A program made the position numbers and the translations under genes. DNA of 64,000 bases, taken from positions 62,001 through 126,000 of the forward strand of contig NZ_BBYA01000011.1 in NCBI RefSeq assembly GCF_001050275.1, read 5' to 3'. Positions 1 to 64,000 of this stretch are shown piece by piece (the stretch's first letter is position 1; each line of letters opens with the position of its first letter). Under the pieces are notes generated by a model. The model made no database searches. It was not told where the DNA came from and saw only the letters and a program-made list of their open reading frames with translations. This stretch comes from Leptolinea tardivitalis. Its GTDB lineage: Bacteria; Chloroflexota; Anaerolineae; Anaerolineales; Anaerolineaceae.

Positions 1-847
1 TGAGCCGGGGGAATGGCAGGGTGGGAACCGTAATATCAATGCCAAATCGGGCTTTAATCTCATCACCGTGGGCATCTTTGACCTTCTGGTAGGTGTATTG
101 CAGCAACCGTTCCTGCATAGACATCACATCTTCATGGCTGTCGATCCAGGATATTTCTGCATCAATACTGATAAATTCTGTCATGTGACGTGAAGTAAAG
201 GATGGATCAGCACGGAAAGCCGGACCGATTTCAAAAACGCGTTCAAAACCAGCTGCCATGGCCATTTGTTTATAGAACTGGGGAGATTGTGCCAGGTAGG
301 CGGGACGCCCAAAGTAATCCAGGGAAAAGAGTTCGGCGCCGCCTTCACTGGGGGTACCCACCATTTTGGGGCTGTGAATTTCGATGAAACCGTTTTTAAG
401 CCAGAATTCTCGCATAGCCATTTCGGCTGTAGTTTGAATTTTGAAGATAAGTAAATTTTCAGGACGGCGGAGTTCGAGGTAACGCCAGTCCATGCGGAAA
501 TCCAAAGCCGGGAGGGTGTCATTGAATGGTTCAAATGCCAGTGGAATGGCTGCATTGTTATTAACTTCGATGGATTCGAGCTGCATTTCAATGCCGCCTA
601 ATTTTACAATCGGGTTGTCTATCACTTTGCCGGTGATGGTGAGGGCTGATTCAACTCCGCAGGTTGAGATCAGGGCCGCCTGATCGGGGCTGGCAGCTTT
701 TTCCACAACAATCTGGACGGCACCGGTCTGGTCTCGCAAGACAAGAAATTGCATTTTCTTCTGGTCACGTAAAACTTGCAGCCAGCCCTGAACGGTAACA
801 GATTGTCCAATTTTGCTGCGCAGATCTCCGATAAGGGTTCGTTCCAT
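1..847 (-). CDS. aspS: Aspartyl-tRNA synthetase, archaeal/nondiscriminating type (C-terminal part outside window)
   Basis: Charges tRNA with aspartate in the cytoplasm. About 282 N-terminal residues are visible and the frame runs off position 1; the family is usually near 430 aa. The N-terminal OB-fold anticodon domain contains VQGWLQVLRDQ; the class II core follows with LRRPENLLIFKI, SPKMVGTPSEGGAELF and the motif 2 region FEIGPAFRADPSFTSRHMTEF. This short layout, without the bacterial GAD insertion, fits archaeal-type AspRS better than AsnRS or bacterial AspRS. The ATG at 847 has GGAGG just upstream. Some enzymes of this type also charge tRNA-Asn; the sequence here does not decide that. It lies 31 bp downstream of meaB and may be co-transcribed. 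Confidence 0.88.
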   Translation of the reverse strand, partial: MERTLIGDLRSKIGQSVTVQGWLQVLRDQKKMQFLVLRDQTGAVQIVVEKAASPDQAALISTCGVESALTITGKVIDNPIVKLGGIEMQLESIEVNNNAAIPLAFEPFNDTLPALDFRMDWRYLELRRPENLLIFKIQTTAEMAMREFWLKNGFIEIHSPKMVGTPSEGGAELFSLDYFGRPAYLAQSPQFYKQMAMAAGFERVFEIGPAFRADPSFTSRHMTEFISIDAEISWIDSHEDVMSMQERLLQYTYQKVKDAHGDEIKARFGIDITVPTLPFPRL

Positions 848-878
848 AAGTCATTCCTCCAAAGAAATTTCGTACAGG

Positions 879-1931
879 TTATTTTAAATGAATTGACGGC
901 GTTTTGCTGGCGAAATCTGAAGCAATCAACTCTTCTGCCAGATGGAAGGGTGATACTGATCGCGTAAACAGGCGGTCAAGGGCCTGGTCATACTCCTGTG
1001 GATTCATGCGCGAAAGCCAGGTTTGAAAAAGCACTTCCCGAATTAGAGATTCCAGGTTACGGCGCAGCCGTTTGCTCTCGTTGGATTTCCACTGTCCGCT
1101 ATTTTGCAGGTAGGTATAGTGTTCTCGCAACGATTGAACCAATTGGGAGATGCCTTCGCCTGTGGTGGCAATCGTTTGAAGAATGGGAACCTGCCAGCCG
1201 GCAGGAGAACCAGTTGGAGGAGGTGCATCCTGATTCTCGTCTTCCATGAAATGATGGAAAGATCCACCTGTTGATGGATTGACCGAATTCATATCCAGCA
1301 CTTCTCGGAGGGCGCGTTCCGTCTGTTCAACACCGGGGCGGTCGGCTTTATTAATGCAGATGACATTGGCGATTTCCAGAATTCCTGCTTTGATGGCCTG
1401 AATATCATCGCCCATACCGGGGTTCTCAACCAGAAGAACTGTGTGAGCCAGACGAGTGATTTCCATTTCTGTCTGGCCAACCCCCACGGTTTCTACGAGA
1501 ATCACGTCAAATCCGGCTGCATCCATAGCTGTTACCATTTCGGCTGCTGCCATAGATAGCCCACCCAGTGTCCCGCGGGTGGCTACGGATCGGATAAATA
1601 TCCCCGGGTCACCGCTGAGATCACGCATCCGTACCCGGTCACCCAGCACGGCACCGCCGGTAAACGGGCTGGTGGGATCAACAGCCAGAATAGCCACACG
1701 TGATGGCGGATTGGTGCCATTCGGTTGGCGAAATGCCAGTGCCAGTTGATTGACCAGCGTGGATTTTCCAGAGCCGGTTGGACCGGTCACACCAATAATA
1801 TGAGCCTTACCAGCATGCTGGAAAAGAACATCCAACATGCTCCGGCTTTCCGAGGTGCCGTTCTCAATTTGGGATAACGTACGTGCCAGCGCCAGCCGGT
1901 CACCTTGAAGAAGGGCATCAACCTGATTCAT
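879..1931 (-). CDS. meaB: Methylmalonyl-CoA mutase-associated GTPase MeaB/ArgK
   Basis: P-loop GTPase, 350 aa, that protects and reloads the B12-dependent methylmalonyl-CoA mutase. Seen in the sequence: Walker A GVTGPTGSGKSTLVNQL near residue 50, AVDPTSPFTGGAVLGDRVRM, the DVILVETVGVGQTEMEI switch region, and the guanine-specificity motif CINKADRP. Length and motif order are typical of MeaB. It lies 17 bp downstream of the B12-binding mutase subunit, so chaperone and client are probably one transcript. The N-terminus is short, beginning MNQVDALLQGDRLALART as in the family. Confidence 0.93.
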   Translation of the reverse strand: MNQVDALLQGDRLALARTLSQIENGTSESRSMLDVLFQHAGKAHIIGVTGPTGSGKSTLVNQLALAFRQPNGTNPPSRVAILAVDPTSPFTGGAVLGDRVRMRDLSGDPGIFIRSVATRGTLGGLSMAAAEMVTAMDAAGFDVILVETVGVGQTEMEITRLAHTVLLVENPGMGDDIQAIKAGILEIANVICINKADRPGVEQTERALREVLDMNSVNPSTGGSFHHFMEDENQDAPPPTGSPAGWQVPILQTIATTGEGISQLVQSLREHYTYLQNSGQWKSNESKRLRRNLESLIREVLFQTWLSRMNPQEYDQALDRLFTRSVSPFHLAEELIASDFASKTPSIHLK

Positions 1932-1948
1932 GGCGCTTCGGCTGATCC

Positions 1949-2356
1949 TTACCCTTCTATGGCGCCCGTAAGAGCCAGGCGCACAGAAGAAATGATTTCT
2001 TCAGTTTTTGTACCGGGGCCAAATACACCGGCAACCCCCATCTTTTTTAATGCGATGGCATCTTCATCCGGAATAATGCCACCCACAAATACCGGTCTGT
2101 CACCCAGCCGGTTGAGTTTTAATAATTCCAAAATTCGGGGAACAAGAGTCATGTGAGCGCCGGAAAGAATCGATAATCCAATGGCGTCCACATCTTCTTG
2201 AAGGGCAGCCTCTACAATCATTTCCGGGGTTTGCCGGAGACCTGTGTAGATGACTTCCATTCCTGCATCACGCAAAGCACGGGCGACGATTTTCGCCCCG
2301 CGATCGTGACCATCCAGTCCGGGTTTTGCCACCAGCACACGAATTTTCTTTTCCAT
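1949..2356 (-). CDS. Methylmalonyl-CoA mutase small/C-terminal B12-binding subunit
   Basis: A 135-aa stand-alone cobalamin-binding domain. It has the DxHxxG signature as [10 protein letters not shown] near residue 15, with the His that coordinates cobalt, then LSILSGAH and VFVGGIIP, as in the C-terminal domain of methylmalonyl-CoA mutase. The catalytic TIM-barrel subunit is not in the window. I chose the ATG at 2356 over the one at 2374 because GGAG lies five bases upstream of it. Followed directly by meaB. Role: interconversion of succinyl-CoA and methylmalonyl-CoA, the propionate route. A related B12 mutase such as isobutyryl-CoA mutase cannot be excluded. Confidence 0.9.
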
Positions 2357-2528
2357 GCCAACTCCAGCATTCAAATTATACCCTGTTGGGTTGTTTCTGA
2401 CGGACGTTTATCGCTGAAATCAGAAGTTTAGTGTGATCTTAAACAACCTTCTGTATGCAGTTGATTCCATGTTTTTGTGGTGGTAAACTTTCTACACTGT
2501 TGAAATATATATCAAGGATATTATTTTT

Positions 2529-3629
2529 ATGCCAAACATTTTTCCCTTTACTGCGATCGTCGGACAGGAACGTATGCGCCGGGCGCTGGTTCTCAATGCT
2601 GTCGATCCTCGCATTGGCGGCGTACTTATCCGCGGTGAACGCGGTACGGCAAAATCTACGGCAGCACGCGCACTGGCTGCCCTGTTACCTTATGTGAAAG
2701 TTGTGGCAGATTGCCGCTTTGGCTGTGACCCGGATGCTCCGGCCAGCCTGTGCACCGAATGCCGTGAGCGGATTGCCCGCGGTGAATCTTTGCCTGTAAA
2801 AACCCGGCCAACACCCTTTGTCAACCTGCCGGTTTCTGCCACGGAAGATCGTGTGGTAGGGACATTGGATATCGAAAAAGCCATCCAGAAAGGCGAACGG
2901 GCATTTGAACCCGGTGTTCTGGCGGCAGCCAACCGCGGCATGTTATACATCGATGAAGTCAACCTGCTGGATGATCATGTGGTTGACGTGCTGCTTGACT
3001 CTGCGGCCATGGGTATGAATATTGTCGAACGCGAAGGTATTTCGTTTTCACACCCGGCCCGGTTTATCCTGGTGGGAACCATGAACCCGGAAGAAGGCGA
3101 CCTGCGTCCGCAACTGCTGGACCGCTTTGCCCTTTCGGTAGATATTCACGGTATCCGTGATTCGCGTGAGCGCGTGACGATCATGGAACGCAACCTGGAA
3201 TATGAAGCTTCCCCCGATAATTTCCGGAAGAAATGGGAACCGAAAGAAGAGGAAATTTCAAAACAGATTGAAGAAGCCCGCAAGCTCGTCGATCGGGTGG
3301 GTTACACCAAACATGACCTGATTTCCATTGCTTCTTTAACAGCATCTTTAAATGTTGACGGGCATCGCTCTGACCTGGTCATTTTGAAAGCTGCTCGCGC
3401 TCAGGCTGCCATTGAAGGACGTACGTCTGTTACTGATAGAGATATCGCCATGGCTGCTGAACTGGCTCTCCCTCACCGCCTGAAACGGGGTCCTTTTATG
3501 CAGTCTGAAATGACCATGGAAGACCTGCAGGAGCGTATAGAATCCCTGCAAGGTGGATCGAGCAAGGGTAAATCTGAACAGGAGCAGGAACCGGAAGATG
3601 ATGCTTCCGATGATGTAAAAAAAAAGTAA
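2529..3629 (+). CDS. Mg/Co chelatase AAA+ subunit (ChlI/BchI-like); short product of a frameshifted chlID gene
   Basis: AAA+ ATPase of 366 aa resembling ChlI/BchI. Walker A GERGTAKST is near residue 37, followed by a cysteine-bearing insert (CDPDAPASLCTEC), Walker B MLYIDEVNLLDD, and sensor regions GTMNPEEGDLRPQLLDRF. The C-terminus is an acidic linker ending EDDASDDVKKK. The zero-frame stop is at 3627-3629, directly after a run of nine A. The -1 frame continues without interruption into a ChlD-like von Willebrand A domain. The short product alone could serve as the small chelatase subunit, with the frameshifted product as the medium one. A large CobN/ChlH subunit is not in the window. The ATG is preceded by AAGGAT at a long spacing. 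Confidence 0.9.
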   Translation: MPNIFPFTAIVGQERMRRALVLNAVDPRIGGVLIRGERGTAKSTAARALAALLPYVKVVADCRFGCDPDAPASLCTECRERIARGESLPVKTRPTPFVNLPVSATEDRVVGTLDIEKAIQKGERAFEPGVLAAANRGMLYIDEVNLLDDHVVDVLLDSAAMGMNIVEREGISFSHPARFILVGTMNPEEGDLRPQLLDRFALSVDIHGIRDSRERVTIMERNLEYEASPDNFRKKWEPKEEEISKQIEEARKLVDRVGYTKHDLISIASLTASLNVDGHRSDLVILKAARAQAAIEGRTSVTDRDIAMAAELALPHRLKRGPFMQSEMTMEDLQERIESLQGGSSKGKSEQEQEPEDDASDDVKKK

Positions 3630-3666
3630 GTGAAGATGTTCAGGTCGAAGAACGACAGGACCTGAA
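3617..3666 (+). promoter_or_regulatory. Probable programmed -1 ribosomal frameshift signal
   Basis: Nine A at 3617-3625 followed by G give the slippery heptamer A_AAA_AAG in the zero frame at 3620-3626. The zero-frame stop TAA comes immediately after. Twelve bases beyond the heptamer a perfect 8-bp stem forms, TTCAGGTC (3639-3646) with GACCTGAA (3659-3666), around a 12-nt loop. Slipping back one base joins residue 366 to VSEDVQVEERQDL and 55 codons lead to the methionine at 3791. An AGGAGCAGG stretch lies roughly 30 nt upstream, too far to be a classical stimulatory Shine-Dalgarno. Transcriptional slippage at A9 is an alternative mechanism. Confidence 0.72.
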
Positions 3667-4612
3667 GCCTCCGGCTGAAGAAGGTAAGCCGGTTTTCAAA
3701 GATGCCACAGCCCACTGGTGGGATGGTGGTGAAAAAACCAAGATTGGCGAATCCTTCAATCCGCGCAAGCTGGATACCCCGCTTGACCAGATGATCCGCA
3801 AGCAGGGTGGACGGCGTTCACGTACCAAGACAGAACAGGCGCGCGGCCGATATGTTCAGGCGCGCCCCACACCGGGTAAGGCTTTTGATCTGGCGTTTGA
3901 TGCCACCATTCGGGCGGCAGCACCATACCAGCGCAACCGTTCAGAACAACGGCGGCGGGTGGCGTTTGCCGTCAAACCGGCAGATTACATGCGCAAAGTT
4001 CGGGTTCGCCGGGCGGCCAACCTGGTCCTATTTCTGGTGGATGCCTCCTGGTCAATGGCTGTGGCAGAACGTATGGCTGCCACCAAGGGCGCTATACTCT
4101 CGCTCTTGACCGATGCCTACCAGCGCCGCGACCGTGTGGGTCTGATCGTTTTCCAGAAAGACCGGGCCACCCTTGTGTTGCCGCCAACCAATTCCGTTCA
4201 ACTGGCTCAACGGGCGCTTTCTGAAATTCCGGTAGGCGGAAAAACACCCTTACCGGCTGGTTTACAGATGTCACTCGAGGTGCTGCACCGTGAATCAACA
4301 CTGCATCCTGAAGTGCAGCCATTATTGATTGTTCTGACGGACGGGGCCGGTAATGTTTCGATGGGGCATATGTCACCTCAGGACGAGTCCAACATGCTGG
4401 CCGATTTACTCGCGGAAGAAAAAATCCACAGTGTAGTGGTCAATATGGAGCATGCGGCCTTCGATCAGGGACTGGCACAGGTATTGGCCGACCACCTGCA
4501 GGCTCCCTGCTATACGATCACCGATCTGAAGGCAGAAAACCTTTATCAGACAGTACGCAATGAAATGTCAGCCATTGGTACGGTTTCAATGGGTGGTATC
4601 GGCGCTAAATAA
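3626..4612 (+). CDS. Chelatase D-like VWA domain, expressed as -1 frameshift extension of the ChlI-like gene
   Basis: About 328 codons in the -1 frame relative to the upstream AAA+ gene; the fusion would be about 694 aa. It starts with an acidic/proline linker, then a basic region with GGRRSRTKTEQARGRY, then a von Willebrand A domain with an intact metal-ion site: DASWS (DxSxS), GGKTPL with the Thr, and LTDGAGN with the Asp. This is the integrin-I-like domain of ChlD/BchD/CobT. A separate start at the ATG at 3791 is possible but has no clear Shine-Dalgarno and would drop the conserved linker segment FNPRKLDTPLDQMIRKQ. An ordinary sequencing indel is a lesser alternative, since the site matches a known frameshift architecture. 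Confidence 0.85.
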   Translation, partial: VSEDVQVEERQDLKPPAEEGKPVFKDATAHWWDGGEKTKIGESFNPRKLDTPLDQMIRKQGGRRSRTKTEQARGRYVQARPTPGKAFDLAFDATIRAAAPYQRNRSEQRRRVAFAVKPADYMRKVRVRRAANLVLFLVDASWSMAVAERMAATKGAILSLLTDAYQRRDRVGLIVFQKDRATLVLPPTNSVQLAQRALSEIPVGGKTPLPAGLQMSLEVLHRESTLHPEVQPLLIVLTDGAGNVSMGHMSPQDESNMLADLLAEEKIHSVVVNMEHAAFDQGLAQVLADHLQAPCYTITDLKAENLYQTVRNEMSAIGTVSMGGIGAK

Positions 4613-4631
4613 GAGTGTCTGTTGCATAGAT

Positions 4632-4671
4632 AAAACCGAGGTTGGAGAGAGATTTTCGACCCCGGTTTTTA
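4632..4671 (+). terminator. Rho-independent terminator after the chelatase gene
   Basis: AAAACCGAGGT (4632-4642) pairs with ACCCCGGTTTT (4659-4669) with one mismatch, and the stem runs into five T. It lies 20 bp after the VWA stop codon and also separates this gene from the convergent CBS gene. Confidence 0.75.
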
Positions 4672-4702
4672 TTTGAATCACCCGGAATACATGGGTTGAA
4701 AT

Positions 4703-5146
4703 TTATGCAGGATAAGTGCGGCCTTGAATATAATCTTCCAGCTGGTTGATGGTCAGTTGTTTGTTGGAGATTAATTCGCGTACAACATCACCGATCGAAA
4801 TCACCCCGATTAATTTTTCATTTTCCAACACCGGAAGATGCCGGATATGCCTGTCAGTCATCAATTGCATGCATTGTTCAATACTCTGGTCGGGTGTAAC
4901 CGTCGAGATTTCAGTGGTCATATAACGTTCAACTGTCGAATAAAGCAGGCATTGGCCTGTTTGGGCAATTGAGCGAACGAAATCCCGTTCAGAAACAACA
5001 CCAACGATTTTCCCCTCTTTTGTGACCATTAATGCGCCGACATCTTTTTTTGCCAGCAGATGGAGAGTGTCAATCATTGTTGTTTCCGGTGAAACTGACC
5101 AGACATCGCCGCCTTTGTTCCGTAAAAGGTCTCGGACTGTAACCAT
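4703..5146 (-). CDS. Two-CBS-domain protein
   Basis: A 147-aa protein made of a tandem CBS (Bateman) pair. The first repeat runs from TVRDLLRNKGGDVWSVSPETTM to GVVSERDFVRSI; the second from MTTEISTVTPDQSIEQCMQLMTDRHIRHLPVLENEKLIGVISIGDVVREL. Such stand-alone pairs bind adenine nucleotides and act as energy or ionic-strength sensors; the target here is unknown. The start at 5146 is chosen because AAGGAG lies six bases upstream, whereas the upstream in-frame ATG at 5206 has no such site. It ends with a YIQGRTYPA tail. The neighbouring ClC channel gene on the same strand also carries CBS domains. Confidence 0.9.
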   Translation of the reverse strand: MVTVRDLLRNKGGDVWSVSPETTMIDTLHLLAKKDVGALMVTKEGKIVGVVSERDFVRSIAQTGQCLLYSTVERYMTTEISTVTPDQSIEQCMQLMTDRHIRHLPVLENEKLIGVISIGDVVRELISNKQLTINQLEDYIQGRTYPA

Positions 5147-5318
5147 GGTTTGCTCCTTGTTATCGAGAATGATTGCTCCGATCTGTATAGAAAAACAGAC
5201 GATCAAACCAACAAAAGTGCAACTGCATGATAATTATGGATATACTACAGGAAGCAGAGGAAAAATGCAATTCGGAAATTTCGCCAACAGGTAATAAAAA
5301 GAATTCGTATCGGGTCGA

Positions 5319-7298
5319 TTAATATTCTGATTCTACAAAAACAGTCTTACACATTCCTAAAATCAGGTCATAGAGATTGCTTTTGGTTACGATAACCAGA
5401 ATGTCCCCGGTAAATATGGTTGTTTCACCACGGGGAATGAAAACCTGATTCCCCCGGCGGATGCTGGCAATGATGCATTCAGGTGGAAAAGGAATTTCTT
5501 TTAGTTTCTTGTTCGCAATGGACGCTTTTTCTTGAACTGTGACATCAAATACCTGTACCTGTGGTGGAGTCAGTCCGTCAAGCCGGACTGCTTCCTGCCT
5601 GTGGCGCTGCGATGCCCTGCGTGAGAGTCCAATGGTATAGGCATGAATGATATCGGCTCTTCGAAGTACTCCCAGAAGTTCTCCGGGATTATGCTGATTC
5701 ACTACCGGCAGCATTCCAATATCCCTTTTACTCATTCGGCGAAGTGCCAGATTTACCGTCTCTTCAGGATAAGCGACTTCTACTTTTTTGCTGCAGGCAT
5801 CTTTTACCAGCCTGGCATCTGCTTTTTCTATATCCTGAATGGAGAGTATACCTTCAAGAAAACCCTGATCGTTCAACACCGGAAGACTGTTTTCATGCGA
5901 CTTGAGAAGAATCTCTTCCGCCTCATCCAGGCTGGTTGTATCAGAGAGAGTCTCGGGCTCAGAGCGCATCACCTCACTGACTGTCAGTGTACTTAGTATT
6001 TCAATGTCCCGGCCGCGATCCAGCCGGATTCCCTGTTCAGCCAACCCCATTTCATACACTGAATCTGCCTGCAGTTTTCTGGATACGGCAAAACTGACTG
6101 CCACTGAAAACATAAGCGGCAAAATGATCCGGTAATCATTGGTCATTTCGAACAACAGGAGAATACAGGTTAATGGTGCTCGGACGGTACCGGAAAGAAC
6201 GGCTGCCATGCCCACCAGAGCAAATGCAGCCGGATGGAGCCCAATATTCGGAAACCACAGGTTCATCAAGGCTCCAAATCCGCCACCCAGCGTGGCACCG
6301 ATGAACAATGCCGGAGCAAAAACACCCCCGACAAATCCGCCGCCCAGGCTGAATGGTGTGAGAATCACTTTGACTATCATCAGGATGGCGAGTACTCTTA
6401 GGTCGAATGAGGTGTTATTTAAAACCTGGCCGATCGTTTCATACCCGGTTCCCAGCACCTGGGGAATGACCAATCCAACGGCACCGATAATCAGGCCGGA
6501 TATTACAGGTTTTACCAGATTGGCAATATTCCATTGGGAGAAAAGACGACGGAAACTATCAATTAATCGAATATACAGTGCTGAAACTGGAGCGGCCAGT
6601 AAACCGAGGGCTAAGTAAAGGGGAAGCTCATAGACTGAATTGAAGGCATAGGCTGGTATGGGAAAAGCAGGGGACGTTCCGGAGACTGCCTGTGTGAAAA
6701 CAGCCGAGGAAACAGCGGTGGCCAGAATCAACGTGAGTGCGCTGGTGCTGATTTCTCCCAGAATAATCTCTACGGCAAAGAAGACACCGGCAATGGGTGC
6801 ATTAAAAGCGGCTGCTATGGCAGCGGCTACACCGGCTGCCACCAGGGCTGCCGTCCGTTCCTCAGACAGGTGAAGTAATTGCCCGAATATGGAACCAAAG
6901 CTGGCCCCAATCTGGACGGATGGATCTTCAGGTCCAAGGGATGCTCCGGAGCCAATGGAAATTATGGCCTGTATTGTTTTGATAGGCGTTTTTTGATAGT
7001 GGATTCTGCCGCCCGTTAAGGCAACAGCCTGCATGACTCCGGCTGTGCCGTGCATAGATTTGCCCGAATCAAAATATCGGGTCAACAATCCAACGATTAA
7101 TCCACCGGCAGCCGGAATGAGGACAACCATCCAGCCTGAAACCAATCCAAAGGATTGACGATGGGCATACTCAATTAACCATTTGAACAGCCATATTGCG
7201 GCGCCGGTAAGAACACCGACAAGAACAGCCAACAGCGAAAGGGTGAGGGTTTGAGTAGAAAATGGTTTTGATAATCGGGTAAATAAAGTATCTTTCAT
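5319..7298 (-). CDS. ClC-family chloride channel/antiporter with CBS pair and TrkA-C domain
   Basis: A 659-aa inner-membrane protein. The first about 430 residues are the ClC fold with the selectivity-filter segments IGSGASLGPEDPSVQ and GGGFVGGVFAPALFIGA. A cytoplasmic CBS pair follows (VSEVMRSEPETLS; CSKKVEVAYPEETVNL), then a C-terminal TrkA-C-like domain (PFPPECIIASIRRGNQVFIPRGETTIFTGDILVIVT). The GREGP motif is GPEDP here, so transport mode cannot be read from it. I chose the ATG at 7298; a TTG at 7310 is also in frame. The TrkA-C domain suggests ligand gating, which is an inference. Confidence 0.92.
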   Translation of the reverse strand: MKDTLFTRLSKPFSTQTLTLSLLAVLVGVLTGAAIWLFKWLIEYAHRQSFGLVSGWMVVLIPAAGGLIVGLLTRYFDSGKSMHGTAGVMQAVALTGGRIHYQKTPIKTIQAIISIGSGASLGPEDPSVQIGASFGSIFGQLLHLSEERTAALVAAGVAAAIAAAFNAPIAGVFFAVEIILGEISTSALTLILATAVSSAVFTQAVSGTSPAFPIPAYAFNSVYELPLYLALGLLAAPVSALYIRLIDSFRRLFSQWNIANLVKPVISGLIIGAVGLVIPQVLGTGYETIGQVLNNTSFDLRVLAILMIVKVILTPFSLGGGFVGGVFAPALFIGATLGGGFGALMNLWFPNIGLHPAAFALVGMAAVLSGTVRAPLTCILLLFEMTNDYRIILPLMFSVAVSFAVSRKLQADSVYEMGLAEQGIRLDRGRDIEILSTLTVSEVMRSEPETLSDTTSLDEAEEILLKSHENSLPVLNDQGFLEGILSIQDIEKADARLVKDACSKKVEVAYPEETVNLALRRMSKRDIGMLPVVNQHNPGELLGVLRRADIIHAYTIGLSRRASQRHRQEAVRLDGLTPPQVQVFDVTVQEKASIANKKLKEIPFPPECIIASIRRGNQVFIPRGETTIFTGDILVIVTKSNLYDLILGMCKTVFVESEY

Positions 7299-7355
7299 CG
7301 ATATAGCCAACCGATTTTAGCACTTAAATAATTGTCTCGATTCATAACAGAACAC

Positions 7356-7506
7356 TGCCTTCGACAGGCTCAGGCAGCGGAAGGCGGGAAAGGCTCAGGC
7401 AGTGGAAGAAGGGAAAACTCAACCCGGTGGCTGAGCTCGTCGAAGCCCAAGGCACTTGCCTTCGACAGGCTCAGGCAGCGGAAGAAGGGAAAGGCTCAGG
7501 CAGTGG
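7356..7506. repeat. Direct-repeat pair with inverted partner in an intergenic spacer
   Basis: A unit of about 49 bp beginning TGCCTTCGACAGGCTCAGGC occurs at 7356 and again 101 bp later at 7457, differing only slightly. Each copy also contains an internal shorter echo GGCTCAGGCAGTGG. Between the copies CTGAGCTCGTCGAAG (7430-7444) is a near-inverse of CTTCGACAGGCTCAG. This fills the roughly 200 bp between the ClC gene and the methyltransferase gene, and it looks like a dispersed intergenic repeat. No gene is visible in it. Confidence 0.8.
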
Positions 7507-7510
7507 AGGG

Positions 7511-8344
7511 TTAACCCACCCACACAATGTCAGGAATATCGGCAAACCGCTTTCGCATCACATCCAGGGACTGCGGATTATTATCCACAAGCACAAATTG
7601 ACGGCCAAGCTCCACACAGGCAGCTCCTGTAGTTCCGCTGCCGGCAAAGAAATCAAGGACCGTATCTCCTGGATTGGACGAAGCCGTAACGATTCGACGC
7701 AGCACACCAAGCGGCTTTTGAGTGGGATATCCGGTCTTTTCTTTCCCATTTGTGGCCACGATCGTATGCCACCAGGTGTCAGTGGGCAGCTTTCCCCTGG
7801 CTGCCTTGACTTCACCTACCAGCCCGGGTGCCATATACGGAATGCGATCGACAGCATCTTGATTGAAGGTGTATTGTTCCGGGTCTTTGACGTACAGCAG
7901 GATATTGTCATGTTTGGCCGGCCAGCGGTTTTTTGGACGGCCGCCGTAGTCATACGCCCAGATGATTTCATTCAAAAAGCACTCCCGCCCAAAAATCATA
8001 TCCAACAAAATTTTGCAGTAGTGCACTTCGCGATAGTCGATATGGAAATACAGGCTGCCGGTGGTTTTTAAAAGACGATACGCTTCTGAAAGACGCGGCT
8101 CAAGGAATGACAGGTAATCGTCAAAAATATCGGCATACCCACGCGAACCAATTTTTATCGTCTCGTATCGCCGTCCGCCAAACCCGGTGCGGTCACCATT
8201 TGTACTGCGTTCCGTGCGGATCTGCGTGCGGGTCTGTGTCCGGCCGGTATTAAAGGGCGGATCGATGTATATAAGGTCGATGGATTCGGTTGGCAGGGAT
8301 TGAAGAACAGGCAGGTTATCCCCGAAGTAGATGGTGTTGGGCAT
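7511..8344 (-). CDS. Site-specific DNA methyltransferase (adenine/N4-cytosine, DPPF type), apparently orphan
   Basis: A 277-aa DNA methylase of the DNA_methylase N4/N6 family. The catalytic motif DPPF is at residues 28-31. The SAM-binding FAGSGTT is near the C-terminus (233-239), so the order is beta-like, motif IV before motif I. TGYPTQKPLGVLRRIV is the conserved segment before motif I. Residues about 34-50 carry a repetitive Arg/Thr stretch (GRTQTRTQIRTERS). No restriction endonuclease or specificity subunit is adjacent, so it is an orphan methylase or a remnant of a restriction-modification system. Target sequence and base cannot be inferred. Confidence 0.9.
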   Translation of the reverse strand: MPNTIYFGDNLPVLQSLPTESIDLIYIDPPFNTGRTQTRTQIRTERSTNGDRTGFGGRRYETIKIGSRGYADIFDDYLSFLEPRLSEAYRLLKTTGSLYFHIDYREVHYCKILLDMIFGRECFLNEIIWAYDYGGRPKNRWPAKHDNILLYVKDPEQYTFNQDAVDRIPYMAPGLVGEVKAARGKLPTDTWWHTIVATNGKEKTGYPTQKPLGVLRRIVTASSNPGDTVLDFFAGSGTTGAACVELGRQFVLVDNNPQSLDVMRKRFADIPDIVWVG

Positions 8345-8388
8345 GGAGGAATTTTAACAGCAAAGAGGCAGGAAATAAGGGATCGGTT

Positions 8389-9402
8389 TTATCCCCCGGT
8401 GGATGATTTTTCGACAAGAATGGATTGCCATTCCTCCACCGGATTGGAATACCAGAATCCCGACGAATAACTGGCAATACCGATATCATAACCGTACGTG
8501 AGTTTGACCTGAATCTGGTCAAACTCATCAATTCCCTTCATGTTGTGCAAAGCCTGCCCGGCAATTCTTCTGGCAATCTCCCAGCGGCTGTCTTCCGGCA
8601 ACTGACCGACTGTCCACACATCTATGACCAGCGACCGGTAGGCCGGATCTTTTTCCGGTGTGATGGTTTGATCACGGACGGTAACGGTGAAAAAACGGGG
8701 ATCAGACGCCAGGGTTTGTTGAATTTCCCTGATTCGGGTTGAAGAAGGATTCGGAATGTAGGATGGGTTATCAGCCTGAAGAAAGAACAGGAAAATGGCA
8801 GTTAGCAGCATCCAGACACCGGCAAACGCCCAGTGGACGCTCTTCGTGCGGGGTAGGGGGACTTCCGCCACTGCGTTAACTTTAATCACATACGTCTGGT
8901 AAAGCAGGTCGTGGAAACCCTGCTGGGCACCCCGGTTGAAGATCATCGTGTACAGGATGGCGCCGCCCAGTCCGAACAGGATCCATGCAGATAAGAAGGC
9001 TAAAACTCTGTTTTCAAACGCAGGCAAAGCCCAACCACCCAACAGGAAAGGGAGTACCAGCAGGGTGGTGCGTGCCAGCGACCTTAACGGAGTAATTGGC
9101 CGTCCATTGGCATCGCTGACGGTTGTTTTCATCAGTCGTTTTCCTACAGTCTGACCGTTGCCAACGGACGAGTTCAACAGTCCAAAGTATGGAAGAATGA
9201 TCAGCAGACCCAAAAGACGGCCATAGGGGCCGATGGTAAAGAGCCAGTCTGCGAACAACCACCCCAGAGCCTGACCTGCCAAACCCAGAAGAATGGCGTC
9301 AACCATCCAGGCGGCAAAGCGCTGCCAGAGACTGGCAATCGGCGTATCAGTTGGCAATGGTGTCGGCTGGTTTTCAGCCTGTTCTTGATGAGAATCCTGC
9401 AT
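8389..9402 (-). CDS. RDD-family membrane protein
   Basis: A 337-aa integral membrane protein. After a hydrophilic N-terminus, ASLWQRFAAWMVDAILLGLAG carries the Arg and Asp typical of the RDD domain, and VGNGQTVGKRLMKTTVSDANGRPIT is the conserved RDD loop. Several hydrophobic helices follow up to about residue 165, then one more near residue 200. A soluble C-terminal domain of about 120 residues I do not recognise completes it. The function of RDD proteins is mostly unknown; some act as ion antiporters. Same strand as the methyltransferase gene, 44 bp upstream of it. Confidence 0.85.
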   Translation of the reverse strand: MQDSHQEQAENQPTPLPTDTPIASLWQRFAAWMVDAILLGLAGQALGWLFADWLFTIGPYGRLLGLLIILPYFGLLNSSVGNGQTVGKRLMKTTVSDANGRPITPLRSLARTTLLVLPFLLGGWALPAFENRVLAFLSAWILFGLGGAILYTMIFNRGAQQGFHDLLYQTYVIKVNAVAEVPLPRTKSVHWAFAGVWMLLTAIFLFFLQADNPSYIPNPSSTRIREIQQTLASDPRFFTVTVRDQTITPEKDPAYRSLVIDVWTVGQLPEDSRWEIARRIAGQALHNMKGIDEFDQIQVKLTYGYDIGIASYSSGFWYSNPVEEWQSILVEKSSTGG

Positions 9403-9484
9403 GATGTATAAAAAAATTCCTGGAAAGATAATTTTAGTGACCGATACAGAACATTAAAGCATCATTGTAGCAGAGATGCCCGGA

Positions 9485-10372
9485 CTATTTTTTCTTGATG
9501 AAAGTCCCTTCCTGATATTCCCGGAAGGCCGTACGCAGTTCATCCTGTGTATTCATAACGATAGGGCCATACCAGGCAACCGGTTCACGCAGCGGTTTCC
9601 CGGAAATGAGCAGGAACTGCGCACCTTCAACGCCGGCGGTAGCCTGAACAGTATCGCCGTCATTGAATACCACCAGACTGTGATTGCCGAGATACGGATC
9701 ACGGTTCAGGAAGTCGAAATAATTCTCACCTGATGATGAGTAGTCAAAGCAATCTTGTTCTTCGCAGAAACGTACACGGCCCCCAATGACATACGCAAAA
9801 CACGTGTGACCGCGCGGCACGGGGTTGGTGAAACTTTCACCGGCGGGGATGGTCACATCGAGATATTCCGGTTCGATGACGATATCTTTCACCGATTCGC
9901 TGATCACCTTTATGACCACGCCGTTATCCAATGTCACCACCGGGATTGCGGCAGCTTTGATATCACGGTATCGGGGATCCATCATCTTCTGGCTGCTGGG
10001 CAGGTTGGCCCACAGTTGAAACCCGTACATACGCCCATCGGCGGATGCTTTGGGCATTTCCTGATGAATGATCCCGCTCCCGGCTGTCATCCATTGCACA
10101 TCGCCGGGGCCGATCACCCCATGATTGCCCAGGCTGTCGCCGTGTTCCACTGTACCGACCGTCAGGTAGGTGATGGTTTCGATGCCGCGGTGGGGGTGCC
10201 AGGGGAATCCCTTGATGTAATTTTCCGCCTGGTCACCGCGGAAGTCATCGAGCAGCAGGAAGGGGTCAAACAGTTCGGTGGCGCCGAAGCCGAATGCCCG
10301 GCGAAGATGTACCCCGGCGCCTTCGAGAGTCGGCTGGCTTTTGGTCACACGGAAGATTTTGCGGTTGTTCAT
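9485..10372 (-). CDS. Pirin family protein
   Basis: A 295-aa bicupin of the pirin/YhhW family. The N-terminal cupin has FDPFLLLDDFRGD, FPWHPHRGIETITYLTVGTVEHGDSLGNHGVIGPGDVQWMTAGSG with the metal-binding His/Glu set, and HQEMPKA. The C-terminal cupin includes HTCFAYVIGGRVRF and LLISGKPLREPVAWYGPIVMNT. Bacterial pirins are iron proteins with quercetinase or regulatory activity; which applies here is open. The start at 10372 follows AAAAGGGG; the reading frame extends upstream into the divergent T-box leader but that part is not gene-like. Divergent from trpB. Confidence 0.93.
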   Translation of the reverse strand: MNNRKIFRVTKSQPTLEGAGVHLRRAFGFGATELFDPFLLLDDFRGDQAENYIKGFPWHPHRGIETITYLTVGTVEHGDSLGNHGVIGPGDVQWMTAGSGIIHQEMPKASADGRMYGFQLWANLPSSQKMMDPRYRDIKAAAIPVVTLDNGVVIKVISESVKDIVIEPEYLDVTIPAGESFTNPVPRGHTCFAYVIGGRVRFCEEQDCFDYSSSGENYFDFLNRDPYLGNHSLVVFNDGDTVQATAGVEGAQFLLISGKPLREPVAWYGPIVMNTQDELRTAFREYQEGTFIKKK

Positions 10373-10443
10373 CGCGTGCCCCTTTTGTAAATAATTTTCC
10401 TTGATCATTGTAGCGGAATTTATTAACAAAAATCCAGATTCTC

Positions 10444-10471
10444 TTGACAAATCCATTTTTCCCGCTACAAT
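10444..10471 (+). promoter_or_regulatory. Sigma70-like promoter of the trpB T-box transcript
   Basis: TTGACA at 10444-10449 and TACAAT at 10466-10471 are separated by 16 bp. Transcription would start near 10478, just before the T-box stem I, and the promoter points away from the pirin gene. Confidence 0.75.
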
Positions 10472-10477
10472 AATCAC

Positions 10478-10824
10478 AAATACGTCAAAAGACTTTGACG
10501 AGGACGAGTAAGCGCCGTCGAGGCGGTACAGAGAGCATGGAGAAGTGGTGAGAGCCTGCCCGTACAATGACGCCGAATGGACCTCCGAGTCGCAGGGAGA
10601 ACGACTTTACGTCAAGTACCTCGTGCCGGAATTGCCACCGTTATCAGGGTAAAAGGTATCGCAGAATTTCTGCCGTACTTGAATGAGTGAGGCTGGCTTT
10701 TATTTTCCCCCGTGCGCCGTCACCGGGGGATTTTTGTTAAAGTCTACAACAGCAGCCTAACCAGGGTGGCACCGCGGATGCAAACGCATTCGTCCCTAAC
10801 AAGGGATGAATGCGTTTTTTTTGT
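10478..10824 (+). promoter_or_regulatory. T-box leader, probable tRNA-Trp sensor, upstream of trpB
   Basis: The T-box consensus AGGGTGGCACCGCGG is at 10763-10777. A strong terminator follows: AAACGCATTCGTCCCT (10782-10797) pairs with AGGGATGAATGCGTTT (10802-10817), then a U-run. The base of stem I can form from ACTTTGACG (10490-10498) and CGTCAAGT (10610-10617). In the 3' side of stem I the context GAA-TGG-ACC places a TGG specifier at 10578-10580, matching the tryptophan gene downstream. A separate hairpin near 10708-10735 (CCCCCG...CGGGGG) fits stem III. Uncharged tRNA-Trp would allow antitermination and trpB transcription. The specifier assignment is by eye; the T-box itself is clear. Confidence 0.9.
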
Positions 10825-10905
10825 TTTCAGGAGGTGCCCCATCACATTGTTTTGTTTGTTGTCCTAACTAAACCATCTTCCACCCAATATTTCAGGAGGC
10901 TTACC

Positions 10906-12279
10906 ATGTCAGACCAAATTCGTTTCGATCTTTCCCAGAATGATATTCCGCGTTTTTATTACAACATTAATGCAGATAATCCGGTGGCGCCGAACCCGGT
11001 GCTAAACCCTGCAACACTGGAACCGGTGACACCGGATTTTCTTTCCGTGCTTTTCCCCATGGATTTGATCATGCAGGAGATCAGCACAGAACGGTATATT
11101 GAAATCCCGCAGGAAGTGCTGGATATCTATAAACTCTGGAGGCCAACCCCCCTCATGCGTGCCGCGCGGCTTGAAAAAGCCCTGGGAACACCGGCCCATA
11201 TTTACTACAAGTACGAGGGGACGTCGCCCTCCGGCAGCCATAAATCCAACACGGCCGTGCCGCAGGCTTTCTTCAACAAGATCGCCGGAACCAAAGCCCT
11301 GACCACTGAAACCGGCGCCGGGCAGTGGGGGTCAGCCGTTTCGATGGCGGGCAAATTCTTCGACCTGCCGGTGGAAGTCTACATGGTCAAGGTGTCTTAC
11401 AACCAGAAACCCTATCGCCGCTTCCTTATGGAAACCTATGGCGGTGAGGTATATGCCAGTCCGAGTGACCGCACCGAGGCAGGGCGTGCCATGCTGGCCA
11501 AAGACCCCAATTGCAACGGGTCTCTTGGATTGGCCATATCAGAAGCGGTGGAAGTGGCCGCCAAATCGAATGGCACTAAAAAATACAGCCTGGGTTCGGT
11601 TTTGCATCATGTGTGTATGCACCAATCCATCATCGGTGAAGAAGCCCTCAAACAGATGGACCTGGCCGGTGAGTATCCTGATGTGGTGATTGGCTGCGTG
11701 GGCGGCGGCTCCAATTTCTCCGGCATCGCCTACCCATTCCTGCGCGAAAACCTGAAGAACGGTCAGCGGGCCAGATTATTGGCCGTGGAACCGACTGCTA
11801 CTCCTTCGCTCACCAAGGGTATTTTCGCTTTTGACTATGGTGATACGGCAAAAATGGCACCGGTCGTCAAGATGCATACCCTCGGCCATGATTTCATGCC
11901 TCCGGCCATTCATGCCGGCGGATTGCGTTACCACGGTATGGCGCCTGTGCTTTCGTCGCTGGTGGACGCCGGGTATATTGAGGCAGCAGCCGTTGATCAG
12001 AAATCCGTTTTCGCGGCGGCTACGGCGTTTGCCCAGTCTGAAGGCATTCTGCCGGCCCCTGAATCTGCGCATGCTATCTGCGCGGCTATCAAAGAAGCTC
12101 TCGATGCCAAGGAAAAAGGCGAAAAACGCACCATTCTATTCAACCTGTCTGGTCATGGACACTTTGACCTTACAGCGTACAACGCCTACAAACAGGGCGA
12201 ATTGGGCGATTCTACTTACCCAGATGAACTGATTGCCGATATCCCGAATCACCTGCCGAAAGTTCCGATGGTCGCTTGA
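10906..12279 (+). CDS. trpB: Tryptophan synthase beta chain, TrpB2 type
   Basis: PLP enzyme of 457 aa that condenses indole with serine to tryptophan. The PLP lysine lies in SPSGSHKSNTAVPQA near residue 114; ETGAGQWGSAVS and the phosphate-binding GCVGGGSNFSGI are present, and LFNLSGHGHFDLTAY closes the fold. The extended N-terminus and length over 440 aa are typical of TrpB2 rather than TrpB1. The ATG at 10906 has CAGGAGG eight bases upstream. No trpA or other trp gene adjoins it, so it stands alone as a T-box-controlled unit, which fits a role in indole salvage or a dedicated response to low tryptophan. Confidence 0.95.
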   Translation: MSDQIRFDLSQNDIPRFYYNINADNPVAPNPVLNPATLEPVTPDFLSVLFPMDLIMQEISTERYIEIPQEVLDIYKLWRPTPLMRAARLEKALGTPAHIYYKYEGTSPSGSHKSNTAVPQAFFNKIAGTKALTTETGAGQWGSAVSMAGKFFDLPVEVYMVKVSYNQKPYRRFLMETYGGEVYASPSDRTEAGRAMLAKDPNCNGSLGLAISEAVEVAAKSNGTKKYSLGSVLHHVCMHQSIIGEEALKQMDLAGEYPDVVIGCVGGGSNFSGIAYPFLRENLKNGQRARLLAVEPTATPSLTKGIFAFDYGDTAKMAPVVKMHTLGHDFMPPAIHAGGLRYHGMAPVLSSLVDAGYIEAAAVDQKSVFAAATAFAQSEGILPAPESAHAICAAIKEALDAKEKGEKRTILFNLSGHGHFDLTAYNAYKQGELGDSTYPDELIADIPNHLPKVPMVA

Positions 12280-12294
12280 GGTAGTTTCTGTAAA

Positions 12295-12328
12295 AGAAGG
12301 TGGTCAGATTTTTATTTGACCACCTTCT
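12295..12328. terminator. Bidirectional hairpin terminator between trpB and hepT
   Basis: AGAAGGTGGTCA (12295-12306) and TGACCACCTTCT (12317-12328) form a perfect 12-bp stem with a 10-nt loop between two convergent genes. The minus-strand reading is followed by a TTTTA run. Confidence 0.8.
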
Positions 12329-12331
12329 CTG

Positions 12332-12679
12332 TTATTCTGATCCATAATCCTTTAGTATTTCAGGTAATTTTTCTATTAATAATGGGATACGTTTTTTTAT
12401 AGTTTCCCAGATGATGGAATGTTGAATCCCAAAATAGTGATGAATCAACAGGTCTCTCATTTTTGACATGGCCGACCAGTCAATTTCAGGGTAGATATCC
12501 GTAATGTCTTTTGGAATGTTCTTAGCTGCTTCACCAATAATCTCAAATCCCTGTATAACGGCAAAGACAGTTTTTTCATCCGCGATGAAATCATCATATG
12601 TCATATCCGAAACGAAATTTTGGATTGACCTGGCTGTTTGTAAAATATCAACGAGATATTCCTTGAAGTCTCTAGGCAT
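12332..12679 (-). CDS. hepT: HepT-like HEPN-domain toxin (DUF86)
   Basis: A 115-aa HEPN protein. It has the RX4HXY active-site motif as RDLLIHHY, with R75, H80 and Y82. In characterised HepT/MntA systems the toxin is an RNase and the partner nucleotidyltransferase neutralises it by adding AMP to the Tyr of this motif. The start codon overlaps the stop of mntA by one base (TGATG), so translation is coupled. All key residues are intact, so the pair should be functional. Confidence 0.88.
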   Translation of the reverse strand: MPRDFKEYLVDILQTARSIQNFVSDMTYDDFIADEKTVFAVIQGFEIIGEAAKNIPKDITDIYPEIDWSAMSKMRDLLIHHYFGIQHSIIWETIKKRIPLLIEKLPEILKDYGSE

Positions 12680-12978
12680 CAGGTTATTTTGACCATTTCT
12701 TCATAAATGTGCCTGGCAAATTGAGGCCGTAAATTCATATCTGGGACAAGATCAATCTTAATCTTGAGGTTTTCTTCAAGAAAAAGGTTTAATGCCGCCA
12801 GATCAAATAGATCTGGCGTTTTTGTGTATGTTACGAGAATATCCAGGTCGCTTTCGGGTTTCTCTTCCCCTCTTGCATAGGAACCAAAAACAGCAATGTC
12901 TGAAATAGAAAAATTTTCACAGAGAAGTGGTTTTAAAGCTTCCAGTATTTTCACATAATCAGTCAGATTCTTTTTCAT
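12679..12978 (-). CDS. mntA: MntA-like minimal nucleotidyltransferase antitoxin
   Basis: A 99-aa minimal nucleotidyltransferase. The catalytic GSX10DXD motif is complete: GSYARGEEKPESDLDI with G32, S33, D44 and D46. It is translated before and coupled to the HEPN toxin gene. From family knowledge it AMPylates HepT to block its RNase activity. The start ATG lies at 12978, five bases downstream of the M28 peptidase gene end on the same strand. Confidence 0.88.
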   Translation of the reverse strand: MKKNLTDYVKILEALKPLLCENFSISDIAVFGSYARGEEKPESDLDILVTYTKTPDLFDLAALNLFLEENLKIKIDLVPDMNLRPQFARHIYEEMVKIT

Positions 12979-12982
12979 TTCA

Positions 12983-14173
12983 TTATTCTACAGGATTTGA
13001 TTTGTCTTTTTCAAGAATCCAGATAAGTTGGGTGATTACCTCAGCCATGTGCTTCATTTGATCCGGGTCAATCACCGATAATGTATCGTTTGGGGTATGG
13101 TAGGTTGCCCAGGAGAGGGGTGACCCCGTGTTTTCCTGATGGGCTGTAGAAAAACCAGCCCGGGCAAAGGGGACAAAATCACCCCAACGGCGGGGTACAG
13201 CATGGAAGACTGCCAGCGGGTCTGCCCGCTTGATGGATTCATTTAATTTTGGATCTGTTTTAATCGGGCGGAGGGTACCGCATTGGGTGGTGATACGCAT
13301 TCCGCTTCCGGCGCCAATCATATCTACACTGATGACAGCTGCATGCATTTGATTTTCCACCATGAAGCTGGCAAATTGACGTGCACCGTGCAGCCCGGTT
13401 TCTTCTGCCCCGGTAAAGAGGAAACCGATCTGTAAATTCTTCGGCGTGTCACCGGCCAACGCCAGAGCTGATGCCGCCAACAGAGCCGTCCCAGAACCGT
13501 TGTCGTTTGCCCCGGGTGAAAATCGCCCTCGTGAGGAGGCCGCTTCCCAGATATCTTGAATAAGTAGCAGACCGGCCATACCCCAGGCCAAACTTTGCCC
13601 GAGCGTGAGGAATAATCCGGTGATATCAATACCCATGAATTGAAATAATCCGGGAATGATCAGGATATTGGCCACTCGCATCATGGTGTAGATCGATTTG
13701 TCGCGCCATTTCTTCCAAAGTGCTGGACCGTCTGGTACCGCCCGCGCAGAGTCAACATGAGCGCAGAAAATTACATCGAGGTTTTGATAAGACGTATTTT
13801 TCGGTGTTACCAGAAGATTGGCCGATCCGTCTTTATATGGCAACAGCTTTTCCTGTAGGAATAACATACACTCGGGTAACAGCAAAATTAATAATGGAAG
13901 GAGAAGAGTAACCCAGCCGCTTGTGGATAAAGTCAGGCCAACCAGGGCAAAACCGGCGGCGGCTACACTGTAATAAGGAAAGAATGCCGGTTCGGGTTGG
14001 TAACGAACGGGGAACTGCCTTGTATCCAGGGCGGATTGGCGGAATTGCTCTTCAAGCCAGTCAAGCGTGTGTTTTTCAGCCGCCGATCCGGCCGGGCGGG
14101 GACCAATCTCTTCCACCAGATGGGTGAGGAGTTCCATGGTTTTATGCTGAAGTAATTCCGGTTCGAGGCTCAT
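12983..14173 (-). CDS. M28-family zinc aminopeptidase with membrane segment
   Basis: A 396-aa peptidase of the M28 (aminopeptidase Y/S) family. After an N-terminal segment EEIGPRPAGSAAEKHTLDWL, two hydrophobic stretches at about residues 70-110 form a membrane hairpin inserted ahead of the catalytic core. Zinc and catalytic residues are visible in CAHVDSAR, GANDNGSGTA, AEETGLHGAR and VDMIGAGSG, with a C-terminal His in WATYHTPND. A further hydrophobic stretch occurs near residues 170-205 inside the peptidase domain. Overlaps the upstream gene by four bases (ATGA). Substrate unknown; probably membrane-associated peptide turnover. Confidence 0.88.
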   Translation of the reverse strand: MSLEPELLQHKTMELLTHLVEEIGPRPAGSAAEKHTLDWLEEQFRQSALDTRQFPVRYQPEPAFFPYYSVAAAGFALVGLTLSTSGWVTLLLPLLILLLPECMLFLQEKLLPYKDGSANLLVTPKNTSYQNLDVIFCAHVDSARAVPDGPALWKKWRDKSIYTMMRVANILIIPGLFQFMGIDITGLFLTLGQSLAWGMAGLLLIQDIWEAASSRGRFSPGANDNGSGTALLAASALALAGDTPKNLQIGFLFTGAEETGLHGARQFASFMVENQMHAAVISVDMIGAGSGMRITTQCGTLRPIKTDPKLNESIKRADPLAVFHAVPRRWGDFVPFARAGFSTAHQENTGSPLSWATYHTPNDTLSVIDPDQMKHMAEVITQLIWILEKDKSNPVE

Positions 14174-14997
14174 CGTTTTGCCGTAATAATAAAACGTTCC
14201 AACGGATATGAGTATAAAAGTGGTTCCATGCGTATAGAGGCGGTTGGTTTTATCCCCAGATGTTCCAGATTCTTCAACTCGGCTGTATGCTCTTCCAGTC
14301 CCTGATTAACAATGAGCAACAGACCGCCCGGTTTAAGGCTGTTCCAGGCGGTATTAAGCAGGTCCATGGGTTCGAACAGGTTGCCGGGAAGCCCCCATTC
14401 CAGATGATCTTTAAGGAAAACAAAGGGAAAGAACAGGGTGATCAGATCACAGGTGGAGGGCAGGATCTCAAATCCTTTTTCACTGTATTCTATTCCTGCC
14501 AACCCCTGCATATTGCCCAGGGCATGATCCCGGCGGGTGTGAAAATCGGAATACAGGCGGAAGGCATCCATTTCATAACCGGTCAAATGGACGGTTCGCG
14601 GCACCGATGATTGGTACCAGGTCAATGCCGCATGCAGGGCGTGCACATAAAACCACGATGAAGGGCCGATATCGGCTGCCGTCACACTTGGAGGAAAGGC
14701 AGTTTGTGATTGCTCGAAGGCTGAATCCAGCATGGCGAGGTAGAAGAAATTCTCTTTTATTTCTTCCACCCTGTGGTTCTTTTCATAATAATCAAAATGA
14801 TACTGTGCTCGCAGACGGGTAATCTGACTGTTTACCCGGGCCTGTTCTTCAGGTGGATACGTGTCAAGAATATTGACCGCGTGTTTCACTGTTTGTATAA
14901 CAGGCCGCGAGGAAAAATGGAGATGCTGACGAATGGGGAAATCGAGTGAATTCCGCAAACGCATCCAGGCAAAATAAAGTGAAGTAAATGGATTCAT
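14170..14997 (-). CDS. Class I SAM-dependent methyltransferase-like protein
   Basis: A 275-aa protein of uncertain function. The C-terminal half has a Rossmann-like methyltransferase order: AADIGPSSWFYVHAL at the motif I position, VHLTGYEMDAFRL as the acidic strand-2 loop, CDLITLFFPFVF as motif IV, and WNSLKPGGLLLIVNQG as the typical post-motif. The glycine loop is unusual (IGPSSW), so SAM binding is not certain. The N-terminal 100 residues are helical and unrecognised. Translationally coupled to the M28 peptidase gene through a four-base overlap. Confidence 0.6.
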   Translation of the reverse strand: MNPFTSLYFAWMRLRNSLDFPIRQHLHFSSRPVIQTVKHAVNILDTYPPEEQARVNSQITRLRAQYHFDYYEKNHRVEEIKENFFYLAMLDSAFEQSQTAFPPSVTAADIGPSSWFYVHALHAALTWYQSSVPRTVHLTGYEMDAFRLYSDFHTRRDHALGNMQGLAGIEYSEKGFEILPSTCDLITLFFPFVFLKDHLEWGLPGNLFEPMDLLNTAWNSLKPGGLLLIVNQGLEEHTAELKNLEHLGIKPTASIRMEPLLYSYPLERFIITAKR

Positions 14998-15077
14998 AAT
15001 CAGTTATCTGCGAGTAATTATACAGAATGAACCAAACGGTATAATTTGACCAAATTACCGAAGAAAGAATTGACTGA

Positions 15078-15500
15078 ATGGACTGGTTAAAAGATACTCT
15101 CACTTTTGAAACCCGCGGCAAAGGCATGTACCTGATAACAAAAAACATTCAGGAGCTGCTCACAGAATGGAAGGTGCAAGAAGGGCAATGCACTTTGTTT
15201 GTACCACATACCAGTGCATCTCTGGCGCTCAGTGAGTGTTATGACCCGGATGCCAGGGCTGATGTGGAGCAGTTCTTTGAACGCATAGCTCCAGAGAACC
15301 AGTCCTGGCATAAGCACACTCTGGAGGGTGGTGATGATTCACCTTCCCACATGCGTGCGGTAATCAGCCATAACAGCCTGACCATTCCGATCGATCAAAG
15401 AAAGTTAAGCCTGGGAACCTGGCAGGGTGTATACCTGTTCGAGCACCGGCAGTCACCCATGCTGCGAAAAGTGCTGGTACGCTGCCTGAAAGTTACCTAA
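15078..15500 (+). CDS. YjbQ family protein (UPF0047)
   Basis: A 140-aa protein of the YjbQ/UPF0047 family, small beta-barrel trimers linked to a minor thiamine-phosphate synthase activity. The signature is complete: VQEGQCTLFVPHTSASLALSE, HTLEGGDDSPSHMRA, SLTIPI and GTWQGVYLFEHR, including the conserved His residues. Length is normal for the family. Divergent from the methyltransferase-like gene and convergent with the GyrI-like gene, whose 3' end it overlaps by four bases. Confidence 0.92.
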   Translation: MDWLKDTLTFETRGKGMYLITKNIQELLTEWKVQEGQCTLFVPHTSASLALSECYDPDARADVEQFFERIAPENQSWHKHTLEGGDDSPSHMRAVISHNSLTIPIDQRKLSLGTWQGVYLFEHRQSPMLRKVLVRCLKVT

Positions 15501-16108
15501 ACTTTTTGGATTGGCTGACGGAGTATGGTTTTAAGTTTCTCGGGGGCTGATCGCTGGGGATTGCCCAGATAAATCTCATGGTGTTTGCCGCGTAATCCGT
15601 ACCCATGGTTTTGTGCAAAGGCATGGATGCGCTGGATATTGGGACCTTCGGCGCTGTATGGACCGATATGCATCATCTGCACAACCAAACCTTCGTCATA
15701 GGTTTCGTAGCGAATTTTTTCCAGTACAGATTTTTCCACTTTGGCAGATGCCTTGTGGAGAGCTTTTTCTACCTGTTCGACAGATACCCAATCGGGCTGG
15801 GCCATCATCATCGTCCAGTCCCAGTTATCTTTATTCCCTAATAGAAAATCATCCATATTGTCTGACCACCACAAACCCTGCAATGGAAAGACCTTGTAAT
15901 CCTCGACTCCGGTTTTCTTCAGGTCAAATTTGATTGTGTAAGACATGGTATACAGAGCCGAAATAACGGTTGAATATACCGGGCTGGTGTTGGGATCTCC
16001 ATGACCGTCAATCATTAAGAATTTTATAGGGGGAATGGTGATGATCTGTGGTTCTTTTGCCGAAGGAGAATAGCAGGTTTTGATCAATTCTTTGGGATTG
16101 AGAGTCAT
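15497..16108 (-). CDS. GyrI-like small-molecule-binding domain protein
   Basis: A 203-aa protein of the GyrI-like/SOUL-related ligand-binding family. Typical features are PPIKFLMIDGHGDPNTS near the start, the LQGLWWSDN segment, VEQVEKALHKASAKV, and the conserved MMHIGPYSAEGPNIQRIHAFAQNHGY followed by HHEIYLGNPQRSAPEKLKTILRQPI. It has no DNA-binding domain of its own. The gene follows the PadR regulator by one base, so the two are likely one operon in which the PadR protein senses a compound that GyrI also binds; that link is inference. Confidence 0.88.
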   Translation of the reverse strand: MTLNPKELIKTCYSPSAKEPQIITIPPIKFLMIDGHGDPNTSPVYSTVISALYTMSYTIKFDLKKTGVEDYKVFPLQGLWWSDNMDDFLLGNKDNWDWTMMMAQPDWVSVEQVEKALHKASAKVEKSVLEKIRYETYDEGLVVQMMHIGPYSAEGPNIQRIHAFAQNHGYGLRGKHHEIYLGNPQRSAPEKLKTILRQPIQKV

Positions 16109-16109
16109 T

Positions 16110-16643
16110 TTATCCTCCTTGGGATTCGATTAAAGAAAGGACCCACTCATATTCGGATTTCATGGCATGCAGATTGTGATCAAAGAGCAATGTCACATGA
16201 GGTGAAGAAGAGAGCTCCTGGCAAGCTTTTTTATTTTCAACTTCCCGAATGCGTTCAGCCAATGTTTCCTTCAGAAATTCAAGGGACTTGCGAATTTCTT
16301 TTTTTGTGAGTATTGGAAGGCAGCACAGGGCAAGGTCAAAATCACCGGTATGCAACCGGGGAGACGCCAGACGCTGCAAGGTTTCTTCATGAAGTATTTC
16401 TTTTCCGGCAGCCGTCAGAGAGTAAATTTTTCGGTTTGGCCTGTCTACATCTGATTCATTTTGAGATTGAAGGAAACCGCCGTTTTCGAGTTTATTTAAT
16501 CCATGGTAAATGGATGAAAAGCCGATATTTGTCCATACACGAATGCCGCGTTCTTTAATGATCTGTTCCATCTGGTATCCATAAACCGGTTTTTCAGCAG
16601 CCAGCATGAGCAATACATAGTCAAGGTTGGAAAGGACATACAT
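16110..16643 (-). CDS. PadR-family transcriptional regulator
   Basis: A 177-aa regulator with a PadR winged helix: LDYVLLMLAAEKPVYGYQMEQIIKERGI, SSIYHGLNKLENGGFL and NRKIYSLTAAGKEIL. A C-terminal helical dimerisation arm follows (KEIRKSLEFLKETLAERIREVENKKA). A perfect 24-bp palindrome lies 12 bp upstream of the start codon, overlapping the likely -10 region, which fits autorepression. Ligand unknown; PadR proteins typically respond to phenolics, drugs or other small hydrophobic molecules. Confidence 0.92.
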   Translation of the reverse strand: MYVLSNLDYVLLMLAAEKPVYGYQMEQIIKERGIRVWTNIGFSSIYHGLNKLENGGFLQSQNESDVDRPNRKIYSLTAAGKEILHEETLQRLASPRLHTGDFDLALCCLPILTKKEIRKSLEFLKETLAERIREVENKKACQELSSSPHVTLLFDHNLHAMKSEYEWVLSLIESQGG

Positions 16644-16655
16644 ATTCTAATCCTG

Positions 16656-16679
16656 TAATATTCTAATATTAGAATATTA
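16656..16679. promoter_or_regulatory. Perfect palindromic operator for the PadR regulator
   Basis: 24 bp that are identical to their own reverse complement, AT-rich, centred on CTAATATTAG. On the minus strand TTGACA (16693-16698) lies 16 bp upstream of TATTCT within the palindrome, so binding would cover the -10 element of padR. It also lies upstream of the divergent zinc-ribbon gene. Confidence 0.8.
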
Positions 16680-16691
16680 TAAAAATCAGGT

Positions 16692-16721
16692 TTGTCAAGA
16701 GAGAATTATTCTTGCTATACT
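16692..16721 (+). promoter_or_regulatory. Candidate promoter of the zinc-ribbon gene
   Basis: TTGTCA (16692-16697) and TATACT (16716-16721) are spaced by 18 bp, 30 bp before the ATG at 16751. The -35 overlaps the reverse-strand -35 of padR, so the two promoters are back to back. Confidence 0.5.
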
Positions 16722-16750
16722 CTGTAAGAATACTATCTCCGGAATGGACA

Positions 16751-17986
16751 ATGGAAAATTCAAGAGACCTGCTGGTGCGTGGAGTGGCTGCCGCCAAGTC
16801 GCGGTTGGTGGGCGAAGCGCGATTTTACCTGGAATGGGTTTTGCGGTTGGATCCTCCCAGAGACCAGAAGATTGATGCCCTGTTCTGGCTCAGCACACTG
16901 GCTTCTGATCCGTCAAAAGAACGGGAATTACTCGAGTCAATTCTGGCCGAAGAACCATTTGAACCGCGGGCACGACGGCGTCTATTGATCCTGGACGGTA
17001 AGCTTAAAACGGGCGACCTGATTGATCCAGAACTGTACCAGCAGGAAATAAATACCACGGCATCTTCGTCATCAGACCGGTTCACCTGCCCGAATTGCGG
17101 CGGACGATTGACCTATGCACCTGATGGTTCTTCTCTTGAATGTGAATATTGCAGCTCCCGCCAATTCTTCCGAAGGCAAACGGCTTCTCTGGCCAACGAT
17201 CAAGCGAGTGGAAATGATTTCATCATGGCTATGGCGACTGCCAGCGGCCATAACCAGATGATTGCGCAGCAATTGCTCACCTGTAAAGGATGCGGGGCAG
17301 AATTCATCCTCGAAGAGCATCAAATTTCGGCCAACTGTCCTTTCTGTCGTTCATCGCAGGTGATTAACTTCAATACCATCCGGCAGATGATTCCTCCGGC
17401 GCGCATCATCCCCATTGAAATTGGTTATCCTCAGGCCTTTGCCACAGCAAAAGAAGCCTTTGCCGGAAATCTGGATATTAACAAGATGTTTGATGTTCGT
17501 CCGGCGTTTTATCCCGTTTGGGAATTTGAGTTGAATGGCACGATAGGCTGGCGCGTTCCGACCACCGACCTGGAAAACGAAGACCGGTTTTCTGGAGATG
17601 AATTAATCAATTTCTATATGGTGCCGGTACTTGCTGTAGATGGTTTATTAGAATCCTGCTCTGACCTGGCATCTGAATTCGATTATTCACGAATCGAGCC
17701 CTATAAACCGCAATATCTGGTGGACTGCCTGGCAGTGGGTTACCAGGTGACAATGGCTTCTGCAGCTCTTGAAGCGCGTGAAATAGCCGTCCGTGAAATG
17801 ACCCGGCGTATGGAACATAAATTGGGGCGGCGTGCGGGTGATTTTTTCGTCAATTCGTCCGGTTTGTATGTGTCGCAATTCTGGCTGACACTCGTTCCCA
17901 TATGGATTTTTCTTGAAGCGCAAACAAAGCGAGCGGCTGTTGTCAATGGACAAAACGGGAAAACCCGCATCATTTCAACCGACTAA
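16751..17986 (+). CDS. Protein with two zinc ribbons, unknown function
   Basis: A 411-aa protein. Residues 1-95 are helical and TPR-like (ARFYLEWVLRLDPPRDQKIDALFWLSTLA). A first zinc ribbon has FTCPNCGGRL and LECEYCSSRQ; a second has LTCKGCGAEF and ANCPFCRSSQ. The remaining C-terminal half is a mixed alpha/beta domain (PARIIPIEIGYPQAFATAKEAF, RPAFYPVWEFELNGTIGWRVP) that ends in a hydrophobic SQFWLTLVPIWIFLEA segment, perhaps one membrane anchor. I do not recognise a functional family. The start at 16751 is preferred because the upstream in-frame ATG at 16712 overlaps the promoter. Confidence 0.75.
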   Translation: MENSRDLLVRGVAAAKSRLVGEARFYLEWVLRLDPPRDQKIDALFWLSTLASDPSKERELLESILAEEPFEPRARRRLLILDGKLKTGDLIDPELYQQEINTTASSSSDRFTCPNCGGRLTYAPDGSSLECEYCSSRQFFRRQTASLANDQASGNDFIMAMATASGHNQMIAQQLLTCKGCGAEFILEEHQISANCPFCRSSQVINFNTIRQMIPPARIIPIEIGYPQAFATAKEAFAGNLDINKMFDVRPAFYPVWEFELNGTIGWRVPTTDLENEDRFSGDELINFYMVPVLAVDGLLESCSDLASEFDYSRIEPYKPQYLVDCLAVGYQVTMASAALEAREIAVREMTRRMEHKLGRRAGDFFVNSSGLYVSQFWLTLVPIWIFLEAQTKRAAVVNGQNGKTRIISTD

Positions 17987-17994
17987 TTCCAATT

Positions 17995-18873
17995 TCATCC
18001 GGCTGTCCTCAGGGCTTTTGCGACTGCCTGAATGTGGTCGGGTGTACTTCCGCAGCAGCCGCCAAAAATTTTGATACCGGCATCTTTAAATTTCAAAGCG
18101 TATTCCGCCATGACTTCGGGTGTGACTTCATATACAGTCTGACCATCTTTTGAATGCGGCAATCCGGCATTGGGTTTGGCCATCAATACAGCCCGGGGAT
18201 TCGCCTGGTGCATCGCCTCGATGGCTGCAAGGGTATCTGTCAGACTGCGGCCGCAATTGCCGCCAATGGCTGCTAAACCAAGCGGCCATAATTCTTGCAT
18301 GGCCGTTGAGGGTTTGACCCCCATCATCGTTCGGCCATGTGTGTCGAAACTTAATGTCACAATGACTGGCAGATCACATGCCTGTTTCGCACCTTCTATG
18401 GCTGCTCTGGCTTCAGATAAATCACTCATCGTCTCGATCAGAATGGCATCCGCTCCACCTTTTGCCAGTGCCGCCGCCTGTTCAGAGAAGGCAGTAACAG
18501 CCTGTTCGAAGCTTAACGATCCGAGAGGCTCGAGGAGTTCTCCGGTAGGTCCCATATCGCCAAAAACAAGGCCATCATCCTTCATCACCTCTCTGGCCAA
18601 TTCGGCAGCCCGTCTGTTGATTTCAACAACTTTTTCCCCCAGATGATTACGATTCAACTTGATCCGGCTGCCGCCAAAGGTGTTTGTCAATACAATATTG
18701 GCACCGGCATCTTTATAACTTGAATGAAGTGTGCGGATGGCGGTCGGATTATCCAGATTCCAACTTTCTGGAGCAGTACCGGCGGGTAAACCGGCTTTTT
18801 GAAGTTGTGTTCCGGTAGCACCGTCTGCAACTAAAATCGAATGACCGGAAAAAGAATCAGCAAATCGTGACAT
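17995..18873 (-). CDS. Homocysteine S-methyltransferase family protein
   Basis: A 292-aa single-domain TIM-barrel methyltransferase resembling the N-terminal domain of MetH or BHMT/MmuM. It has ILVADGATGTQLQKAGL at the start, VLTNTFGGSR, and zinc-ligand cysteines in AAIGGNCGRS and IFGGCCGSTPDHI. The protein lacks the folate and B12 domains, so it either uses S-methylmethionine or another donor, or works with separate partners. The start at 18873 has AGGAGG six bases upstream; an in-frame ATG at 18903 would include this Shine-Dalgarno in the coding sequence. Confidence 0.9.
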   Translation of the reverse strand: MSRFADSFSGHSILVADGATGTQLQKAGLPAGTAPESWNLDNPTAIRTLHSSYKDAGANIVLTNTFGGSRIKLNRNHLGEKVVEINRRAAELAREVMKDDGLVFGDMGPTGELLEPLGSLSFEQAVTAFSEQAAALAKGGADAILIETMSDLSEARAAIEGAKQACDLPVIVTLSFDTHGRTMMGVKPSTAMQELWPLGLAAIGGNCGRSLTDTLAAIEAMHQANPRAVLMAKPNAGLPHSKDGQTVYEVTPEVMAEYALKFKDAGIKIFGGCCGSTPDHIQAVAKALRTAG

Positions 18874-18956
18874 TTCTTCCTCCTGTAACAAAACTGAATC
18901 CAATTAATAATGAGGGACATCCGATAAAACTCCGGAAAACCGGAGGCATCCGCCAA

Positions 18957-19862
18957 TTATTCCGTGCGAAGTTTGGAGCCGCAGGATCGGCAGAAAATAT
19001 CACCCGCCATAGCCTTCCGACCGCAACTATGACAAAAGACAACGGTTGGTTCGGCATCTGAATCTTTCAAACGGCTTACCGAATATCTTTTACGGAATGC
19101 GGTGGTGATTGTTTTCCCCGATCGCCAGTACCAGTACCCCCCGGTGACAATCAGGAATAATCCCAATCCACTCAGGAAATACGGTAATACCTCATTTAGT
19201 GTCTGCCAGCCGATAGTCTTGGTGGTGATAGGTTCTACCGGAGAAACGGACTGAGAAGGGGCGCTTAAGTCTGTTCCTGTTTTGTCATAGGTTATATGGA
19301 TGGTGAAAGTCACGCCGGATTTCACTTCACCAACTACTGATTCGAAATATGTCAATCCATCAGGATTCGCCTGACCGGTTCCCATGGCGGGTTGAATCTG
19401 GAAATTCTTTGCCTCAAGAGGCTGCTGTATGTTTAGAACCAGTGATTCGATCCCGTAATCTCCAGTCCATTGATAGGTAAAATCATGCCGGATGTCATCA
19501 GTATTTATGGATGGGTCATAATACTCAAATTGAATTTCTGGAACAGGTGACGTGAAGGTTACTTTAACCCAATCCCCTTCCGTTATGGTGGTGTATCGAA
19601 GGTTTTCCAACCTTCCATCAATGTCCTTCATAGCTACATTGAAAGGTTTATCAACTTCTGCGGGGATTCGGATTGAAAGAGTTGCCGGAAGGCTTGTTTG
19701 CGAAGCCAGCGAAATTCGATAAAACACAAGAACACCCGGCCTGTCATATTCGGGCCAGATATTAATCACCATTTTTGAAAACTCTATCCCGCTTTGTGCT
19801 TTTACAGAATTGGGAAAGAGAATCAGGCTGAGGAAAAAAATAAAAGTAAAAAACCTCTTCAC
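18957..19862 (-). CDS. Secreted/membrane protein with C-terminal zinc ribbon
   Basis: A 301-aa protein with a signal peptide (KRFFTFIFFLSLILFPNSVKAQS). About 180 extracytoplasmic residues of beta-rich character follow, including LVFYRISLASQTSLPATLSIRIP. A transmembrane helix (VLPYFLSGLGLFLIVTGGYWYW) leads to a cytoplasmic tail that ends in a double-CxxC zinc ribbon, CHSCGRKAMAGDIFCRSCG. This architecture recurs in uncharacterised proteins that may relate to cytochrome-c-biogenesis or carboxypeptidase-regulatory domains; I cannot name a function. Confidence 0.75.
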   Translation of the reverse strand: MKRFFTFIFFLSLILFPNSVKAQSGIEFSKMVINIWPEYDRPGVLVFYRISLASQTSLPATLSIRIPAEVDKPFNVAMKDIDGRLENLRYTTITEGDWVKVTFTSPVPEIQFEYYDPSINTDDIRHDFTYQWTGDYGIESLVLNIQQPLEAKNFQIQPAMGTGQANPDGLTYFESVVGEVKSGVTFTIHITYDKTGTDLSAPSQSVSPVEPITTKTIGWQTLNEVLPYFLSGLGLFLIVTGGYWYWRSGKTITTAFRKRYSVSRLKDSDAEPTVVFCHSCGRKAMAGDIFCRSCGSKLRTE

Positions 19863-19960
19863 CTTTCAAACTCCCGTTCAGGTGACAATCGACCTGATGT
19901 AAACCCTGGGAACTCTCAGGAAGGCAGGCGAACACTTAACTTAAATTAATCTTACCATAG

Positions 19961-20566
19961 TTACTTGATGATAAGGTTTTTTCCACCATTCATGGTGCGA
20001 GCCAAGAAATAAATAATGATGATAAGAATTACCAGAGTCCCCATGAATCCCCCAAGGTTGGTCAGGAGGTCGCTGATATCTTCCCAGGCTGAACCGAATA
20101 AATACCCGAGGTATCCATATCCTATCATCCATATAGCTTCACCGATCACATCATAGACGAGGTAGTGGAAAAATGGGTAATGGCTGGTTCCTGCTACAAG
20201 ATTTGTTGGCACGGCCAATGTGGAAAGTATGGATCGTGTAGCCACAATCATGGCTCCACCAAACCGGTCGAATTTGTCGCCTGCCAGTTGCAAATTCTTC
20301 TGAGAGACGAATCGTGGTGAAATCACTGTGACTGCTTTTTTACCAATCCAATAACAGATTGAATCGCCCAAGACAACAGCAGTCAAACCAACCAGGGCAG
20401 TCGGAATGGGATCAAGAATACCCTGTTGAATAAAAGCTCCGGTGGCAATGATCACCAGACTGGCAGGCAGAGGGATCCCGATTCCACTAAAAAGCATGAT
20501 GACACCAATAACCGGTGCGCCATAAGCAACCACCCAGGTTAGAAGAAAGGCGTACCAGTCGCTCAT
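19961..20566 (-). CDS. DedA-family membrane protein
   Basis: A 201-aa integral membrane protein of the DedA/SNARE-associated (VTT) family. Conserved parts are YGAPVIGVIMLFSGIGIPLPASLVIIATGAF, LTAVVLGDSICYWIGKKAV and IVATRSILSTLAVPTNLVAGTSHYPFFHYLVYDVIGEAIWMIGYGYLGYLFGSAW. DedA proteins are phospholipid scramblase/flippase relatives involved in envelope lipid recycling. Overlaps the upstream small membrane-protein gene by four bases, so the two are co-translated. Confidence 0.92.
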   Translation of the reverse strand: MSDWYAFLLTWVVAYGAPVIGVIMLFSGIGIPLPASLVIIATGAFIQQGILDPIPTALVGLTAVVLGDSICYWIGKKAVTVISPRFVSQKNLQLAGDKFDRFGGAMIVATRSILSTLAVPTNLVAGTSHYPFFHYLVYDVIGEAIWMIGYGYLGYLFGSAWEDISDLLTNLGGFMGTLVILIIIIYFLARTMNGGKNLIIK

Positions 20567-20994
20567 GGTTGCGCCTGGGGAGGCTGTTTATTATCAGGGG
20601 CCGGTTGCATATCCTTTTGCTGAAAATCATCAATATTCTTTTTTACTTTTTCCATCAAATCCTTGGGATTATCGGAATGCAATCCGCGGATCAATGATTC
20701 TAGACTGCGTTTTTCGTTCCCCTGTACCGGCAGATTAAGGGGAGAAAGCACAACATCAGGGGGAACATGATACATCTTGGTGATGTAATCAACCGTCATC
20801 CATCCGCGGATCAACTCAACATTTGTTTCACCTCCACCGCGCTTGAAAGCCAGAACACGTTGGAATCCATGAAAGGCACGGGCGGCGAAAAAAAAGGCCA
20901 ATATTACTCCCAGAATGACCAGAACCAGGAGTATTGATCTTGTTTTGCCCGAAAAAAGTTTGTTTTTGTTTTCTTTTGGTGGAATATTGTCCAT
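20563..20994 (-). CDS. Single-pass membrane protein, unknown function
   Basis: A 143-aa protein. One N-terminal transmembrane helix (SILLVLVILGVILAFFFAAR) is followed by a soluble domain with ETNVELIRGWMTVDYITKMYHVPPDVVLSPLNLP and a Gln/Pro-rich tail. The RGWMT..Y segment recalls small domains found next to DedA or sulfite-exporter genes, but I cannot assign a family. Start uncertain: ATG at 20994 or 21039, neither with a strong Shine-Dalgarno. Coupled to dedA by ATGA. Confidence 0.7.
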   Translation of the reverse strand: MDNIPPKENKNKLFSGKTRSILLVLVILGVILAFFFAARAFHGFQRVLAFKRGGGETNVELIRGWMTVDYITKMYHVPPDVVLSPLNLPVQGNEKRSLESLIRGLHSDNPKDLMEKVKKNIDDFQQKDMQPAPDNKQPPQAQP

Positions 20995-21113
20995 GTTTAG
21001 CTCATTTTTATATTCATTTAACAGTAATTTTACAGGCATTTTTAACAGTCTAGAGGAAAATTGAAGATATAAATCGGCAACCTGTATATCAGGTATTTAA
21101 TGATGGAGTCTCC

Positions 21114-22034
21114 ATGCAAATCGCTATCGTCGACGATGATCCCATAGCACGTCAGATTCTTAGGTCCAGTATAACCCGGCTTGGTCTGGAGGTATTGGAA
21201 TTTCCCGACGGAGGATCAGCCTGGGATTATTTTCTGGCTAATCCCCCGAGATTTGTTATCACAGACTGGCTGATGCCCAATCTGGATGGATTGGATCTAA
21301 TCCGGAATATACGATCCGCCCATTTTCACGGGTACACCTATGCCATAATCCTTACGGGAAAAGAAGACAAAACGGATGTGGTAACCGGTTTGAGTGCTGG
21401 TGCAGATGACTATCTGACCAAGCCATTTGATATATCCGAATTGAAGGCCAGAGTGAATATCGGCTTGCGTATCCTGGATCTTGAAGATGACCTGAACAGG
21501 GCCCGCGAGCAGATGGAACGCATGGCTATGTACGATTACCTTACAGGTTTGCTCAGCCGCCGGGCGATTTATTCTCATCTTCAGGGCGAAGTCGACCGGT
21601 TTTACCGCGAAGGTGGATCATTAAGCATCATGATGCTCGATCTGGATCATTTTAAGGCACTGAATGATTCATATGGCCATATGGTAGGGGATCAGGCACT
21701 TTGCCTGGTGGCAGAGCAGATATCACAAAGTGTCCGACCGTATGATTGGGCTGCCCGGTGGGGAGGAGATGAATTCCTGGTTGTATTGCCCAATACCAAT
21801 CGAGAACAAGCCGAGGCAGTAAGCAACCGTATCCATTCCAGAATTCATAAGCTGGTGCTCACTGTACCAGATAAAGACCCTCTTCAATTGCAGATTAGCA
21901 TTGGTGTGATTACGACCACAAAAATACAAGATGGAATTGATGGGTTGATACAATCCGCCGACGAGGCACTTTATACGGCCAAAAATCGGGGGAAAGATTG
22001 TATCTTTTTGAAGGATTTGCAGGCACCTGAATAA
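21114..22034 (+). CDS. Response regulator with GGDEF diguanylate cyclase domain
   Basis: A 306-aa PleD/WspR-like protein. The N-terminal receiver has the acidic VDDDP, the phospho-acceptor in ITDWLMPNLDG and the Lys in TKPFD. A coiled linker follows, then GGDEF with an intact RWGGDEFLVVLP near residue 215. The product-inhibition I-site RPYD (RxxD) sits five residues before GGDEF. It should make c-di-GMP when phosphorylated and be inhibited by its product. The hybrid kinase gene starts six bases downstream, so the pair probably forms one signalling pathway. Confidence 0.95.
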   Translation: MQIAIVDDDPIARQILRSSITRLGLEVLEFPDGGSAWDYFLANPPRFVITDWLMPNLDGLDLIRNIRSAHFHGYTYAIILTGKEDKTDVVTGLSAGADDYLTKPFDISELKARVNIGLRILDLEDDLNRAREQMERMAMYDYLTGLLSRRAIYSHLQGEVDRFYREGGSLSIMMLDLDHFKALNDSYGHMVGDQALCLVAEQISQSVRPYDWAARWGGDEFLVVLPNTNREQAEAVSNRIHSRIHKLVLTVPDKDPLQLQISIGVITTTKIQDGIDGLIQSADEALYTAKNRGKDCIFLKDLQAPE

Positions 22035-22040
22035 ATTGAC

Positions 22041-25000
22041 ATGATGAAAAAGAATATTTTCTCAAGCCTCAAAATGCAGTTCGTTCTGATCATTATGGGT
22101 GCTATTCTGCCTTTCTTTCTGTTATCCATTTACAACATGTCACACATGTCAAAAATGGAAGCGCGAAATGCAGAAATCACTGCTCAAGAACAGGCTTATA
22201 TTGCAGCACGTGAGTTTGAGACAATTATTCAAAATGCGCGTCATATTTTATACAATATTTCTGAAGACAGCCGGATAGTTAAAGATCGGGATTACTGTCA
22301 GGTATATGCAGAAGCAGTACCCTATCGGGAGCCGACAATCGTCAATCTGGTTGTACTGTCGACAGAAGGTAAGCGAATTTGCTCCAGTGTGCCCCTGACC
22401 ATTCCTGCAGGTCTTGAAAGTTCAGATTGGTTCCAAAAACTTATATATGGGCAGGCACAGGCTATTGTGCCGCTGGATAAAAATTGGGGGAGTGCAGGAT
22501 TATTTACCACAGTCTCTGCAGCTCATTACAATGAAATTGGACTGACAGATGGCATTGTCGTGGCATTAATCGGCCAGGATTGGATCAATTCCATTCGTAA
22601 CCGCATTCAGCTTCCACCGAATTCTTCTATTACACTGGTTGCAGGTGATGGAACTGTTTTATATCGAGATCCATACAAAGCGGAATATTTAGATTCCAGA
22701 TTGGGGGCTGAATTCCAGGCTGGTATGAAGGATGCGCCCCGAAAGGGATCCTTCACAGGAACTGGTCTGGATAAGGTGGAACGCTTTTACGGATTTGCCC
22801 GTATGGATCCAATCTATGGAAGTGACTACATTCTGGTAGGTATTCCCAAAGATAAAGCTCTTGAGTCAGTACAAAATCTTCTGGTTCAGAACGTGATCAT
22901 CAACCTGATTGTCATGATTCTGGCCATATCATTTGCCTCCAGCTTTGCCGGAACGCGAATATTGCGAATTGTTGACAAGTTGGTGGAAACTTCTAAAAAA
23001 CTCGCGTCAGGTGATTTAACAGCCAGGACAGGGATCATCGAAAAAGAAGGTGAATTAGGTTTTCTGGCACAAACCTTTGACTCAACAATCCAGGCTTTGG
23101 CGGAAAAGGATGCTGAACGCCAGGCAGCCATGGATGAAGTCTTGCGGGAACGTCAGTATTTTGAAACCCTGGTTCGGTGCAGCCCGGATGCCATTGCCAT
23201 CAGGGATATGAATGGTGATATTCAGGTAATCAATCCTTCATTTACTGAAATGTTTGGTTACAGTTTTGAAGAAATTCAGGGAAAGAATTTTGATGAATTA
23301 ATCAATACTCCTGAGACTTTTTCGCAGGGTGAAAAGCTGACAGCGCATGTTAAAGAAGGTGGAACCATACGGGTCATCTCAAAACGCCGCCGCAAAGATG
23401 GCAAGCTGATTGATGTTGATATCAGCGGTGTTCCTATTATGGTCAATGGAAAACAGGTGGGTGATTTTGGTATCTATCATGATATTACCGCATTGATTGA
23501 AGCCAAACAAAATGCCGAAGCATCTGCCAAAGCCAAAGCAGATTTCCTGGCCAATATGAGTCATGAAATTAGAACGCCATTAAATGCCGTGATCGGTATG
23601 ACAAACCTCTTAATGGACACCAAAATGGACTGTACACAGTCGGATTATGTGGAGACCATTCGTACCAGTGGCGAAGATTTACTGACCATCATCAATGATA
23701 TCCTTGACTTTTCCAAGATCGAAGCTGGAAAACTTGATATTGAATCCACTCCATTTGATCTGGCTGATTGTGTGGATTCAGCCCTTCAGTTGATGGCACC
23801 CCGGGCTGCTGAAAAGAAACTTGAACTTCTCTACCTGATTGACCAGGGCACGCCGGCTGCTTTTATCAGCGATCCAACTCGGCTACGGCAGGTTTTAGTC
23901 AATTTGCTCAGTAATGCCATCAAATTCACAGAAAAAGGTGAAGTATTCCTGTCTGTGGAGGCAAAACCGCTGGAAAATGATCTGTATGAGCTCCATTTTT
24001 CGGTCGCCGATACCGGGATTGGCATTTCTGAAGCCTCACGAAGCCGGATTTTCCAGTCTTTTAGTCAGGCGGATTCATCCACAACCCGGAAATTTGGTGG
24101 AACCGGATTGGGTCTATCCATCAGCAAACGTCTGGCAGAAAACATGGGCGGTACCATGTGGTATGAAAGTGAGTTTGGAAAAGGTTCTACATTCCACTTC
24201 ACCATAAAAGCCCGGGTTGCCGAAAATGTAAACCGAAAAGTCATTACGGATTGTCTGGCAATTTCACAGGGAAAAACAATTCTTGTTGTAGATGATAACG
24301 AACGCAATCGGTTGATCCTTGACCGACAGCTGCAATCCTGGCGTATGAACTGCATTCCAGCCAGTTCGGGATTTCAAGCATTAGAAATATTGAAACGAAT
24401 TACAACTATTGATGCCGCCATTGTGGATATGCAGATGCCTGAAATGGATGGCCTTATGCTGGCGCAGGCAATACGTGAAATGTCAGGATATAAGAAATTG
24501 CCGCTGGTTCTTCTCTCTTCCCTGGGTCATCAGGAGTCTGCAGAAAAGAAGAAAATTTTCTCTGCACAACTATCAAAACCTGTTCGGCCCTCCCTCCTTC
24601 TGGAAACTCTGTTGAGTGTATTTGCCAACCGGCCGGTGGTCGTTCGGGAAAATCAACATGCCGTGAGCGATATCGATCAACAAATGGGAGTGAACCATCC
24701 TCTACGAATTTTGCTCGCGGATGACAACGTGGTCAATCAAAAGGTTGCCACGCGTATGCTGGAAAAAATTGGCTACAGAGCTGATTTGGCCGCCAATGGT
24801 CTGGAAGTCCTTCAGGCTGTGGAACGTCAACCATATGATTTGATTTTTATGGATGTTCAAATGCCGGAAATGGATGGGATTGAAGCGTCGCGGCATTTAC
24901 ACAAACTACTTCCTCCTGATCGTTTGCCGCGTATTATCGCGATGACAGCTCATGCCCTGCAGGGAGACCGGGAACGTTTTCTTGCAGAAGGAATGGATGA

Positions 25001-25472
25001 TTATTTAAGTAAGCCAATCCAGATCAATGAAATGGTCCGTGCCTTAAAAGGAACACCAGCTTTACAGACAGTTGAAAGTGTTGTTCCTAAAACGAAAGAA
25101 GTAAAAAACACTTCTCATATAAATTGGGAAACACTAGATTCATATTATCGGGTAATGGGTGATGATACTGATGCATTCCTTGTGGAATTGATCCAGACGT
25201 TTCTCCCCAATGCTCAGAAACTCATTGATGATTTGAAGGACAACCTCGAAAAACGGGACTTGAATGCTTTTCACCGGGCAGCCCATACACTAAAATCCAG
25301 CAGTGCCAGTCTGGGTGCCATGCAGCTATCAGACCTGGCCAAGCATCTTGAATTGGATTCGGTGGAGCATATACCTGAAGACAGCTCTTGTCGGGTGGAC
25401 GCGCTGCAGAGAGAACTGGATGGCCTTATCCCGGAATATCAAAAATTTGTGATTGATAAGACGAAAAAATGA
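22041..25472 (+). CDS. Hybrid sensor histidine kinase (dCache-HAMP-PAS-HisKA-HATPase-REC-REC-HPt)
   Basis: A 1143-aa membrane kinase. Two transmembrane helices (about residues 15-35 and 285-305) flank a dCache-like periplasmic sensor. HAMP, then PAS (CSPDAIAIRDMNGDIQVINPSF), HisKA (FLANMSHEIRTPLNAV, phospho-His near 507), HATPase with the N, G1 and G2 boxes, two receivers (phospho-Asp in VDMQMPEMDG near 796 and MDVQMPEMDG near 937) and an HPt domain (AAHTLKSSSASLGA, His near 1082). This is a full internal phosphorelay of BarA/ArcB type. The likely final acceptor is the receiver-GGDEF protein encoded just upstream. Ligand unknown. Confidence 0.95.
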   Translation: MMKKNIFSSLKMQFVLIIMGAILPFFLLSIYNMSHMSKMEARNAEITAQEQAYIAAREFETIIQNARHILYNISEDSRIVKDRDYCQVYAEAVPYREPTIVNLVVLSTEGKRICSSVPLTIPAGLESSDWFQKLIYGQAQAIVPLDKNWGSAGLFTTVSAAHYNEIGLTDGIVVALIGQDWINSIRNRIQLPPNSSITLVAGDGTVLYRDPYKAEYLDSRLGAEFQAGMKDAPRKGSFTGTGLDKVERFYGFARMDPIYGSDYILVGIPKDKALESVQNLLVQNVIINLIVMILAISFASSFAGTRILRIVDKLVETSKKLASGDLTARTGIIEKEGELGFLAQTFDSTIQALAEKDAERQAAMDEVLRERQYFETLVRCSPDAIAIRDMNGDIQVINPSFTEMFGYSFEEIQGKNFDELINTPETFSQGEKLTAHVKEGGTIRVISKRRRKDGKLIDVDISGVPIMVNGKQVGDFGIYHDITALIEAKQNAEASAKAKADFLANMSHEIRTPLNAVIGMTNLLMDTKMDCTQSDYVETIRTSGEDLLTIINDILDFSKIEAGKLDIESTPFDLADCVDSALQLMAPRAAEKKLELLYLIDQGTPAAFISDPTRLRQVLVNLLSNAIKFTEKGEVFLSVEAKPLENDLYELHFSVADTGIGISEASRSRIFQSFSQADSSTTRKFGGTGLGLSISKRLAENMGGTMWYESEFGKGSTFHFTIKARVAENVNRKVITDCLAISQGKTILVVDDNERNRLILDRQLQSWRMNCIPASSGFQALEILKRITTIDAAIVDMQMPEMDGLMLAQAIREMSGYKKLPLVLLSSLGHQESAEKKKIFSAQLSKPVRPSLLLETLLSVFANRPVVVRENQHAVSDIDQQMGVNHPLRILLADDNVVNQKVATRMLEKIGYRADLAANGLEVLQAVERQPYDLIFMDVQMPEMDGIEASRHLHKLLPPDRLPRIIAMTAHALQGDRERFLAEGMDDYLSKPIQINEMVRALKGTPALQTVESVVPKTKEVKNTSHINWETLDSYYRVMGDDTDAFLVELIQTFLPNAQKLIDDLKDNLEKRDLNAFHRAAHTLKSSSASLGAMQLSDLAKHLELDSVEHIPEDSSCRVDALQRELDGLIPEYQKFVIDKTKK

Positions 25473-25479
25473 AGTGCGT

Positions 25480-25508
25480 TTGACGAAGATGTGTCTTCTT
25501 TGTATAAT
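25480..25508 (+). promoter_or_regulatory. Promoter of the GH13-valS T-box transcript
   Basis: TTGACG (25480-25485) and TATAAT (25503-25508) with 17 bp between. It lies immediately after the kinase stop codon and ahead of stem I of the T-box, so this operon is independent of the kinase gene. Confidence 0.8.
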
Positions 25509-25514
25509 CACTCC

Positions 25515-25812
25515 TACAATTTAACCTGTATCGCCGGTAAGAGTATGTCTGAACATGACAGATAGAGAAGGAGATCATCGGCTGGAAATCTCCGCTGTGA
25601 TTCAGACAGAATGTCGACCGGTACGACTGCCGAAGAAAGCCAGAATTAATGGTGATTAGAACGGCACGGGAAGCCCGTTACAGCGCAATCCGGTAGGTCA
25701 GGCCGGGTGTGAGTGCGCCGAAATTAATCGGCGAAGCGAGGTGGTACCGCGGAAGTCTATCCCTTTCGTCCTCCTTCTACTGCATATGCAGCCGGGAACG
25801 AAAGGGCTTTAT
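25515..25812 (+). promoter_or_regulatory. T-box leader, probable tRNA-Val sensor, upstream of GH13-valS
   Basis: The T-box consensus GAGGTGGTACCGCGG is at 25738-25752. The terminator CCCTTTCGT (25761-25769) with ACGAAAGGG (25798-25806) follows, with a weak U-run. In stem I the lower helix CCGGT/ACCGG (25534-25538 and 25617-25621) and the upper helix GTCTGAA/TTCAGAC (25547-25553 and 25601-25607) frame an internal loop. Its 3' side contains GTC at 25613-25615, a valine codon, exactly where the specifier belongs. Uncharged tRNA-Val would favour readthrough. The first gene controlled is a glycosidase, not valS. Confidence 0.92.
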
Positions 25813-25858
25813 GTTTCTGCCTGTTGTGTCTGGCGGTGGAGCCTGGAGGAGAAGGTAA

Positions 25859-27712
25859 ATGATTACCAGCGTTAATGATCCAAGTATTCAGGTATGTTTA
25901 GACCAGGCCAAAAAACCCCGCCAGATCAGTGTTGAGGTCGACGGACGTACGGTCACCATGCGCAGGCCATTTCCATCACCCGATGACTGGCGTGATCTGC
26001 CAATTTATTTTGCCATGATCGACCGGTTTAATAATCCGATCGCCATGCCGCATGGAAAACCATGGGATATGGCATTTTCCGGATTTCAGGGGGGGACGTT
26101 TGAAGGCATCCGTCAAAAGCTGGATTACATAAAAAATCTGGGTTTCAGAGCCATCTGGCTTTCCCCTGTACTTAAAAATTGCTATTACAACCCGTACAGC
26201 TATCACGGTTATGGCATTCAGAATTTTCTTGCGATTGAACCCCGGTTCACATCCAATCCTGCGCGGGCTCACAAGGATCCACGGTTTGCTGAGATGGAAT
26301 TGGAGCGTTTGGTGAACGAAGCCCATGCCCGCGGTTTATATATCATTTTTGATATTGTGTTAAATCATACGGGTGATGTTTTTGAATACACCGGATTTGG
26401 TTCAACAGCTCCCTGGGTTCGCGAACCCTACCGGATTGCCTGGCGCGATGTAAACGGAAGTCCCCGGTCTGACTGGCCTGAACCGCCATTAGATGTCCCT
26501 GATGAAGCCGCCATTCTGCCGGTCGAATTACGCCGCAATGAATTCTTTCGCCGCCGCGGCCAGGGTGATGAAGCAAATGGAGATTTTTCATCGTTAAAAG
26601 AACTGGTAACGGATTATTTTGAATTAGACCCTGTTCATGGAGCCATATTCCCCGTACGAGAAATTCTCATAAAGACATACCAGTATCTTCTTGCCCGGTT
26701 TGATCCAGATGGATACCGGATTGATACGCTGAAATATGTTGAACCTGGTTTTGCCCTTGAATTTGGCAACGACATTCGAGAATTTGCTCTTTCCATTGGT
26801 AAGAAAAACTTCTTTACCTTTGGTGAAGTGTATGATAACGAAGATATGATCTCGAAGTATATTGGCCGGAGTTCATCTGATTCCAGCGATCTTGTAGGGG
26901 TGGATGCCGCACTTGATTTCCCTCTTTTCTTCCGCCTGCCGGATGTAGTCAAAGGACAATTACCTCCCACCAAATTGGTGGAGATGTATACATACCGGCG
27001 CAAGGCGGAGAAAGGCATCATCAGTTCGCAGGGTGAAGCCAGCAACTATTTTGTAACTTTTTTGGATAATCATGACCAGTACCACCGTTTCTACTTTACT
27101 GATCCTGAAAACCCGCATAAATATGATGATCAGGTGATCCTTGGGATTGGCTGCCTATTTACCCTGCTGGGAATTCCCTGTTTATATTATGGAACAGAAC
27201 AGGGTTTATCCGGTATGGGGAAGCAATTGGAAAGTGTCCGTGAAGCTCTATGGGGTAAACCGAATGCCTTTGATGAGAAACATCCCTTCTATCAGGCAAC
27301 ACGTAAGATTGCGAATGTGAGAGCTAATCAGGCGGCTTTACGATACGGGCGGTTATATTTCAGACCTGTATCGGGAGATGGTCTGCATTTTGGATTATCC
27401 AAAACAGTTGAAGGAGTTTTGGCTTATTCCCGGTTGCTTTCTGATGAAGAAATCTTAATCGTGGCTAACACCAGCGTCTCTTCTGTATGGGAAGGAGACG
27501 TTTTAGTGGACTATGATCTGAACGCACGGTCGTCATGCTTTGACTTACTGTATTGCAATCACGAAGCTGCCACAGAACTACCGATTGTTGACAAATCGGG
27601 CTCACGTGTATCTGTGCAGATGGAAAATGGAGCTACGACAACCGGACCCGTCCGTATTGTCCATTTACGGATGAATCCTATGGAAATACAAATTCTGCGA
27701 AATCGCATTTAA
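25859..27712 (+). CDS. GH13 alpha-amylase-family glycosidase
   Basis: A 617-aa GH13 enzyme. N-terminal barrel entry PIYFAMIDRFNNP; conserved region I FDIVLNHTGDVF; region II DGYRIDTLKYV with the nucleophile Asp (near 289); region III FTFGEVYDN with the acid/base Glu (near 323); region IV FLDNHDQYH with the His-Asp. No signal peptide, so it is probably cytoplasmic and acts on alpha-glucans or oligosaccharides. A C-terminal beta domain begins near residue 510. GGAGGAGAAGG precedes the ATG. It is followed with no gap by valS and both sit behind the same T-box. Confidence 0.92.
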   Translation: MITSVNDPSIQVCLDQAKKPRQISVEVDGRTVTMRRPFPSPDDWRDLPIYFAMIDRFNNPIAMPHGKPWDMAFSGFQGGTFEGIRQKLDYIKNLGFRAIWLSPVLKNCYYNPYSYHGYGIQNFLAIEPRFTSNPARAHKDPRFAEMELERLVNEAHARGLYIIFDIVLNHTGDVFEYTGFGSTAPWVREPYRIAWRDVNGSPRSDWPEPPLDVPDEAAILPVELRRNEFFRRRGQGDEANGDFSSLKELVTDYFELDPVHGAIFPVREILIKTYQYLLARFDPDGYRIDTLKYVEPGFALEFGNDIREFALSIGKKNFFTFGEVYDNEDMISKYIGRSSSDSSDLVGVDAALDFPLFFRLPDVVKGQLPPTKLVEMYTYRRKAEKGIISSQGEASNYFVTFLDNHDQYHRFYFTDPENPHKYDDQVILGIGCLFTLLGIPCLYYGTEQGLSGMGKQLESVREALWGKPNAFDEKHPFYQATRKIANVRANQAALRYGRLYFRPVSGDGLHFGLSKTVEGVLAYSRLLSDEEILIVANTSVSSVWEGDVLVDYDLNARSSCFDLLYCNHEAATELPIVDKSGSRVSVQMENGATTTGPVRIVHLRMNPMEIQILRNRI

Positions 27713-27730
27713 ATGGTGGAGGATGTAGCT

Positions 27731-30421
27731 GTGAGTGAACCAACTTTACCCAAGGCGTATGATTTTTCGACAACCGAAAAACGGTTGTACGAGTGGTGGG
27801 AAAAGAGCGGTTTCTTTAAGCCGGTCAGTGACCCGAAAACGCCGCATTTTGATCCAAATCAGAAAACCTTTGTAATTACCATTCCGCCACCGAATGTGAC
27901 CGGGGAACTTCATCTGGGTCATGCCATGTTTGTCTCCATGGAAGATCTGATGATCCGGCATGCCCGCATGAACGGCTATTCCACGTTGTGGGTTCCGGGC
28001 AGTGACCATGCCGGCATTGCCACGCAGCTTCAGGTGGAAAAAATGCTGGTGCGTGAAGGTACTTCACGCGAACAGGTGGGCCGTGCAGAATTCCTGCGGC
28101 GTACCTGGGAGTGGAAAGAAAAATATGGGGGCATGATCTACCAGCAAATCCGTCGGCTGGGTGCTTCCTGCGATTGGGACCGCACCCGCTTTACCCTCGA
28201 TGAAGGTCTGTCACGTGCCGTACGAGAAGCCTTTGTCCGGCTCTATGAAAAAGGCCTGATCTATCGCGGCCTGCGGATGATCAACTGGTCTCCAGGGTTG
28301 AAGACGGCTGTGTCTGATCTTGAGGTGGAGTACTCGGAAGAAAATGGTACGTTGTATTACTTTAAATATATGTTGGCGGATGGCAGCGGCGATTACATCC
28401 CCGTAGCCACTACACGCCCTGAAACCATCCTGGGTGACAGCGCCGTAGCCGTACACCCGGAGGATGAACGTTACCAGCGGTTCGTTGGTAAGAAAGTCGT
28501 CGTCCCCATTCTCGGACGTGAAATTCCGGTAATTGCGGATGAATACGTTACGCGCGAATTTGGAACCGGCGGTTTGAAAGTCACCCCGGCACATGATCCG
28601 AATGACTATGCCCTCGGTAAAAAACACAACCTGGCCTTTATATCCATGCTGGATACTTCAGCCAAAGTCAATGAGAACGGCGGGCCATACCAGGGTATGG
28701 ACCGGTTTGACTGCCGTAAGAAGCTCTGGGCAGACATGAAAGCAGCCGGACTGGTCATTAAAGAAGAACCCTATGTAATCAAAGTCCCGCGTTCACAGCG
28801 CGGAGGCGAAATCGTAGAACCCATGATTTCCACACAGTGGTTTGTATCCATCAAACCACTGGCGGATGCCGCCCTTGAAGCAGTTCGCAATGGCAGTATC
28901 AAAATTGTTCCGGAACGGTTTACCAAGGTCTACTATAACTGGCTGGAGAATATTGAAGACTGGTGTATCAGCCGCCAGTTGTGGTGGGGGCACCGTATAC
29001 CGGTATGGTACTGCAAAGACTGCGGAGAAATGATTTGCACCCGGCAGGATCCAACTGTCTGTCCGAAATGCGGCAGCCAGCATCTTGAACAGGATCCAGA
29101 TGTACTGGATACCTGGTTCTCCAGCGGATTGTGGCCATTCAGCACTCTTGGCTGGCCGGAAAAAACACCCGATCTCGATTATTTTTATCCAACGTCCGTC
29201 ATGGAGACCGGATATGACATCTTGTTTTTCTGGGTAGCCCGCATGATTATGATGGGAATCGAGTTCACCGGAAAACCGCCATTCCATACGGTATACCTGC
29301 ATGGTCTTATCCGCGACGAACACGGTCAAAAGATGAGCAAGACCAAAGGGAATGTGATTGACCCTCTCGGTGTAATGGATGAAATGGGTACAGATGCCCT
29401 GCGTTTTACACTTCTGGTCGGTTCGACTCCCGGAAATGATGCCAACCTGAGTCTGAAAAAGGTCGAAGCCAACCGCAATTTTGCCAACAAGATCTGGAAT
29501 GTTGGACGGTTCATCATAGGCACTGTGGAAGATGCACCGAAGACGGCATCAGGTAAGCCTGATTGGACTCTGGCGGATTCCTGGATCTGGGCACGCCTGC
29601 AGGAACTCATTCGCACCGTTGACCGACTTTTTGAAACCTATCAGTACGGAGAAGCCGGCCGGCAGATTTATGACTTCCTGTGGAGTGATTTTGCTGACTG
29701 GTACGTGGAAATTGCTAAACTGCAGATGGCATCTGGCGGCGACCGGGCTCATTACACTGCCGTGACGTTGGTCAGGGTGCTGGATACCGTTTTGCGCCTG
29801 CTGCATCCCTTCACGCCTTTTGTTACTGAGGAACTCTGGGGGCACCTGAAGAAATCGGCTGCCAGTTTGAAGGATGCCACTCCCACTGATGGTTGGGAAA
29901 ATGCTTTGATGATTGCTCACTGGCCGAAGGCTCAGGCTGTGGAAGGTTGGGAAGAAGACAAGATTGCTGCCTTCAATCGGGTGCAGGATGTTATTCGCGC
30001 CATCCGGAATGCCCGCACGGAGAAAAAAGTTACACCGGGAAAACGAATCACTGCCATTGTAGCTGCCGGTGATCACTTGTCTGTGTTCAATGATCAGCGT
30101 AAGTCATTAACTTCACTGGCATACCTGGATGAAAGTCAACTGGTTCTGACGGATAAGATAACCTCCGTTCCTGAAGGGGCACTATCACTGCTGGTGGCCG
30201 GTGTTGAAGTCTATCTACCGCTGGCTGGAATGGTGGATGCCGATGTGGAACGTGCCCGTATGGAAAAAGAATTGGCCGAAGCGGAAAGTCAGATTACCCG
30301 GTTGAGAGGATTGCTTTCCAGTGATTTTGCCAGCAAAGCCCCGGCCGCTCTGGTAGAGAAGGAACGAGCCAAGCTGGCCGCTTTTGAAGAGACGGCGGCA
30401 AAAATAAAAGCACAATTGTAG
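27731..30421 (+). CDS. valS: Valyl-tRNA synthetase
   Basis: Class I synthetase of about 896 aa. HIGH motif as PPPNVTGELHLGHAM near residue 60; editing (CP1) domain with VATTRPETILGDSAVAV; zinc-ribbon-like CKDCGEMI and CPKCGSQH; KMSKT for the KMSKS loop near 533; and a C-terminal coiled coil (ARMEKELAEAESQITRLRGLL) that binds tRNA-Val. I prefer the GTG at 27731, since GGTGGAGG lies eight bases upstream; the ATG at 27713 directly follows the GH13 stop with no Shine-Dalgarno. Controlled by the T-box 2.2 kb upstream, through the GH13 gene. Confidence 0.96.
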   Translation: MSEPTLPKAYDFSTTEKRLYEWWEKSGFFKPVSDPKTPHFDPNQKTFVITIPPPNVTGELHLGHAMFVSMEDLMIRHARMNGYSTLWVPGSDHAGIATQLQVEKMLVREGTSREQVGRAEFLRRTWEWKEKYGGMIYQQIRRLGASCDWDRTRFTLDEGLSRAVREAFVRLYEKGLIYRGLRMINWSPGLKTAVSDLEVEYSEENGTLYYFKYMLADGSGDYIPVATTRPETILGDSAVAVHPEDERYQRFVGKKVVVPILGREIPVIADEYVTREFGTGGLKVTPAHDPNDYALGKKHNLAFISMLDTSAKVNENGGPYQGMDRFDCRKKLWADMKAAGLVIKEEPYVIKVPRSQRGGEIVEPMISTQWFVSIKPLADAALEAVRNGSIKIVPERFTKVYYNWLENIEDWCISRQLWWGHRIPVWYCKDCGEMICTRQDPTVCPKCGSQHLEQDPDVLDTWFSSGLWPFSTLGWPEKTPDLDYFYPTSVMETGYDILFFWVARMIMMGIEFTGKPPFHTVYLHGLIRDEHGQKMSKTKGNVIDPLGVMDEMGTDALRFTLLVGSTPGNDANLSLKKVEANRNFANKIWNVGRFIIGTVEDAPKTASGKPDWTLADSWIWARLQELIRTVDRLFETYQYGEAGRQIYDFLWSDFADWYVEIAKLQMASGGDRAHYTAVTLVRVLDTVLRLLHPFTPFVTEELWGHLKKSAASLKDATPTDGWENALMIAHWPKAQAVEGWEEDKIAAFNRVQDVIRAIRNARTEKKVTPGKRITAIVAAGDHLSVFNDQRKSLTSLAYLDESQLVLTDKITSVPEGALSLLVAGVEVYLPLAGMVDADVERARMEKELAEAESQITRLRGLLSSDFASKAPAALVEKERAKLAAFEETAAKIKAQL

Positions 30422-30482
30422 CCCCCATCACAACCTTCCGCCCATTTTGCTGAAATGGTGGAAGGCGTCTCAGGTGGATATG

Positions 30483-30520
30483 GACTTCCCTGTTTGTTTC
30501 ATAAAACAGGGAAGTCTTAT
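30483..30520 (+). terminator. Hairpin terminator after valS
   Basis: GACTTCCCTGTTT (30483-30495) pairs perfectly with AAACAGGGAAGTC (30504-30516) over 13 bp with an 8-nt loop, followed by TTATT. It is 60 bp downstream of the valS stop. Confidence 0.7.
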
Positions 30521-30525
30521 TCCCC

Positions 30526-30690
30526 GGGCAGGGTAGAAGCAGGCGGTCGGTTTCGCGGGATGGAAAAGGGACAATATTTCCGCCTGCTTCTACCGGGAGC
30601 ATGAGAGGGCAGGGCAACGATAGAAGCAACCGGCGATGAGGTGGTTTTGCATAGATGAAGTGCCTTCCGGTTGCTTCTACCCTGCCAGGG
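30526..30690. repeat. Two related large inverted repeats in a non-coding spacer
   Basis: The 358-bp gap between valS and the next gene holds two similar hairpin units. Unit 1: GGTAGAAGCAGGCGG (30532-30546) with CCGCCTGCTTCTACC (30580-30594). Unit 2: TAGAAGCAACCGG (30620-30632) with CCGGTTGCTTCTA (30667-30679), extended by GGCAGG/CCTGCC outside an internal loop. Both begin with GGGCAGGG (30526 and 30607), 81 bp apart. The second ends in CCCTGCCAGGG followed by five T, which may act as a terminator. No open reading frame in the gap looks coding. Confidence 0.75.
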
Positions 30691-30779
30691 TTTTTGTTAG
30701 TCGAAATTCTTGCCTGGCTGTGGCACTTGACCTATACTATTAATATACCGGTCAGATTATGCCGGCTTGAGGAGGCAAT

Positions 30780-31082
30780 GTGTACCTGACTATTCTTCAT
30801 GGCCACGTCAATAAAGAAAACTGGCAGGTTTTGGAACAATCTTATGCAAAAAAGGTCAAACATCCGCCAGAAGGATTGCTCCAATCTATGCTTATCCATT
30901 GCGAAGAGGATCGGTTGGAATGGAAAATTATCACCATCTGGCGGAGTGAGGAAGCCTATAACCAGGCGAAAGCCCAGGGAATAGCCGATACCTGTGTTGA
31001 ACTCTTTTGTGATGCCGGCACAACTCCTGAACGCCGCCATTACCATATTGTTGAACGTTTTTTACGGGTGGCAGAAGAATAA
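30780..31082 (+). CDS. Small ABM-like (dimeric alpha/beta-barrel) protein
   Basis: A 100-aa protein starting with GTG, five bases after GGAGG. The pattern YLTILHGHVNKENWQVLEQSY ... GLLQSMLIHCEEDRLEWKIITIWRSEEAYNQAKAQG ... HYHIVERFLRV matches a ferredoxin-like antibiotic-biosynthesis-monooxygenase fold: strand, helix, two strands, helix, strand. These small barrels may be monooxygenases, heme-handling proteins or ligand-binding proteins; no catalytic residue decides. Convergent with the SGNH hydrolase gene, one base apart. Confidence 0.72.
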   Translation: MYLTILHGHVNKENWQVLEQSYAKKVKHPPEGLLQSMLIHCEEDRLEWKIITIWRSEEAYNQAKAQGIADTCVELFCDAGTTPERRHYHIVERFLRVAEE

Positions 31083-31083
31083 C

Positions 31084-31710
31084 CTAAAGTAGACCGGGTA
31101 TCAATTTTGCCAGAGCCTGGGCGAATTTTGCATGTTCACCCGGTTCCCAATGCAGGCCGTCTATGTCACTGGTAACAACGATATCGTTTGCATCCAGCAA
31201 CGGAATATTGTACAGGTCTGTATATTTTTTATAATAACTGGCCAGATTGCGAGATTTTTCTGTGCCTCCGGCAAACATTTCGGCATATTCATCCAGCTTT
31301 GCCAGCCGCGGAGGGGCAACCACCAGCAGCCTGGGAGCCTTATCATCTGGACCTGATTCGGAATTGAGCACTACTTTTATCAGAACACCAATACTGCGGG
31401 CAATATCTGATGGGGGAACAGAGTAGCGCATTTTCAGATCGTTGGTTCCCAGCATTAAAATAACCAGGTCAATTGGTTTATGGGAATGCAGGCATGGTCC
31501 AAGATACTTCCTGCCATTTTTATCTTCCTCAACCGGATCATCCCAGACAGTCGTTCGTCCGTTACAGCCTTCTTCAATCACATAATACTCATCCCCCAGT
31601 AATTTTTGCAGTACACCGGTCCAGCGCACATCACGCGGAAAACGTCCATGACCAGCCGGATTGCATCCCCAGGTATTCGAATCTCCATAACATAAAATAG
31701 TCTTCTGCAT
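31084..31710 (-). CDS. SGNH/GDSL-type esterase
   Basis: A 208-aa hydrolase. The four SGNH blocks are present: nucleophile Ser in CYGDSNTWG (residue about 10), Gly in IEEGCNGRTTVWDD, Asn in LMLGTNDLKMRY, and the Asp-His dyad in SDIDGLHWEPGEH. No signal peptide, so it acts in the cytoplasm. Length and the FPRDVRWTGVLQKLLGDEYYV region match arylesterase/lysophospholipase-like members. The ATG at 31710 has GGAG seven bases upstream. Natural substrate unknown. Confidence 0.92.
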   Translation of the reverse strand: MQKTILCYGDSNTWGCNPAGHGRFPRDVRWTGVLQKLLGDEYYVIEEGCNGRTTVWDDPVEEDKNGRKYLGPCLHSHKPIDLVILMLGTNDLKMRYSVPPSDIARSIGVLIKVVLNSESGPDDKAPRLLVVAPPRLAKLDEYAEMFAGGTEKSRNLASYYKKYTDLYNIPLLDANDIVVTSDIDGLHWEPGEHAKFAQALAKLIPGLL

Positions 31711-31733
31711 CTGAATTCTCCATTAAGAAAAAG

Positions 31734-32000
31734 TTACTGTGCTTTTAGAACCTCATTATAGTCAAAGATGATTTCTCCAATGGGTATTCCTTTTGGTACA
31801 ATAAAACGTCTCAAAAATCCGGCAGAAAGGTTTTCCGTTCTGGTTAGAAATTGTTTATTGGTAAAGATACAGTTCACGTGACTGTAACCGTGAATTTTGA
31901 GTACATCGTCAGGCGAGATTTTGGCATAGATCGCTGGTTTTCGGGGTGAACCAGGCTTTTTTGCCTGAAAAAAATAATAAAGATTAGGGATGGTGTGCAA
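31734..32000 (-). CDS. Hypothetical small ORF
   Basis: A possible 88-aa protein beginning with TTG and no Shine-Dalgarno. The interior reads like coding sequence (IYAKISPDDVLKIHGYSHVNCIFTNKQFLTRTENLSAGFLRRFIVPKGIPIGEIIFDYNEVLK), with balanced amino-acid use, but I recognise no family. It may be a fragment of a longer gene that decayed. It fills the gap between the SGNH hydrolase and the divergent hydrogenase operon. Confidence 0.35.
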   Translation of the reverse strand: MHTIPNLYYFFQAKKPGSPRKPAIYAKISPDDVLKIHGYSHVNCIFTNKQFLTRTENLSAGFLRRFIVPKGIPIGEIIFDYNEVLKAQ

Positions 32001-32094
32001 GTCAATTTAGGTTATTCATCACATGAAACATAGTTTGAAAAACTGTATAACTGTAAGGTAAAACTCATTTCCAGGTCGACGAGGAGGATTGGCT

Positions 32095-32580
32095 GTGTGG
32101 CAGATTGTGATCCTGGTGGGGATGCTTATTTGTGCGGTGATGGCTGTCCGCACACAGAAACTTTTAATATCCGCTTTATGGCTGGCCGGTGCCAGCGCGC
32201 TTGTGGCCCTCTGGATGTATTTACTGGGCGCACCTGAAATTGCCGTCATCGAGCTTAGTGTAGGAGCAGGGCTGGTGACGGTTCTTTTTGTTTTTGCCAT
32301 CAATATTTCTGGCGAAGGGGGCGCTCCAGCAAAGGAACTTCTTCCCCGGTCGGTAAGCTGGGGGTTGATTGTTCTATCCATAGGTCTGCTGGCCTGGATG
32401 GGTTTTTCCGGCGGCTTGCCATTACCGGCTTCGATGGATGGCACGATTTTCAAATCTGTTTTCTGGCAAGACCGGGCGGCTGATGTATTGCTCCAGATTG
32501 TCATTATCTTTGCCGGAGCGCTGGGTATACTCGGGCTTCTGGCAGAGGGAAAATCTCATACAACGAAGGGGGAGGATTAA
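32095..32580 (+). CDS. Hydrogenase/antiporter membrane subunit, MbhD/MrpB-like (DUF4040)
   Basis: A 161-aa polytopic membrane protein. Helices 1-3 and the segment APEIAVIELSVGAGLVTVLFVFAI, with the buried Glu, are typical of the MbhD/DUF4040 domain of Mrp-type antiporter modules. Further helices after residue 85 resemble MbhE (WGLIVLSIGLLAWMGF; DVLLQIVIIFAGALGILGLL). It would form part of the ion-translocating arm. The GTG at 32095 follows GAGGAGG at seven bases and is preferred over a TTG at 32089. First gene of an eleven-gene co-directional cluster. Confidence 0.82.
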   Translation: MWQIVILVGMLICAVMAVRTQKLLISALWLAGASALVALWMYLLGAPEIAVIELSVGAGLVTVLFVFAINISGEGGAPAKELLPRSVSWGLIVLSIGLLAWMGFSGGLPLPASMDGTIFKSVFWQDRAADVLLQIVIIFAGALGILGLLAEGKSHTTKGED

Positions 32581-32581
32581 T

Positions 32582-32893
32582 ATGTCGCTTTCTATGACTA
32601 CCCTTTCCATAATAGGTGTGCTCGGGTTGATTGGCATCGGTCTTTATGCCCTGCTGGCAGCCCAGCACATGATCAAGGTGATCATTGCTCTGCAAATTCT
32701 GGCTAAAGGTGCCATTCTGGCTTTTGTGGCAGCCGGCCAGGCAAATGGTCATGTCAGCCTTGGACAAAGCATGGCGTTGACGATCGTCGTGGCTGACACC
32801 ATTGTGGCAGTTGTCGGCCTTTCACTAGCTGTGCAGGCCCGGCGTTATATCGGCTCCATGAACATTCGCAGTTTATCCAATTTGAAGAGGTGA
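32582..32893 (+). CDS. NuoK/MrpC-like hydrogenase membrane subunit
   Basis: A 103-aa protein with three transmembrane helices, as in NuoK/MnhC/HyfE-N. Helix 2 (MIKVIIALQILAKGAILAFVAAG) and helix 3 (MALTIVVADTIVAVVGLSLAV) match the family. NuoK-type proteins carry buried acidic residues for proton transfer; the Asp in VVADTIVA is a candidate here. The ATG follows GGGGAGGAT. One base after the previous stop and six bases before the next start. Confidence 0.85.
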   Translation: MSLSMTTLSIIGVLGLIGIGLYALLAAQHMIKVIIALQILAKGAILAFVAAGQANGHVSLGQSMALTIVVADTIVAVVGLSLAVQARRYIGSMNIRSLSNLKR

Positions 32894-32898
32894 GCCAT

Positions 32899-34647
32899 AT
32901 GGCATCTACACTTCTTTTGCTCACCATAGGTATTCCCTGGGCCGGTGCAGTCATCATCTGGCTGATCGGCGATGAATACCAGAAATTGCTGCATGGAATT
33001 GCCGTGGCTTTCTCGGTAGCTGCCGGTGTGGCTGCATTAATGCTGATTCCGTATGCCACCGGGACCCCGATCATTTCAGTTGATACCGGGCCGGTGTTTG
33101 GTGTGTTCACTTTCGCTCCTGATGGTCTGGGCGTGTTTCTGGCGGCAGTAGCCACCGTTATCGGCAGCCTGGCAGTCATCTTCTCTGTGGATTACATGAA
33201 AGGTGAAGACCAGATCGCCCGCTATTATGCCTTTGTGTTGTTCTTCATCGGAAGCATGGCGGGGCTGGTGATGACAACCAATCTTCTTCTGGTCTTTGTC
33301 TTCTGGGAAATTACGGCTTTGTGTTCCTACGCTCTGATTTCCTTCCATAATGATGATCCTAAAGCCGTAGCTGGCGGTATGAAAGCCCTGATCATCACCC
33401 AGTTCGGTGGTGTTGGTCTCCTCCTGGGTGCCTTGTTGATACACAGCTACCTGGGAAGTTATGAGTTGAACGACCTGCTGGCTCGCTGGAATGATATCCC
33501 GGCAGGTGTTCTTTCTGTGGCGGCTTTTGGATTTCTGGCAGCCGCGGCTGCTAAATCGGCTCAATTTCCCTTCCAGACATGGCTGCCCGATGCCATGGAA
33601 GCACCCACTCCCATCAGCGCCCTCATTCATGCCGCCACGATGGTCAATGCCGGTGTTTACCTCCTGGCTCGTTTCTACCCGGCTTTTTGTAACGTACCCG
33701 GATGGAAAACAGCCGTTGTGATTGTCGGCGTATTCTCCGCTCTGCTGGCCGCGATCATGGCCGTTGTTGCTACCGATCTGAAACGGGTTCTCGCGTATTC
33801 GACGGTTTCACAATTGGGATACATGGTCTATGCGGTTGGAACCGGTGGTATTTTTGCCAGCCAGTTTCATCTTTTCAGCCACTCAGTTTTTAAGGCTCTG
33901 CTCTTTTTGGGAGCTGGAGCGGTGATTCATGCTGCCGGTACCCGTGATATGCGGGAAATGGGCGGTTTGGGCAAAAAGATGCCGGTTGTTCGTAATGTGT
34001 TCATTCTCGGTTCACTGGCTCTGGCTGGACTGCCGATCATGAATGGTTTCTGGAGTAAGGAACTTGTTCTCGAATCTGGTTTGGCAGGTGGTCCGATGTG
34101 GGCTTATATCGCCATGTTAATCGGAGCAGGCATTACAGCTTTCTATACCTTCCGCTGTGTTTACCTGGTTTTCTATGGAGAACCTCGTAAAGAACTGCAT
34201 GTTCATGATGCCGGTCCCTTCATGAAAACGGCACTCATTCCGCTGGCCGCTCTGTCTTTGGTCACATGGCTGGCGGCGGGTCCCTTCTCGTTATTATTGA
34301 AGAACACCCTTCCTTACCATGAACTGGAAGCTGTTTCTACCATGTTTGTAGTAGAGGAGGTTTTAAAAGCCCCGGCCACATGGATTGCTATGGTCGTCAT
34401 TGCCCTGGGTTTGATTGCCTGGTGGCAGCGTGACAAATTGACAGGTCTGGGAAAGAGTCTGAAAGGTCTGGGAGACATTGCGGCTGACAGCTTTGGTTTT
34501 GAAGCGATCAACCGTGGTGTTGTGGCCGGGGTGCAGTCGACGGCAGAGTCATTGCGGGCTACACAAACCGGTGTGTTGAATTGGAATGTTGCATCCATCC
34601 TGATCGGACTGATCGTCGTGATGGTTATTCTGGTGATGGGAGCCTGA
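32899..34647 (+). CDS. NuoL/MrpA-like proton-translocating hydrogenase subunit
   Basis: A 582-aa antiporter-like protein of the proton_antipo_M family. SVDYMKGEDQIARYYAFVLFF and TALCSYALISF (helix 5 Glu region), AAAAKSAQFPFQTWLPDAMEAPTPISALIHAATMVNAGVYLL with the key Lys, and LAYSTVSQLGYMV are classic. The C-terminal FYGEPR and amphipathic tail resemble NuoL. It probably pumps H+ or Na+. GAAGAGGTGAG precedes the ATG at 32899. Part of the membrane arm together with the next gene. Confidence 0.93.
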   Translation: MASTLLLLTIGIPWAGAVIIWLIGDEYQKLLHGIAVAFSVAAGVAALMLIPYATGTPIISVDTGPVFGVFTFAPDGLGVFLAAVATVIGSLAVIFSVDYMKGEDQIARYYAFVLFFIGSMAGLVMTTNLLLVFVFWEITALCSYALISFHNDDPKAVAGGMKALIITQFGGVGLLLGALLIHSYLGSYELNDLLARWNDIPAGVLSVAAFGFLAAAAAKSAQFPFQTWLPDAMEAPTPISALIHAATMVNAGVYLLARFYPAFCNVPGWKTAVVIVGVFSALLAAIMAVVATDLKRVLAYSTVSQLGYMVYAVGTGGIFASQFHLFSHSVFKALLFLGAGAVIHAAGTRDMREMGGLGKKMPVVRNVFILGSLALAGLPIMNGFWSKELVLESGLAGGPMWAYIAMLIGAGITAFYTFRCVYLVFYGEPRKELHVHDAGPFMKTALIPLAALSLVTWLAAGPFSLLLKNTLPYHELEAVSTMFVVEEVLKAPATWIAMVVIALGLIAWWQRDKLTGLGKSLKGLGDIAADSFGFEAINRGVVAGVQSTAESLRATQTGVLNWNVASILIGLIVVMVILVMGA

Positions 34648-34651
34648 GAAC

Positions 34652-36154
34652 ATGGACGTAAATACACTCTTCCTCTGGCTGCTGATCCTGCCTTTTGCCG
34701 GTGCCATGGTCACCTATCTGGTTGGCCGGGTAGCGGTGATTAATAAGGTAAAAGACAATCCTGCTCGATGGCTGGCATTCTTTGTATTCCTGGGAGTGGA
34801 TTACATCTTCATCCTTCTGGCACAGCAGTTCCTATCATCTGGTCCAATTGACCTGACTGTCGGTACGGTTGCCCTGCAATTCGATGGGATCAGTCTGGTG
34901 TTGGGCGGTTCCGCCTTGTTGCTGGGCACGCTGTCCAGTCTGTTTTCTGTTGATTACATTGCCGGTGACACCGGCGAAGAAAAGTTTTATGCCATGATTA
35001 TTGCCATGATGGGGGCTGTAGTCGGCCTATCATGTGCAAATGACCTGTTCAACCTGTGGGTCTGGTTTGAAACCATGGCCATCACCTCGTATATGCTGGT
35101 GGCATTTTACAGTACCCAGCCCGGCGCTTTGGAAGCCGGTGTGAAATATCTGGTGCAAAGTGCTACTGGTTCGATCCTGGTAATGATCGGTATTGCTTTT
35201 GTCTTCCTGGTGACCGGCGAAACCAATCTGGATATCCTTCAAAAGACAACCGCTCCTGCCAGTATCCTGTTGGCAGCAGGCGCTTTGTTCATCATTGGTT
35301 TTGGTGTGAAAGCTGCGTTGGTCCCCATGCACACCTGGCTGCCTGACGCCCATTCTCAGGCACCGAGTGGGGTTTCCGCCCTGCTTTCTGGCATCGTTAT
35401 CGAAGCCGGTCTGGTAGCCATGATGAAAGCTCTGGGTGCACTGGCACATGTGTCCCTGTCATGGGGGGTAATATTGCTGCTCTTTGGTGCAGTCAATATG
35501 ACCTATGGCAACCTGATGGCCTTGCGGCAAAACCAGGTCAAGCGGCTTCTGGCGTTTTCCAGTCTAAGCCATGTCGGCTACATGCTCATCGGTTTTGGGG
35601 TTGCCATCCAGTTCAGCATTCTCAATGGCGCGGCAGGCGGCTTCTTCCACCTCCTCACACACACCATGATGAAAGGATTGGCCTTCCTTGCCGCTGGTGC
35701 CATGTTGTATGCACTGTATATTTCTAAACAGAAGCATGGACCACTCATGCTTGAAGACCTCAACGGCGCCAGCCGAAAATATCCGATGGCCGCCCTGGGT
35801 CTTTCTGTAGCCGTTCTCGGGCTGGGCGGACTGCCTCCGCTTGCCGGGTTCATGTCAAAATGGCAGATCTTTGTGGCCGGGTTTGAAACCCAGAACACCT
35901 GGGTCATCCTTCTGGTAGTCTATGCGGCTTTGAACAGTGTATTATCTCTGGGGTACTATGCACCTATGGTTAACCGCATGTACCGGCTTGAACCATCTGC
36001 CACTGTATCAGAGGGCAAGGAACTTGGATTTGTTATACAGATACCATTGGTCATATTAACGTCAGCGATCGTGGCCATCGGCCTCTGGCCGTCTGCGGTC
36101 AGCTTCATCACCACACCGGCAGCCGCCGCGCTGCTTAAAGCGTTTGGAGGATAA
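34652..36154 (+). CDS. NuoM/NuoN/MrpD-like proton-translocating hydrogenase subunit
   Basis: A 500-aa antiporter-like protein. It has SVDYIAGDTGEEKFYAMIIAM, FNLWVWFETMAITSYMLVAFY with the trans-membrane Glu, GFGVKAALVPMHTWLPDAHSQAPSGVSALLSG with the Lys and His of the channel, and LAFSSLSHVGYMLIGFG. Second of two antiporter-like subunits. Having both suggests two ion channels per complex. It starts four bases after the previous stop. Confidence 0.93.
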   Translation: MDVNTLFLWLLILPFAGAMVTYLVGRVAVINKVKDNPARWLAFFVFLGVDYIFILLAQQFLSSGPIDLTVGTVALQFDGISLVLGGSALLLGTLSSLFSVDYIAGDTGEEKFYAMIIAMMGAVVGLSCANDLFNLWVWFETMAITSYMLVAFYSTQPGALEAGVKYLVQSATGSILVMIGIAFVFLVTGETNLDILQKTTAPASILLAAGALFIIGFGVKAALVPMHTWLPDAHSQAPSGVSALLSGIVIEAGLVAMMKALGALAHVSLSWGVILLLFGAVNMTYGNLMALRQNQVKRLLAFSSLSHVGYMLIGFGVAIQFSILNGAAGGFFHLLTHTMMKGLAFLAAGAMLYALYISKQKHGPLMLEDLNGASRKYPMAALGLSVAVLGLGGLPPLAGFMSKWQIFVAGFETQNTWVILLVVYAALNSVLSLGYYAPMVNRMYRLEPSATVSEGKELGFVIQIPLVILTSAIVAIGLWPSAVSFITTPAAAALLKAFGG

Positions 36155-36156
36155 AT

Positions 36157-36468
36157 ATGGATATCTTACTTTCACCTCCGGTTGCCTTTTTGTTGTACAT
36201 CCCACTGGTCGGATTGATCACTCTATTAGGCCGCAAACTGGCGGGTCCGGAACATGCCAATCCGATGAAATCAAGTCTGTATGCTTCCGGTGAAGAAGCT
36301 CCGACTAGCGCAGCCGCACCGGGCTATAAACCATTCTTTTTGATTGCCTTCTTCTTTGCGTTCCTGCATCTTGGAATGCTGGTACTCGGTACCGGAGGGT
36401 TCAACTGGACTACCGGCGCGTATGTGATTGGTTTGGCCCTGGCATTGATTGCCCTGATATTGGGTTAA
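36157..36468 (+). CDS. NuoA-like hydrogenase membrane subunit
   Basis: A 103-aa protein with three hydrophobic segments. The central loop MKSSLYASGEEAPT resembles the conserved KxxxYECG loop of NuoA, with the Cys replaced here (YASGEE). Then PFFLIAFFFAFLHLGMLVL and a final helix. NuoA-like subunits are unusual in classical Ech or Hyc hydrogenases but occur in complex I and some related group 4 enzymes. Two bases after the previous stop. Confidence 0.78.
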   Translation: MDILLSPPVAFLLYIPLVGLITLLGRKLAGPEHANPMKSSLYASGEEAPTSAAAPGYKPFFLIAFFFAFLHLGMLVLGTGGFNWTTGAYVIGLALALIALILG

Positions 36469-36488
36469 GCTGCGTAAATAGGTATAAT
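36460..36488 (+). promoter_or_regulatory. Candidate internal promoter before the hydrogenase catalytic genes
   Basis: TTGGGT (36460-36465) and TATAAT (36483-36488) are spaced by 17 bp in the only sizeable gap (57 bp) inside the operon. It would allow the catalytic half to be transcribed separately from the antiporter half. Confidence 0.55.
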
Positions 36489-36525
36489 ATATCTAAAATA
36501 GTCAGATTCGATCAGGAGCAAGACT

Positions 36526-37008
36526 TTGGAAACACAAATGGATTCAGTCTGGACGAAAACACTCAATCAAGTGAAAACCTGGGCGCGGATAAACAGCCCA
36601 TGGGCTATTCATTTCAATAGCGGTTCTTGCAATGGATGTGACATTGAAATTTTGGCCACCCTGACCCCCCGTTATGATGTGGAACGGTTTGGGATCAAAT
36701 TACAGGGCAGCCCCCGCCACGCCGATGTGCTTATCTGCACCGGCCCGGTCACACGCCAGGCAAAAAACCGGTTGCTGCGCATCTACGAGCAGATGCCCGA
36801 TCCAAAATTTGTAATTGCCGTCGGTTCATGCGGTCTTTCGGGTGGAGCTTTTCAGGGCTGTTACAACATCACCGGTAATATTAACGAGGTCATTCCGGTG
36901 GATGTGTATGTTCCCGGCTGCCCGCCGCGTCCTGAAGCCATCATTTACGGTGTAGCTCAATTGCTGGCAAAACTACAAGCCCCGGCTCCTGCCGTAAAGG
37001 AAGGGTGA
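36526..37008 (+). CDS. [NiFe] hydrogenase small subunit, group 4 (NuoB/MbhJ/EchC-like)
   Basis: A 160-aa iron-sulfur protein that carries the proximal [4Fe-4S] cluster. Ligands C35 and C38 (SCNGCDIE), C102 (GSCGLSGG) and C132 (PGCPPRP) are all present. The CxxC spacing is of the hydrogenase type, unlike the adjacent Cys-Cys of complex I NuoB. No twin-arginine signal, so the active site faces the cytoplasm. The TTG at 36526 follows AGGAGC and is preferred over the ATG at 36538. Confidence 0.93.
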   Translation: METQMDSVWTKTLNQVKTWARINSPWAIHFNSGSCNGCDIEILATLTPRYDVERFGIKLQGSPRHADVLICTGPVTRQAKNRLLRIYEQMPDPKFVIAVGSCGLSGGAFQGCYNITGNINEVIPVDVYVPGCPPRPEAIIYGVAQLLAKLQAPAPAVKEG

Positions 37009-37514
37009 TGATGGATACTGAAAAATTCTTGAAAAGTGCAGAAGAACTGCTTTCTCCGCTTGGTTTGCCGCTTTCACGATCGGCAAGCTTCCGCCTGGAT
37101 GCAATTGTCACCACCGATACACTGGTTCCGGCTGCGAAAGCTTTGATGGATGGAAAATGGGGTTATCTATCTGCCATCACAGGTCTGGATATACCTGCCC
37201 CGGCACCGGCAGAGGGTGAAACACCCGGCGAAAACCATATGGAAGTTCTGTATCAATTTTGTAACGGACCGGCGGTCACCACTTTAAGAATCACAGTTCC
37301 ATACAGCAAGCCGGTCGTTCCATCAATATGTGGAATTATTCCAATGGCCACGTTGTATGAACGGGAAATTATCGAGATGTTTGGCATTACTATGGAAGGA
37401 ACCCCCAATACAGACAAGCTGCTGCTGCCCGATGATTGGCCGGATGGAGTCTTTCCACTGCGAAAAGAGTTCACCGGTTTTGGCACCAAGCCTGCCGGAG
37501 TTGAAGGAGCATGA
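37008..37514 (+). CDS. NuoC/HycE-N-like hydrogenase subunit
   Basis: A 168-aa protein of the complex I 30-kDa (NuoC) family. The conserved C-terminal part is clear: PSICGIIPMATLYEREIIEMFGITMEGTPNTDKLLLPDDWPDGVFPLRKEF, with the EREIxxMFGI motif. In this family it scaffolds the large and small subunits. Start overlaps the stop of the small-subunit gene by one base, and its end overlaps the large-subunit start by four bases, so all three are translationally coupled. Confidence 0.93.
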   Translation: MMDTEKFLKSAEELLSPLGLPLSRSASFRLDAIVTTDTLVPAAKALMDGKWGYLSAITGLDIPAPAPAEGETPGENHMEVLYQFCNGPAVTTLRITVPYSKPVVPSICGIIPMATLYEREIIEMFGITMEGTPNTDKLLLPDDWPDGVFPLRKEFTGFGTKPAGVEGA

Positions 37515-38701
37515 CAATGGAAGCACAGACTACTACAGGAAAATTTGTTGTTCCCATTGGCCCGCAGCATCCGGCATTAAAGGAACCCGGCCATTTTGAA
37601 TTCACGGTCGACGGCGAAATCGTCACCGGCGCTTCTGTCCGCCTTGGATTTGTCCACCGCGGTATTGAAAAAGGTGCCGAAGCCCGCAACTGGGTTCAAA
37701 ACATGTATATGGTAGAACGGGTCTGCGGTATTTGCAGCCACGTGCATGCCACCGCTTATGCACTGGGCGTGGAACAATTAGCCGGAGTGACCGCACCGCC
37801 GCGTGCGCAGGCCATTCGTGAATTGGTGGCCGAATTGGAACGCGTTCACAGCCATATGTTGTGGCTGGGTGTGGCAGCACATGAAGGTGGTTTTGATACC
37901 CTGTTCATGTATTCCTGGCGCGACCGCGAAACCGTGATGGATTTGCTGGAAGCTATTTGCGGCAACCGGGTACATTACAGCGTGAACCTTCTGGGCGGGG
38001 TGAAATATGACATTGATGACAAGCTGGCTGATCAACTCCGCAAGGGTGTTGATTTCCTGGAAGGCCGATGTGAACATTACATGAAGGTGGTCACCACAGA
38101 TGAGACATTTGTCGGACGGACGAAAAATGTCGGCAAAATGTCAAAAGAAGAAGCCTATGAATTGGGCTCCGTAGGTCCAACCGCCCGGGCTTCCGGCGTG
38201 GATCGAGATATCCGGATTGATGCCCCGTATGTTTCTTATGAGCAGTTTCCGGTCAAATTGATTACGGATGACGCCGGAGATCTTCAAGCCCGATTCGTCG
38301 TCAGGATCAAAGAGTTATATGAAAGTTTCCGCCTGATTCGCGAAATTTTGGATCACATGCCGGAAGGGGAATTGACTGTCAAAGTTCCGCGCCGCATTCC
38401 AGCCGGGGAAGCCATCAGCCGGGTGGAAGCTCCGCGCGGTGAATTGTTGTATTTCTTGAAGAGCAACGGTACCGATATTCCGGACAGGGTGAAAATCCGC
38501 ACCCCATCTCTATGCAACTGGTCATCCGTTGTAAATTATGCGGTAGGGCACAAACTGGCCGATATGCCTATGCTTTTAGCCGGTATCGACCCCTGTTTCT
38601 CCTGCAATGACCGGTCTGTGACGATCCATCGGGGTGGAAATGTGCAAAATGACTGGTCATGGGAACAACTCCGTCAATATGGGATAGCATACTACCGATG
38701 A
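37511..38701 (+). CDS. [NiFe] hydrogenase large subunit, group 4 (NuoD-like)
   Basis: A 396-aa catalytic subunit. Both Ni-binding cysteine pairs are intact: RVCGICSHVHA (C72, C75) near the N-terminus and DPCFSCNDR (C362, C365) near the C-terminus. NuoD of complex I lacks these, so this is a real hydrogenase. 31 residues follow the last Cys, giving a likely maturation cleavage after CNDR that releases about 28 residues, as in HycE. A HycI-like protease gene lies at the end of the cluster. Reaction: 2 H+ + 2 e- to H2, probably with ferredoxin as donor. Confidence 0.95.
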   Translation: MTMEAQTTTGKFVVPIGPQHPALKEPGHFEFTVDGEIVTGASVRLGFVHRGIEKGAEARNWVQNMYMVERVCGICSHVHATAYALGVEQLAGVTAPPRAQAIRELVAELERVHSHMLWLGVAAHEGGFDTLFMYSWRDRETVMDLLEAICGNRVHYSVNLLGGVKYDIDDKLADQLRKGVDFLEGRCEHYMKVVTTDETFVGRTKNVGKMSKEEAYELGSVGPTARASGVDRDIRIDAPYVSYEQFPVKLITDDAGDLQARFVVRIKELYESFRLIREILDHMPEGELTVKVPRRIPAGEAISRVEAPRGELLYFLKSNGTDIPDRVKIRTPSLCNWSSVVNYAVGHKLADMPMLLAGIDPCFSCNDRSVTIHRGGNVQNDWSWEQLRQYGIAYYR

Positions 38702-39624
38702 ACACTCCTCTTTCACTCCTCTATTTGTTGATTTTTCCCGGCGGTCTGTTTTTGATCGCCATGGGTCTGGTGTATGAATGGGCAGACAGGAAGCTGGTTG
38801 CCCAATTCCAGAATCGCATCGGCCCCCGCTGGTTCCAACCGCTGGCTGATGTTATAAAATTGTTGGCCAAGGAAGAGATCATCCCTGCCGGGGTGAGCAG
38901 CGGTCTGTTTACCGCACTTCCCATTGTTGCAGTGGCGGCTGCGCTTACGGCCGCACTGAATGTGCCCATGTTCGGCCTGCGCCCGGCATACAGTTTTTCC
39001 GGTGATTTGATCGTGGCCATGTACCTGTTGAGCCTGATGACATTGTGTACTGGTCTGGCTGGCGCCAACACGAATGACCGTTTCTCGCTCATTGGCGCCA
39101 CCCGTACGCTCACACAATTGTTCTCGTATGAAGCGCCGTTCATGCTGGCTCTTCTGGGACCGGCCATCATGGCGGGTAGCTGGAATATCAGCGAGATCAA
39201 TGCCTATGCTGAATCCCATTTGTGGATGGTTGTCACCCAGCCGATAGGCGCCTTGGTGGCCATCATCGGTTTGATGGGTAAACTGGAACTGCCGCCATTT
39301 GATGCCCCGGAAGCCGAAACCGAAATCGTCTCCGGCGCTTTAACGGAATACAGCGGCCGTGGATTGGCCCTGTTCCATATTGGCAAGGATATTGAACTGG
39401 TCATTGGATTGACCATGGTTTCAGCCTTCTATTTTGGCGGTCTGAGCAACCCGATTTACTTCATCGTGAAGACGGTTGTACTATTACTGATCACAGCCGG
39501 TCTGCAATCTTTGTTTGCCCGTCTGCGCATTGATCAAACCGTGGGTATGTGGTGGCGTCTGGGTGCCCTGCTCGCGCTGCTGCAACTGCTGGTTCTGATT
39601 GTGTTCAAAGGATTTGGCTTATGA
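38698..39624 (+). CDS. NuoH/HyfC/EchB-like hydrogenase membrane subunit
   Basis: A 308-aa polytopic protein linking the hydrogenase to the membrane arm. Conserved segments are ADRKLVAQFQNRIGPRWFQPLADVIKLLAKEEIIPAG, GLAGANTNDRFSLIGATRTLTQLFSYEAPFML and MGKLELPPFDAPEAETEIVSGALTEYSGRGLALFHIGKDIEL. These include the charged loop near the quinone/Fe-S interface in complex I homologues. The ATG at 38698 overlaps the large-subunit stop by four bases. Confidence 0.94.
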   Translation: MNTPLSLLYLLIFPGGLFLIAMGLVYEWADRKLVAQFQNRIGPRWFQPLADVIKLLAKEEIIPAGVSSGLFTALPIVAVAAALTAALNVPMFGLRPAYSFSGDLIVAMYLLSLMTLCTGLAGANTNDRFSLIGATRTLTQLFSYEAPFMLALLGPAIMAGSWNISEINAYAESHLWMVVTQPIGALVAIIGLMGKLELPPFDAPEAETEIVSGALTEYSGRGLALFHIGKDIELVIGLTMVSAFYFGGLSNPIYFIVKTVVLLLITAGLQSLFARLRIDQTVGMWWRLGALLALLQLLVLIVFKGFGL

Positions 39625-40043
39625 AAATCGGCGCCATGCTTGGTGATATTTTTGGATCTCTGTTCAAAAAGCCGGTTACGCAGATGTATCCATATGTGAA
39701 ACAGGAAGGTCCCAACCGCCTTCGCGGTCAACTTGTCTACAATTCGGAGAAATGCACCGGCTGTCAACTCTGCATGAAAGACTGCCCGGCGGAGGCGATC
39801 GAAATTCTGACCGTTGACAAAGTGAACAAGAAATTTGTTATGCGCTATCATGCCGATCGGTGTACTTTCTGCGCTCAATGTGTGCAGACGTGCCGGTTTG
39901 CCTGTATAGCCATGTCAAACTCCGAATGGGAATTGGCGTCTGCCAACCGGCAGCCATTTGAAGTGTATTACGGACGGGAAGAAGACGTTGCCTTTATCCT
40001 GGATAAAGCAAACCAGACAGTTGCTGCAGAACCTGCGAAGTAA
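39621..40043 (+). CDS. Hydrogenase ferredoxin-type subunit with two [4Fe-4S] clusters (NuoI-like)
   Basis: A 140-aa protein with two CxxCxxCxxxC motifs: CTGCQLCMKDCP and CTFCAQCVQTCR. It passes electrons from a soluble donor, probably reduced ferredoxin, to the proximal cluster. The ATG at 39621 overlaps the previous stop by four bases. No NuoE, NuoF or NuoG homologue follows, so NADH is not the direct donor. Confidence 0.94.
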   Translation: MKIGAMLGDIFGSLFKKPVTQMYPYVKQEGPNRLRGQLVYNSEKCTGCQLCMKDCPAEAIEILTVDKVNKKFVMRYHADRCTFCAQCVQTCRFACIAMSNSEWELASANRQPFEVYYGREEDVAFILDKANQTVAAEPAK

Positions 40044-40521
40044 AGATCCTGCCGTAAAAATCGCTCTGGTTGGTGTTGGAAATGTCCTTATGGGGGATGA
40101 TGCTGCCGGCATGCTGGTTGTTCAGCGATTGAAAACCTGCCTGCCGGCAGATTCTTTTATTATTCCAATTGAAGGTGGATCGGCGCCTGAAAACATAACC
40201 GGCCTAATAAGGAACATGCTTCCCGGATTGGTGGTATTCATCGATGCCGGTGATATCGAATTGGCACCAGGAAGTCAGGCTCTTTTTTTAAGCAATGAAG
40301 CCGAAGGCGTGAGCGCTTTCGGCCATTCCCTGCCGTTAAGTGTTCTAGGGCAATACCTGGAAAAAGAAGTAGGATGCCAGAGCCTGATGCTTATCATTCA
40401 ACCTGAAAAGATCGATTTTGATATTCCTGTTTCATCTCCGGTTGAACAGGCGGTTGAGACGATAACGGCAGGGTGGATGAACCTGGCAGCCGAATTTCCT
40501 GGTCAGACGGCCGTTCCATAA
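40021..40521 (+). CDS. Hydrogenase maturation protease (HycI/HyaD family)
   Basis: Ni-dependent endopeptidase of about 166 aa that removes the C-terminal peptide of the large subunit. Signature GVGNVLMGDDAAGMLVVQRL with the Asp/Glu region, FIDAGDIELAPG with the second ligand, and a His in SAFGHSLPLSVL. The start is uncertain; a TTG at 40021 overlaps the ferredoxin-subunit gene by 23 bases, while an ATG at 39958 is further inside it. Neither has a clear Shine-Dalgarno. Its presence agrees with the unprocessed C-terminal tail seen in the large subunit. Confidence 0.88.
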   Translation: MLQNLRSKDPAVKIALVGVGNVLMGDDAAGMLVVQRLKTCLPADSFIIPIEGGSAPENITGLIRNMLPGLVVFIDAGDIELAPGSQALFLSNEAEGVSAFGHSLPLSVLGQYLEKEVGCQSLMLIIQPEKIDFDIPVSSPVEQAVETITAGWMNLAAEFPGQTAVP

Positions 40522-40679
40522 GATTGGCCTACTACAATACAAAGTGTTTCTGTAACACTATCAGTATTTTTGACCTGTAAACGCAATCTGGTATATTCCC
40601 CGTTTTATTCCAACGATTGGAGCGTAGGCAATGACTACGCGTCATGATCTATGCCATTACAAAATCATGAAGACGATAC

Positions 40680-40738
40680 TTGACATCTGAATCGCAACCT
40701 GTGTAGGATAATAAATTATTGCACCTGAATGCAATAAT
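40680..40738 (+). promoter_or_regulatory. Promoter and operator of the sugar isomerase gene
   Basis: TTGACA (40680-40685) and TAGGAT (40704-40709) are spaced by 18 bp. A perfect inverted repeat ATTATTGCA-N6-TGCAATAAT covers 40715-40738, about where transcription would start. This is the usual place for a repressor operator. The 270-bp gap from the hydrogenase protease gene also holds a small hairpin (GCGTAG 40622-40627 with CTACGC 40635-40640); nothing else is evident in it. Confidence 0.6.
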
Positions 40739-40792
40739 ATTTGTGTGTTTATTGTTTTTCAATTCTACAGGTATTTTGAAGGAGAGGTCATA

Positions 40793-41785
40793 GTGGAAAA
40801 GAATCCAATTACGTTGTTGACCGGCCAGTGGGGTGACATGCCCTTTGAAGAGGTCTGCCGGAAGGCCAGCCAGATGGGATATGAAGGATTGGAAATTGGC
40901 TGCGGCGGCGACCATATGGACGTCGTCCGAGCGGCCACGGATAAGAATTACGTACAGCAAAAATTGGAAATTCTTGATAAATATCACCTGAAATGCTGGG
41001 CAGTTTCAACTCATATTGCCGGTCAGATTGTGGGTGATGAGTACGACCTGCGGCATAACAATTTCGTCCCCGATAAGGTGAAAGGGAAACCGGCGGAAAT
41101 GCGTGCCTGGGCGATTGACCAGATGATGCACGTGCCTCAGGCGTTAAAGAATCTGGGCTGTACAGTGACAACCAGTTTTGTGGGCTCCCCCATCTGGAAT
41201 TTCTGGTATTCCTTCCCGCAGACCACCGAAGCGATGGTGGAGGATGGTTTTGCTCGCATCAAGCAGCTCTGGACTCCCATCTTTGATGAATTTGACCGTT
41301 TCAATATTAAATTTGCGCTGGAGGTTCATCCTTCAGAAATTGCCTATGATATCTACACCTCGCAGAAATTACTCAAGGTGCTGGACAACCGCCCGACATT
41401 CGGCTTCAATTTTGACCCCAGTCACCTCCTGTGGCAGGGAATCAAACCGCATATTTTCATTCGCACGTTTCCCGAAAAGATCTATCATGTGCATTTGAAG
41501 GATGTTTATGTGGCGAATGACGATATATCTGGCATTCTTGGATCCCATTTGCCTTTTGGCGACCCTCGCCGCCGGTGGAATTTCCGCAGTATTGGCCGCG
41601 GGATGGTGAACTTTGAAGATATCCTTCGTGAGCTCAACTTTATTGGGTATGAGGGTCCGCTCTCCATTGAATGGGAAGATAGCGGCATGGAGCGCGAGCA
41701 AGGCGCGAAAGAATCGTTCGACTATATAAACCGGATGCGAATAAAACCATCTGATTTTGCCTTTGATGCGGCCTTGAAAAATTAA
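40793..41785 (+). CDS. Xylose-isomerase-like TIM-barrel sugar (phosphate) isomerase/epimerase
   Basis: A 330-aa AP-endonuclease-2 superfamily protein. Metal-binding Glu/Asp/His residues appear in YEGLEIGCGGDHMD, FALEVHPSEIAYD, FGFNFDPSHLLWQG, YHVHLKDVYV and LSIEWEDSGMEREQG. The family includes epimerases and isomerases of free and phosphorylated sugars and inositol catabolism enzymes. Exact substrate is unknown; HPS and PHI genes follow, so a sugar-phosphate is plausible. The GTG at 40793 is preceded by GAAGGAGAGG; an earlier in-frame GTG-like start at 40745 lies in the leader. Confidence 0.85.
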   Translation: MEKNPITLLTGQWGDMPFEEVCRKASQMGYEGLEIGCGGDHMDVVRAATDKNYVQQKLEILDKYHLKCWAVSTHIAGQIVGDEYDLRHNNFVPDKVKGKPAEMRAWAIDQMMHVPQALKNLGCTVTTSFVGSPIWNFWYSFPQTTEAMVEDGFARIKQLWTPIFDEFDRFNIKFALEVHPSEIAYDIYTSQKLLKVLDNRPTFGFNFDPSHLLWQGIKPHIFIRTFPEKIYHVHLKDVYVANDDISGILGSHLPFGDPRRRWNFRSIGRGMVNFEDILRELNFIGYEGPLSIEWEDSGMEREQGAKESFDYINRMRIKPSDFAFDAALKN

Positions 41786-41794
41786 ATTTGAACA

Positions 41795-41840
41795 CATTCT
41801 CAACGGGTGGGTGTCTCCAATCCTGCCCGTTGAGAATGTT
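41795..41840 (+). terminator. Long hairpin between the isomerase and HPS genes
   Basis: ACATTCTCAACGGG (41795-41808) and CCCGTTGAGAATGT (41827-41840) form a perfect 14-bp stem with an 18-nt loop. There is no strong U-run after it, so it may be a weak terminator or a processing/stability hairpin that lowers expression of the following genes. Confidence 0.55.
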
Positions 41841-41883
41841 GTGTCTATTTATTGGTCGGATTTGATTTCGGAATGGAGTAGTT

Positions 41884-42513
41884 TTGAAACTTCAATTTGC
41901 GCTTGACAGGGTGGATGCCAAAACCGCATTACAGATGGTTGCCCGGGTCTATGATGTGGTGGATATTGTTGAGGTCGGTACTCCCATGATTTTGAGAGAA
42001 GGCATGCACCCGGTTCGCATGATCAAGGAGAAATACCCGGCCCTGATGGTCCTGGCTGATACAAAAATCATTGATGCCGGCAGCATTGAATCAGCCGATG
42101 CTTTTGAAGCCGGAGCCGATATTGTAACGGTTCTGGCATTCGCGCAGGATGCCACCATCCGGGCAGTCGTCAAAACCGCGCGGGATTTGGGGAAACAGGT
42201 GATGGCTGACATGGTCTGTGTGGAAGATGTCGCCGGGCGTGCTGTTGAACTGGATGGCATGGATGTTGACTACATCTGCCTGCACACCGCTATTGACGTC
42301 CAGAACACCGGAAAGACACCTTTTGATGAATTGGCGTTGGTCAAGACAGTCGTAAAGAACGCAGGTACGGTTGCGGCTGGTGGGATCAATTTCAATACCA
42401 TTTCACTTGCGAAGAAGTACAACCCCGATATTGTAGTGGTTGGGACGGCTTTGACGGGCGCAGCCGATATACGGGCTGCTGCTCAGAAGATGATCCGGAC
42501 CATCAGAGAATGA
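41884..42513 (+). CDS. hxlA: 3-hexulose-6-phosphate synthase
   Basis: A 209-aa OMP-decarboxylase-fold enzyme that joins formaldehyde and ribulose 5-phosphate to 3-hexulose 6-phosphate, or the reverse. Motif LADTKIIDAG (DxKxxD), GADIVTVLAFAQDATI, MADMVCVED, DYICLHTAIDVQNTGKTPFDEL and VAAGGINFNTI fit HPS closely. 3-keto-L-gulonate-6-phosphate decarboxylase is a close relative; the PHI gene next door favours HPS. Start TTG at 41884 with GGAG eight bases upstream. Confidence 0.9.
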   Translation: MKLQFALDRVDAKTALQMVARVYDVVDIVEVGTPMILREGMHPVRMIKEKYPALMVLADTKIIDAGSIESADAFEAGADIVTVLAFAQDATIRAVVKTARDLGKQVMADMVCVEDVAGRAVELDGMDVDYICLHTAIDVQNTGKTPFDELALVKTVVKNAGTVAAGGINFNTISLAKKYNPDIVVVGTALTGAADIRAAAQKMIRTIRE

Positions 42514-42540
42514 GACAATCTGGTATTTGGAGAACCATTG

Positions 42541-43107
42541 ATGGATACCGTTGAGATCAGCCTGTCAATCTTAAAAGAACTGGAAGGTGCGTTGAAGCAG
42601 ATCGATCCGGCCAGAGCGGAATCTCTGGTCGATGCCATTTTGTCTGCCGGACGGGTATTTATTGCCGGCACAGGACGTTCAGGGATGATGATGCGCGGGT
42701 TGGCCATGCGCTTGATGCATCTCGGTTTCAATGCCTGTGTCGTGGGCGAAACCATAACCCCGGCCATTCAACCCGGGGATCTATTGATCATCGGATCAGG
42801 CTCAGGTGAGACAGCCACGCTCACGACGATTGCCCGGAAGGCGAAATCCATTGGCGCCAGAGTGGCTTTAATCACCATTTATCCCGAGTCCACAATCGGG
42901 AAACTGGCCGATCTGGTGGTTCCGATAAAAGCCGTTACCACAAAAAGCAGGGAAGACAGTGGGGCGACATCCATTCAACCGGGGGGAAGCATGTTTGAGC
43001 AGAGTTTGTTGCTTTTCTGTGATGCGATGGTCATCCGCATCATTGAGAAGAAGGGGATAACCGACAGCAATTCAGATTTGATGAAGCGGCATGCCAACCT
43101 GGAATAA
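42541..43107 (+). CDS. hxlB: 6-phospho-3-hexuloisomerase
   Basis: A 188-aa SIS-domain isomerase that converts 3-hexulose 6-phosphate to fructose 6-phosphate. SIS features: VFIAGTGRSGMMMRGLAMRLMHLGF, LIIGSGSGETATLTTIARKAKSIGARVALIT, and the C-terminal SIQPGGSMFEQSLLLFCDAMV typical of PHI. 27 bp after the HPS gene, so the two form the ribulose-monophosphate pair. The pathway fixes formaldehyde or, run backwards, supplies ribulose 5-phosphate. Confidence 0.93.
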   Translation: MDTVEISLSILKELEGALKQIDPARAESLVDAILSAGRVFIAGTGRSGMMMRGLAMRLMHLGFNACVVGETITPAIQPGDLLIIGSGSGETATLTTIARKAKSIGARVALITIYPESTIGKLADLVVPIKAVTTKSREDSGATSIQPGGSMFEQSLLLFCDAMVIRIIEKKGITDSNSDLMKRHANLE

Positions 43108-43284
43108 ATCATCGCTGATGATTAGTTCATCTGTAAGTACAGGTGTCTGGAACCGGATTACCTGTTAAATCAATCTGGTAATAATGCTCAAATGATTCTT
43201 TAGTGTCATAATTAATTTGAATTTTGAAGTATCATAACCACCCTTGACGAAAAAAATCCATATTAGATACTCGAGGTAAAGATA

Positions 43285-44232
43285 ATGGAAGGATCCTCTT
43301 CATCCCAGGCAACCAGGGAAAAAACACAGGCTGCGCTCAGTTCTGTTATCGCGGCTGTGGGGTTGACAACATTCAAGATCATCGTTGGTGCTGTCACCGG
43401 TTCGCTGGGTATTCTGGCGGAAGCGGCTCATTCCGGGCTTGATCTGGTGGCGGCGCTGGTGACATTCCTGGCGGTGCGAATCAGCGGGAAACCGGCTGAT
43501 GAAGAGCATCTGTACGGGCATGGAAAAGTGGAGAACCTGTCTGCCCTTTTTGAAACCCTGCTCCTGCTGGCTACATGTGCATGGATCATTTATGAGGCCT
43601 ACCAGCGTTTGTTTGTCCACCCGGTAGAGGTGGAAGTCAGTATCTGGGCGTTCATCGTGATGGCGGTATCTATCATCGTTGATGCCACCCGCTCACGGGT
43701 GCTTGCCAATGCGGCAAAAAAGCACAACAGTCAGGCGCTGGAAGCCGATGCCCTGCATTTCAGTACAGATATCTGGTCTTCCAGTGTCGTAATTGCGGGT
43801 CTGGGTTGTGTTTTGCTGGCTAACAATGTCAAAGGATTGGATTTTCTCAAGCATGCCGATGCCGTTGCGGCTGTCGGTGTAGCCTTTATTGTCATCTATG
43901 TCAGTGTGGAATTGGGCATACGCACGATAAAGGGGCTGCTGGATTCTGCACCGGATGGTCTTGTGGAAAAAGTGACGGCTGTAGTCAAGAGTGTCCCCGG
44001 TGTATCTGATGTTCACAAAGTCCGTGTGCGGCCTTCGGGTGCTCATATTTTTATTGACGCCCATGTGGTGATGGATGCAGCGCTGCCGCTGGGCGAAGTC
44101 CACACGTTGACGGAAAAGATACAGGCCGAAGTTCGAAAAATCGCACCGGAAGCGGATTTCACCGTCCATGCCGAACCGCCCAAGAAGGTGGAAGAGCCGA
44201 AAGTGGAACCACCGAAAGAATCCGCCGGTTAA
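43285..44232 (+). CDS. Cation diffusion facilitator (CDF) metal transporter
   Basis: A 315-aa membrane transporter. It has the metal-site helices AEAAHSGLDLVAALVTF (HxxxD) and ADALHFSTDIWSSSVV (HxxxD), the loop EEHLYGHGKVENLSAL, and a C-terminal cytoplasmic ferredoxin-like dimer domain (VPGVSDVHKVRVRPSGAHIFIDAHVVM). The first HxxxD suits Zn, Fe, Mn or Co export; the metal is not determined. It ends in a Glu/Pro/Lys tail. Convergent with the EamA gene (overlap of four bases). Confidence 0.92.
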   Translation: MEGSSSSQATREKTQAALSSVIAAVGLTTFKIIVGAVTGSLGILAEAAHSGLDLVAALVTFLAVRISGKPADEEHLYGHGKVENLSALFETLLLLATCAWIIYEAYQRLFVHPVEVEVSIWAFIVMAVSIIVDATRSRVLANAAKKHNSQALEADALHFSTDIWSSSVVIAGLGCVLLANNVKGLDFLKHADAVAAVGVAFIVIYVSVELGIRTIKGLLDSAPDGLVEKVTAVVKSVPGVSDVHKVRVRPSGAHIFIDAHVVMDAALPLGEVHTLTEKIQAEVRKIAPEADFTVHAEPPKKVEEPKVEPPKESAG

Positions 44233-45092
44233 CCGGTTTGCCTTTCTAACGACCCAAGTACAGCTCCGCCAATAATCAAGATCATGGCAAGACCACTGAT
44301 CAAGGTCAGGGTTTTATTGGCGAAAATCAATAAATTGAGTGTGGATAACAACGGGGTGAGATACGCAAGCGATCCGATCGTGCGCGGATCACCCCGTTTC
44401 AAGGCGGCATCCCAGAAATAAAACGCCGCCCCCAGGGGACCGATCCCGGCGAGACAGATCAACGTCCATTCTGTTATTGTCAGTGATTGGAAATCAGATA
44501 CCCTCCCGCCGGTCAACAAAAAGATGACCAGCGATAAGAGACCGGAAATCAGGCAAAATACACTCACCGATTCCGTGCCAAAGGGGGGAAGACGTTTGGT
44601 GAGCAGAGAATACACCGCCCAGGTGACTGCCGCCCCGAAGGCCAGCAGATACCCCGGCAGGTAAATCAGGTCAATGGTCAGGCGGCCTTCTGTGACAATC
44701 AGCGCGGCGCCGGTCAGGCCGAGCAGGGCGGCAAGGATATGCCTGAACGTAAGATGATAACCGGGGAGGATAACCGGTGAAAGCACAACGATCAGCAGCG
44801 GCCACAGGTAATTAATCAGGTTGGCTTCAACCGCTGGCGCCAGTGAAAAAGCCTTGAAATAGAGGGAGTGGTACCCGAAGATACCTGCCGCACCGACCAG
44901 AATGGTGGTCAACGGGATGCGCCAGGCTTTAACCCGCAGAAGGCTGATGAAGCCGCTGATCAGAAAGGCGATGGTCAGGATGAGAAATGGGGAAATTCGC
45001 GAAAGCCGGGTGCTGATTAGCGCCAGCGTGCTCCAGATGAGAATGGCGGCAAGCGCAAGAGCAATACCGGAAGATTTTGTGTTGGTGGCCAT
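44229..45092 (-). CDS. EamA-family (DMT superfamily) transporter
   Basis: A 287-aa protein with about ten hydrophobic helices in two EamA repeats. The first runs ALALAAILIWSTLALISTRLSRISPFLI..., with NYLWPLLIVVLSP; the second starts YLLAFGAAVTWAVYSLLTKR and includes LAYLTPLLSTLNLLIFANKTLTLIS. Such proteins export amino acids or metabolites; NYLWPLLIV resembles aromatic amino-acid exporters of the YddG type. Substrate is inferred only loosely. Confidence 0.88.
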   Translation of the reverse strand: MATNTKSSGIALALAAILIWSTLALISTRLSRISPFLILTIAFLISGFISLLRVKAWRIPLTTILVGAAGIFGYHSLYFKAFSLAPAVEANLINYLWPLLIVVLSPVILPGYHLTFRHILAALLGLTGAALIVTEGRLTIDLIYLPGYLLAFGAAVTWAVYSLLTKRLPPFGTESVSVFCLISGLLSLVIFLLTGGRVSDFQSLTITEWTLICLAGIGPLGAAFYFWDAALKRGDPRTIGSLAYLTPLLSTLNLLIFANKTLTLISGLAMILIIGGAVLGSLERQTG

Positions 45093-45286
45093 AAAGAATC
45101 CTGTTTGGTGATACGTGCTGTGGACTGCCCGATATCAACATGATAATCTAAATCCCCGCTCTTTTTTGAGATGAGGCTGAGGGAATACTCGTTCAAAAAC
45201 GAATATTTTATGCCAAAAAACACATCTGATGTCGTAAAATTGGTAGTCATCAGAATGCGCATAGATTCTATTGTGCCGGAAAACCC

Positions 45287-45449
45287 CTGTGTGGGCGCGG
45301 AGGGGCTCGCGAAGTGCCCGTGGTAAACGTCCGCCTTGATGAGACTGAAAAATCTCTGTGTGGGCGCGGAGGGGCTCGCGAAGTGCCCGTGGTAAACAAC
45401 CCGCCTTGATGAGACTGAAAAATCTCTGTGTGGGCGCGGAGGGGCTCGA
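45287..45449. repeat. Tandem 70-bp repeat carrying the tRNA-Val 3' end
   Basis: The segment CTGTGTGGGCGCGGAGGGGC, which is the end of the tRNA-Val gene plus its flank, occurs at 45287, 45356 and 45426 with a period of 69-70 bp. Only the last is within the full tRNA. Between copies the spacer GAAGTGCCCGTGGTAAAC... CCGCCTTGATGAGACTGAAAAATCT is nearly identical. In tRNA orientation the gene is thus followed by two copies of its own last 17 bases. The remaining sequence back to the EamA gene at 45092 shows nothing recognisable. Confidence 0.9.
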
Positions 45450-45504
45450 ACCCCCGACCTTACGGATGTGAACCGTACGCTCTGACCAGCTGAGCTACGC
45501 GCCC
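45431..45504 (-). tRNA. tRNA-Val (CAC)
   Basis: Reverse complement folds as a cloverleaf: acceptor GGGCGCG/CGCGCCC, D arm GCTC...GAGC with AGCTGGTCA, anticodon stem ACGG/CCGT with loop TTCACAT (anticodon CAC), and T arm with GGTTCGAGCCCC. Discriminator A; CCA is not encoded. It reads GUG codons. Confidence 0.95.
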
Positions 45505-45515
45505 GGAGATGTGAA

Positions 45516-45544
45516 ATTATAAAGCATCCCAAAGGCTTTGACAA
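45516..45544 (-). promoter_or_regulatory. Promoter of tRNA-Val
   Basis: On the minus strand TTGTCA (45539-45544) and TATAAT (45516-45521) are separated by exactly 17 bp, and the tRNA 5' end is 12 bp beyond the -10. Confidence 0.8.
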
Positions 45545-45565
45545 GCCGGCCGTATGTTTTTAAGT

Positions 45566-45596
45566 AGAAAGGGCGCTGCTGGAAAGCGCCCTTTCT
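45566..45596. terminator. Hairpin after the E2 gene
   Basis: AGAAAGGGCGCT (45566-45577) pairs perfectly with AGCGCCCTTTCT (45585-45596). It lies 40 bp past the E2 stop in the minus direction and would end the dehydrogenase operon before the tRNA promoter. A U-run after it is lacking. Confidence 0.6.
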
Positions 45597-45636
45597 GGAG
45601 GAAAAGATGGGACTTGAGGGAAAAGTCTATCTGGAT

Positions 45637-46965
45637 TCAGTCAAAACCAAGCAGTTCGGGAAATTCAACACGATCCTTGATCCATTGCAGGAAGCGGGCG
45701 GCGGGAGCACCATCAACGATGCGGTGGTCAAACACAAGACTCAGAATCAATTTCTGGTATTCCACCACCTGACCGTTCTTCATGGCCAGCGCCGGAGTGA
45801 TTTTTCCCACGCCGAGAATGGCCGCCTGCGGCAGGTTGATGACCGGGGTGAAGGCAATGACATCATTCCCGCCCAGGTTGGTGATGGTGAAGGTGCCGCC
45901 GTTCATTTCGTCCGGCAGCAGGGTGCCCGCCCGGGCTTTATCCACCAGCGCACGAAATTCCTGCCCGAATTGGTGGACTGATTTCTCATTGACGTTCTTG
46001 ATGACCGGCACCACCAGTCCACGGTCGGTATCCACCGCCATGCCCATATTGATGGGACGAAGCCATTCGATCTGGTTCCCGTTGACTCGGGCGTTCATAT
46101 ACGGGAATTCCCGCAATGCCTGTCCGCAAATCTTGGCCAGTAGATCGTTGTATCCGGCAGAGAAGCCCCATTCTTTGGAAAATTTCTCCTTCAGCATCTC
46201 GCGGAGTTCCACGAAACGGGTGGCATCGGCTTCCATGAATAGCGTGACCCGCGATGTTTGCTGGGTGCTCTCGCCCATACGGGAATAGATCACGCCGCGT
46301 ATGCCCGTCAGTGGTACGACCTTGATCACCTCTGATGCGGCATCTGCGGGCGATTCCGTGCGAACCGCCTGCAAGACATCAGTTTTCATAATCCGGCCGC
46401 CGGGTCCGGTTCCCTGAACCTGGTTCAAGTCAACACCGGTTGCACCGGCGATTTTCTCTGCCAGAGGTGAAACCCTGGGACGGGATGTCAGGTACTTGAC
46501 CACATCCTGTTCCACAATCCGCCGGCCGTCATCACCGGTGGGGGTAATGTGAGTCCAATCGAGATGGTTTTCGGCAGCCAACTTTTTGGCCCGAGGGGAG
46601 ATAAATACCCTTTCATTTTGAGGAACCGCTGAAACGGGGGAAGCAGCTGCAGTTGGCCGGGTTTCAGTGGACTGAACCGGTTCTTCCACCGGTTGGTTGA
46701 CTGAAGTGCTGGTTTGGAATACGTCTTCCGCCGAACCGATCACGGCAATCACCGTCAAAACCGGCACCACCTGCCCCGGTTTGAACGGCCCAAGGTGAAC
46801 GACACCGGAGGCGGTGGATTCAACCGGGAATACGGCTTTATCCGTCTCTACCTCAATGATTGTCTGGCCTTTTTCGACTTTATCACCATCCTTCACCTGC
46901 CAGTCCTGAAGAGTGACCTCTTCCACTGTCTGACCGAGTTTGGGGATAAAAAGTTCTTTCGCCAT
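45637..46965 (-). CDS. Dihydrolipoamide acyltransferase (E2) with two E3-binding domains
   Basis: A 442-aa E2 of a 2-oxoacid dehydrogenase complex. One lipoyl domain (lipoyl Lys 43 in VETDKAVFPVES), then two consecutive peripheral-subunit-binding domains: ISPRAKKLAAENHLDWTHITPTG (about 122-159) and VSPLAEKIAGATGVDLNQVQGTG (about 165-201). The catalytic domain follows (about 215-442) with the active-site DHRIVDGAPAA. Two such domains are unusual; one is the norm. The ATG overlaps the E1 stop by one base. No E3 gene is in the window. Confidence 0.93.
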   Translation of the reverse strand: MAKELFIPKLGQTVEEVTLQDWQVKDGDKVEKGQTIIEVETDKAVFPVESTASGVVHLGPFKPGQVVPVLTVIAVIGSAEDVFQTSTSVNQPVEEPVQSTETRPTAAASPVSAVPQNERVFISPRAKKLAAENHLDWTHITPTGDDGRRIVEQDVVKYLTSRPRVSPLAEKIAGATGVDLNQVQGTGPGGRIMKTDVLQAVRTESPADAASEVIKVVPLTGIRGVIYSRMGESTQQTSRVTLFMEADATRFVELREMLKEKFSKEWGFSAGYNDLLAKICGQALREFPYMNARVNGNQIEWLRPINMGMAVDTDRGLVVPVIKNVNEKSVHQFGQEFRALVDKARAGTLLPDEMNGGTFTITNLGGNDVIAFTPVINLPQAAILGVGKITPALAMKNGQVVEYQKLILSLVFDHRIVDGAPAARFLQWIKDRVEFPELLGFD

Positions 46966-49076
46966 TATTTCATCACCTTTCTACAGGCATCCATCACCCG
47001 GCGGGTGTTCGGGATGGCGATGTCTTCCAGGTTTTCTGCCCGTGGTACGGGAACATTGGCGGCTGCCACCCGGACCATGGGAGCGTCCAGATAGTCAAAG
47101 GCTCTTTCGTTGATCTGCACAAGGATTTCATTAATAAAACCGGTATTTTCGTAGGCTTCACTGACGCACACCAGTCGGCCGGTCTTCTTTACAGAGGTGA
47201 CAATTGTGTCAATATCGAGGGGATTGAGCGTGCGCAGGTCGATCACCTCGACATCCAATCCTTCTTTTTCCAGTTCTTTGGCGGCTTCCAGCGCACGGAA
47301 AACCATGCGGGAATACGTCACCAGGGTGATATCCTTGCCGGGGCGTTTTATATCTGCCACACCGAAGGGAATGATGTAATCTTCTTCGGGAACGGGACCT
47401 TTTTCTTTATACAGCATCTTATGCTCAATGAACATGACCGGGTTGTCATCGCGGATGGCTGCTTTAAGCAGGCCTTTGGCATCATACGCTGTGGAGGGCA
47501 TTACCACATAAATACCGGGGAAGTGAGTCCAGAGGGATTCGAGGCTCTGCGAATGGTGGGCGGCAATGGCGCGTCCGGCGCCGCCTTCTGTCCGCACCAC
47601 CATGGGGACGGTGGTCTTTCCGCCGAACATATAGCGGTTCTTAGCGCCTACATTGGCCACCTGATCGATAATCAGGGGGGTGAAATCAACATACATGATT
47701 TCGGCTACCGGCCGCATACCGGCCATGGCAGCACCAACGGCTGCCCCGCCGATACCGGCTTCAGAAATAGGGGTGTCGATCACCCGCCATTTCCCAAATT
47801 CCTGGAATAAACCACGGGTGGCGCCATACGATCCGCCGTACAGGCCGATGTCTTCACCCATCAGGAACACACTGGAATCGCGTTTCATCTCTTCACGCAT
47901 GGCTTCCTGTAAAGCCTGTGCGTAGCTGATTTCACGAGTAATCTGACCGGCTTTGATATGGTCACGAAGCTGGCGGTCTTTTTCATAATCATCCGGCACA
48001 AATTTGGATGGAGCAAATACATCGGTGAAAACTTCACTGGCTGGCGGTTCGGGAGATGCCATGGCAAAATCCATAGCCTTCTCAATTTTCTTCTCAACGC
48101 CTTTTTCGATGGTTTCGATTTCTTTGTCTGTGAGCATCTTAACGACCTTCATCTCCTCTTTCATCACAAGGATGGGGTCGCGTTTTTTCCATTCAGCTTC
48201 TTCTTCGCGCGTGCGGTAGGCGCGCGGGTCAGAATGGGAGTGACCATACCAGCGGTATGTCTTGGCTTCAATCAGGGTTGGTCCTTCACCGCTGCGGGCG
48301 CGTTTCGCGGCTTCGGCAGTGGCTTTGCGAACTTCCAGCACATCCATGCCGTCAACTACCACACCGGGAATGCCATAGGCGGCTGAACGGGCAGCAATGT
48401 CTTTCAGGTTGCTGACATTGGCGAATGGCACAGACATTCCGTACAGGTTGTTTTCAACAACGAAAATGATGGGCAGCTTCCAAACAGACGCCATGTTCAA
48501 TGCTTCATGGAAGTTGCCTTCGTTGGAGGCTCCGTCACCGAAGAAACACACCACCACTTTATCTGTTCCTTTGAGTTTCTGCGCCAGGGCTGCACCTACG
48601 GCCACGGGAAGGTTGCCGCCGACAATACCGGTGGCTCCCAGGTTGCCGTGGGCAACATCTGCGATGTGCATGGAACCGCCTTTACCTTTACAGTACCCGC
48701 CGGATTTCCCAAGAACTTCCGCCATCATCTTGTTGAGATGTTCCTGCTTTTCGGCTTCTCCAACGGCATGTCGGTCGCCATGTGCATGGGCGTGACCATG
48801 GCCGCGATGCGTGCTGGTGATCAAATCATCATTTCGCAGAGCAGAAACGGCTCCTACAGCAACTGCCTCTTCACCGGCATACAGGTGTGAGGCGCCTTTC
48901 AAAACGGCACGGCCGAGTAATTCGGCGATGTTATCTTCAAATGCCCGAATTTCTTCCATCTGACGCAGGCAGGTCAGCAATTCTTCTTTGGTTAATTCCT
49001 GCTCTTCAATGAGAGCGGATATCCTTGAAAAAGTAATGGGTTGTGCTTTCGATTTTGTCGCCTGTTCTTTTTTCAT
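46965..49076 (-). CDS. Fused 2-oxoacid dehydrogenase E1 alpha-beta subunit
   Basis: A 703-aa fusion of E1 alpha (about 1-345) and E1 beta (about 350-703), the TPP-dependent decarboxylase of a pyruvate, acetoin or branched-chain complex. Alpha half: TPP/Mg motif GDGASNEGNFHEALNMASVW with ENNLYGMSVP, and HSHSDPRAYRT. Beta half: FLMGEDIGLYGGSYGATRGL, DTPISEAGIGGAAVGAAMAGM, GAGRAIAAHHSQSLESLW. After STHRGHG there is a His-rich insert of about 20 residues (HAHAHGDRHAVGEAEKQE). I chose the ATG at 49076 for its spacing from GGAGG; 49079 is also possible. Confidence 0.93.
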   Translation of the reverse strand: MKKEQATKSKAQPITFSRISALIEEQELTKEELLTCLRQMEEIRAFEDNIAELLGRAVLKGASHLYAGEEAVAVGAVSALRNDDLITSTHRGHGHAHAHGDRHAVGEAEKQEHLNKMMAEVLGKSGGYCKGKGGSMHIADVAHGNLGATGIVGGNLPVAVGAALAQKLKGTDKVVVCFFGDGASNEGNFHEALNMASVWKLPIIFVVENNLYGMSVPFANVSNLKDIAARSAAYGIPGVVVDGMDVLEVRKATAEAAKRARSGEGPTLIEAKTYRWYGHSHSDPRAYRTREEEAEWKKRDPILVMKEEMKVVKMLTDKEIETIEKGVEKKIEKAMDFAMASPEPPASEVFTDVFAPSKFVPDDYEKDRQLRDHIKAGQITREISYAQALQEAMREEMKRDSSVFLMGEDIGLYGGSYGATRGLFQEFGKWRVIDTPISEAGIGGAAVGAAMAGMRPVAEIMYVDFTPLIIDQVANVGAKNRYMFGGKTTVPMVVRTEGGAGRAIAAHHSQSLESLWTHFPGIYVVMPSTAYDAKGLLKAAIRDDNPVMFIEHKMLYKEKGPVPEEDYIIPFGVADIKRPGKDITLVTYSRMVFRALEAAKELEKEGLDVEVIDLRTLNPLDIDTIVTSVKKTGRLVCVSEAYENTGFINEILVQINERAFDYLDAPMVRVAAANVPVPRAENLEDIAIPNTRRVMDACRKVMK

Positions 49077-49146
49077 CATTCCTCCAAATCTATAAATAAA
49101 TAACAGTATTTCACATTCCTTAAACTGGTAGTATCTGAGAGTACCG

Positions 49147-50097
49147 TTATTGTTTTCTAAGAAGTTCGCCAGCTGTAATCTCATCGGTCACAAGGACATT
49201 GATGATTTTGCCTTTCAGGGCAGACCGGATGGCTCGAACTTTTTCTACACCAGCTGCCACAGCAATGACACGTGGTATGGCCTTGTATTGCGCAAGGTTC
49301 AACCCGACCACACAATCATGGATTTCATCGGGCACTTGCATCCCTTTTTCGTTAAAGAATTGCAGGCCGATATCTCCCACAATACCGCGGGATGTCAGCC
49401 GCTCGATATCTTTTTCTTTTAAGACTTCAACCAGGGAGAAAGAGGTGGAATTGGGAACACCGATTCCCACGAGGGCGATGTTGGCTTTGGCTGCCAATCC
49501 GAGTGTGCGTTTTATTTGCGGATCATTCATCAACGAGTCGCGGACACTTTTGCTTTCTACCAGACCTGGCGAAGAGAGCAGGGTTACATTGGCCCCCAGA
49601 GTCTGGGCCGTGCGGCGGGCAAGGTCACCCGCATTGATCTTGGATTCAGGCTGACTCAAACCGCCAAGTGTTTGAACGATATGCAGGTCAGGCCAGTTTC
49701 CGGTTGGCAGGGCATCGACCACGGCCAGAATGGAATGTCCCCAGGTGATGGCAATCGTCTCATCTCCCTGAATTCCGCGAACAAGGCATTCTGCTGCCGC
49801 GGCTCCCAGAGCATTTAAGTTCGTTTTTCCATCTGCGGATGGAACGGAACTGACCACCACGGCTTCATCGAGCCCATAGGCAGCCTCAATGCTGTGCTCC
49901 AGGCTGGCAGTCCGTTCATTTCCGGCAGAAAAAGTGATCTGCACAATCTTCAGGTCACGCGCCTGTTTCAACATACGCGAGACTTTAATTCGGGACAGAC
50001 CATAGCGCAGGCCAATCTGTTTTTGACTGAGACCTTCTTCGTAATAGACGTGGGCGATTTTGTACAGTAAACGACGGGTATTTGCATCTGGATGCAT
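49147..50097 (-). CDS. SorC/DeoR-family sugar-binding transcriptional regulator
   Basis: A 316-aa regulator. N-terminal helix-turn-helix: YYEEGLSQKQIGLRYGLSRIKVSRMLKQARDLKIVQI. The rest is the SorC sugar-phosphate-binding domain (GDETIAITWGHSILAVVDAL, VQTLGGLSQPESKINAGDLARRTAQTLGA, VALVGIGVPNSTS, GDIGLQFFNEKG, and VAAGVEKVRAIRSALKGKIINVLVTDEITA). It lies 70 bp upstream of the dehydrogenase genes on the same strand and probably controls them; effector unknown. The ATG at 50097 follows AGGTGATC and is preferred to a GTG at 50106. Confidence 0.92.
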   Translation of the reverse strand: MHPDANTRRLLYKIAHVYYEEGLSQKQIGLRYGLSRIKVSRMLKQARDLKIVQITFSAGNERTASLEHSIEAAYGLDEAVVVSSVPSADGKTNLNALGAAAAECLVRGIQGDETIAITWGHSILAVVDALPTGNWPDLHIVQTLGGLSQPESKINAGDLARRTAQTLGANVTLLSSPGLVESKSVRDSLMNDPQIKRTLGLAAKANIALVGIGVPNSTSFSLVEVLKEKDIERLTSRGIVGDIGLQFFNEKGMQVPDEIHDCVVGLNLAQYKAIPRVIAVAAGVEKVRAIRSALKGKIINVLVTDEITAGELLRKQ

Positions 50098-50114
50098 TTG
50101 GATCACCTGGTTTG

Positions 50115-50185
50115 ATAGTATCGCGGCAGGTGGAATGTGTCAAGTGAACAAGACTGATCATATGATCACTATATTCTATAGAATA
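50115..50185 (-). promoter_or_regulatory. sorC promoter with two adjacent palindromic operators
   Basis: On the minus strand TTGACA (50138-50143) and TACTAT (50115-50120) are 17 bp apart. Upstream of the -35 lie two perfect 14-bp palindromes, TGATCATATGATCA (50155-50168) and TATTCTATAGAATA (50172-50185), spaced three bases. They probably bind the SorC-type regulator as activator or autoregulator. Confidence 0.65.
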
Positions 50186-50209
50186 AACCCGGATTATGGC
50201 CGGGTTTAT
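50183..50209 (-). terminator. Hairpin after the CPBP protease gene
   Basis: ATAAACCCGG (50183-50192) with CCGGGTTTAT (50200-50209), a 10-bp stem with a 7-nt loop. It is 11 bp past the CPBP stop in the minus direction, followed by TTCTA rather than a full U-run. Confidence 0.6.
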
Positions 50210-50219
50210 AGGTTGAAGA

Positions 50220-51122
50220 TTATTCCGTTACAGGGCGTGTCTGGAAATAAATCCAAACAGCGGCTGCCAGAAAACCAGCGGACCCCAGAAGCCCCACCGG
50301 TAAAGGCCCAATAATCGGGTTTGGAGTGCCTTTAACAAAGTAGGTTGCCAGCCCTGCGATGCCATTGATGGCCGCATGTCCGATGACAGCCGGCCAGATG
50401 TTTTCTGCTTTCAAACTGAGCCAGCCGATAAATGTTCCTGCAAGGATACAGAACCAGGTCATGGTTAAGATGCCTGTCCAGGGAAAGCCCGGATATGTCA
50501 ATCCATAGTTATGTCCCATAGCAATTATTGGAGCATGCCATAAACCCCAGATGATGCCGCTGATCAGGAAAGCTTTGCGTTCTCCAAGAGGCAAAAGGTT
50601 AGGCAGAAGGTATCCACGCCAGCCAAATTCCTCTCCGAAAGTGAAGAAGCTGTTGATGATCGGAGCTATCAAGAATGCCTGGATGGTATTGGCCAGAATG
50701 ATCATCCAGGGTGATACGTTCATGTTGGGAGTTTTGGCCTTCACCATCTCCTGCAAAACACCCAGATTGGGATCATAGTTCGCAGGAAATATAAGAAAAA
50801 ATACAACTGCTCCAATTATGGTGAATACTCCCGGCAGAAACCAGGCAGCCAGAATATACTTCCAACATTTTTTAAATTCCATCCGAAGCAACAAATCAGA
50901 CCAGCCCTGTCCTGTCACCAGGCGGGTAAAGATATGTGCCAGGGCAGGTGCCCACATGTATCCCAGCGCAAGCAAAATGACGGCCAGTGATAAGCCCGGT
51001 ACCAGTTGTGGACTGTCTTTCAAACCGCCTGTTAAAAATATGATTAACCCCACTGCCCAGGCCAAACCAAAGGCAAAGGCCAGGTATATACCCAGCTGCT
51101 TCTTATTCAACTCTGTTTTCAT
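50220..51122 (-). CDS. CPBP-family intramembrane glutamic endopeptidase
   Basis: A 300-aa polytopic membrane protein. CPBP motif 1 FTFGEEFGWRGYLLP with the catalytic Glu pair and Arg, motif 2 GIIWGLWHAPII with the His, and motif 3 VIGHAAINGIAG. All active residues are intact, unlike the second CPBP-like protein at 61.5-62.3 kb. Homologues of Rce1 cleave in the membrane; bacterial members are often linked to bacteriocin immunity or stress. Substrate unknown. Confidence 0.9.
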   Translation of the reverse strand: MKTELNKKQLGIYLAFAFGLAWAVGLIIFLTGGLKDSPQLVPGLSLAVILLALGYMWAPALAHIFTRLVTGQGWSDLLLRMEFKKCWKYILAAWFLPGVFTIIGAVVFFLIFPANYDPNLGVLQEMVKAKTPNMNVSPWMIILANTIQAFLIAPIINSFFTFGEEFGWRGYLLPNLLPLGERKAFLISGIIWGLWHAPIIAMGHNYGLTYPGFPWTGILTMTWFCILAGTFIGWLSLKAENIWPAVIGHAAINGIAGLATYFVKGTPNPIIGPLPVGLLGSAGFLAAAVWIYFQTRPVTE

Positions 51123-51202
51123 CTTCCCTCTCAGTCTCTTGTATGCGGTTGGTGATTATAATCTTGGTTATAAAAAATACGGCAAAAAATTGGAGGGATA
51201 CG

Positions 51203-52090
51203 ATGTTAAAAGTAGGGTATATAGGCCTCGGGCTTATGGGAAAATCAATGGCTCGGAACATTTTAAAGGCAGGTTTCCCTCTGGTGGTGCATAACCGCAG
51301 CCGGGGTGCTGTGGATGAACTGGTATCAGAAGGGGCAGAACCGGCCGTATCTCCGGCTGATGTTGCCCGCCGTGTGGATGTTGTTTTTACCAATCTGCCC
51401 GACTCACCGGATGTATTAAAAGTGGCTTTGGGGAAAGATGGCGTTATTGAAGGTGCCCACAAAGGTTTGATCTTTATAGATAATTCCACGATCAAGCCGG
51501 ATGCTGCCAGAGAAATTGCTTCTCGTCTGGCAGAAGCTGGTGTAGCCAGTCTGGACGCTCCTGTAAGCGGCGGGGATATCGGGGCACGCAATGGCACTTT
51601 GACCATCATGGTTGGCGGTTCAGCGGAGGCATTGGAGACTGTAATGCCGGTGTTACAGGCGGTTGGCAAAACCATCACTCATATCGGAGAGCCGGGCGCG
51701 GGACAGATCGCCAAAGCCGCCAACCAGATCATGGTGGCAGCTCAGATGGTGGCCATGGGTGAATTGATGATCTTTACTCAGAAATGCGGTGCTGATCCGC
51801 GCAAGGTTATTGAGGCCATCAAAGCCGGGGCGGCGCAGTGCTGGACTCTGGATGTCAAACCGCAGCGTCTTTTTGAAGGCAACCGCAATCCGGGCTTTAA
51901 ATCCCGCATGCAATCCAAAGACCTGGGGATTGTGATGGACACTGCCCGAACGTATGGAATCCCCCTGCCCGGCACTGCCATTGCCAACCAGCTCTTTCAG
52001 GCGATGGTGGATAATGGACTGGGAGATCAGGATAATTCCAGTGTAATCTCCATCATTGAAATGCTGGCTGGTGAAAAATTAAAAATTTGA
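51203..52090 (+). CDS. 3-hydroxyisobutyrate dehydrogenase/tartronate semialdehyde reductase family
   Basis: A 295-aa beta-hydroxyacid dehydrogenase. N-terminal NAD(P) motif VGYIGLGLMGKSMARN (GxGxMG), substrate-binding DAPVSGGDIGARNGTLTIMVGG, catalytic Lys segment GAGQIAKAANQIMVAAQ, and a C-terminal helical domain (PGFKSRMQSKDLGIVMDTA). The family reduces or oxidises small hydroxy acids; substrate not assignable. The ATG at 51203 has TTGGAGGG eight bases upstream. Divergent from the CPBP gene. Confidence 0.92.
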   Translation: MLKVGYIGLGLMGKSMARNILKAGFPLVVHNRSRGAVDELVSEGAEPAVSPADVARRVDVVFTNLPDSPDVLKVALGKDGVIEGAHKGLIFIDNSTIKPDAAREIASRLAEAGVASLDAPVSGGDIGARNGTLTIMVGGSAEALETVMPVLQAVGKTITHIGEPGAGQIAKAANQIMVAAQMVAMGELMIFTQKCGADPRKVIEAIKAGAAQCWTLDVKPQRLFEGNRNPGFKSRMQSKDLGIVMDTARTYGIPLPGTAIANQLFQAMVDNGLGDQDNSSVISIIEMLAGEKLKI

Positions 52091-52113
52091 GTAATGGATT
52101 GCGTTGGTTTGAT

Positions 52114-52152
52114 AAAAAGAAATTCGGCTTCAAATTGGCCGAATTTCTTTTT
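52114..52152. terminator. Strong bidirectional terminator
   Basis: AAAAAGAAATTCGGC (52114-52128) and GCCGAATTTCTTTTT (52138-52152), a perfect 15-bp stem with a 9-nt loop and T-runs in both directions. It separates the dehydrogenase gene from the convergent HEAT-like gene. Confidence 0.9.
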
Positions 52153-52153
52153 A

Positions 52154-52762
52154 TTAAAGCAATTTTTCGATCTCTGCCCGGGCCTTTTTATCCAGTACAC
52201 CACCGGTCATGGCAGAGACAATATACTTCTCCACCCGGTCATCTTTTTGGTATCTCCGGGCAACGGCAAACACCGAAAGAATATCCATTAACAGGATCTT
52301 CTGCTGGGTTTCCTTGCGGGCAGATAAGTCAATATTGAGCAATTTGTCCTGTATTTTGGCGATCAGATGCTGTTTGTGGGGGATTATTTTAACCAGACTT
52401 TGCACACACTGCCGGACTGTGATGGGTTTTTCATCATTCACAAAATCCAGGTAGGCATCTACCAGTGAATCAAATTTCCCGGCTTGATCCCATTGAACAT
52501 TATCAGCGATCAACATCAATCCGATACTGCGGTGATATGAATTGGAACTGGAAAACATGTCAGTCAGAGTATCCCAGAAAGGGTAGACATCATTATGCGA
52601 CCGAGATCGGTTTTGCAAGAGCAACAGAGCATGGTATCGAAGGTTGTCATCCTTCTCTTTCAACAGCCCGACCAAGAATGGTATATCTTCCTGTTGAAGC
52701 GATAAAGCCCGAGAGGGGATGGTGTCTTTATCAATGGAGGCCACTTCATCCAGTGTAATCAT
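52154..52762 (-). CDS. HEAT-repeat-like protein, unknown function
   Basis: A 202-aa helical protein. Repeated helix pairs such as IPFLVGLLKEKDDNLRYHALLLLQNRSRSHNDV, FDSLVDAYLDFVNDEKPITVRQCVQSLVKIIPHKQ and QQKILLMDILSVFAVARRYQKDDRVEKYIVSAM suggest an alpha-solenoid used for protein-protein contact. No catalytic motif. It lies just downstream of the atypical response regulator gene on the same strand and may be its partner; that is speculative. Confidence 0.7.
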   Translation of the reverse strand: MITLDEVASIDKDTIPSRALSLQQEDIPFLVGLLKEKDDNLRYHALLLLQNRSRSHNDVYPFWDTLTDMFSSSNSYHRSIGLMLIADNVQWDQAGKFDSLVDAYLDFVNDEKPITVRQCVQSLVKIIPHKQHLIAKIQDKLLNIDLSARKETQQKILLMDILSVFAVARRYQKDDRVEKYIVSAMTGGVLDKKARAEIEKLL

Positions 52763-52792
52763 GTTGATTTCCCTGCGATTCTATGGTGATGG

Positions 52793-53566
52793 TTATTGTG
52801 TTTTTTCCAGAAGCGTCAGCTTGCGTTTACCCAGAGGGCGGGTTGGCGGTTCCCCGAGATCAAGACGGTATCCAACACCTCTGATTGTCTTGATCAGCCG
52901 GGGATGTCGGGGATCAAGTTCGAGCGCTTCACGCAGCCATGAAATATGCACATCCAGCGAGCGTGTATCTTCAACGTATTCAGTCTCCCAGACTTTGCGG
53001 AAAAGTTCAGTTCGTTCAATCACTTCGCCGGGCTTTTCCATCAAGGTTTGCAGAAGCATCATCAACCTGGGTGTAAGGCGCACCTGCCGGCCTTGATATC
53101 GTACAATCCGTTCTTTGATATCCAGTTGCAAGGTTCCCACTTTAAGCACATCTTTCTTCATTGCCGGTAAAAGCGGTTTCATGCGGTTAAGCAGTTTTTG
53201 CAATGTGAAAGGCAGTGAGAGTACAACGTCAGCCTGTGTTTCTTCGGGATCCTGATTTTCCTGAAGGATTAATAAAACGGGAATTGCCGGGGCTTTCTTC
53301 TTAAGATTACGGACAATCCCTTTGCCATTTGAGTATAGGGAAGCTGCATTGATCAGAATCAGATCACAATGCAAACCATCCAGTTGCTTTACCGCATCAG
53401 TACCGTTTAAAGCCGTCAATATCTTAAAGCCCTTACGTGAAAGGCCTTCATAATAAACTGACCGTACCGCCGGCTTATTTTCTACCAGTAAAATGGTAGC
53501 CTTAGGCGCGGCCGGACCGGGTGGAATTGTTTTTAATGTTGCGAATTTTTGTGAAAACTCGTCCAT
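52793..53566 (-). CDS. OmpR-type regulator with degenerate receiver domain
   Basis: A 257-aa protein. The C-terminal winged helix is a normal OmpR/PhoB DNA-binding domain (VRLTPRLMMLLQTLMEKPGEVIERTELFRKVWETEYVEDTRSLDVHISWLREALE ... IKTIRGVGYRLD). The N-terminal receiver fold is recognisable but its active site is lost: the acidic pair is E29-N30 (LLVENKP), the phospho-acceptor Asp is N73 (DLILINAAS), and the KP motif reads LPF. It therefore probably works without phosphorylation. A 17-bp inverted repeat precedes the gene. No kinase is adjacent. Confidence 0.88.
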   Translation of the reverse strand: MDEFSQKFATLKTIPPGPAAPKATILLVENKPAVRSVYYEGLSRKGFKILTALNGTDAVKQLDGLHCDLILINAASLYSNGKGIVRNLKKKAPAIPVLLILQENQDPEETQADVVLSLPFTLQKLLNRMKPLLPAMKKDVLKVGTLQLDIKERIVRYQGRQVRLTPRLMMLLQTLMEKPGEVIERTELFRKVWETEYVEDTRSLDVHISWLREALELDPRHPRLIKTIRGVGYRLDLGEPPTRPLGKRKLTLLEKTQ

Positions 53567-53601
53567 TATCCGGGCAATTTCCCTGGTACTGAAAAAAATA
53601 G

Positions 53602-53618
53602 CCTTTGAATTTCAAAGG
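53602..53618. promoter_or_regulatory. Inverted repeat upstream of the atypical regulator
   Basis: CCTTTGAA-T-TTCAAAGG, perfect arms of 8 bp around one base, 36 bp upstream of the regulator start and in the divergent intergenic region with the bifunctional nuclease gene. A candidate autoregulatory site. A run of nine C lies at 53643-53651 nearby; nothing else is evident in this 180-bp gap. Confidence 0.45.
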
Positions 53619-53783
53619 ACATGGGTTGTGATATAGGCTTCACCCCCCCCATTGTGGAAACCTTAAAAGTATTTTGTTAAGACTTAAGTATTATACACTA
53701 ACATCAGAGAACCGGTTGCAGTCAATGTTGGCGCATGTTAGAATCGAATGAATGATGGGAGAGATCCTATCAGGGAGGTTCGA

Positions 53784-54392
53784 ATGCCCCGAATGGTTGA
53801 AGTCGTCATAGACAGTGTGCGTGTTTCGCTGACAAATCAGCAGCGGATTGTTATTCTCCGGGAAGTGGATGCTGAAAGGTACCTGCCGATATGGATTGGC
53901 CCGTATGAAGCAGAAGCCATTACAATTGCATTACAGGATATTGAAGTTGCCCGACCACAAACCCATGATCTGATGAAAAACCTGCTTACCTCTCTAAATG
54001 CCCGGCTTGTACGGGTTGAAGTGGTGAGCCTCAAGGATGATGTTTTCTACGGTAATCTTGTGGTGGATGTAGACGGCAAGATTTTAGAAATCGATTCGCG
54101 CCCATCAGATGCGTTAGCCATGGCTGTGCGTGCCCATGTACCCATTCTGGCAGCACGTGAGGTCATGGAGACAGCCGGAATTCTCCCAGAGCAGGATATG
54201 CAACCACATGAACCTTCTGCACCGGCTCCCCGAAAACCTGAATGGGCGAAAGCAGAAGAAGAGGAAGGCAGCGACCGTCTGGAAGTATACGAAGACTTTC
54301 TTCAGAACATCGATCTTGACAGCCTCAGTAAACCACCTGACGACGATAGCAGCGAACCGCCGTCTTCTGAACCGGATGAACCATCCCCTTAA
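53784..54392 (+). CDS. Bifunctional nuclease family protein (DUF151) with acidic tail
   Basis: A 202-aa protein. Residues 1-135 are the BFN domain: VEVVIDSVRVSLTNQQRIVILREVDAERYLPIWIGPYEAEAITIALQ, RPQTHDLMKNLLTSL, VEVVSLKDDVFYGNLVV and EIDSRPSDALAMAVRAHVPI, the last being the family signature. The tail is Pro/Glu/Asp-rich (KPPDDDSSEPPSSEPDEPSP). Related plant and bacterial proteins show DNase/RNase activity. The ATG at 53784 is preceded by GGAGG; upstream in-frame ATG at 53748 also exists. 92 bp before dnaB. Confidence 0.9.
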   Translation: MPRMVEVVIDSVRVSLTNQQRIVILREVDAERYLPIWIGPYEAEAITIALQDIEVARPQTHDLMKNLLTSLNARLVRVEVVSLKDDVFYGNLVVDVDGKILEIDSRPSDALAMAVRAHVPILAAREVMETAGILPEQDMQPHEPSAPAPRKPEWAKAEEEEGSDRLEVYEDFLQNIDLDSLSKPPDDDSSEPPSSEPDEPSP

Positions 54393-54440
54393 TAAGACTT
54401 TCATGTTTCGCTGAATACTCCACAAAAGAATCGGATACAA

Positions 54441-54473
54441 TAACGGGTAGGCAGATTTTTTCACTACCCGTTA
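54441..54473 (+). terminator. Hairpin between the nuclease gene and dnaB
   Basis: TAACGGGTAG (54441-54450) pairs with CTACCCGTTA (54464-54473) around a 13-nt T-rich loop, 11 bp before the dnaB start codon. It lacks a U-run after the stem, so it may be an RNA-stability or attenuator hairpin rather than a full terminator. No clear Shine-Dalgarno precedes dnaB. Confidence 0.5.
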
Positions 54474-54484
54474 ACATTTAACCT

Positions 54485-55852
54485 ATGGACGATTTCCAAC
54501 TTACCGAAGAAGAACCAATAGCCGATATCCAGGTACAACCGCACAACCGGCAGGCAGAAGAAGCTGTGATTGGTGCCGTGTTGATCAATCCTGATTCGTT
54601 TTTTGAACTCGGGCAATTCCTGAAACCGGAAGATTTCTATATTGTGCGTAATGGTTGGATCTGGGGGGCATTCTCGCGTTTACATGAAAAACGCACCCCG
54701 ATCGATTTCCTGACGGTTGTGGAAGACCTGGAAGCAAATAACCAACTGGCTGATGCCGGTGGTCCCGCCTACCTCATGCAGTTGATCAACCAGACCCCGA
54801 CTTCATTGCATGCTGAAACATACGGTCACATGGTGGAGGAGACGGCCATGCGCCGCCGCATGCTGGCATCTGCCAATGATCTGGCCCGATTGGCATATGA
54901 TCAAAAAACCACACTGGATACAGTTATTGATACGGCCGAAAAGTCCATTTTTGCCATCAGTGAACGCCGTACCCATAAGGATGTCCAGCCGATCAAAGAA
55001 GTAGCCAGTGAATATTATGACCGGGTGGACAAACTTTCCGGCCGCAGTGAAGAGATTTACGGCGTTCCCACGGGTCTGCTTGATCTTGATAATTTACTGG
55101 GAGGTCTGCAAAAATCTGATCTGTTGATCATTGCCGGTCGTCCCTCTATGGGAAAAACAGGTTTCCTGCTTTCAATAGCTAAAAATGCTGCCCAGATGTA
55201 CAAGAAACACGTAGCCATGTTCTCGCTGGAAATGTCCAATGAACAGTTGGTACAGCGCCTGGTTGCGCAGGAGACCGGGATCGATACCCAGCGGCTTCGT
55301 ACGGGCAAGTTGCGTGATGACGAATGGCCGCTGTTCACCCAGGCAATTGAGACTCTGGGTGAAACACAAATTTTCCTGGATGACACCCCTGCCATCACCC
55401 CCATGCAGATGCGCACCAAATGCCGCCGATTGCATATGGAATATCACCTTGATCTGGTGATTGTGGATTACCTGCAGCTCATGTCATCTGATACGCGAAA
55501 TGATAACCGCGTACAGGAAGTGTCTTACATCTCCCGCAATTTGAAGATCCTGGCCCGTGAGTTGAATGTTCCTGTATTGGCTGCTGCGCAGTTATCTCGC
55601 GCGGTGGAAATGCGCGCAGATAAAAAACCGATCCTCTCTGACCTGCGCGAATCGGGCAGCCTGGAGCAGGATGCCGATGTGGTAATGTTCATCCATCGTC
55701 CGGATCTGCTCGATAAAGATAATCCACGTGCCAACCTGGCTGAAATCATTGTGGCCAAACACCGAAATGGCCCGGTTCATTCGGGTATTGAACTGGTTTT
55801 CTTGAACAATCTGGCCCGGTTTGACAATGCGGCCACCATACCACACAGGTAA
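54485..55852 (+). CDS. dnaB: Replicative DNA helicase DnaB
   Basis: A 455-aa hexameric helicase. N-terminal domain PHNRQAEEAVIGAVLINPDSFFELGQFLKPEDFY; RecA-like domain with Walker A IIAGRPSMGKTGFLL, Walker B LDLVIVDYLQLM, and the C-terminal LSDLRESGSLEQDADVVMFIHRPDLL with arginine finger region and GPVHSGIELVFLNNLARF. Length and motifs are typical; no intein. The DnaD-like and DnaC-like loader genes follow at once, forming a replication-initiation operon. Confidence 0.97.
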   Translation: MDDFQLTEEEPIADIQVQPHNRQAEEAVIGAVLINPDSFFELGQFLKPEDFYIVRNGWIWGAFSRLHEKRTPIDFLTVVEDLEANNQLADAGGPAYLMQLINQTPTSLHAETYGHMVEETAMRRRMLASANDLARLAYDQKTTLDTVIDTAEKSIFAISERRTHKDVQPIKEVASEYYDRVDKLSGRSEEIYGVPTGLLDLDNLLGGLQKSDLLIIAGRPSMGKTGFLLSIAKNAAQMYKKHVAMFSLEMSNEQLVQRLVAQETGIDTQRLRTGKLRDDEWPLFTQAIETLGETQIFLDDTPAITPMQMRTKCRRLHMEYHLDLVIVDYLQLMSSDTRNDNRVQEVSYISRNLKILARELNVPVLAAAQLSRAVEMRADKKPILSDLRESGSLEQDADVVMFIHRPDLLDKDNPRANLAEIIVAKHRNGPVHSGIELVFLNNLARFDNAATIPHR

Positions 55853-55867
55853 TCAAGGGTGAAATCG

Positions 55868-56572
55868 ATGACATCCTTTCAGGGCTTTCCTTCCGGCAAA
55901 ACCCATCTGGTTCCCATCCCTGCCGCCTTTTTCACAGAAGTGCTCCCACAGGTTGACGATGTGAATACCGTCAAGTTGATGTTGCATATTATCCGCCTGT
56001 TGGATGCACAGGAAAGGGCGGTTCGATATATCCGGGTGAACGATCTTATGTCAGACGATCAGCTTCTTAACATTCTTCATCTGGAAGAAGCCAGCGGGCA
56101 ATCTATCATTATGGCTAGCATTAAGAAAGCTGTAGATATCGGTTTTGTTTTACAGGCAGAAGGTCCCAATGCAGGAGATTCTGCCATTCTCTTCCTGAAT
56201 TCCGCCCGTGGACGGGATGCCCTGGCTGCCTTAAAATCGGGTAAATGGGTGCCAGATGATTCTCATGGTTTATCCCAACCCCTGCCTCCGGTATGGCCGG
56301 GTATTTTCCGGCTGTATGAAGACAATATCGGCCCGTTGACCCCCATGCTGGCTGACATTTTGCAGGAAGCCGAAAAGACATATCCGCAATCAATCATCCA
56401 GTACGCTTTTGAAGAAGCCGTGAAGAAAAATGCCAGAAATTGGAAGTATATCGATTCCATACTCCGCAACTGGCAGCAGAAAGGCTCGAATGGACAGAAT
56501 TCACGAGACTCTGAAAAAGATCGACGAAAATATATTGAAGGCGAGTACGCGGAATTCATCAACCATGAATAA
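55868..56572 (+). CDS. DnaD-domain protein (primosome-like)
   Basis: A 234-aa protein. The N-terminal part is winged-helix-like (FFTEVLPQVDDVNTVKLMLHIIRLLDAQE ... SDDQLLNIL). The C-terminal part has the DnaD/DnaB2 pattern: FRLYEDNIGPLTPMLADILQEAEKTYPQSIIQYAFEEAVKKNARNWKYIDSILRNWQQKG, with the YxxxILRNW motif. In Firmicutes DnaD helps load the replicative helicase; position next to dnaB and a DnaC/DnaI-like loader supports the same role. The ATG at 55868 follows AAGGG; a GTG at 55859 is also in frame. Confidence 0.9.
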   Translation: MTSFQGFPSGKTHLVPIPAAFFTEVLPQVDDVNTVKLMLHIIRLLDAQERAVRYIRVNDLMSDDQLLNILHLEEASGQSIIMASIKKAVDIGFVLQAEGPNAGDSAILFLNSARGRDALAALKSGKWVPDDSHGLSQPLPPVWPGIFRLYEDNIGPLTPMLADILQEAEKTYPQSIIQYAFEEAVKKNARNWKYIDSILRNWQQKGSNGQNSRDSEKDRRKYIEGEYAEFINHE

Positions 56573-57920
56573 AGCCAATGATGGAGACTTACCACGGGAT
56601 ATCTGTCCGATCTGCGGTGGGGTCGGTTTTGTGCGTCAAGACCTTCCAATTGGTCATCCAGATTTTGGAAAATTAATCCCCTGCGTTTGCCAGGCGAATC
56701 ACCGCAATGGGAAGAATGCCGCCAACCCGGCCAATCTGAACCGGCTGGCCGATTATGCCGGAAAAACTTTTGATAACTTCAGCACCAAAGGACGGATGGG
56801 ATTGGGTGATGAACAGGAGAAATCACTATCCATTGCCCGCAGCCATGCGGAACAATTTGCCAATGACCTGAAAGGCTGGCTGTTATTTTGCGGTGGATAC
56901 GGCTGCGGAAAGACACATCTGGCGGCTGCCATAGCCAACAAAGCCGCCGGACTGGGCATCCCCACACTCTTCCTGACGGTTCCTGATCTACTGGATACGC
57001 TGCGGGCATCATATGGTTCGGATGATGATCCCTATGCCGCCCGGTTCGAAGAAATCCGCAATGTGCCTCTCCTGGTTCTGGATAACCTGTGGACGCAAAA
57101 TGCCACCTCGTGGGCATTGGAGAAACTCTTTCAACTTTTTGACCATCGTTACGTGAAACGCCTTCCCACCGTTGTAACCACCGATATGGACCTGGAAGAA
57201 CTGGACGGACGCATCCGTTCACGGCTGCAAGATCCTGAACTGGTCACAGTATTGAAGATTAATGCCCCCGATTACCGTCAGCCGGTACAACAGGGTATTC
57301 AACCCCATCGTTCGGTTTTGAGCCTTTTGCATGCCTGTACGTTTGGCAATTTCAGCCTGCGTGAACTTGAAAAGCTCAATCCTGAAGAGCTGAAAAGCCT
57401 GGCCGCGGCATTTCAAAAAGCTCAGTCTTTTGCCGAGCAACCCACCGGCTGGCTCGTTTTTATGGGTCCGTATGGTTCAGGCAAGACCCACCTGGCAGCG
57501 GCTATTGGAAATTACCGGGCTTCACAGGGTTTCCCGGTGGATTACTGGGTGGTTCCTGATTTACTGGATCATTTGCGGGCAACTTTCAGTCCAACCAGCA
57601 ATGTTACGTATGACCGAGAATTTGAAGAAGTCAAGACGTCACCTTTACTGATTCTGGATGATCTGGGCACTCAGGTGCCTTCTGCCTGGGTAAAGGAAAA
57701 ACTTTACCAGTTATTTAACTACCGGTATGCCGCCAATCTGCCAACGGTGATCACCACGTCAGACCGGTTAGATGAAATTGACGCCCGCCTGCGCACCCGT
57801 ATGCTGGATAAACGGCTGTGTACGATTCAGGCGATTACCGCTCCGCCATTCTTAAAATCGGCTGTACCGAATGTCATCAACCGTATGCGGCGGAACAAAG
57901 CGCTGGATCAGAATTCCTGA
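56490..57920 (+). CDS. Helicase loader with two tandem DnaC/IstB-like AAA+ domains
   Basis: A 476-aa protein. After a zinc-finger-like N-terminus (CPICGG, then CVC; C39, C42, C65, C67) come two homologous AAA+ domains. Domain 1 has Walker A GGYGCGKTHLAAAIAN (about 135-150) and Walker B LLVLDNLWTQ with Asn in the second acidic position. Domain 2 has GPYGSGKTHLAAAIGN (about 326-341) and a normal LLILDDLGTQ. DnaC and DnaI normally have one. Overlaps the DnaD-like gene by 83 bases; the start at 56490 has AAAGG five bases upstream. A start at 56565 is possible. Confidence 0.9.
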   Translation: MDRIHETLKKIDENILKASTRNSSTMNKANDGDLPRDICPICGGVGFVRQDLPIGHPDFGKLIPCVCQANHRNGKNAANPANLNRLADYAGKTFDNFSTKGRMGLGDEQEKSLSIARSHAEQFANDLKGWLLFCGGYGCGKTHLAAAIANKAAGLGIPTLFLTVPDLLDTLRASYGSDDDPYAARFEEIRNVPLLVLDNLWTQNATSWALEKLFQLFDHRYVKRLPTVVTTDMDLEELDGRIRSRLQDPELVTVLKINAPDYRQPVQQGIQPHRSVLSLLHACTFGNFSLRELEKLNPEELKSLAAAFQKAQSFAEQPTGWLVFMGPYGSGKTHLAAAIGNYRASQGFPVDYWVVPDLLDHLRATFSPTSNVTYDREFEEVKTSPLLILDDLGTQVPSAWVKEKLYQLFNYRYAANLPTVITTSDRLDEIDARLRTRMLDKRLCTIQAITAPPFLKSAVPNVINRMRRNKALDQNS

Positions 57921-58083
57921 AACTGCCAGAAGTGATGTTCCACTGGTGGATTTTCGAGAATTTCAGCGGAACAAACATTAAAACCCAGTGGCAAATCGGT
58001 ATGCCAGATTATCGTCAGATACTTGTCTCTGCCGATTGGCATAAATGAAATCAAATTACATACACAACCTGCGAATGACTTGA

Positions 58084-59415
58084 TTACCGGCTGTATGTTC
58101 CCATCCATTCACCGGAAGCCAGAATGTGCCCTGATAATGCGGCTGCCAGTCTCTCTGACGTCAATCCATCCGGCAAAGTGGGTTCAATATCGGTAGCATA
58201 CAGTTTGAAAAAATAACGATGCGGTTTCCCAGCCGGGGGGCAGGGCCCGAAATATCCATTCGTCCGCGAAGAATTTATTCCCTGGCTGCCGCCATTGACC
58301 ATTTTGCCAACCGGAATACCCTCTGGAAGGTTGACCAGTGACGGCGGCAAGTTATACACCACCCAGTGTGTATATGTCCCCATGGGAGCATCCGGATCAT
58401 CGACAATTAACGCCAGGCTGCGAGTAGATGCAGGTATATCACTCCACGTTAACGCCGGTGATTTGTTTTCGCCGTCGCAAGTGAATTTTTGCGGTATGGG
58501 TTGATTGTAGGCAAAAGCAGGACTCGTTACTGTCAATTTCATCATATCAACACCTCCATCTGAGACCAAAGGAAGGGAAGAAGAAATCAACGAATAGGCA
58601 ATCAAAGCGGCGAGAAGGCCGCCGCAAAATGTACAAAATGTATTCACCCAGTCATTGTTCAACCAGGCAGCGCCGCGTAATAACCGTGTCGGATTACCGC
58701 ATCCATGCAGGGGATGTTTTTCTGTCGCTTTCTGGCAGATATCACAATAATACATTGCCTGGTTGGTGGCGCCGATCCATGAATCAATCAGACTGCCAGC
58801 CAGACCGGCCAACGTCACAATGATAGGAAGCAAAATATTATTCTCGAGACTGTTGGTTATGGCAGCTGGCTTAACTAAAACTGCCAGCAAGCCGATCAAC
58901 AGTGACCCGGAGAAAGCAGCCAGTATGCCAGTCCATGTAATTCCGCCGGACGTCCCTGTGTCTACCGGTTTCCCCGTTGTGATCAGACGGGGTTTGGATT
59001 TTGACAGAATCCCAATTTCAGTACCCCAGGTATCGGCATTGGCAGCCGCCAGCGCCCCGGCGCAAGCAGCCCATAACCAGACCGGTTGTCCGAGCAATGG
59101 GAAGAGCAGGGCACATAGGCCGGCAATGGCGCCGTTAGCGGCTACCTGTCCGGCATCGCGCTGCGAACCTTTTGAAAAATTGGCCGCAATAGCTTTCTTT
59201 TGATGTTTGAATAAGATGGATAAAAAGCTGGAAGACAGGAAGAAGGCCAGCAGTAAGACAGCCCAATTGAGACCGCCGATTCCAAAAATGACGGTACCCA
59301 GGATGAATGCGGCCAGCGCTCCCGAGCGATTTAAGGCTCTGGCAAAATAGGCGGCGGCGGCAATCAAACCGGCAAGAATCAAACCCAATGGAAGTTGAAT
59401 ATAGATAGGCATCAT
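58084..59415 (-). CDS. DUF92 membrane protein fused to a PEBP/YbhB-like domain
   Basis: A 443-aa open frame. Residues 1-287 are a DUF92 (phytyl-phosphate kinase VTE6-like) membrane domain: AANADTWGTEIGILSKSKPRLITTGKPVDTGTSGGITW and SLIDSWIGATNQ, with a small Cys-rich loop. Residues 291-443 form a complete PEBP/Raf-kinase-inhibitor-like protein (KFTCDGENKSPALTWSDIP, LIVDDPDAPMGTYTHWVVYNLPP, YFGPCPPAGKPHRYFFKLYA). No stop separates them, but GGAGG precedes ATG codons at 58545/58542, so the PEBP part may also be made alone. Four-base overlap with the upstream gene. The 163-bp gap to the convergent loader gene shows nothing clear. Confidence 0.85.
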   Translation of the reverse strand: MMPIYIQLPLGLILAGLIAAAAYFARALNRSGALAAFILGTVIFGIGGLNWAVLLLAFFLSSSFLSILFKHQKKAIAANFSKGSQRDAGQVAANGAIAGLCALLFPLLGQPVWLWAACAGALAAANADTWGTEIGILSKSKPRLITTGKPVDTGTSGGITWTGILAAFSGSLLIGLLAVLVKPAAITNSLENNILLPIIVTLAGLAGSLIDSWIGATNQAMYYCDICQKATEKHPLHGCGNPTRLLRGAAWLNNDWVNTFCTFCGGLLAALIAYSLISSSLPLVSDGGVDMMKLTVTSPAFAYNQPIPQKFTCDGENKSPALTWSDIPASTRSLALIVDDPDAPMGTYTHWVVYNLPPSLVNLPEGIPVGKMVNGGSQGINSSRTNGYFGPCPPAGKPHRYFFKLYATDIEPTLPDGLTSERLAAALSGHILASGEWMGTYSR

Positions 59416-60311
59416 CGAAGAAAGAGAAGTGAAATAAGCAGAAGCACGGGCGTTGTACCGGCTCCCGCCAGGATGAGATAGGCCGCCATACGTTGTTCCA
59501 GATGGCGATAGTAAAACAATCCGACCGATAGCGAGATGGCAACGCTTATAGCTGCCAGAATAGGCAACAAGAGCAGCCTTTCCGGTGAGACTGGAGGTAA
59601 TGGACTACCTGTCGGAGTAAAGCCAATTGAAATCTGATTTCGTGATGGGATGATGATCACCGTTCCTGCCAGCAGAAGAATTGTGGCGATCAAACTGACG
59701 AGAATGGGTAGTCTGGCAATTCGGTCGCGCCAGACATTTCGCATAAAAGCAGCCGGTTGAGAGCTGAAAGCCGGCATCGGTGATAAGCTGCCCATTTCTG
59801 AGGTTCTCTGGAAGGCCTTCATAAAAACTTTTGGTTGGGCAGGGGAAATGGCGAAAATTCGCGTAGGAGTGGCAATCAACAAAAGAGTATCCGGTTCAGC
59901 GGCAATGAATTCCACCAACCCCAATTCAGCCACAGAGGAGAAGCCCAGAAGTGCGCCTGGCCAACTGAATCTCGGTTGGTTCAGATGAAATCCAAGCTCA
60001 GAAGCGGGACGTACCCATTCAATGGTATTTAATGGGATATCTTCCGCTCGCAATCCCCAACGCAGCCGCAGACCTTCGCGTTCCAATTCATACGTTGCAC
60101 GGCCGAGTGCAATGGCGCGATATACGATCAGAGGAACCGGGGCGAGAAAAACCATCGAGATAAAAAGCAACCCGATGAAGTACAGGCCGATCTCCTGATC
60201 CATGGCCAGCCAGAATGTCAAACCGCCCGCGCTGAAAAATGCCAGGGCAGCGCCAATTTGAAAAATCAGTCCCCGCCGCCGGGGCGGGCGGAAGGTGTTC
60301 TCTTCCGTCAT
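59412..60311 (-). CDS. Membrane protein with bacterial PH-like domain
   Basis: A 299-aa protein. Two transmembrane helices near the N-terminus (IGAALAFFSAGGLTFWLAM; LYFIGLLFISMVFLAPVPLIVY) precede a PH-like beta domain (YELEREGLRLRWGLRAEDIPLNTIEWVRPASEL ... LLLIATPTRIFAISPAQPKVFMKAFQ). Three more hydrophobic helices follow. This resembles bPH2-type proteins. Function unknown. The ATG at 60311 overlaps the DegT stop by four bases, so it is co-translated. Confidence 0.75.
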   Translation of the reverse strand: MTEENTFRPPRRRGLIFQIGAALAFFSAGGLTFWLAMDQEIGLYFIGLLFISMVFLAPVPLIVYRAIALGRATYELEREGLRLRWGLRAEDIPLNTIEWVRPASELGFHLNQPRFSWPGALLGFSSVAELGLVEFIAAEPDTLLLIATPTRIFAISPAQPKVFMKAFQRTSEMGSLSPMPAFSSQPAAFMRNVWRDRIARLPILVSLIATILLLAGTVIIIPSRNQISIGFTPTGSPLPPVSPERLLLLPILAAISVAISLSVGLFYYRHLEQRMAAYLILAGAGTTPVLLLISLLFLR

Positions 60312-61516
60312 ACCAGTTCGCGCAGGGCGCGGCAAACAAATTCAACCTGCTCTTCTTTCATCACACCAGAAAATGGCAGGGCCAGGCCGCGTTCGCCAAG
60401 GTCTTCGGTTACTGGATAGTCACCCGCTTTATACCCGAAGCGTTCAGCCATATACGGCTGTAAATGGATTGGCAGGAAATAGGGTCGTACAGGGATGCCT
60501 TTTTCAGCCAAACGATCGGCTATGACTTTTCGGTTGGCACCGCGGGGGATGCGTACCACATAGACAAACCAGCTCATACGGGTGGTAGTAGGCACGATGG
60601 TCAGGGGTTCGATGGATGGAATGGATGCCAGATGATGGGCATACATGTCTGCCACTTTTTGCCGCTCTGTAAGGAGATAATCGAGCCGTTTTATCTGGGA
60701 CGTGCCCATGGCGGCACTCATCTCATCCATGCGATAGTTATATCCCAGAAGCGTATGCTGAAGCCAGTTGTCACCCGGAGCCCGACCTTGATTGCGTAAA
60801 GCCAGCATGGTCTTTGCATACTGTTCATTATCTGTGATGATCATGCCCCCTTCACCTGTGGTAATTTGCTTATTGGGATAAAAAGCAAAAATGCCGATAT
60901 CGCCCGTCTTGCCGCTGGGAGTGTTCTTATACATAGCCCCAAGGGCTTCACAGGAATCCTCAATGATGGGAAGATTGCGATGATCGGCTATCTGACGGAT
61001 GGCATCCATATCGGCCGGTTGACCGAAAACATCAATGGGAAGCAGAGCTTTCAAGCGAGGGAAAATCTCACTGCCCGCATCATCAAAATACCGGGGAAGT
61101 TTGCGCGGCAGCCACCGGCGGGCATCGGCGCCGCCGGCTGACAGATCTTCAACAGCCTGGGCCAGTTGAGTGGTATCCATGTTGCCAGTAACCGGATCAA
61201 CATCCACAAAGACAGGCAGGGCATTTTCAAATAGGATGGCATTTGTTGAGGCAACAAAAGAAAATGGCGTAGTGATAACAATATCGCCTCTTTGAATGCC
61301 CAGAGCTCGAATGGCCAGATGAAGCCCGGCTGTACCACTGTTAACACCTATGGCATACCGGCAGCCCGTCAATTGGCGGAAGGCTTCTTCAAATCGGTCT
61401 ATCCAGGGCCCCATGCTGAGATATGTGGTATTGATGACAGAACGTACAGCGTTACGGTCTTCTTCAATAATATCCGGAGAAGACATGGGGACTACAGGAG
61501 GATTATTTTTTGTCAT
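60308..61516 (-). CDS. DegT/DnrJ/EryC1/StrS-family sugar aminotransferase
   Basis: A 402-aa PLP-dependent enzyme. VNSGTAGLHLAIRALGIQRGDIVITTPFSF, the Asp-box IIEDSCEALGAMY, and the PLP lysine K216 in FAFYPNKQITTGEGGMI. The C-terminus has WFVYVVRIPRGANRKVIADRLAEKGIPVRPYFLPIHLQPYM. These aminotransferases act on nucleotide-activated keto-sugars for surface glycans; the NeuD-like acyltransferase gene in the same operon fits a pair such as PglE/PglD in bacillosamine synthesis, though substrate is not shown. A region of about 20 residues (LSAGGADARRWLPRKLPRYF) looks like a family-specific insert. Confidence 0.92.
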   Translation of the reverse strand: MTKNNPPVVPMSSPDIIEEDRNAVRSVINTTYLSMGPWIDRFEEAFRQLTGCRYAIGVNSGTAGLHLAIRALGIQRGDIVITTPFSFVASTNAILFENALPVFVDVDPVTGNMDTTQLAQAVEDLSAGGADARRWLPRKLPRYFDDAGSEIFPRLKALLPIDVFGQPADMDAIRQIADHRNLPIIEDSCEALGAMYKNTPSGKTGDIGIFAFYPNKQITTGEGGMIITDNEQYAKTMLALRNQGRAPGDNWLQHTLLGYNYRMDEMSAAMGTSQIKRLDYLLTERQKVADMYAHHLASIPSIEPLTIVPTTTRMSWFVYVVRIPRGANRKVIADRLAEKGIPVRPYFLPIHLQPYMAERFGYKAGDYPVTEDLGERGLALPFSGVMKEEQVEFVCRALRELV

Positions 61517-61520
61517 GTGT

Positions 61521-62270
61521 CTATTTTATCAGGAAGAGCCACTGACTCAGGGCGAGATAAATAGCCGGTGTGAGATTGTGTTTGCTTTTCCGGCTGATCC
61601 AGCCTGTGATCAGGCCGTAACCGGTTGCCAGCAAAACCTGATATATGGCATCTTGTCCAAAGGCACCGTGTAATGACAGCGGGATAACCTGCCAGAGTGT
61701 GAAAAACGCTGCTGAGATCAACCATCCGGTTGTTGGTCCAAACCGTGATGATAATCGCGGTTGTGAATACCCGAAAAAGAAGGTGGTTTCACACAGAGAA
61801 ATCATCAGAAACTGCAGCAATGCCAGTCCTTCGATGGATTCAACTCCATTGGTAATGGCTGAAATTTTAGCCCGAATAAAAATAATCATCGCTGCGATCA
61901 GCAGGCTGAAATTTACATTTGGCCGCAGGGCATCTTTCCCCCAGAGAGCACTGCGGAAAGGTTGTTTTCGGTATACCAGGGCAGCGCCGATGACCAAAAG
62001 CGCAATCAGATCAATGATGATTCGCTGCCATCCGGCTTCAATATTAAACCCCAAAAAAACAGTTGGGATAGTGAAAAAGTATTTGTACACAATAATGCTG
62101 AAGAAAAAGATCACAGCATTGAGTGAGAATGTTATTGAGGCTTCACGCCGAGGGAAAAGAAATTGAAGTGGTTTGACTTTTTGCAGTTGTGGGCTTAATC
62201 CGGCCAGCATTCCCAGGGCAACTATGCCGATCCATTCGGCGGCAATGAGCAAGAGTGTATCGGTAGTCAT
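61521..62270 (-). CDS. CPBP-like membrane protein with degenerate active site
   Basis: A 249-aa polytopic membrane protein. The helix pattern and region ISLCETTFFFGYSQPRLSSRFGPTTGWLISAAFFTLWQVIPLSLHG match CPBP intramembrane proteases. The canonical EExxxRG is CETTFFFGY here and the WH motif is WQ, so catalytic residues are missing. It is probably a non-proteolytic member. Overlaps the bactofilin gene by four bases and is five bases from the aminotransferase gene, so it belongs to the surface/cytoskeleton operon. Confidence 0.75.
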   Translation of the reverse strand: MTTDTLLLIAAEWIGIVALGMLAGLSPQLQKVKPLQFLFPRREASITFSLNAVIFFFSIIVYKYFFTIPTVFLGFNIEAGWQRIIIDLIALLVIGAALVYRKQPFRSALWGKDALRPNVNFSLLIAAMIIFIRAKISAITNGVESIEGLALLQFLMISLCETTFFFGYSQPRLSSRFGPTTGWLISAAFFTLWQVIPLSLHGAFGQDAIYQVLLATGYGLITGWISRKSKHNLTPAIYLALSQWLFLIK

Positions 62271-62731
62271 GATGATCCTTTGATGGGGGCTTTCTTTTCA
62301 GGCGCCGGGGGAGGTGGTTCGGTCGGTTGGGTTTCACCTTCAGGCTCCAGATTCAACTCCACTCGTTCTTCCATGCGAACCTGACCGCGAAGGAATGCGC
62401 CTTCTTCTGTGGAAAATGACACTGTGACCACATCTCCCCAAACCCGGCCAGTGGCGCGAATTTCGATCTTTTCAGCGGTGATATTTCCCCGTACCGCTCC
62501 GGCTACGATGACGGTGTTGGCTCTGAGATTTTCACAGGTGACCCGTCCGGTTTCACCAACTACAACCAGCCCGTGAATGCTGATTTCGCCTTCCATCGGA
62601 CCTTCAATCCGCACACCGCCTGTTCCACGCATGCTGCCATTCCATCGTATACCGGGGCCTAGAACGGTGGTAACCCGTTCTACGGGGGCAGATGGTGTGG
62701 GACCTGGAGTGGAAGGTTGTTTGCGAAACAT
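62267..62731 (-). CDS. Bactofilin family cytoskeletal protein
   Basis: A 154-aa bactofilin. The central beta-helix is clear: TVLGPGIRWNGSMRGTGGVRIEGPMEGEISIHGLVVVGETGRVTCENLRANTVIVAGAVRGNITAEKIEIRATGRVWGDV. Disordered Pro-rich ends flank it (GPTPSAP; TEPPPPAPEKK). Bactofilins polymerise at the membrane without nucleotide and localise cell-wall or polysaccharide enzymes. Ten bases after the NeuD-like gene. Confidence 0.93.
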   Translation of the reverse strand: MFRKQPSTPGPTPSAPVERVTTVLGPGIRWNGSMRGTGGVRIEGPMEGEISIHGLVVVGETGRVTCENLRANTVIVAGAVRGNITAEKIEIRATGRVWGDVVTVSFSTEEGAFLRGQVRMEERVELNLEPEGETQPTEPPPPAPEKKAPIKGSS

Positions 62732-62740
62732 GCGTATCCT

Positions 62741-63439
62741 TTAGCTGCTGGTTGATCGTTCAGGCCAGATCTGACCGGCGTAGACACGTCCACCGGGCGG
62801 GACATCCGCCTTGATCGTTGCACCGTTGCCGATCCGGGCTTCCGCGCCGATGGTCAGATTTAAATTGATGGTAACACCCATTCCGATCTGGGCACGGTCA
62901 TCGATTTTAACACCACCTGCGAGAGTTGCACCAGGAGAAAGATTAACATATTCGCCAATGTAACAATCATGTGAAACTACGACGTGCGAATTAAGCAGAC
63001 TGCCGAACCCTATCCGTGAGTCAGTACCTACATAAGTCAGGGGGAGAATCTGTACCGCAGGTTCAAGAATTGCCGATGGTTCGATCCATGCTGTCGGATG
63101 CACAAGTATGGGGAAGGAAAAGCCGACTTTTTTTAACTTTTCAAAGACCAAAACCCGGGCCTGTACGTTTCCAATTCCCCCTACACTGTTGGCTGCCTGG
63201 CGGAATCCGACATTATATAGATCTTCCAGAATGTCACTTCCGCCAAAAACCGGGAGATCCATGACATGACTTCCCGGTTCCAGATTGTCATCCACAATGC
63301 CGCCAATTTGATAGGCGTCCAGTTCTCTGGTCAGGTCTATCAGGGTTTTGCCGTGGCCGCCGCCGCCAAATAACAAAACAGTGGTCTCGTCGATCCACGG
63401 GGGGATAAGAGATTTCCAATTGATGTTTGTATTACTCAT
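62741..63439 (-). CDS. NeuD/PglD-family sugar O/N-acyltransferase
   Basis: A 232-aa acyltransferase. N-terminal Rossmann-like part (VLLFGGGGHGKTLIDLTRELDAYQIGGIVDD) and C-terminal left-handed beta-helix with hexapeptide repeats (IGFGSLLNSHVVVSHDCYIGEYVNLSPGATLAGGVKIDDRAQIGMGVTINLNLTIGAEARIGNGATI). The catalytic His is in VVSHDC. It acylates an amino or hydroxyl sugar intermediate. First gene of the bactofilin-aminotransferase operon. Confidence 0.92.
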   Translation of the reverse strand: MSNTNINWKSLIPPWIDETTVLLFGGGGHGKTLIDLTRELDAYQIGGIVDDNLEPGSHVMDLPVFGGSDILEDLYNVGFRQAANSVGGIGNVQARVLVFEKLKKVGFSFPILVHPTAWIEPSAILEPAVQILPLTYVGTDSRIGFGSLLNSHVVVSHDCYIGEYVNLSPGATLAGGVKIDDRAQIGMGVTINLNLTIGAEARIGNGATIKADVPPGGRVYAGQIWPERSTSS

Positions 63440-63458
63440 GGGGATTCACTCTCTGTTC

Positions 63459-64000
63459 TTAGGTACTTTCCTGGAGAACAAAGCGCCAGGGCATATTGAC
63501 CCACGGCTCGCCGGCATATTGTATTCCAATTCGTGGAGTGCGGTGAATACGGTCTTCTGTGATGGAGTTGCTTTCTTCAATGAATAGTCCGCCGGATGTA
63601 CCGGTAAGGTCCACTTCATTGCATTCCCGTCCAATGGCCAATGCCCGAGTCAACCGCGCCGGCCCGCTGCACCAGTCACGTTGGGAAATGCCTTGCCGTT
63701 TACAGGCAATGAAGTCCAGACCTTCATCCGGAATCAGACTTCTGATCAACACGGCAGCGGGGTAACCTTCGGGTCCGCAAACACAATTTAGCATCCAGTG
63801 CATGCCATATGTAAAGTATACATAGGCTCGTCCCGGTCTGCCATACATGACGTAATTTCGGGCGGTTTTTCCTGATTTTGCATGGCAGGCCTGATCCTGC
63901 TCGCCGTCATAAGCCTCAGTCTCGTTGATTATCCCGCTGATTCTCTGCCCATTAATCACCCTGACGAGGCGTTTTCCCAGCAAATCATGGGCTACATCAA
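63459..64000 (-). CDS. 3-methyladenine DNA glycosylase (AAG/MPG family), 5' end outside window
   Basis: About 180 C-terminal residues of an Aag-type glycosylase that removes alkylated bases. DVAHDLLGKRLVRVI, INETEAYDGEQDQACHAKSGKTARNYVMYGRPGRAYVYFTYGMHWMLNCVCGPEGYPAAVLIRSLIP are the family core with catalytic Glu and intercalating Tyr; WCSGPARLTRALAIGRECNEVDL follows. The frame continues through the window edge, with only about 10-15 residues likely missing. Nineteen bases before the NeuD-like gene on the same strand. Confidence 0.93.
   Translation of the reverse strand, partial: DVAHDLLGKRLVRVINGQRISGIINETEAYDGEQDQACHAKSGKTARNYVMYGRPGRAYVYFTYGMHWMLNCVCGPEGYPAAVLIRSLIPDEGLDFIACKRQGISQRDWCSGPARLTRALAIGRECNEVDLTGTSGGLFIEESNSITEDRIHRTPRIGIQYAGEPWVNMPWRFVLQEST

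Follow-up and report, generated by a model that had tools for sequence, protein, structure and literature searches.

Small palindromic repeats inserted in genes include the REP/BIME elements, the Rickettsia palindromic elements and the mitochondrial GC clusters. To our knowledge, arrays that repeat the 3′ end, or tail, of a tRNA gene are well known only from tyrT of Escherichia coli. When E. coli K-12 tyrT was analyzed with the script used for the arrays described here, three extra exact 19-nt tails were recovered at 178 bp, with a palindromic sequence before each. The tyrT repeats yield the rtT RNA, according to passages in two papers that cite Bosl and Kersten 1991 (PMC4986893, PMC2965389), and a passage in one of these likens rtT to the BIME palindromic elements (PMC2965389).

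The array studied here lies in a 64,000-nt stretch of a Leptolinea tardivitalis contig (the window) and belongs with the tail repeats of the tyrT/rtT type, taken as a kind and not as a homologous family. As in the E. coli tyrT/tyrV repeats, the arrays of the order Anaerolineales are built of units set in tandem downstream of a tRNA gene, and each unit reproduces the tRNA 3′ end exactly (19 nt in tyrT), preceded by palindromic sequence. The tyrT unit nevertheless has a different sequence and a length of 178 bp, compared with 59-110 bp in Anaerolineales, and it is found at one tRNA locus in E. coli, compared with 15 tRNA kinds in Anaerolineales. The T-loop insert of the Anaerolineales arrays, made of a hairpin followed by ATGATA, is absent from the E. 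coli unit. The covariance model of RtT RNA (Rfam RF00391) had no match in the window or in any of 201 genomes from the order, while the E. coli control was positive. Thus, as judged from sequence, the Anaerolineales arrays resemble tyrT in kind, and common descent is not supported. The units matched no family in Rfam, and a known RNA family was accordingly rejected as an identity for them. In the open-licence literature we found no description of tRNA-tail arrays other than tyrT/rtT, and the widespread hairpin-bearing tail array appears to be undescribed so far.

In the window, the 3′ part of tRNA-Val(CAC), comprising the variable loop, T-arm and acceptor 3′ strand, is repeated head to tail together with the trailer. 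The array is headed by the intact gene (45430..45504, minus strand; ARAGORN; Rfam RF00005, 68.1 bits), and the last 19 bases of the gene, CGAGCCCCTCCGCGCCCAC, occur exactly three times in the window, all on the minus strand: once in the gene (45430-45448) and twice downstream of it (45360-45378 and 45291-45309). The tail-to-tail spacing is 70 and 69 bp. With up to three mismatches allowed, 0.01 occurrences would be expected by chance in the window, and the tandem doubling of the tRNA-Val 3′ end claimed in a preliminary description of this DNA is therefore real. Unit 1, delimited by tail matching and by orthologous units in a sibling genome of the genus (G002), spans 45360..45429 on the minus strand and contains, in order from the gene, a trailer (45408-45429), a copy of the variable loop and T-stem 5′ strand, AAGGCGGG (45400-45407), a T-loop insert, TTGTTTACCACGGGCACTTCG (45379-45399; assigned by comparison with the G002 insert), and the tail copy (45360-45378). 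Unit 2 (45291..45359, minus strand) has the same arrangement, with its trailer at 45338-45359, the variable-loop/T-stem copy at 45330-45337, the insert CGTTTACCACGGGCACTTCG at 45310-45329 and the tail at 45291-45309. TRF, which assigns no strand, reports the entire array at 45280..45448 with a period of 70, 2.4 copies and a score of 301. Aligned over 51 positions outside the tail, the two complete units show only 3 differences; the distance between tails is at most 51 bp and no cargo lies in between.

That such a structure arose by chance or through assembly error is very hard to credit. The genomes are draft assemblies, but against an artefact stand the window expectation of only 0.01 matches, the orthologous array of a relative whose genome was assembled independently, the identical structure in named MAG records and one viral contig, and the recovery of the known E. 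coli tyrT array by the script. An ordinary dispersed repeat was likewise ruled out: the Val(CAC) unit is found nowhere else in the 3.69-Mb genome, where the sole further hit is weak (30 bases, E 0.1) and lies at another tRNA. Copies scattered away from tRNAs, which the preliminary description named as grounds for rejecting its reading, are thus lacking. In a CRISPR-like array the spacers should be unique, and in the Val array they are near-identical; no cas genes were evident by eye among the ORFs inspected. A 175-aa ORF on the minus strand (window 45017-45544) spans tRNA-Val(CAC) and the array, a position comparable to that of tpr in E. coli. A coding role for this ORF was rejected, and it is taken as a chance frame, because units of 70 and 69 bp share no common frame.

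The Val(CAC) array is one instance of a pattern at many tRNA genes of the Anaerolineales. We scanned the flanks of the genome's tRNA genes, taken singly, for copies of each tail, and a census applied one rule to three genomes, counting tail copies within 450 nt of a tRNA. By this census, tail arrays are present in the same genome at 3 of 46 tRNAs, namely Val(CAC), Lys(TTT) and Arg(GCG). The tRNA-Lys(TTT) gene is followed by four extra exact tails spaced 91-94 bp apart and tRNA-Arg(GCG) by six extra tails with one to three mismatches, spaced 84-86 bp apart; each unit carries an intrinsic-terminator-like hairpin and T-run. A genome from another family of the order (G118) shows tail copies at 7 of 44 tRNAs, compared with none of 46 in a control genome of the same phylum from outside the class (G238). 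Across relatives in the order and named records, which are Anaerolineales/Anaerolineae MAGs, arrays are found at 15 tRNA kinds, namely Lys(TTT, CTT), Glu(CTC, TTC), Ser(GGA, GCT, CGA) and Arg(GCG, TCG), as well as Val(CAC), Pro(GGG, TGG), Cys, Met and His. As a separate observation, in one genome the first 41 bases of tRNA-Lys(TTT) are found again, without mismatch, at a distance from the full gene (G010:C34:418154-418194).

Across arrays, units measure 59-110 bp, and a typical unit duplicates the part of the tRNA between the variable loop and the 3′ end and adds a trailer or terminator. Downstream of the tRNA come, in order, the trailer (often with a terminator), a copy of the variable loop and T-stem 5′ strand, in most cases an insert, and then the tail. 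The tail, made up of the T-loop and the 3′ strands of the T-stem and acceptor, is the same as, or near to, that of the local tRNA. The usual insert, of ~19 nt, is a mini-hairpin of the form CCCC-loop-GGGG followed by ATGATA, positioned between T-stem and T-loop. In most copies the insert disrupts the normal T-arm, while the tail stays near the local tRNA. The clearest unit, at tRNA-Arg(TCG) of genome G006, reads GGTTCAGGG[TCCCCGGAAGGGGATGATA]TTCGAATCCCTGCGGGGGCGC, where the tRNA itself reads GGTTCAGGGTTCGAATCCCTGCGGGGGCGC. At unrelated tRNAs, the insert CCCC-loop-GGGGATGATA is followed by TTCGA and then by the local tRNA's own tail. The loops vary (GAAA, GGAA, GCA, TACG, TGCG, ATTGA and ATCGA), and identical loop types recur at different tRNAs and in two families, f1 (the family of the window's genome) and f12. 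A hairpin fold was obtained for nearly all of 28 representative inserts, and its outer pairs vary yet keep pairing (T-A, A-T, TCTCC/GGAGA, TACCAC/GTGGTA), as judged by eye and with no null. The T-stem 5′ strand carries a base change in many units, which rules out a conserved T-stem as an RNA helix and a T-arm fold common to the units. A paired T-arm is retained in some arrays (Lys in this genome and in G025, His in G118); breakage of the T-arm is therefore not universal.

At the Val tRNA of G002 there are four diverged units, two with an intact hairpin (TTTGCCACAGAGTGGTAC and TTTACCACAAAGTGGTAC) and two shortened, and the hairpin insert TTTGCCACAGAGTGGTAC-TTCG has the same T-loop position as the insert in the window. 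Since intact and shortened inserts occur at the same tRNA and position in G002, TTGTTTACCACGGGCACTTCG is read as a probable shortened form of the G002-type hairpin insert. In the Arg array of this genome, GCCCCCAATGAGGGGACGGTGT precedes CCGAAATC and is a diverged form of the common insert. The Lys array of this genome has a longer hairpin situated further upstream, and some of its copies retain a T-arm able to pair. Several T-loop or acceptor inserts of different arrays, at L240 (G214:C9), at L231 (G095:C10) and in the Val units of this genome, share another recurrent word, (A/T)(G/A)CTTCGCGAG.

The pattern GGGNTGATATTCGA gave 61 matches in the 201 genomes of the order, whereas its reversed form gave 3. 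Of the 61 matches, 39, in 15 genomes, are tRNA tails, one of them an orphan tail in G022, and the remainder are single matches without a hairpin. Of 400 genomes of the phylum, 12 contain the stricter GGGATGATATTCRANYCC; these are all among the 36 sampled from the order and belong to families f1 and f12, and the 364 genomes sampled outside the order have no match. Taken alone, with no T-loop part, the hairpin CCCCN{3,6}GGGGATGATA was above its control across the order. As a free interspersed element, however, the hairpin was rejected: the copies outside tRNAs have no shared flank, and many resemble chance or other palindromes. Like repeats of the REP/BIME type, the insert is a short GC-rich hairpin of ~20 nt with a constant flank, and similar hairpins occur in tandem outside tRNA tails, where 19-bp repeats of CCCC-loop-GGGGATGATAT were seen at L290 (G006:C12:259400-262400) and L266 (G203:C104). 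Unlike REP/BIME-type repeats, the ATGATA-TTCGA form is tied to tRNA tails and is linked to no transposase. On the minus strand of L221 (motif at 1667; G022:C5:578317-578334), a hairpin unit bearing the tail of tRNA-Met, GGTCGCAGG[TCCCATCGAGGGATGATA]TTCGAATCCTGCCGGGCCCAC, stands as an orphan: the surrounding 60 kb (G022:C5:560000-619999) contains no tRNA gene.

The number of copies differs among close relatives, and similar arrays occur at many tRNAs of the order. Among four genomes of the genus, two units are present at the Val locus of this genome (G000), four at that of G002 and none in G001 and G003. In G001 and G003, a terminator-like hairpin and T-run lies directly 3′ of the tRNA with no array, a state compatible with loss or gain by any route. 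The neighboring genes of the Val locus agree among G000, G002 and G003; the G001 contig ends inside the tRNA. Over 16 arrays, the mean pairwise difference between units was 0.059 in the tails compared with 0.173 in the rest of the unit (~3-fold), a contrast that is in part one of ascertainment, because copies were recognized by tail similarity. The contrast is strong in old arrays (0/532 in the tails compared with 0.277 at Glu of G023) and missing or reversed in young ones. Microhomology of 5-7 nt was present at the duplication junctions of four arrays (p 0.02-0.15), which is suggestive without reaching significance.

The preliminary description had also proposed nested attachment sites left by integration and excision. 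In the form considered here, each tail would be the attR remnant of a lost element and the hairpin-ATGATA the conserved arm of a recombinase site that targets the T-loop. The arrays do resemble attR remnants in that the tRNA 3′ end reappears downstream, oriented as in the gene, and prophages and islands occupy such tRNAs. At tRNA-Lys of G002, a tyrosine recombinase gene is present, with tail copies at 3.7 and 4.5 kb; in viral contig L294, an integrase gene lies beside a tail and a hairpin unit follows directly; at tRNA-Lys of G032, a 12.2-kb island lies between tail copies; and at Lys of G003 the first terminator is unlike the last, as expected after integration. In contrast to attR remnants, however, the arrays are tandem 59-110 bp units without cargo or integrase, in which the copy is mostly interrupted at the T-loop. 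As the preliminary description had noted, no integrase gene is near the Val array: the genome's six Phage_integrase genes are all on other contigs, and none lies on contig C11, C8 or C9. In a collection of viral contigs, the hairpin motif gave only unrelated matches and one in the host flank of a prophage, which rules out a constant viral attachment arm and leaves the motif part of no viral element found. In addition, the part of the unit upstream of the hairpin matches the variable loop and T-stem of the local tRNA, which an element arm would not. We therefore consider nested attachment sites unlikely.

In the two prophages examined (at tRNA-Lys of G002, L147, and in L294), the element is integrated at the tRNA and the array is left on the far side. 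L147 (G002:C88:40000-49000) carries a 299-aa tyrosine recombinase and two tail copies whose T-stem sequences differ, which suggests that two elements lie one behind the other, with an old tail array downstream of them. At the end of L294, the integrase gene is followed by an attR-like core, TTGGTCGCAGGTTCGATCCCTGCCGGGTCCAC, beyond which a single hairpin unit lies in what is read as the host flank. The array is thus downstream host sequence and not part of the phage. The 12.2-kb stretch of G032 (L149, G032:C1:1821000-1838000, positions 1672-14000) lies between tRNA-Lys and a tail copy that begins in the anticodon loop, contains sugar-transport and hydantoinase-like genes, and is bordered on either side by array-like units; no integrase was recognizable among the ORFs read there.

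A functional RNA was also considered, in which tRNA read-through transcripts would be cut into repeat-derived RNAs, as for rtT, with the hairpin and T-loop as the recognized structure. Such a role would fit the conservation of the hairpin despite differing outer pairs, the GNRA- or UNCG-like loops of several units, the tie between tails and local tRNA, the terminators retained in many units and the RNA that the E. coli tyrT repeats give, as cited in passages of PMC4986893 and PMC2965389. Against it, arrays come and go inside one genus, no single fold is common to all units, the units match nothing in Rfam, none of the 201 genomes of the order has RtT, and the outer-pair differences were judged by eye without a null. 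By analogy with rtT, an RNA role may be entertained, but we regard it as quite improbable.

We favor, as the probable explanation, local tandem expansion from the tRNA gene itself. The suggestion in the preliminary description of a tandem expansion that copies the tRNA terminus agrees with the near-identical tandem units, the copy numbers of 0, 0, 2 and 4 in the genus and the similar arrays elsewhere. Under local expansion, arrays would arise and change in number through replication slippage or unequal recombination between tails, selection would keep the tRNA intact, and recombination with the tRNA would keep the tails alike. Most copies may be neutral or merely tolerated, because an interrupted T-arm would not be treated as a tRNA. 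The hairpin-ATGATA insert would be a small palindromic module that spread between tail copies. Arrays in two families, at tRNAs unrelated to one another, have the conserved GGGGATGATATTCGA in common; local duplication alone is insufficient to explain this, and the finding points to specific recombination or an RNA role. More tentatively, the insert might be a lineage-specific element of ~19 nt (mini-hairpin plus ATGATA) targeted to the T-loop of duplicated tails and spread over at least 12 tRNA kinds in Anaerolineales. It would then be an as yet unrecognized mobile palindrome or a site of specific recombination, or else belong to a functional RNA linked to the tRNA.

These findings caution that a tail copy behind a tRNA does not by itself prove an integrated element. 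Arrays that recur at many tRNAs within one bacterial order, turn over quickly and carry a conserved T-loop insert constitute a natural case series, which could test how such arrays originate, how tails identical to the tRNA are kept up and whether any RNA product is made.
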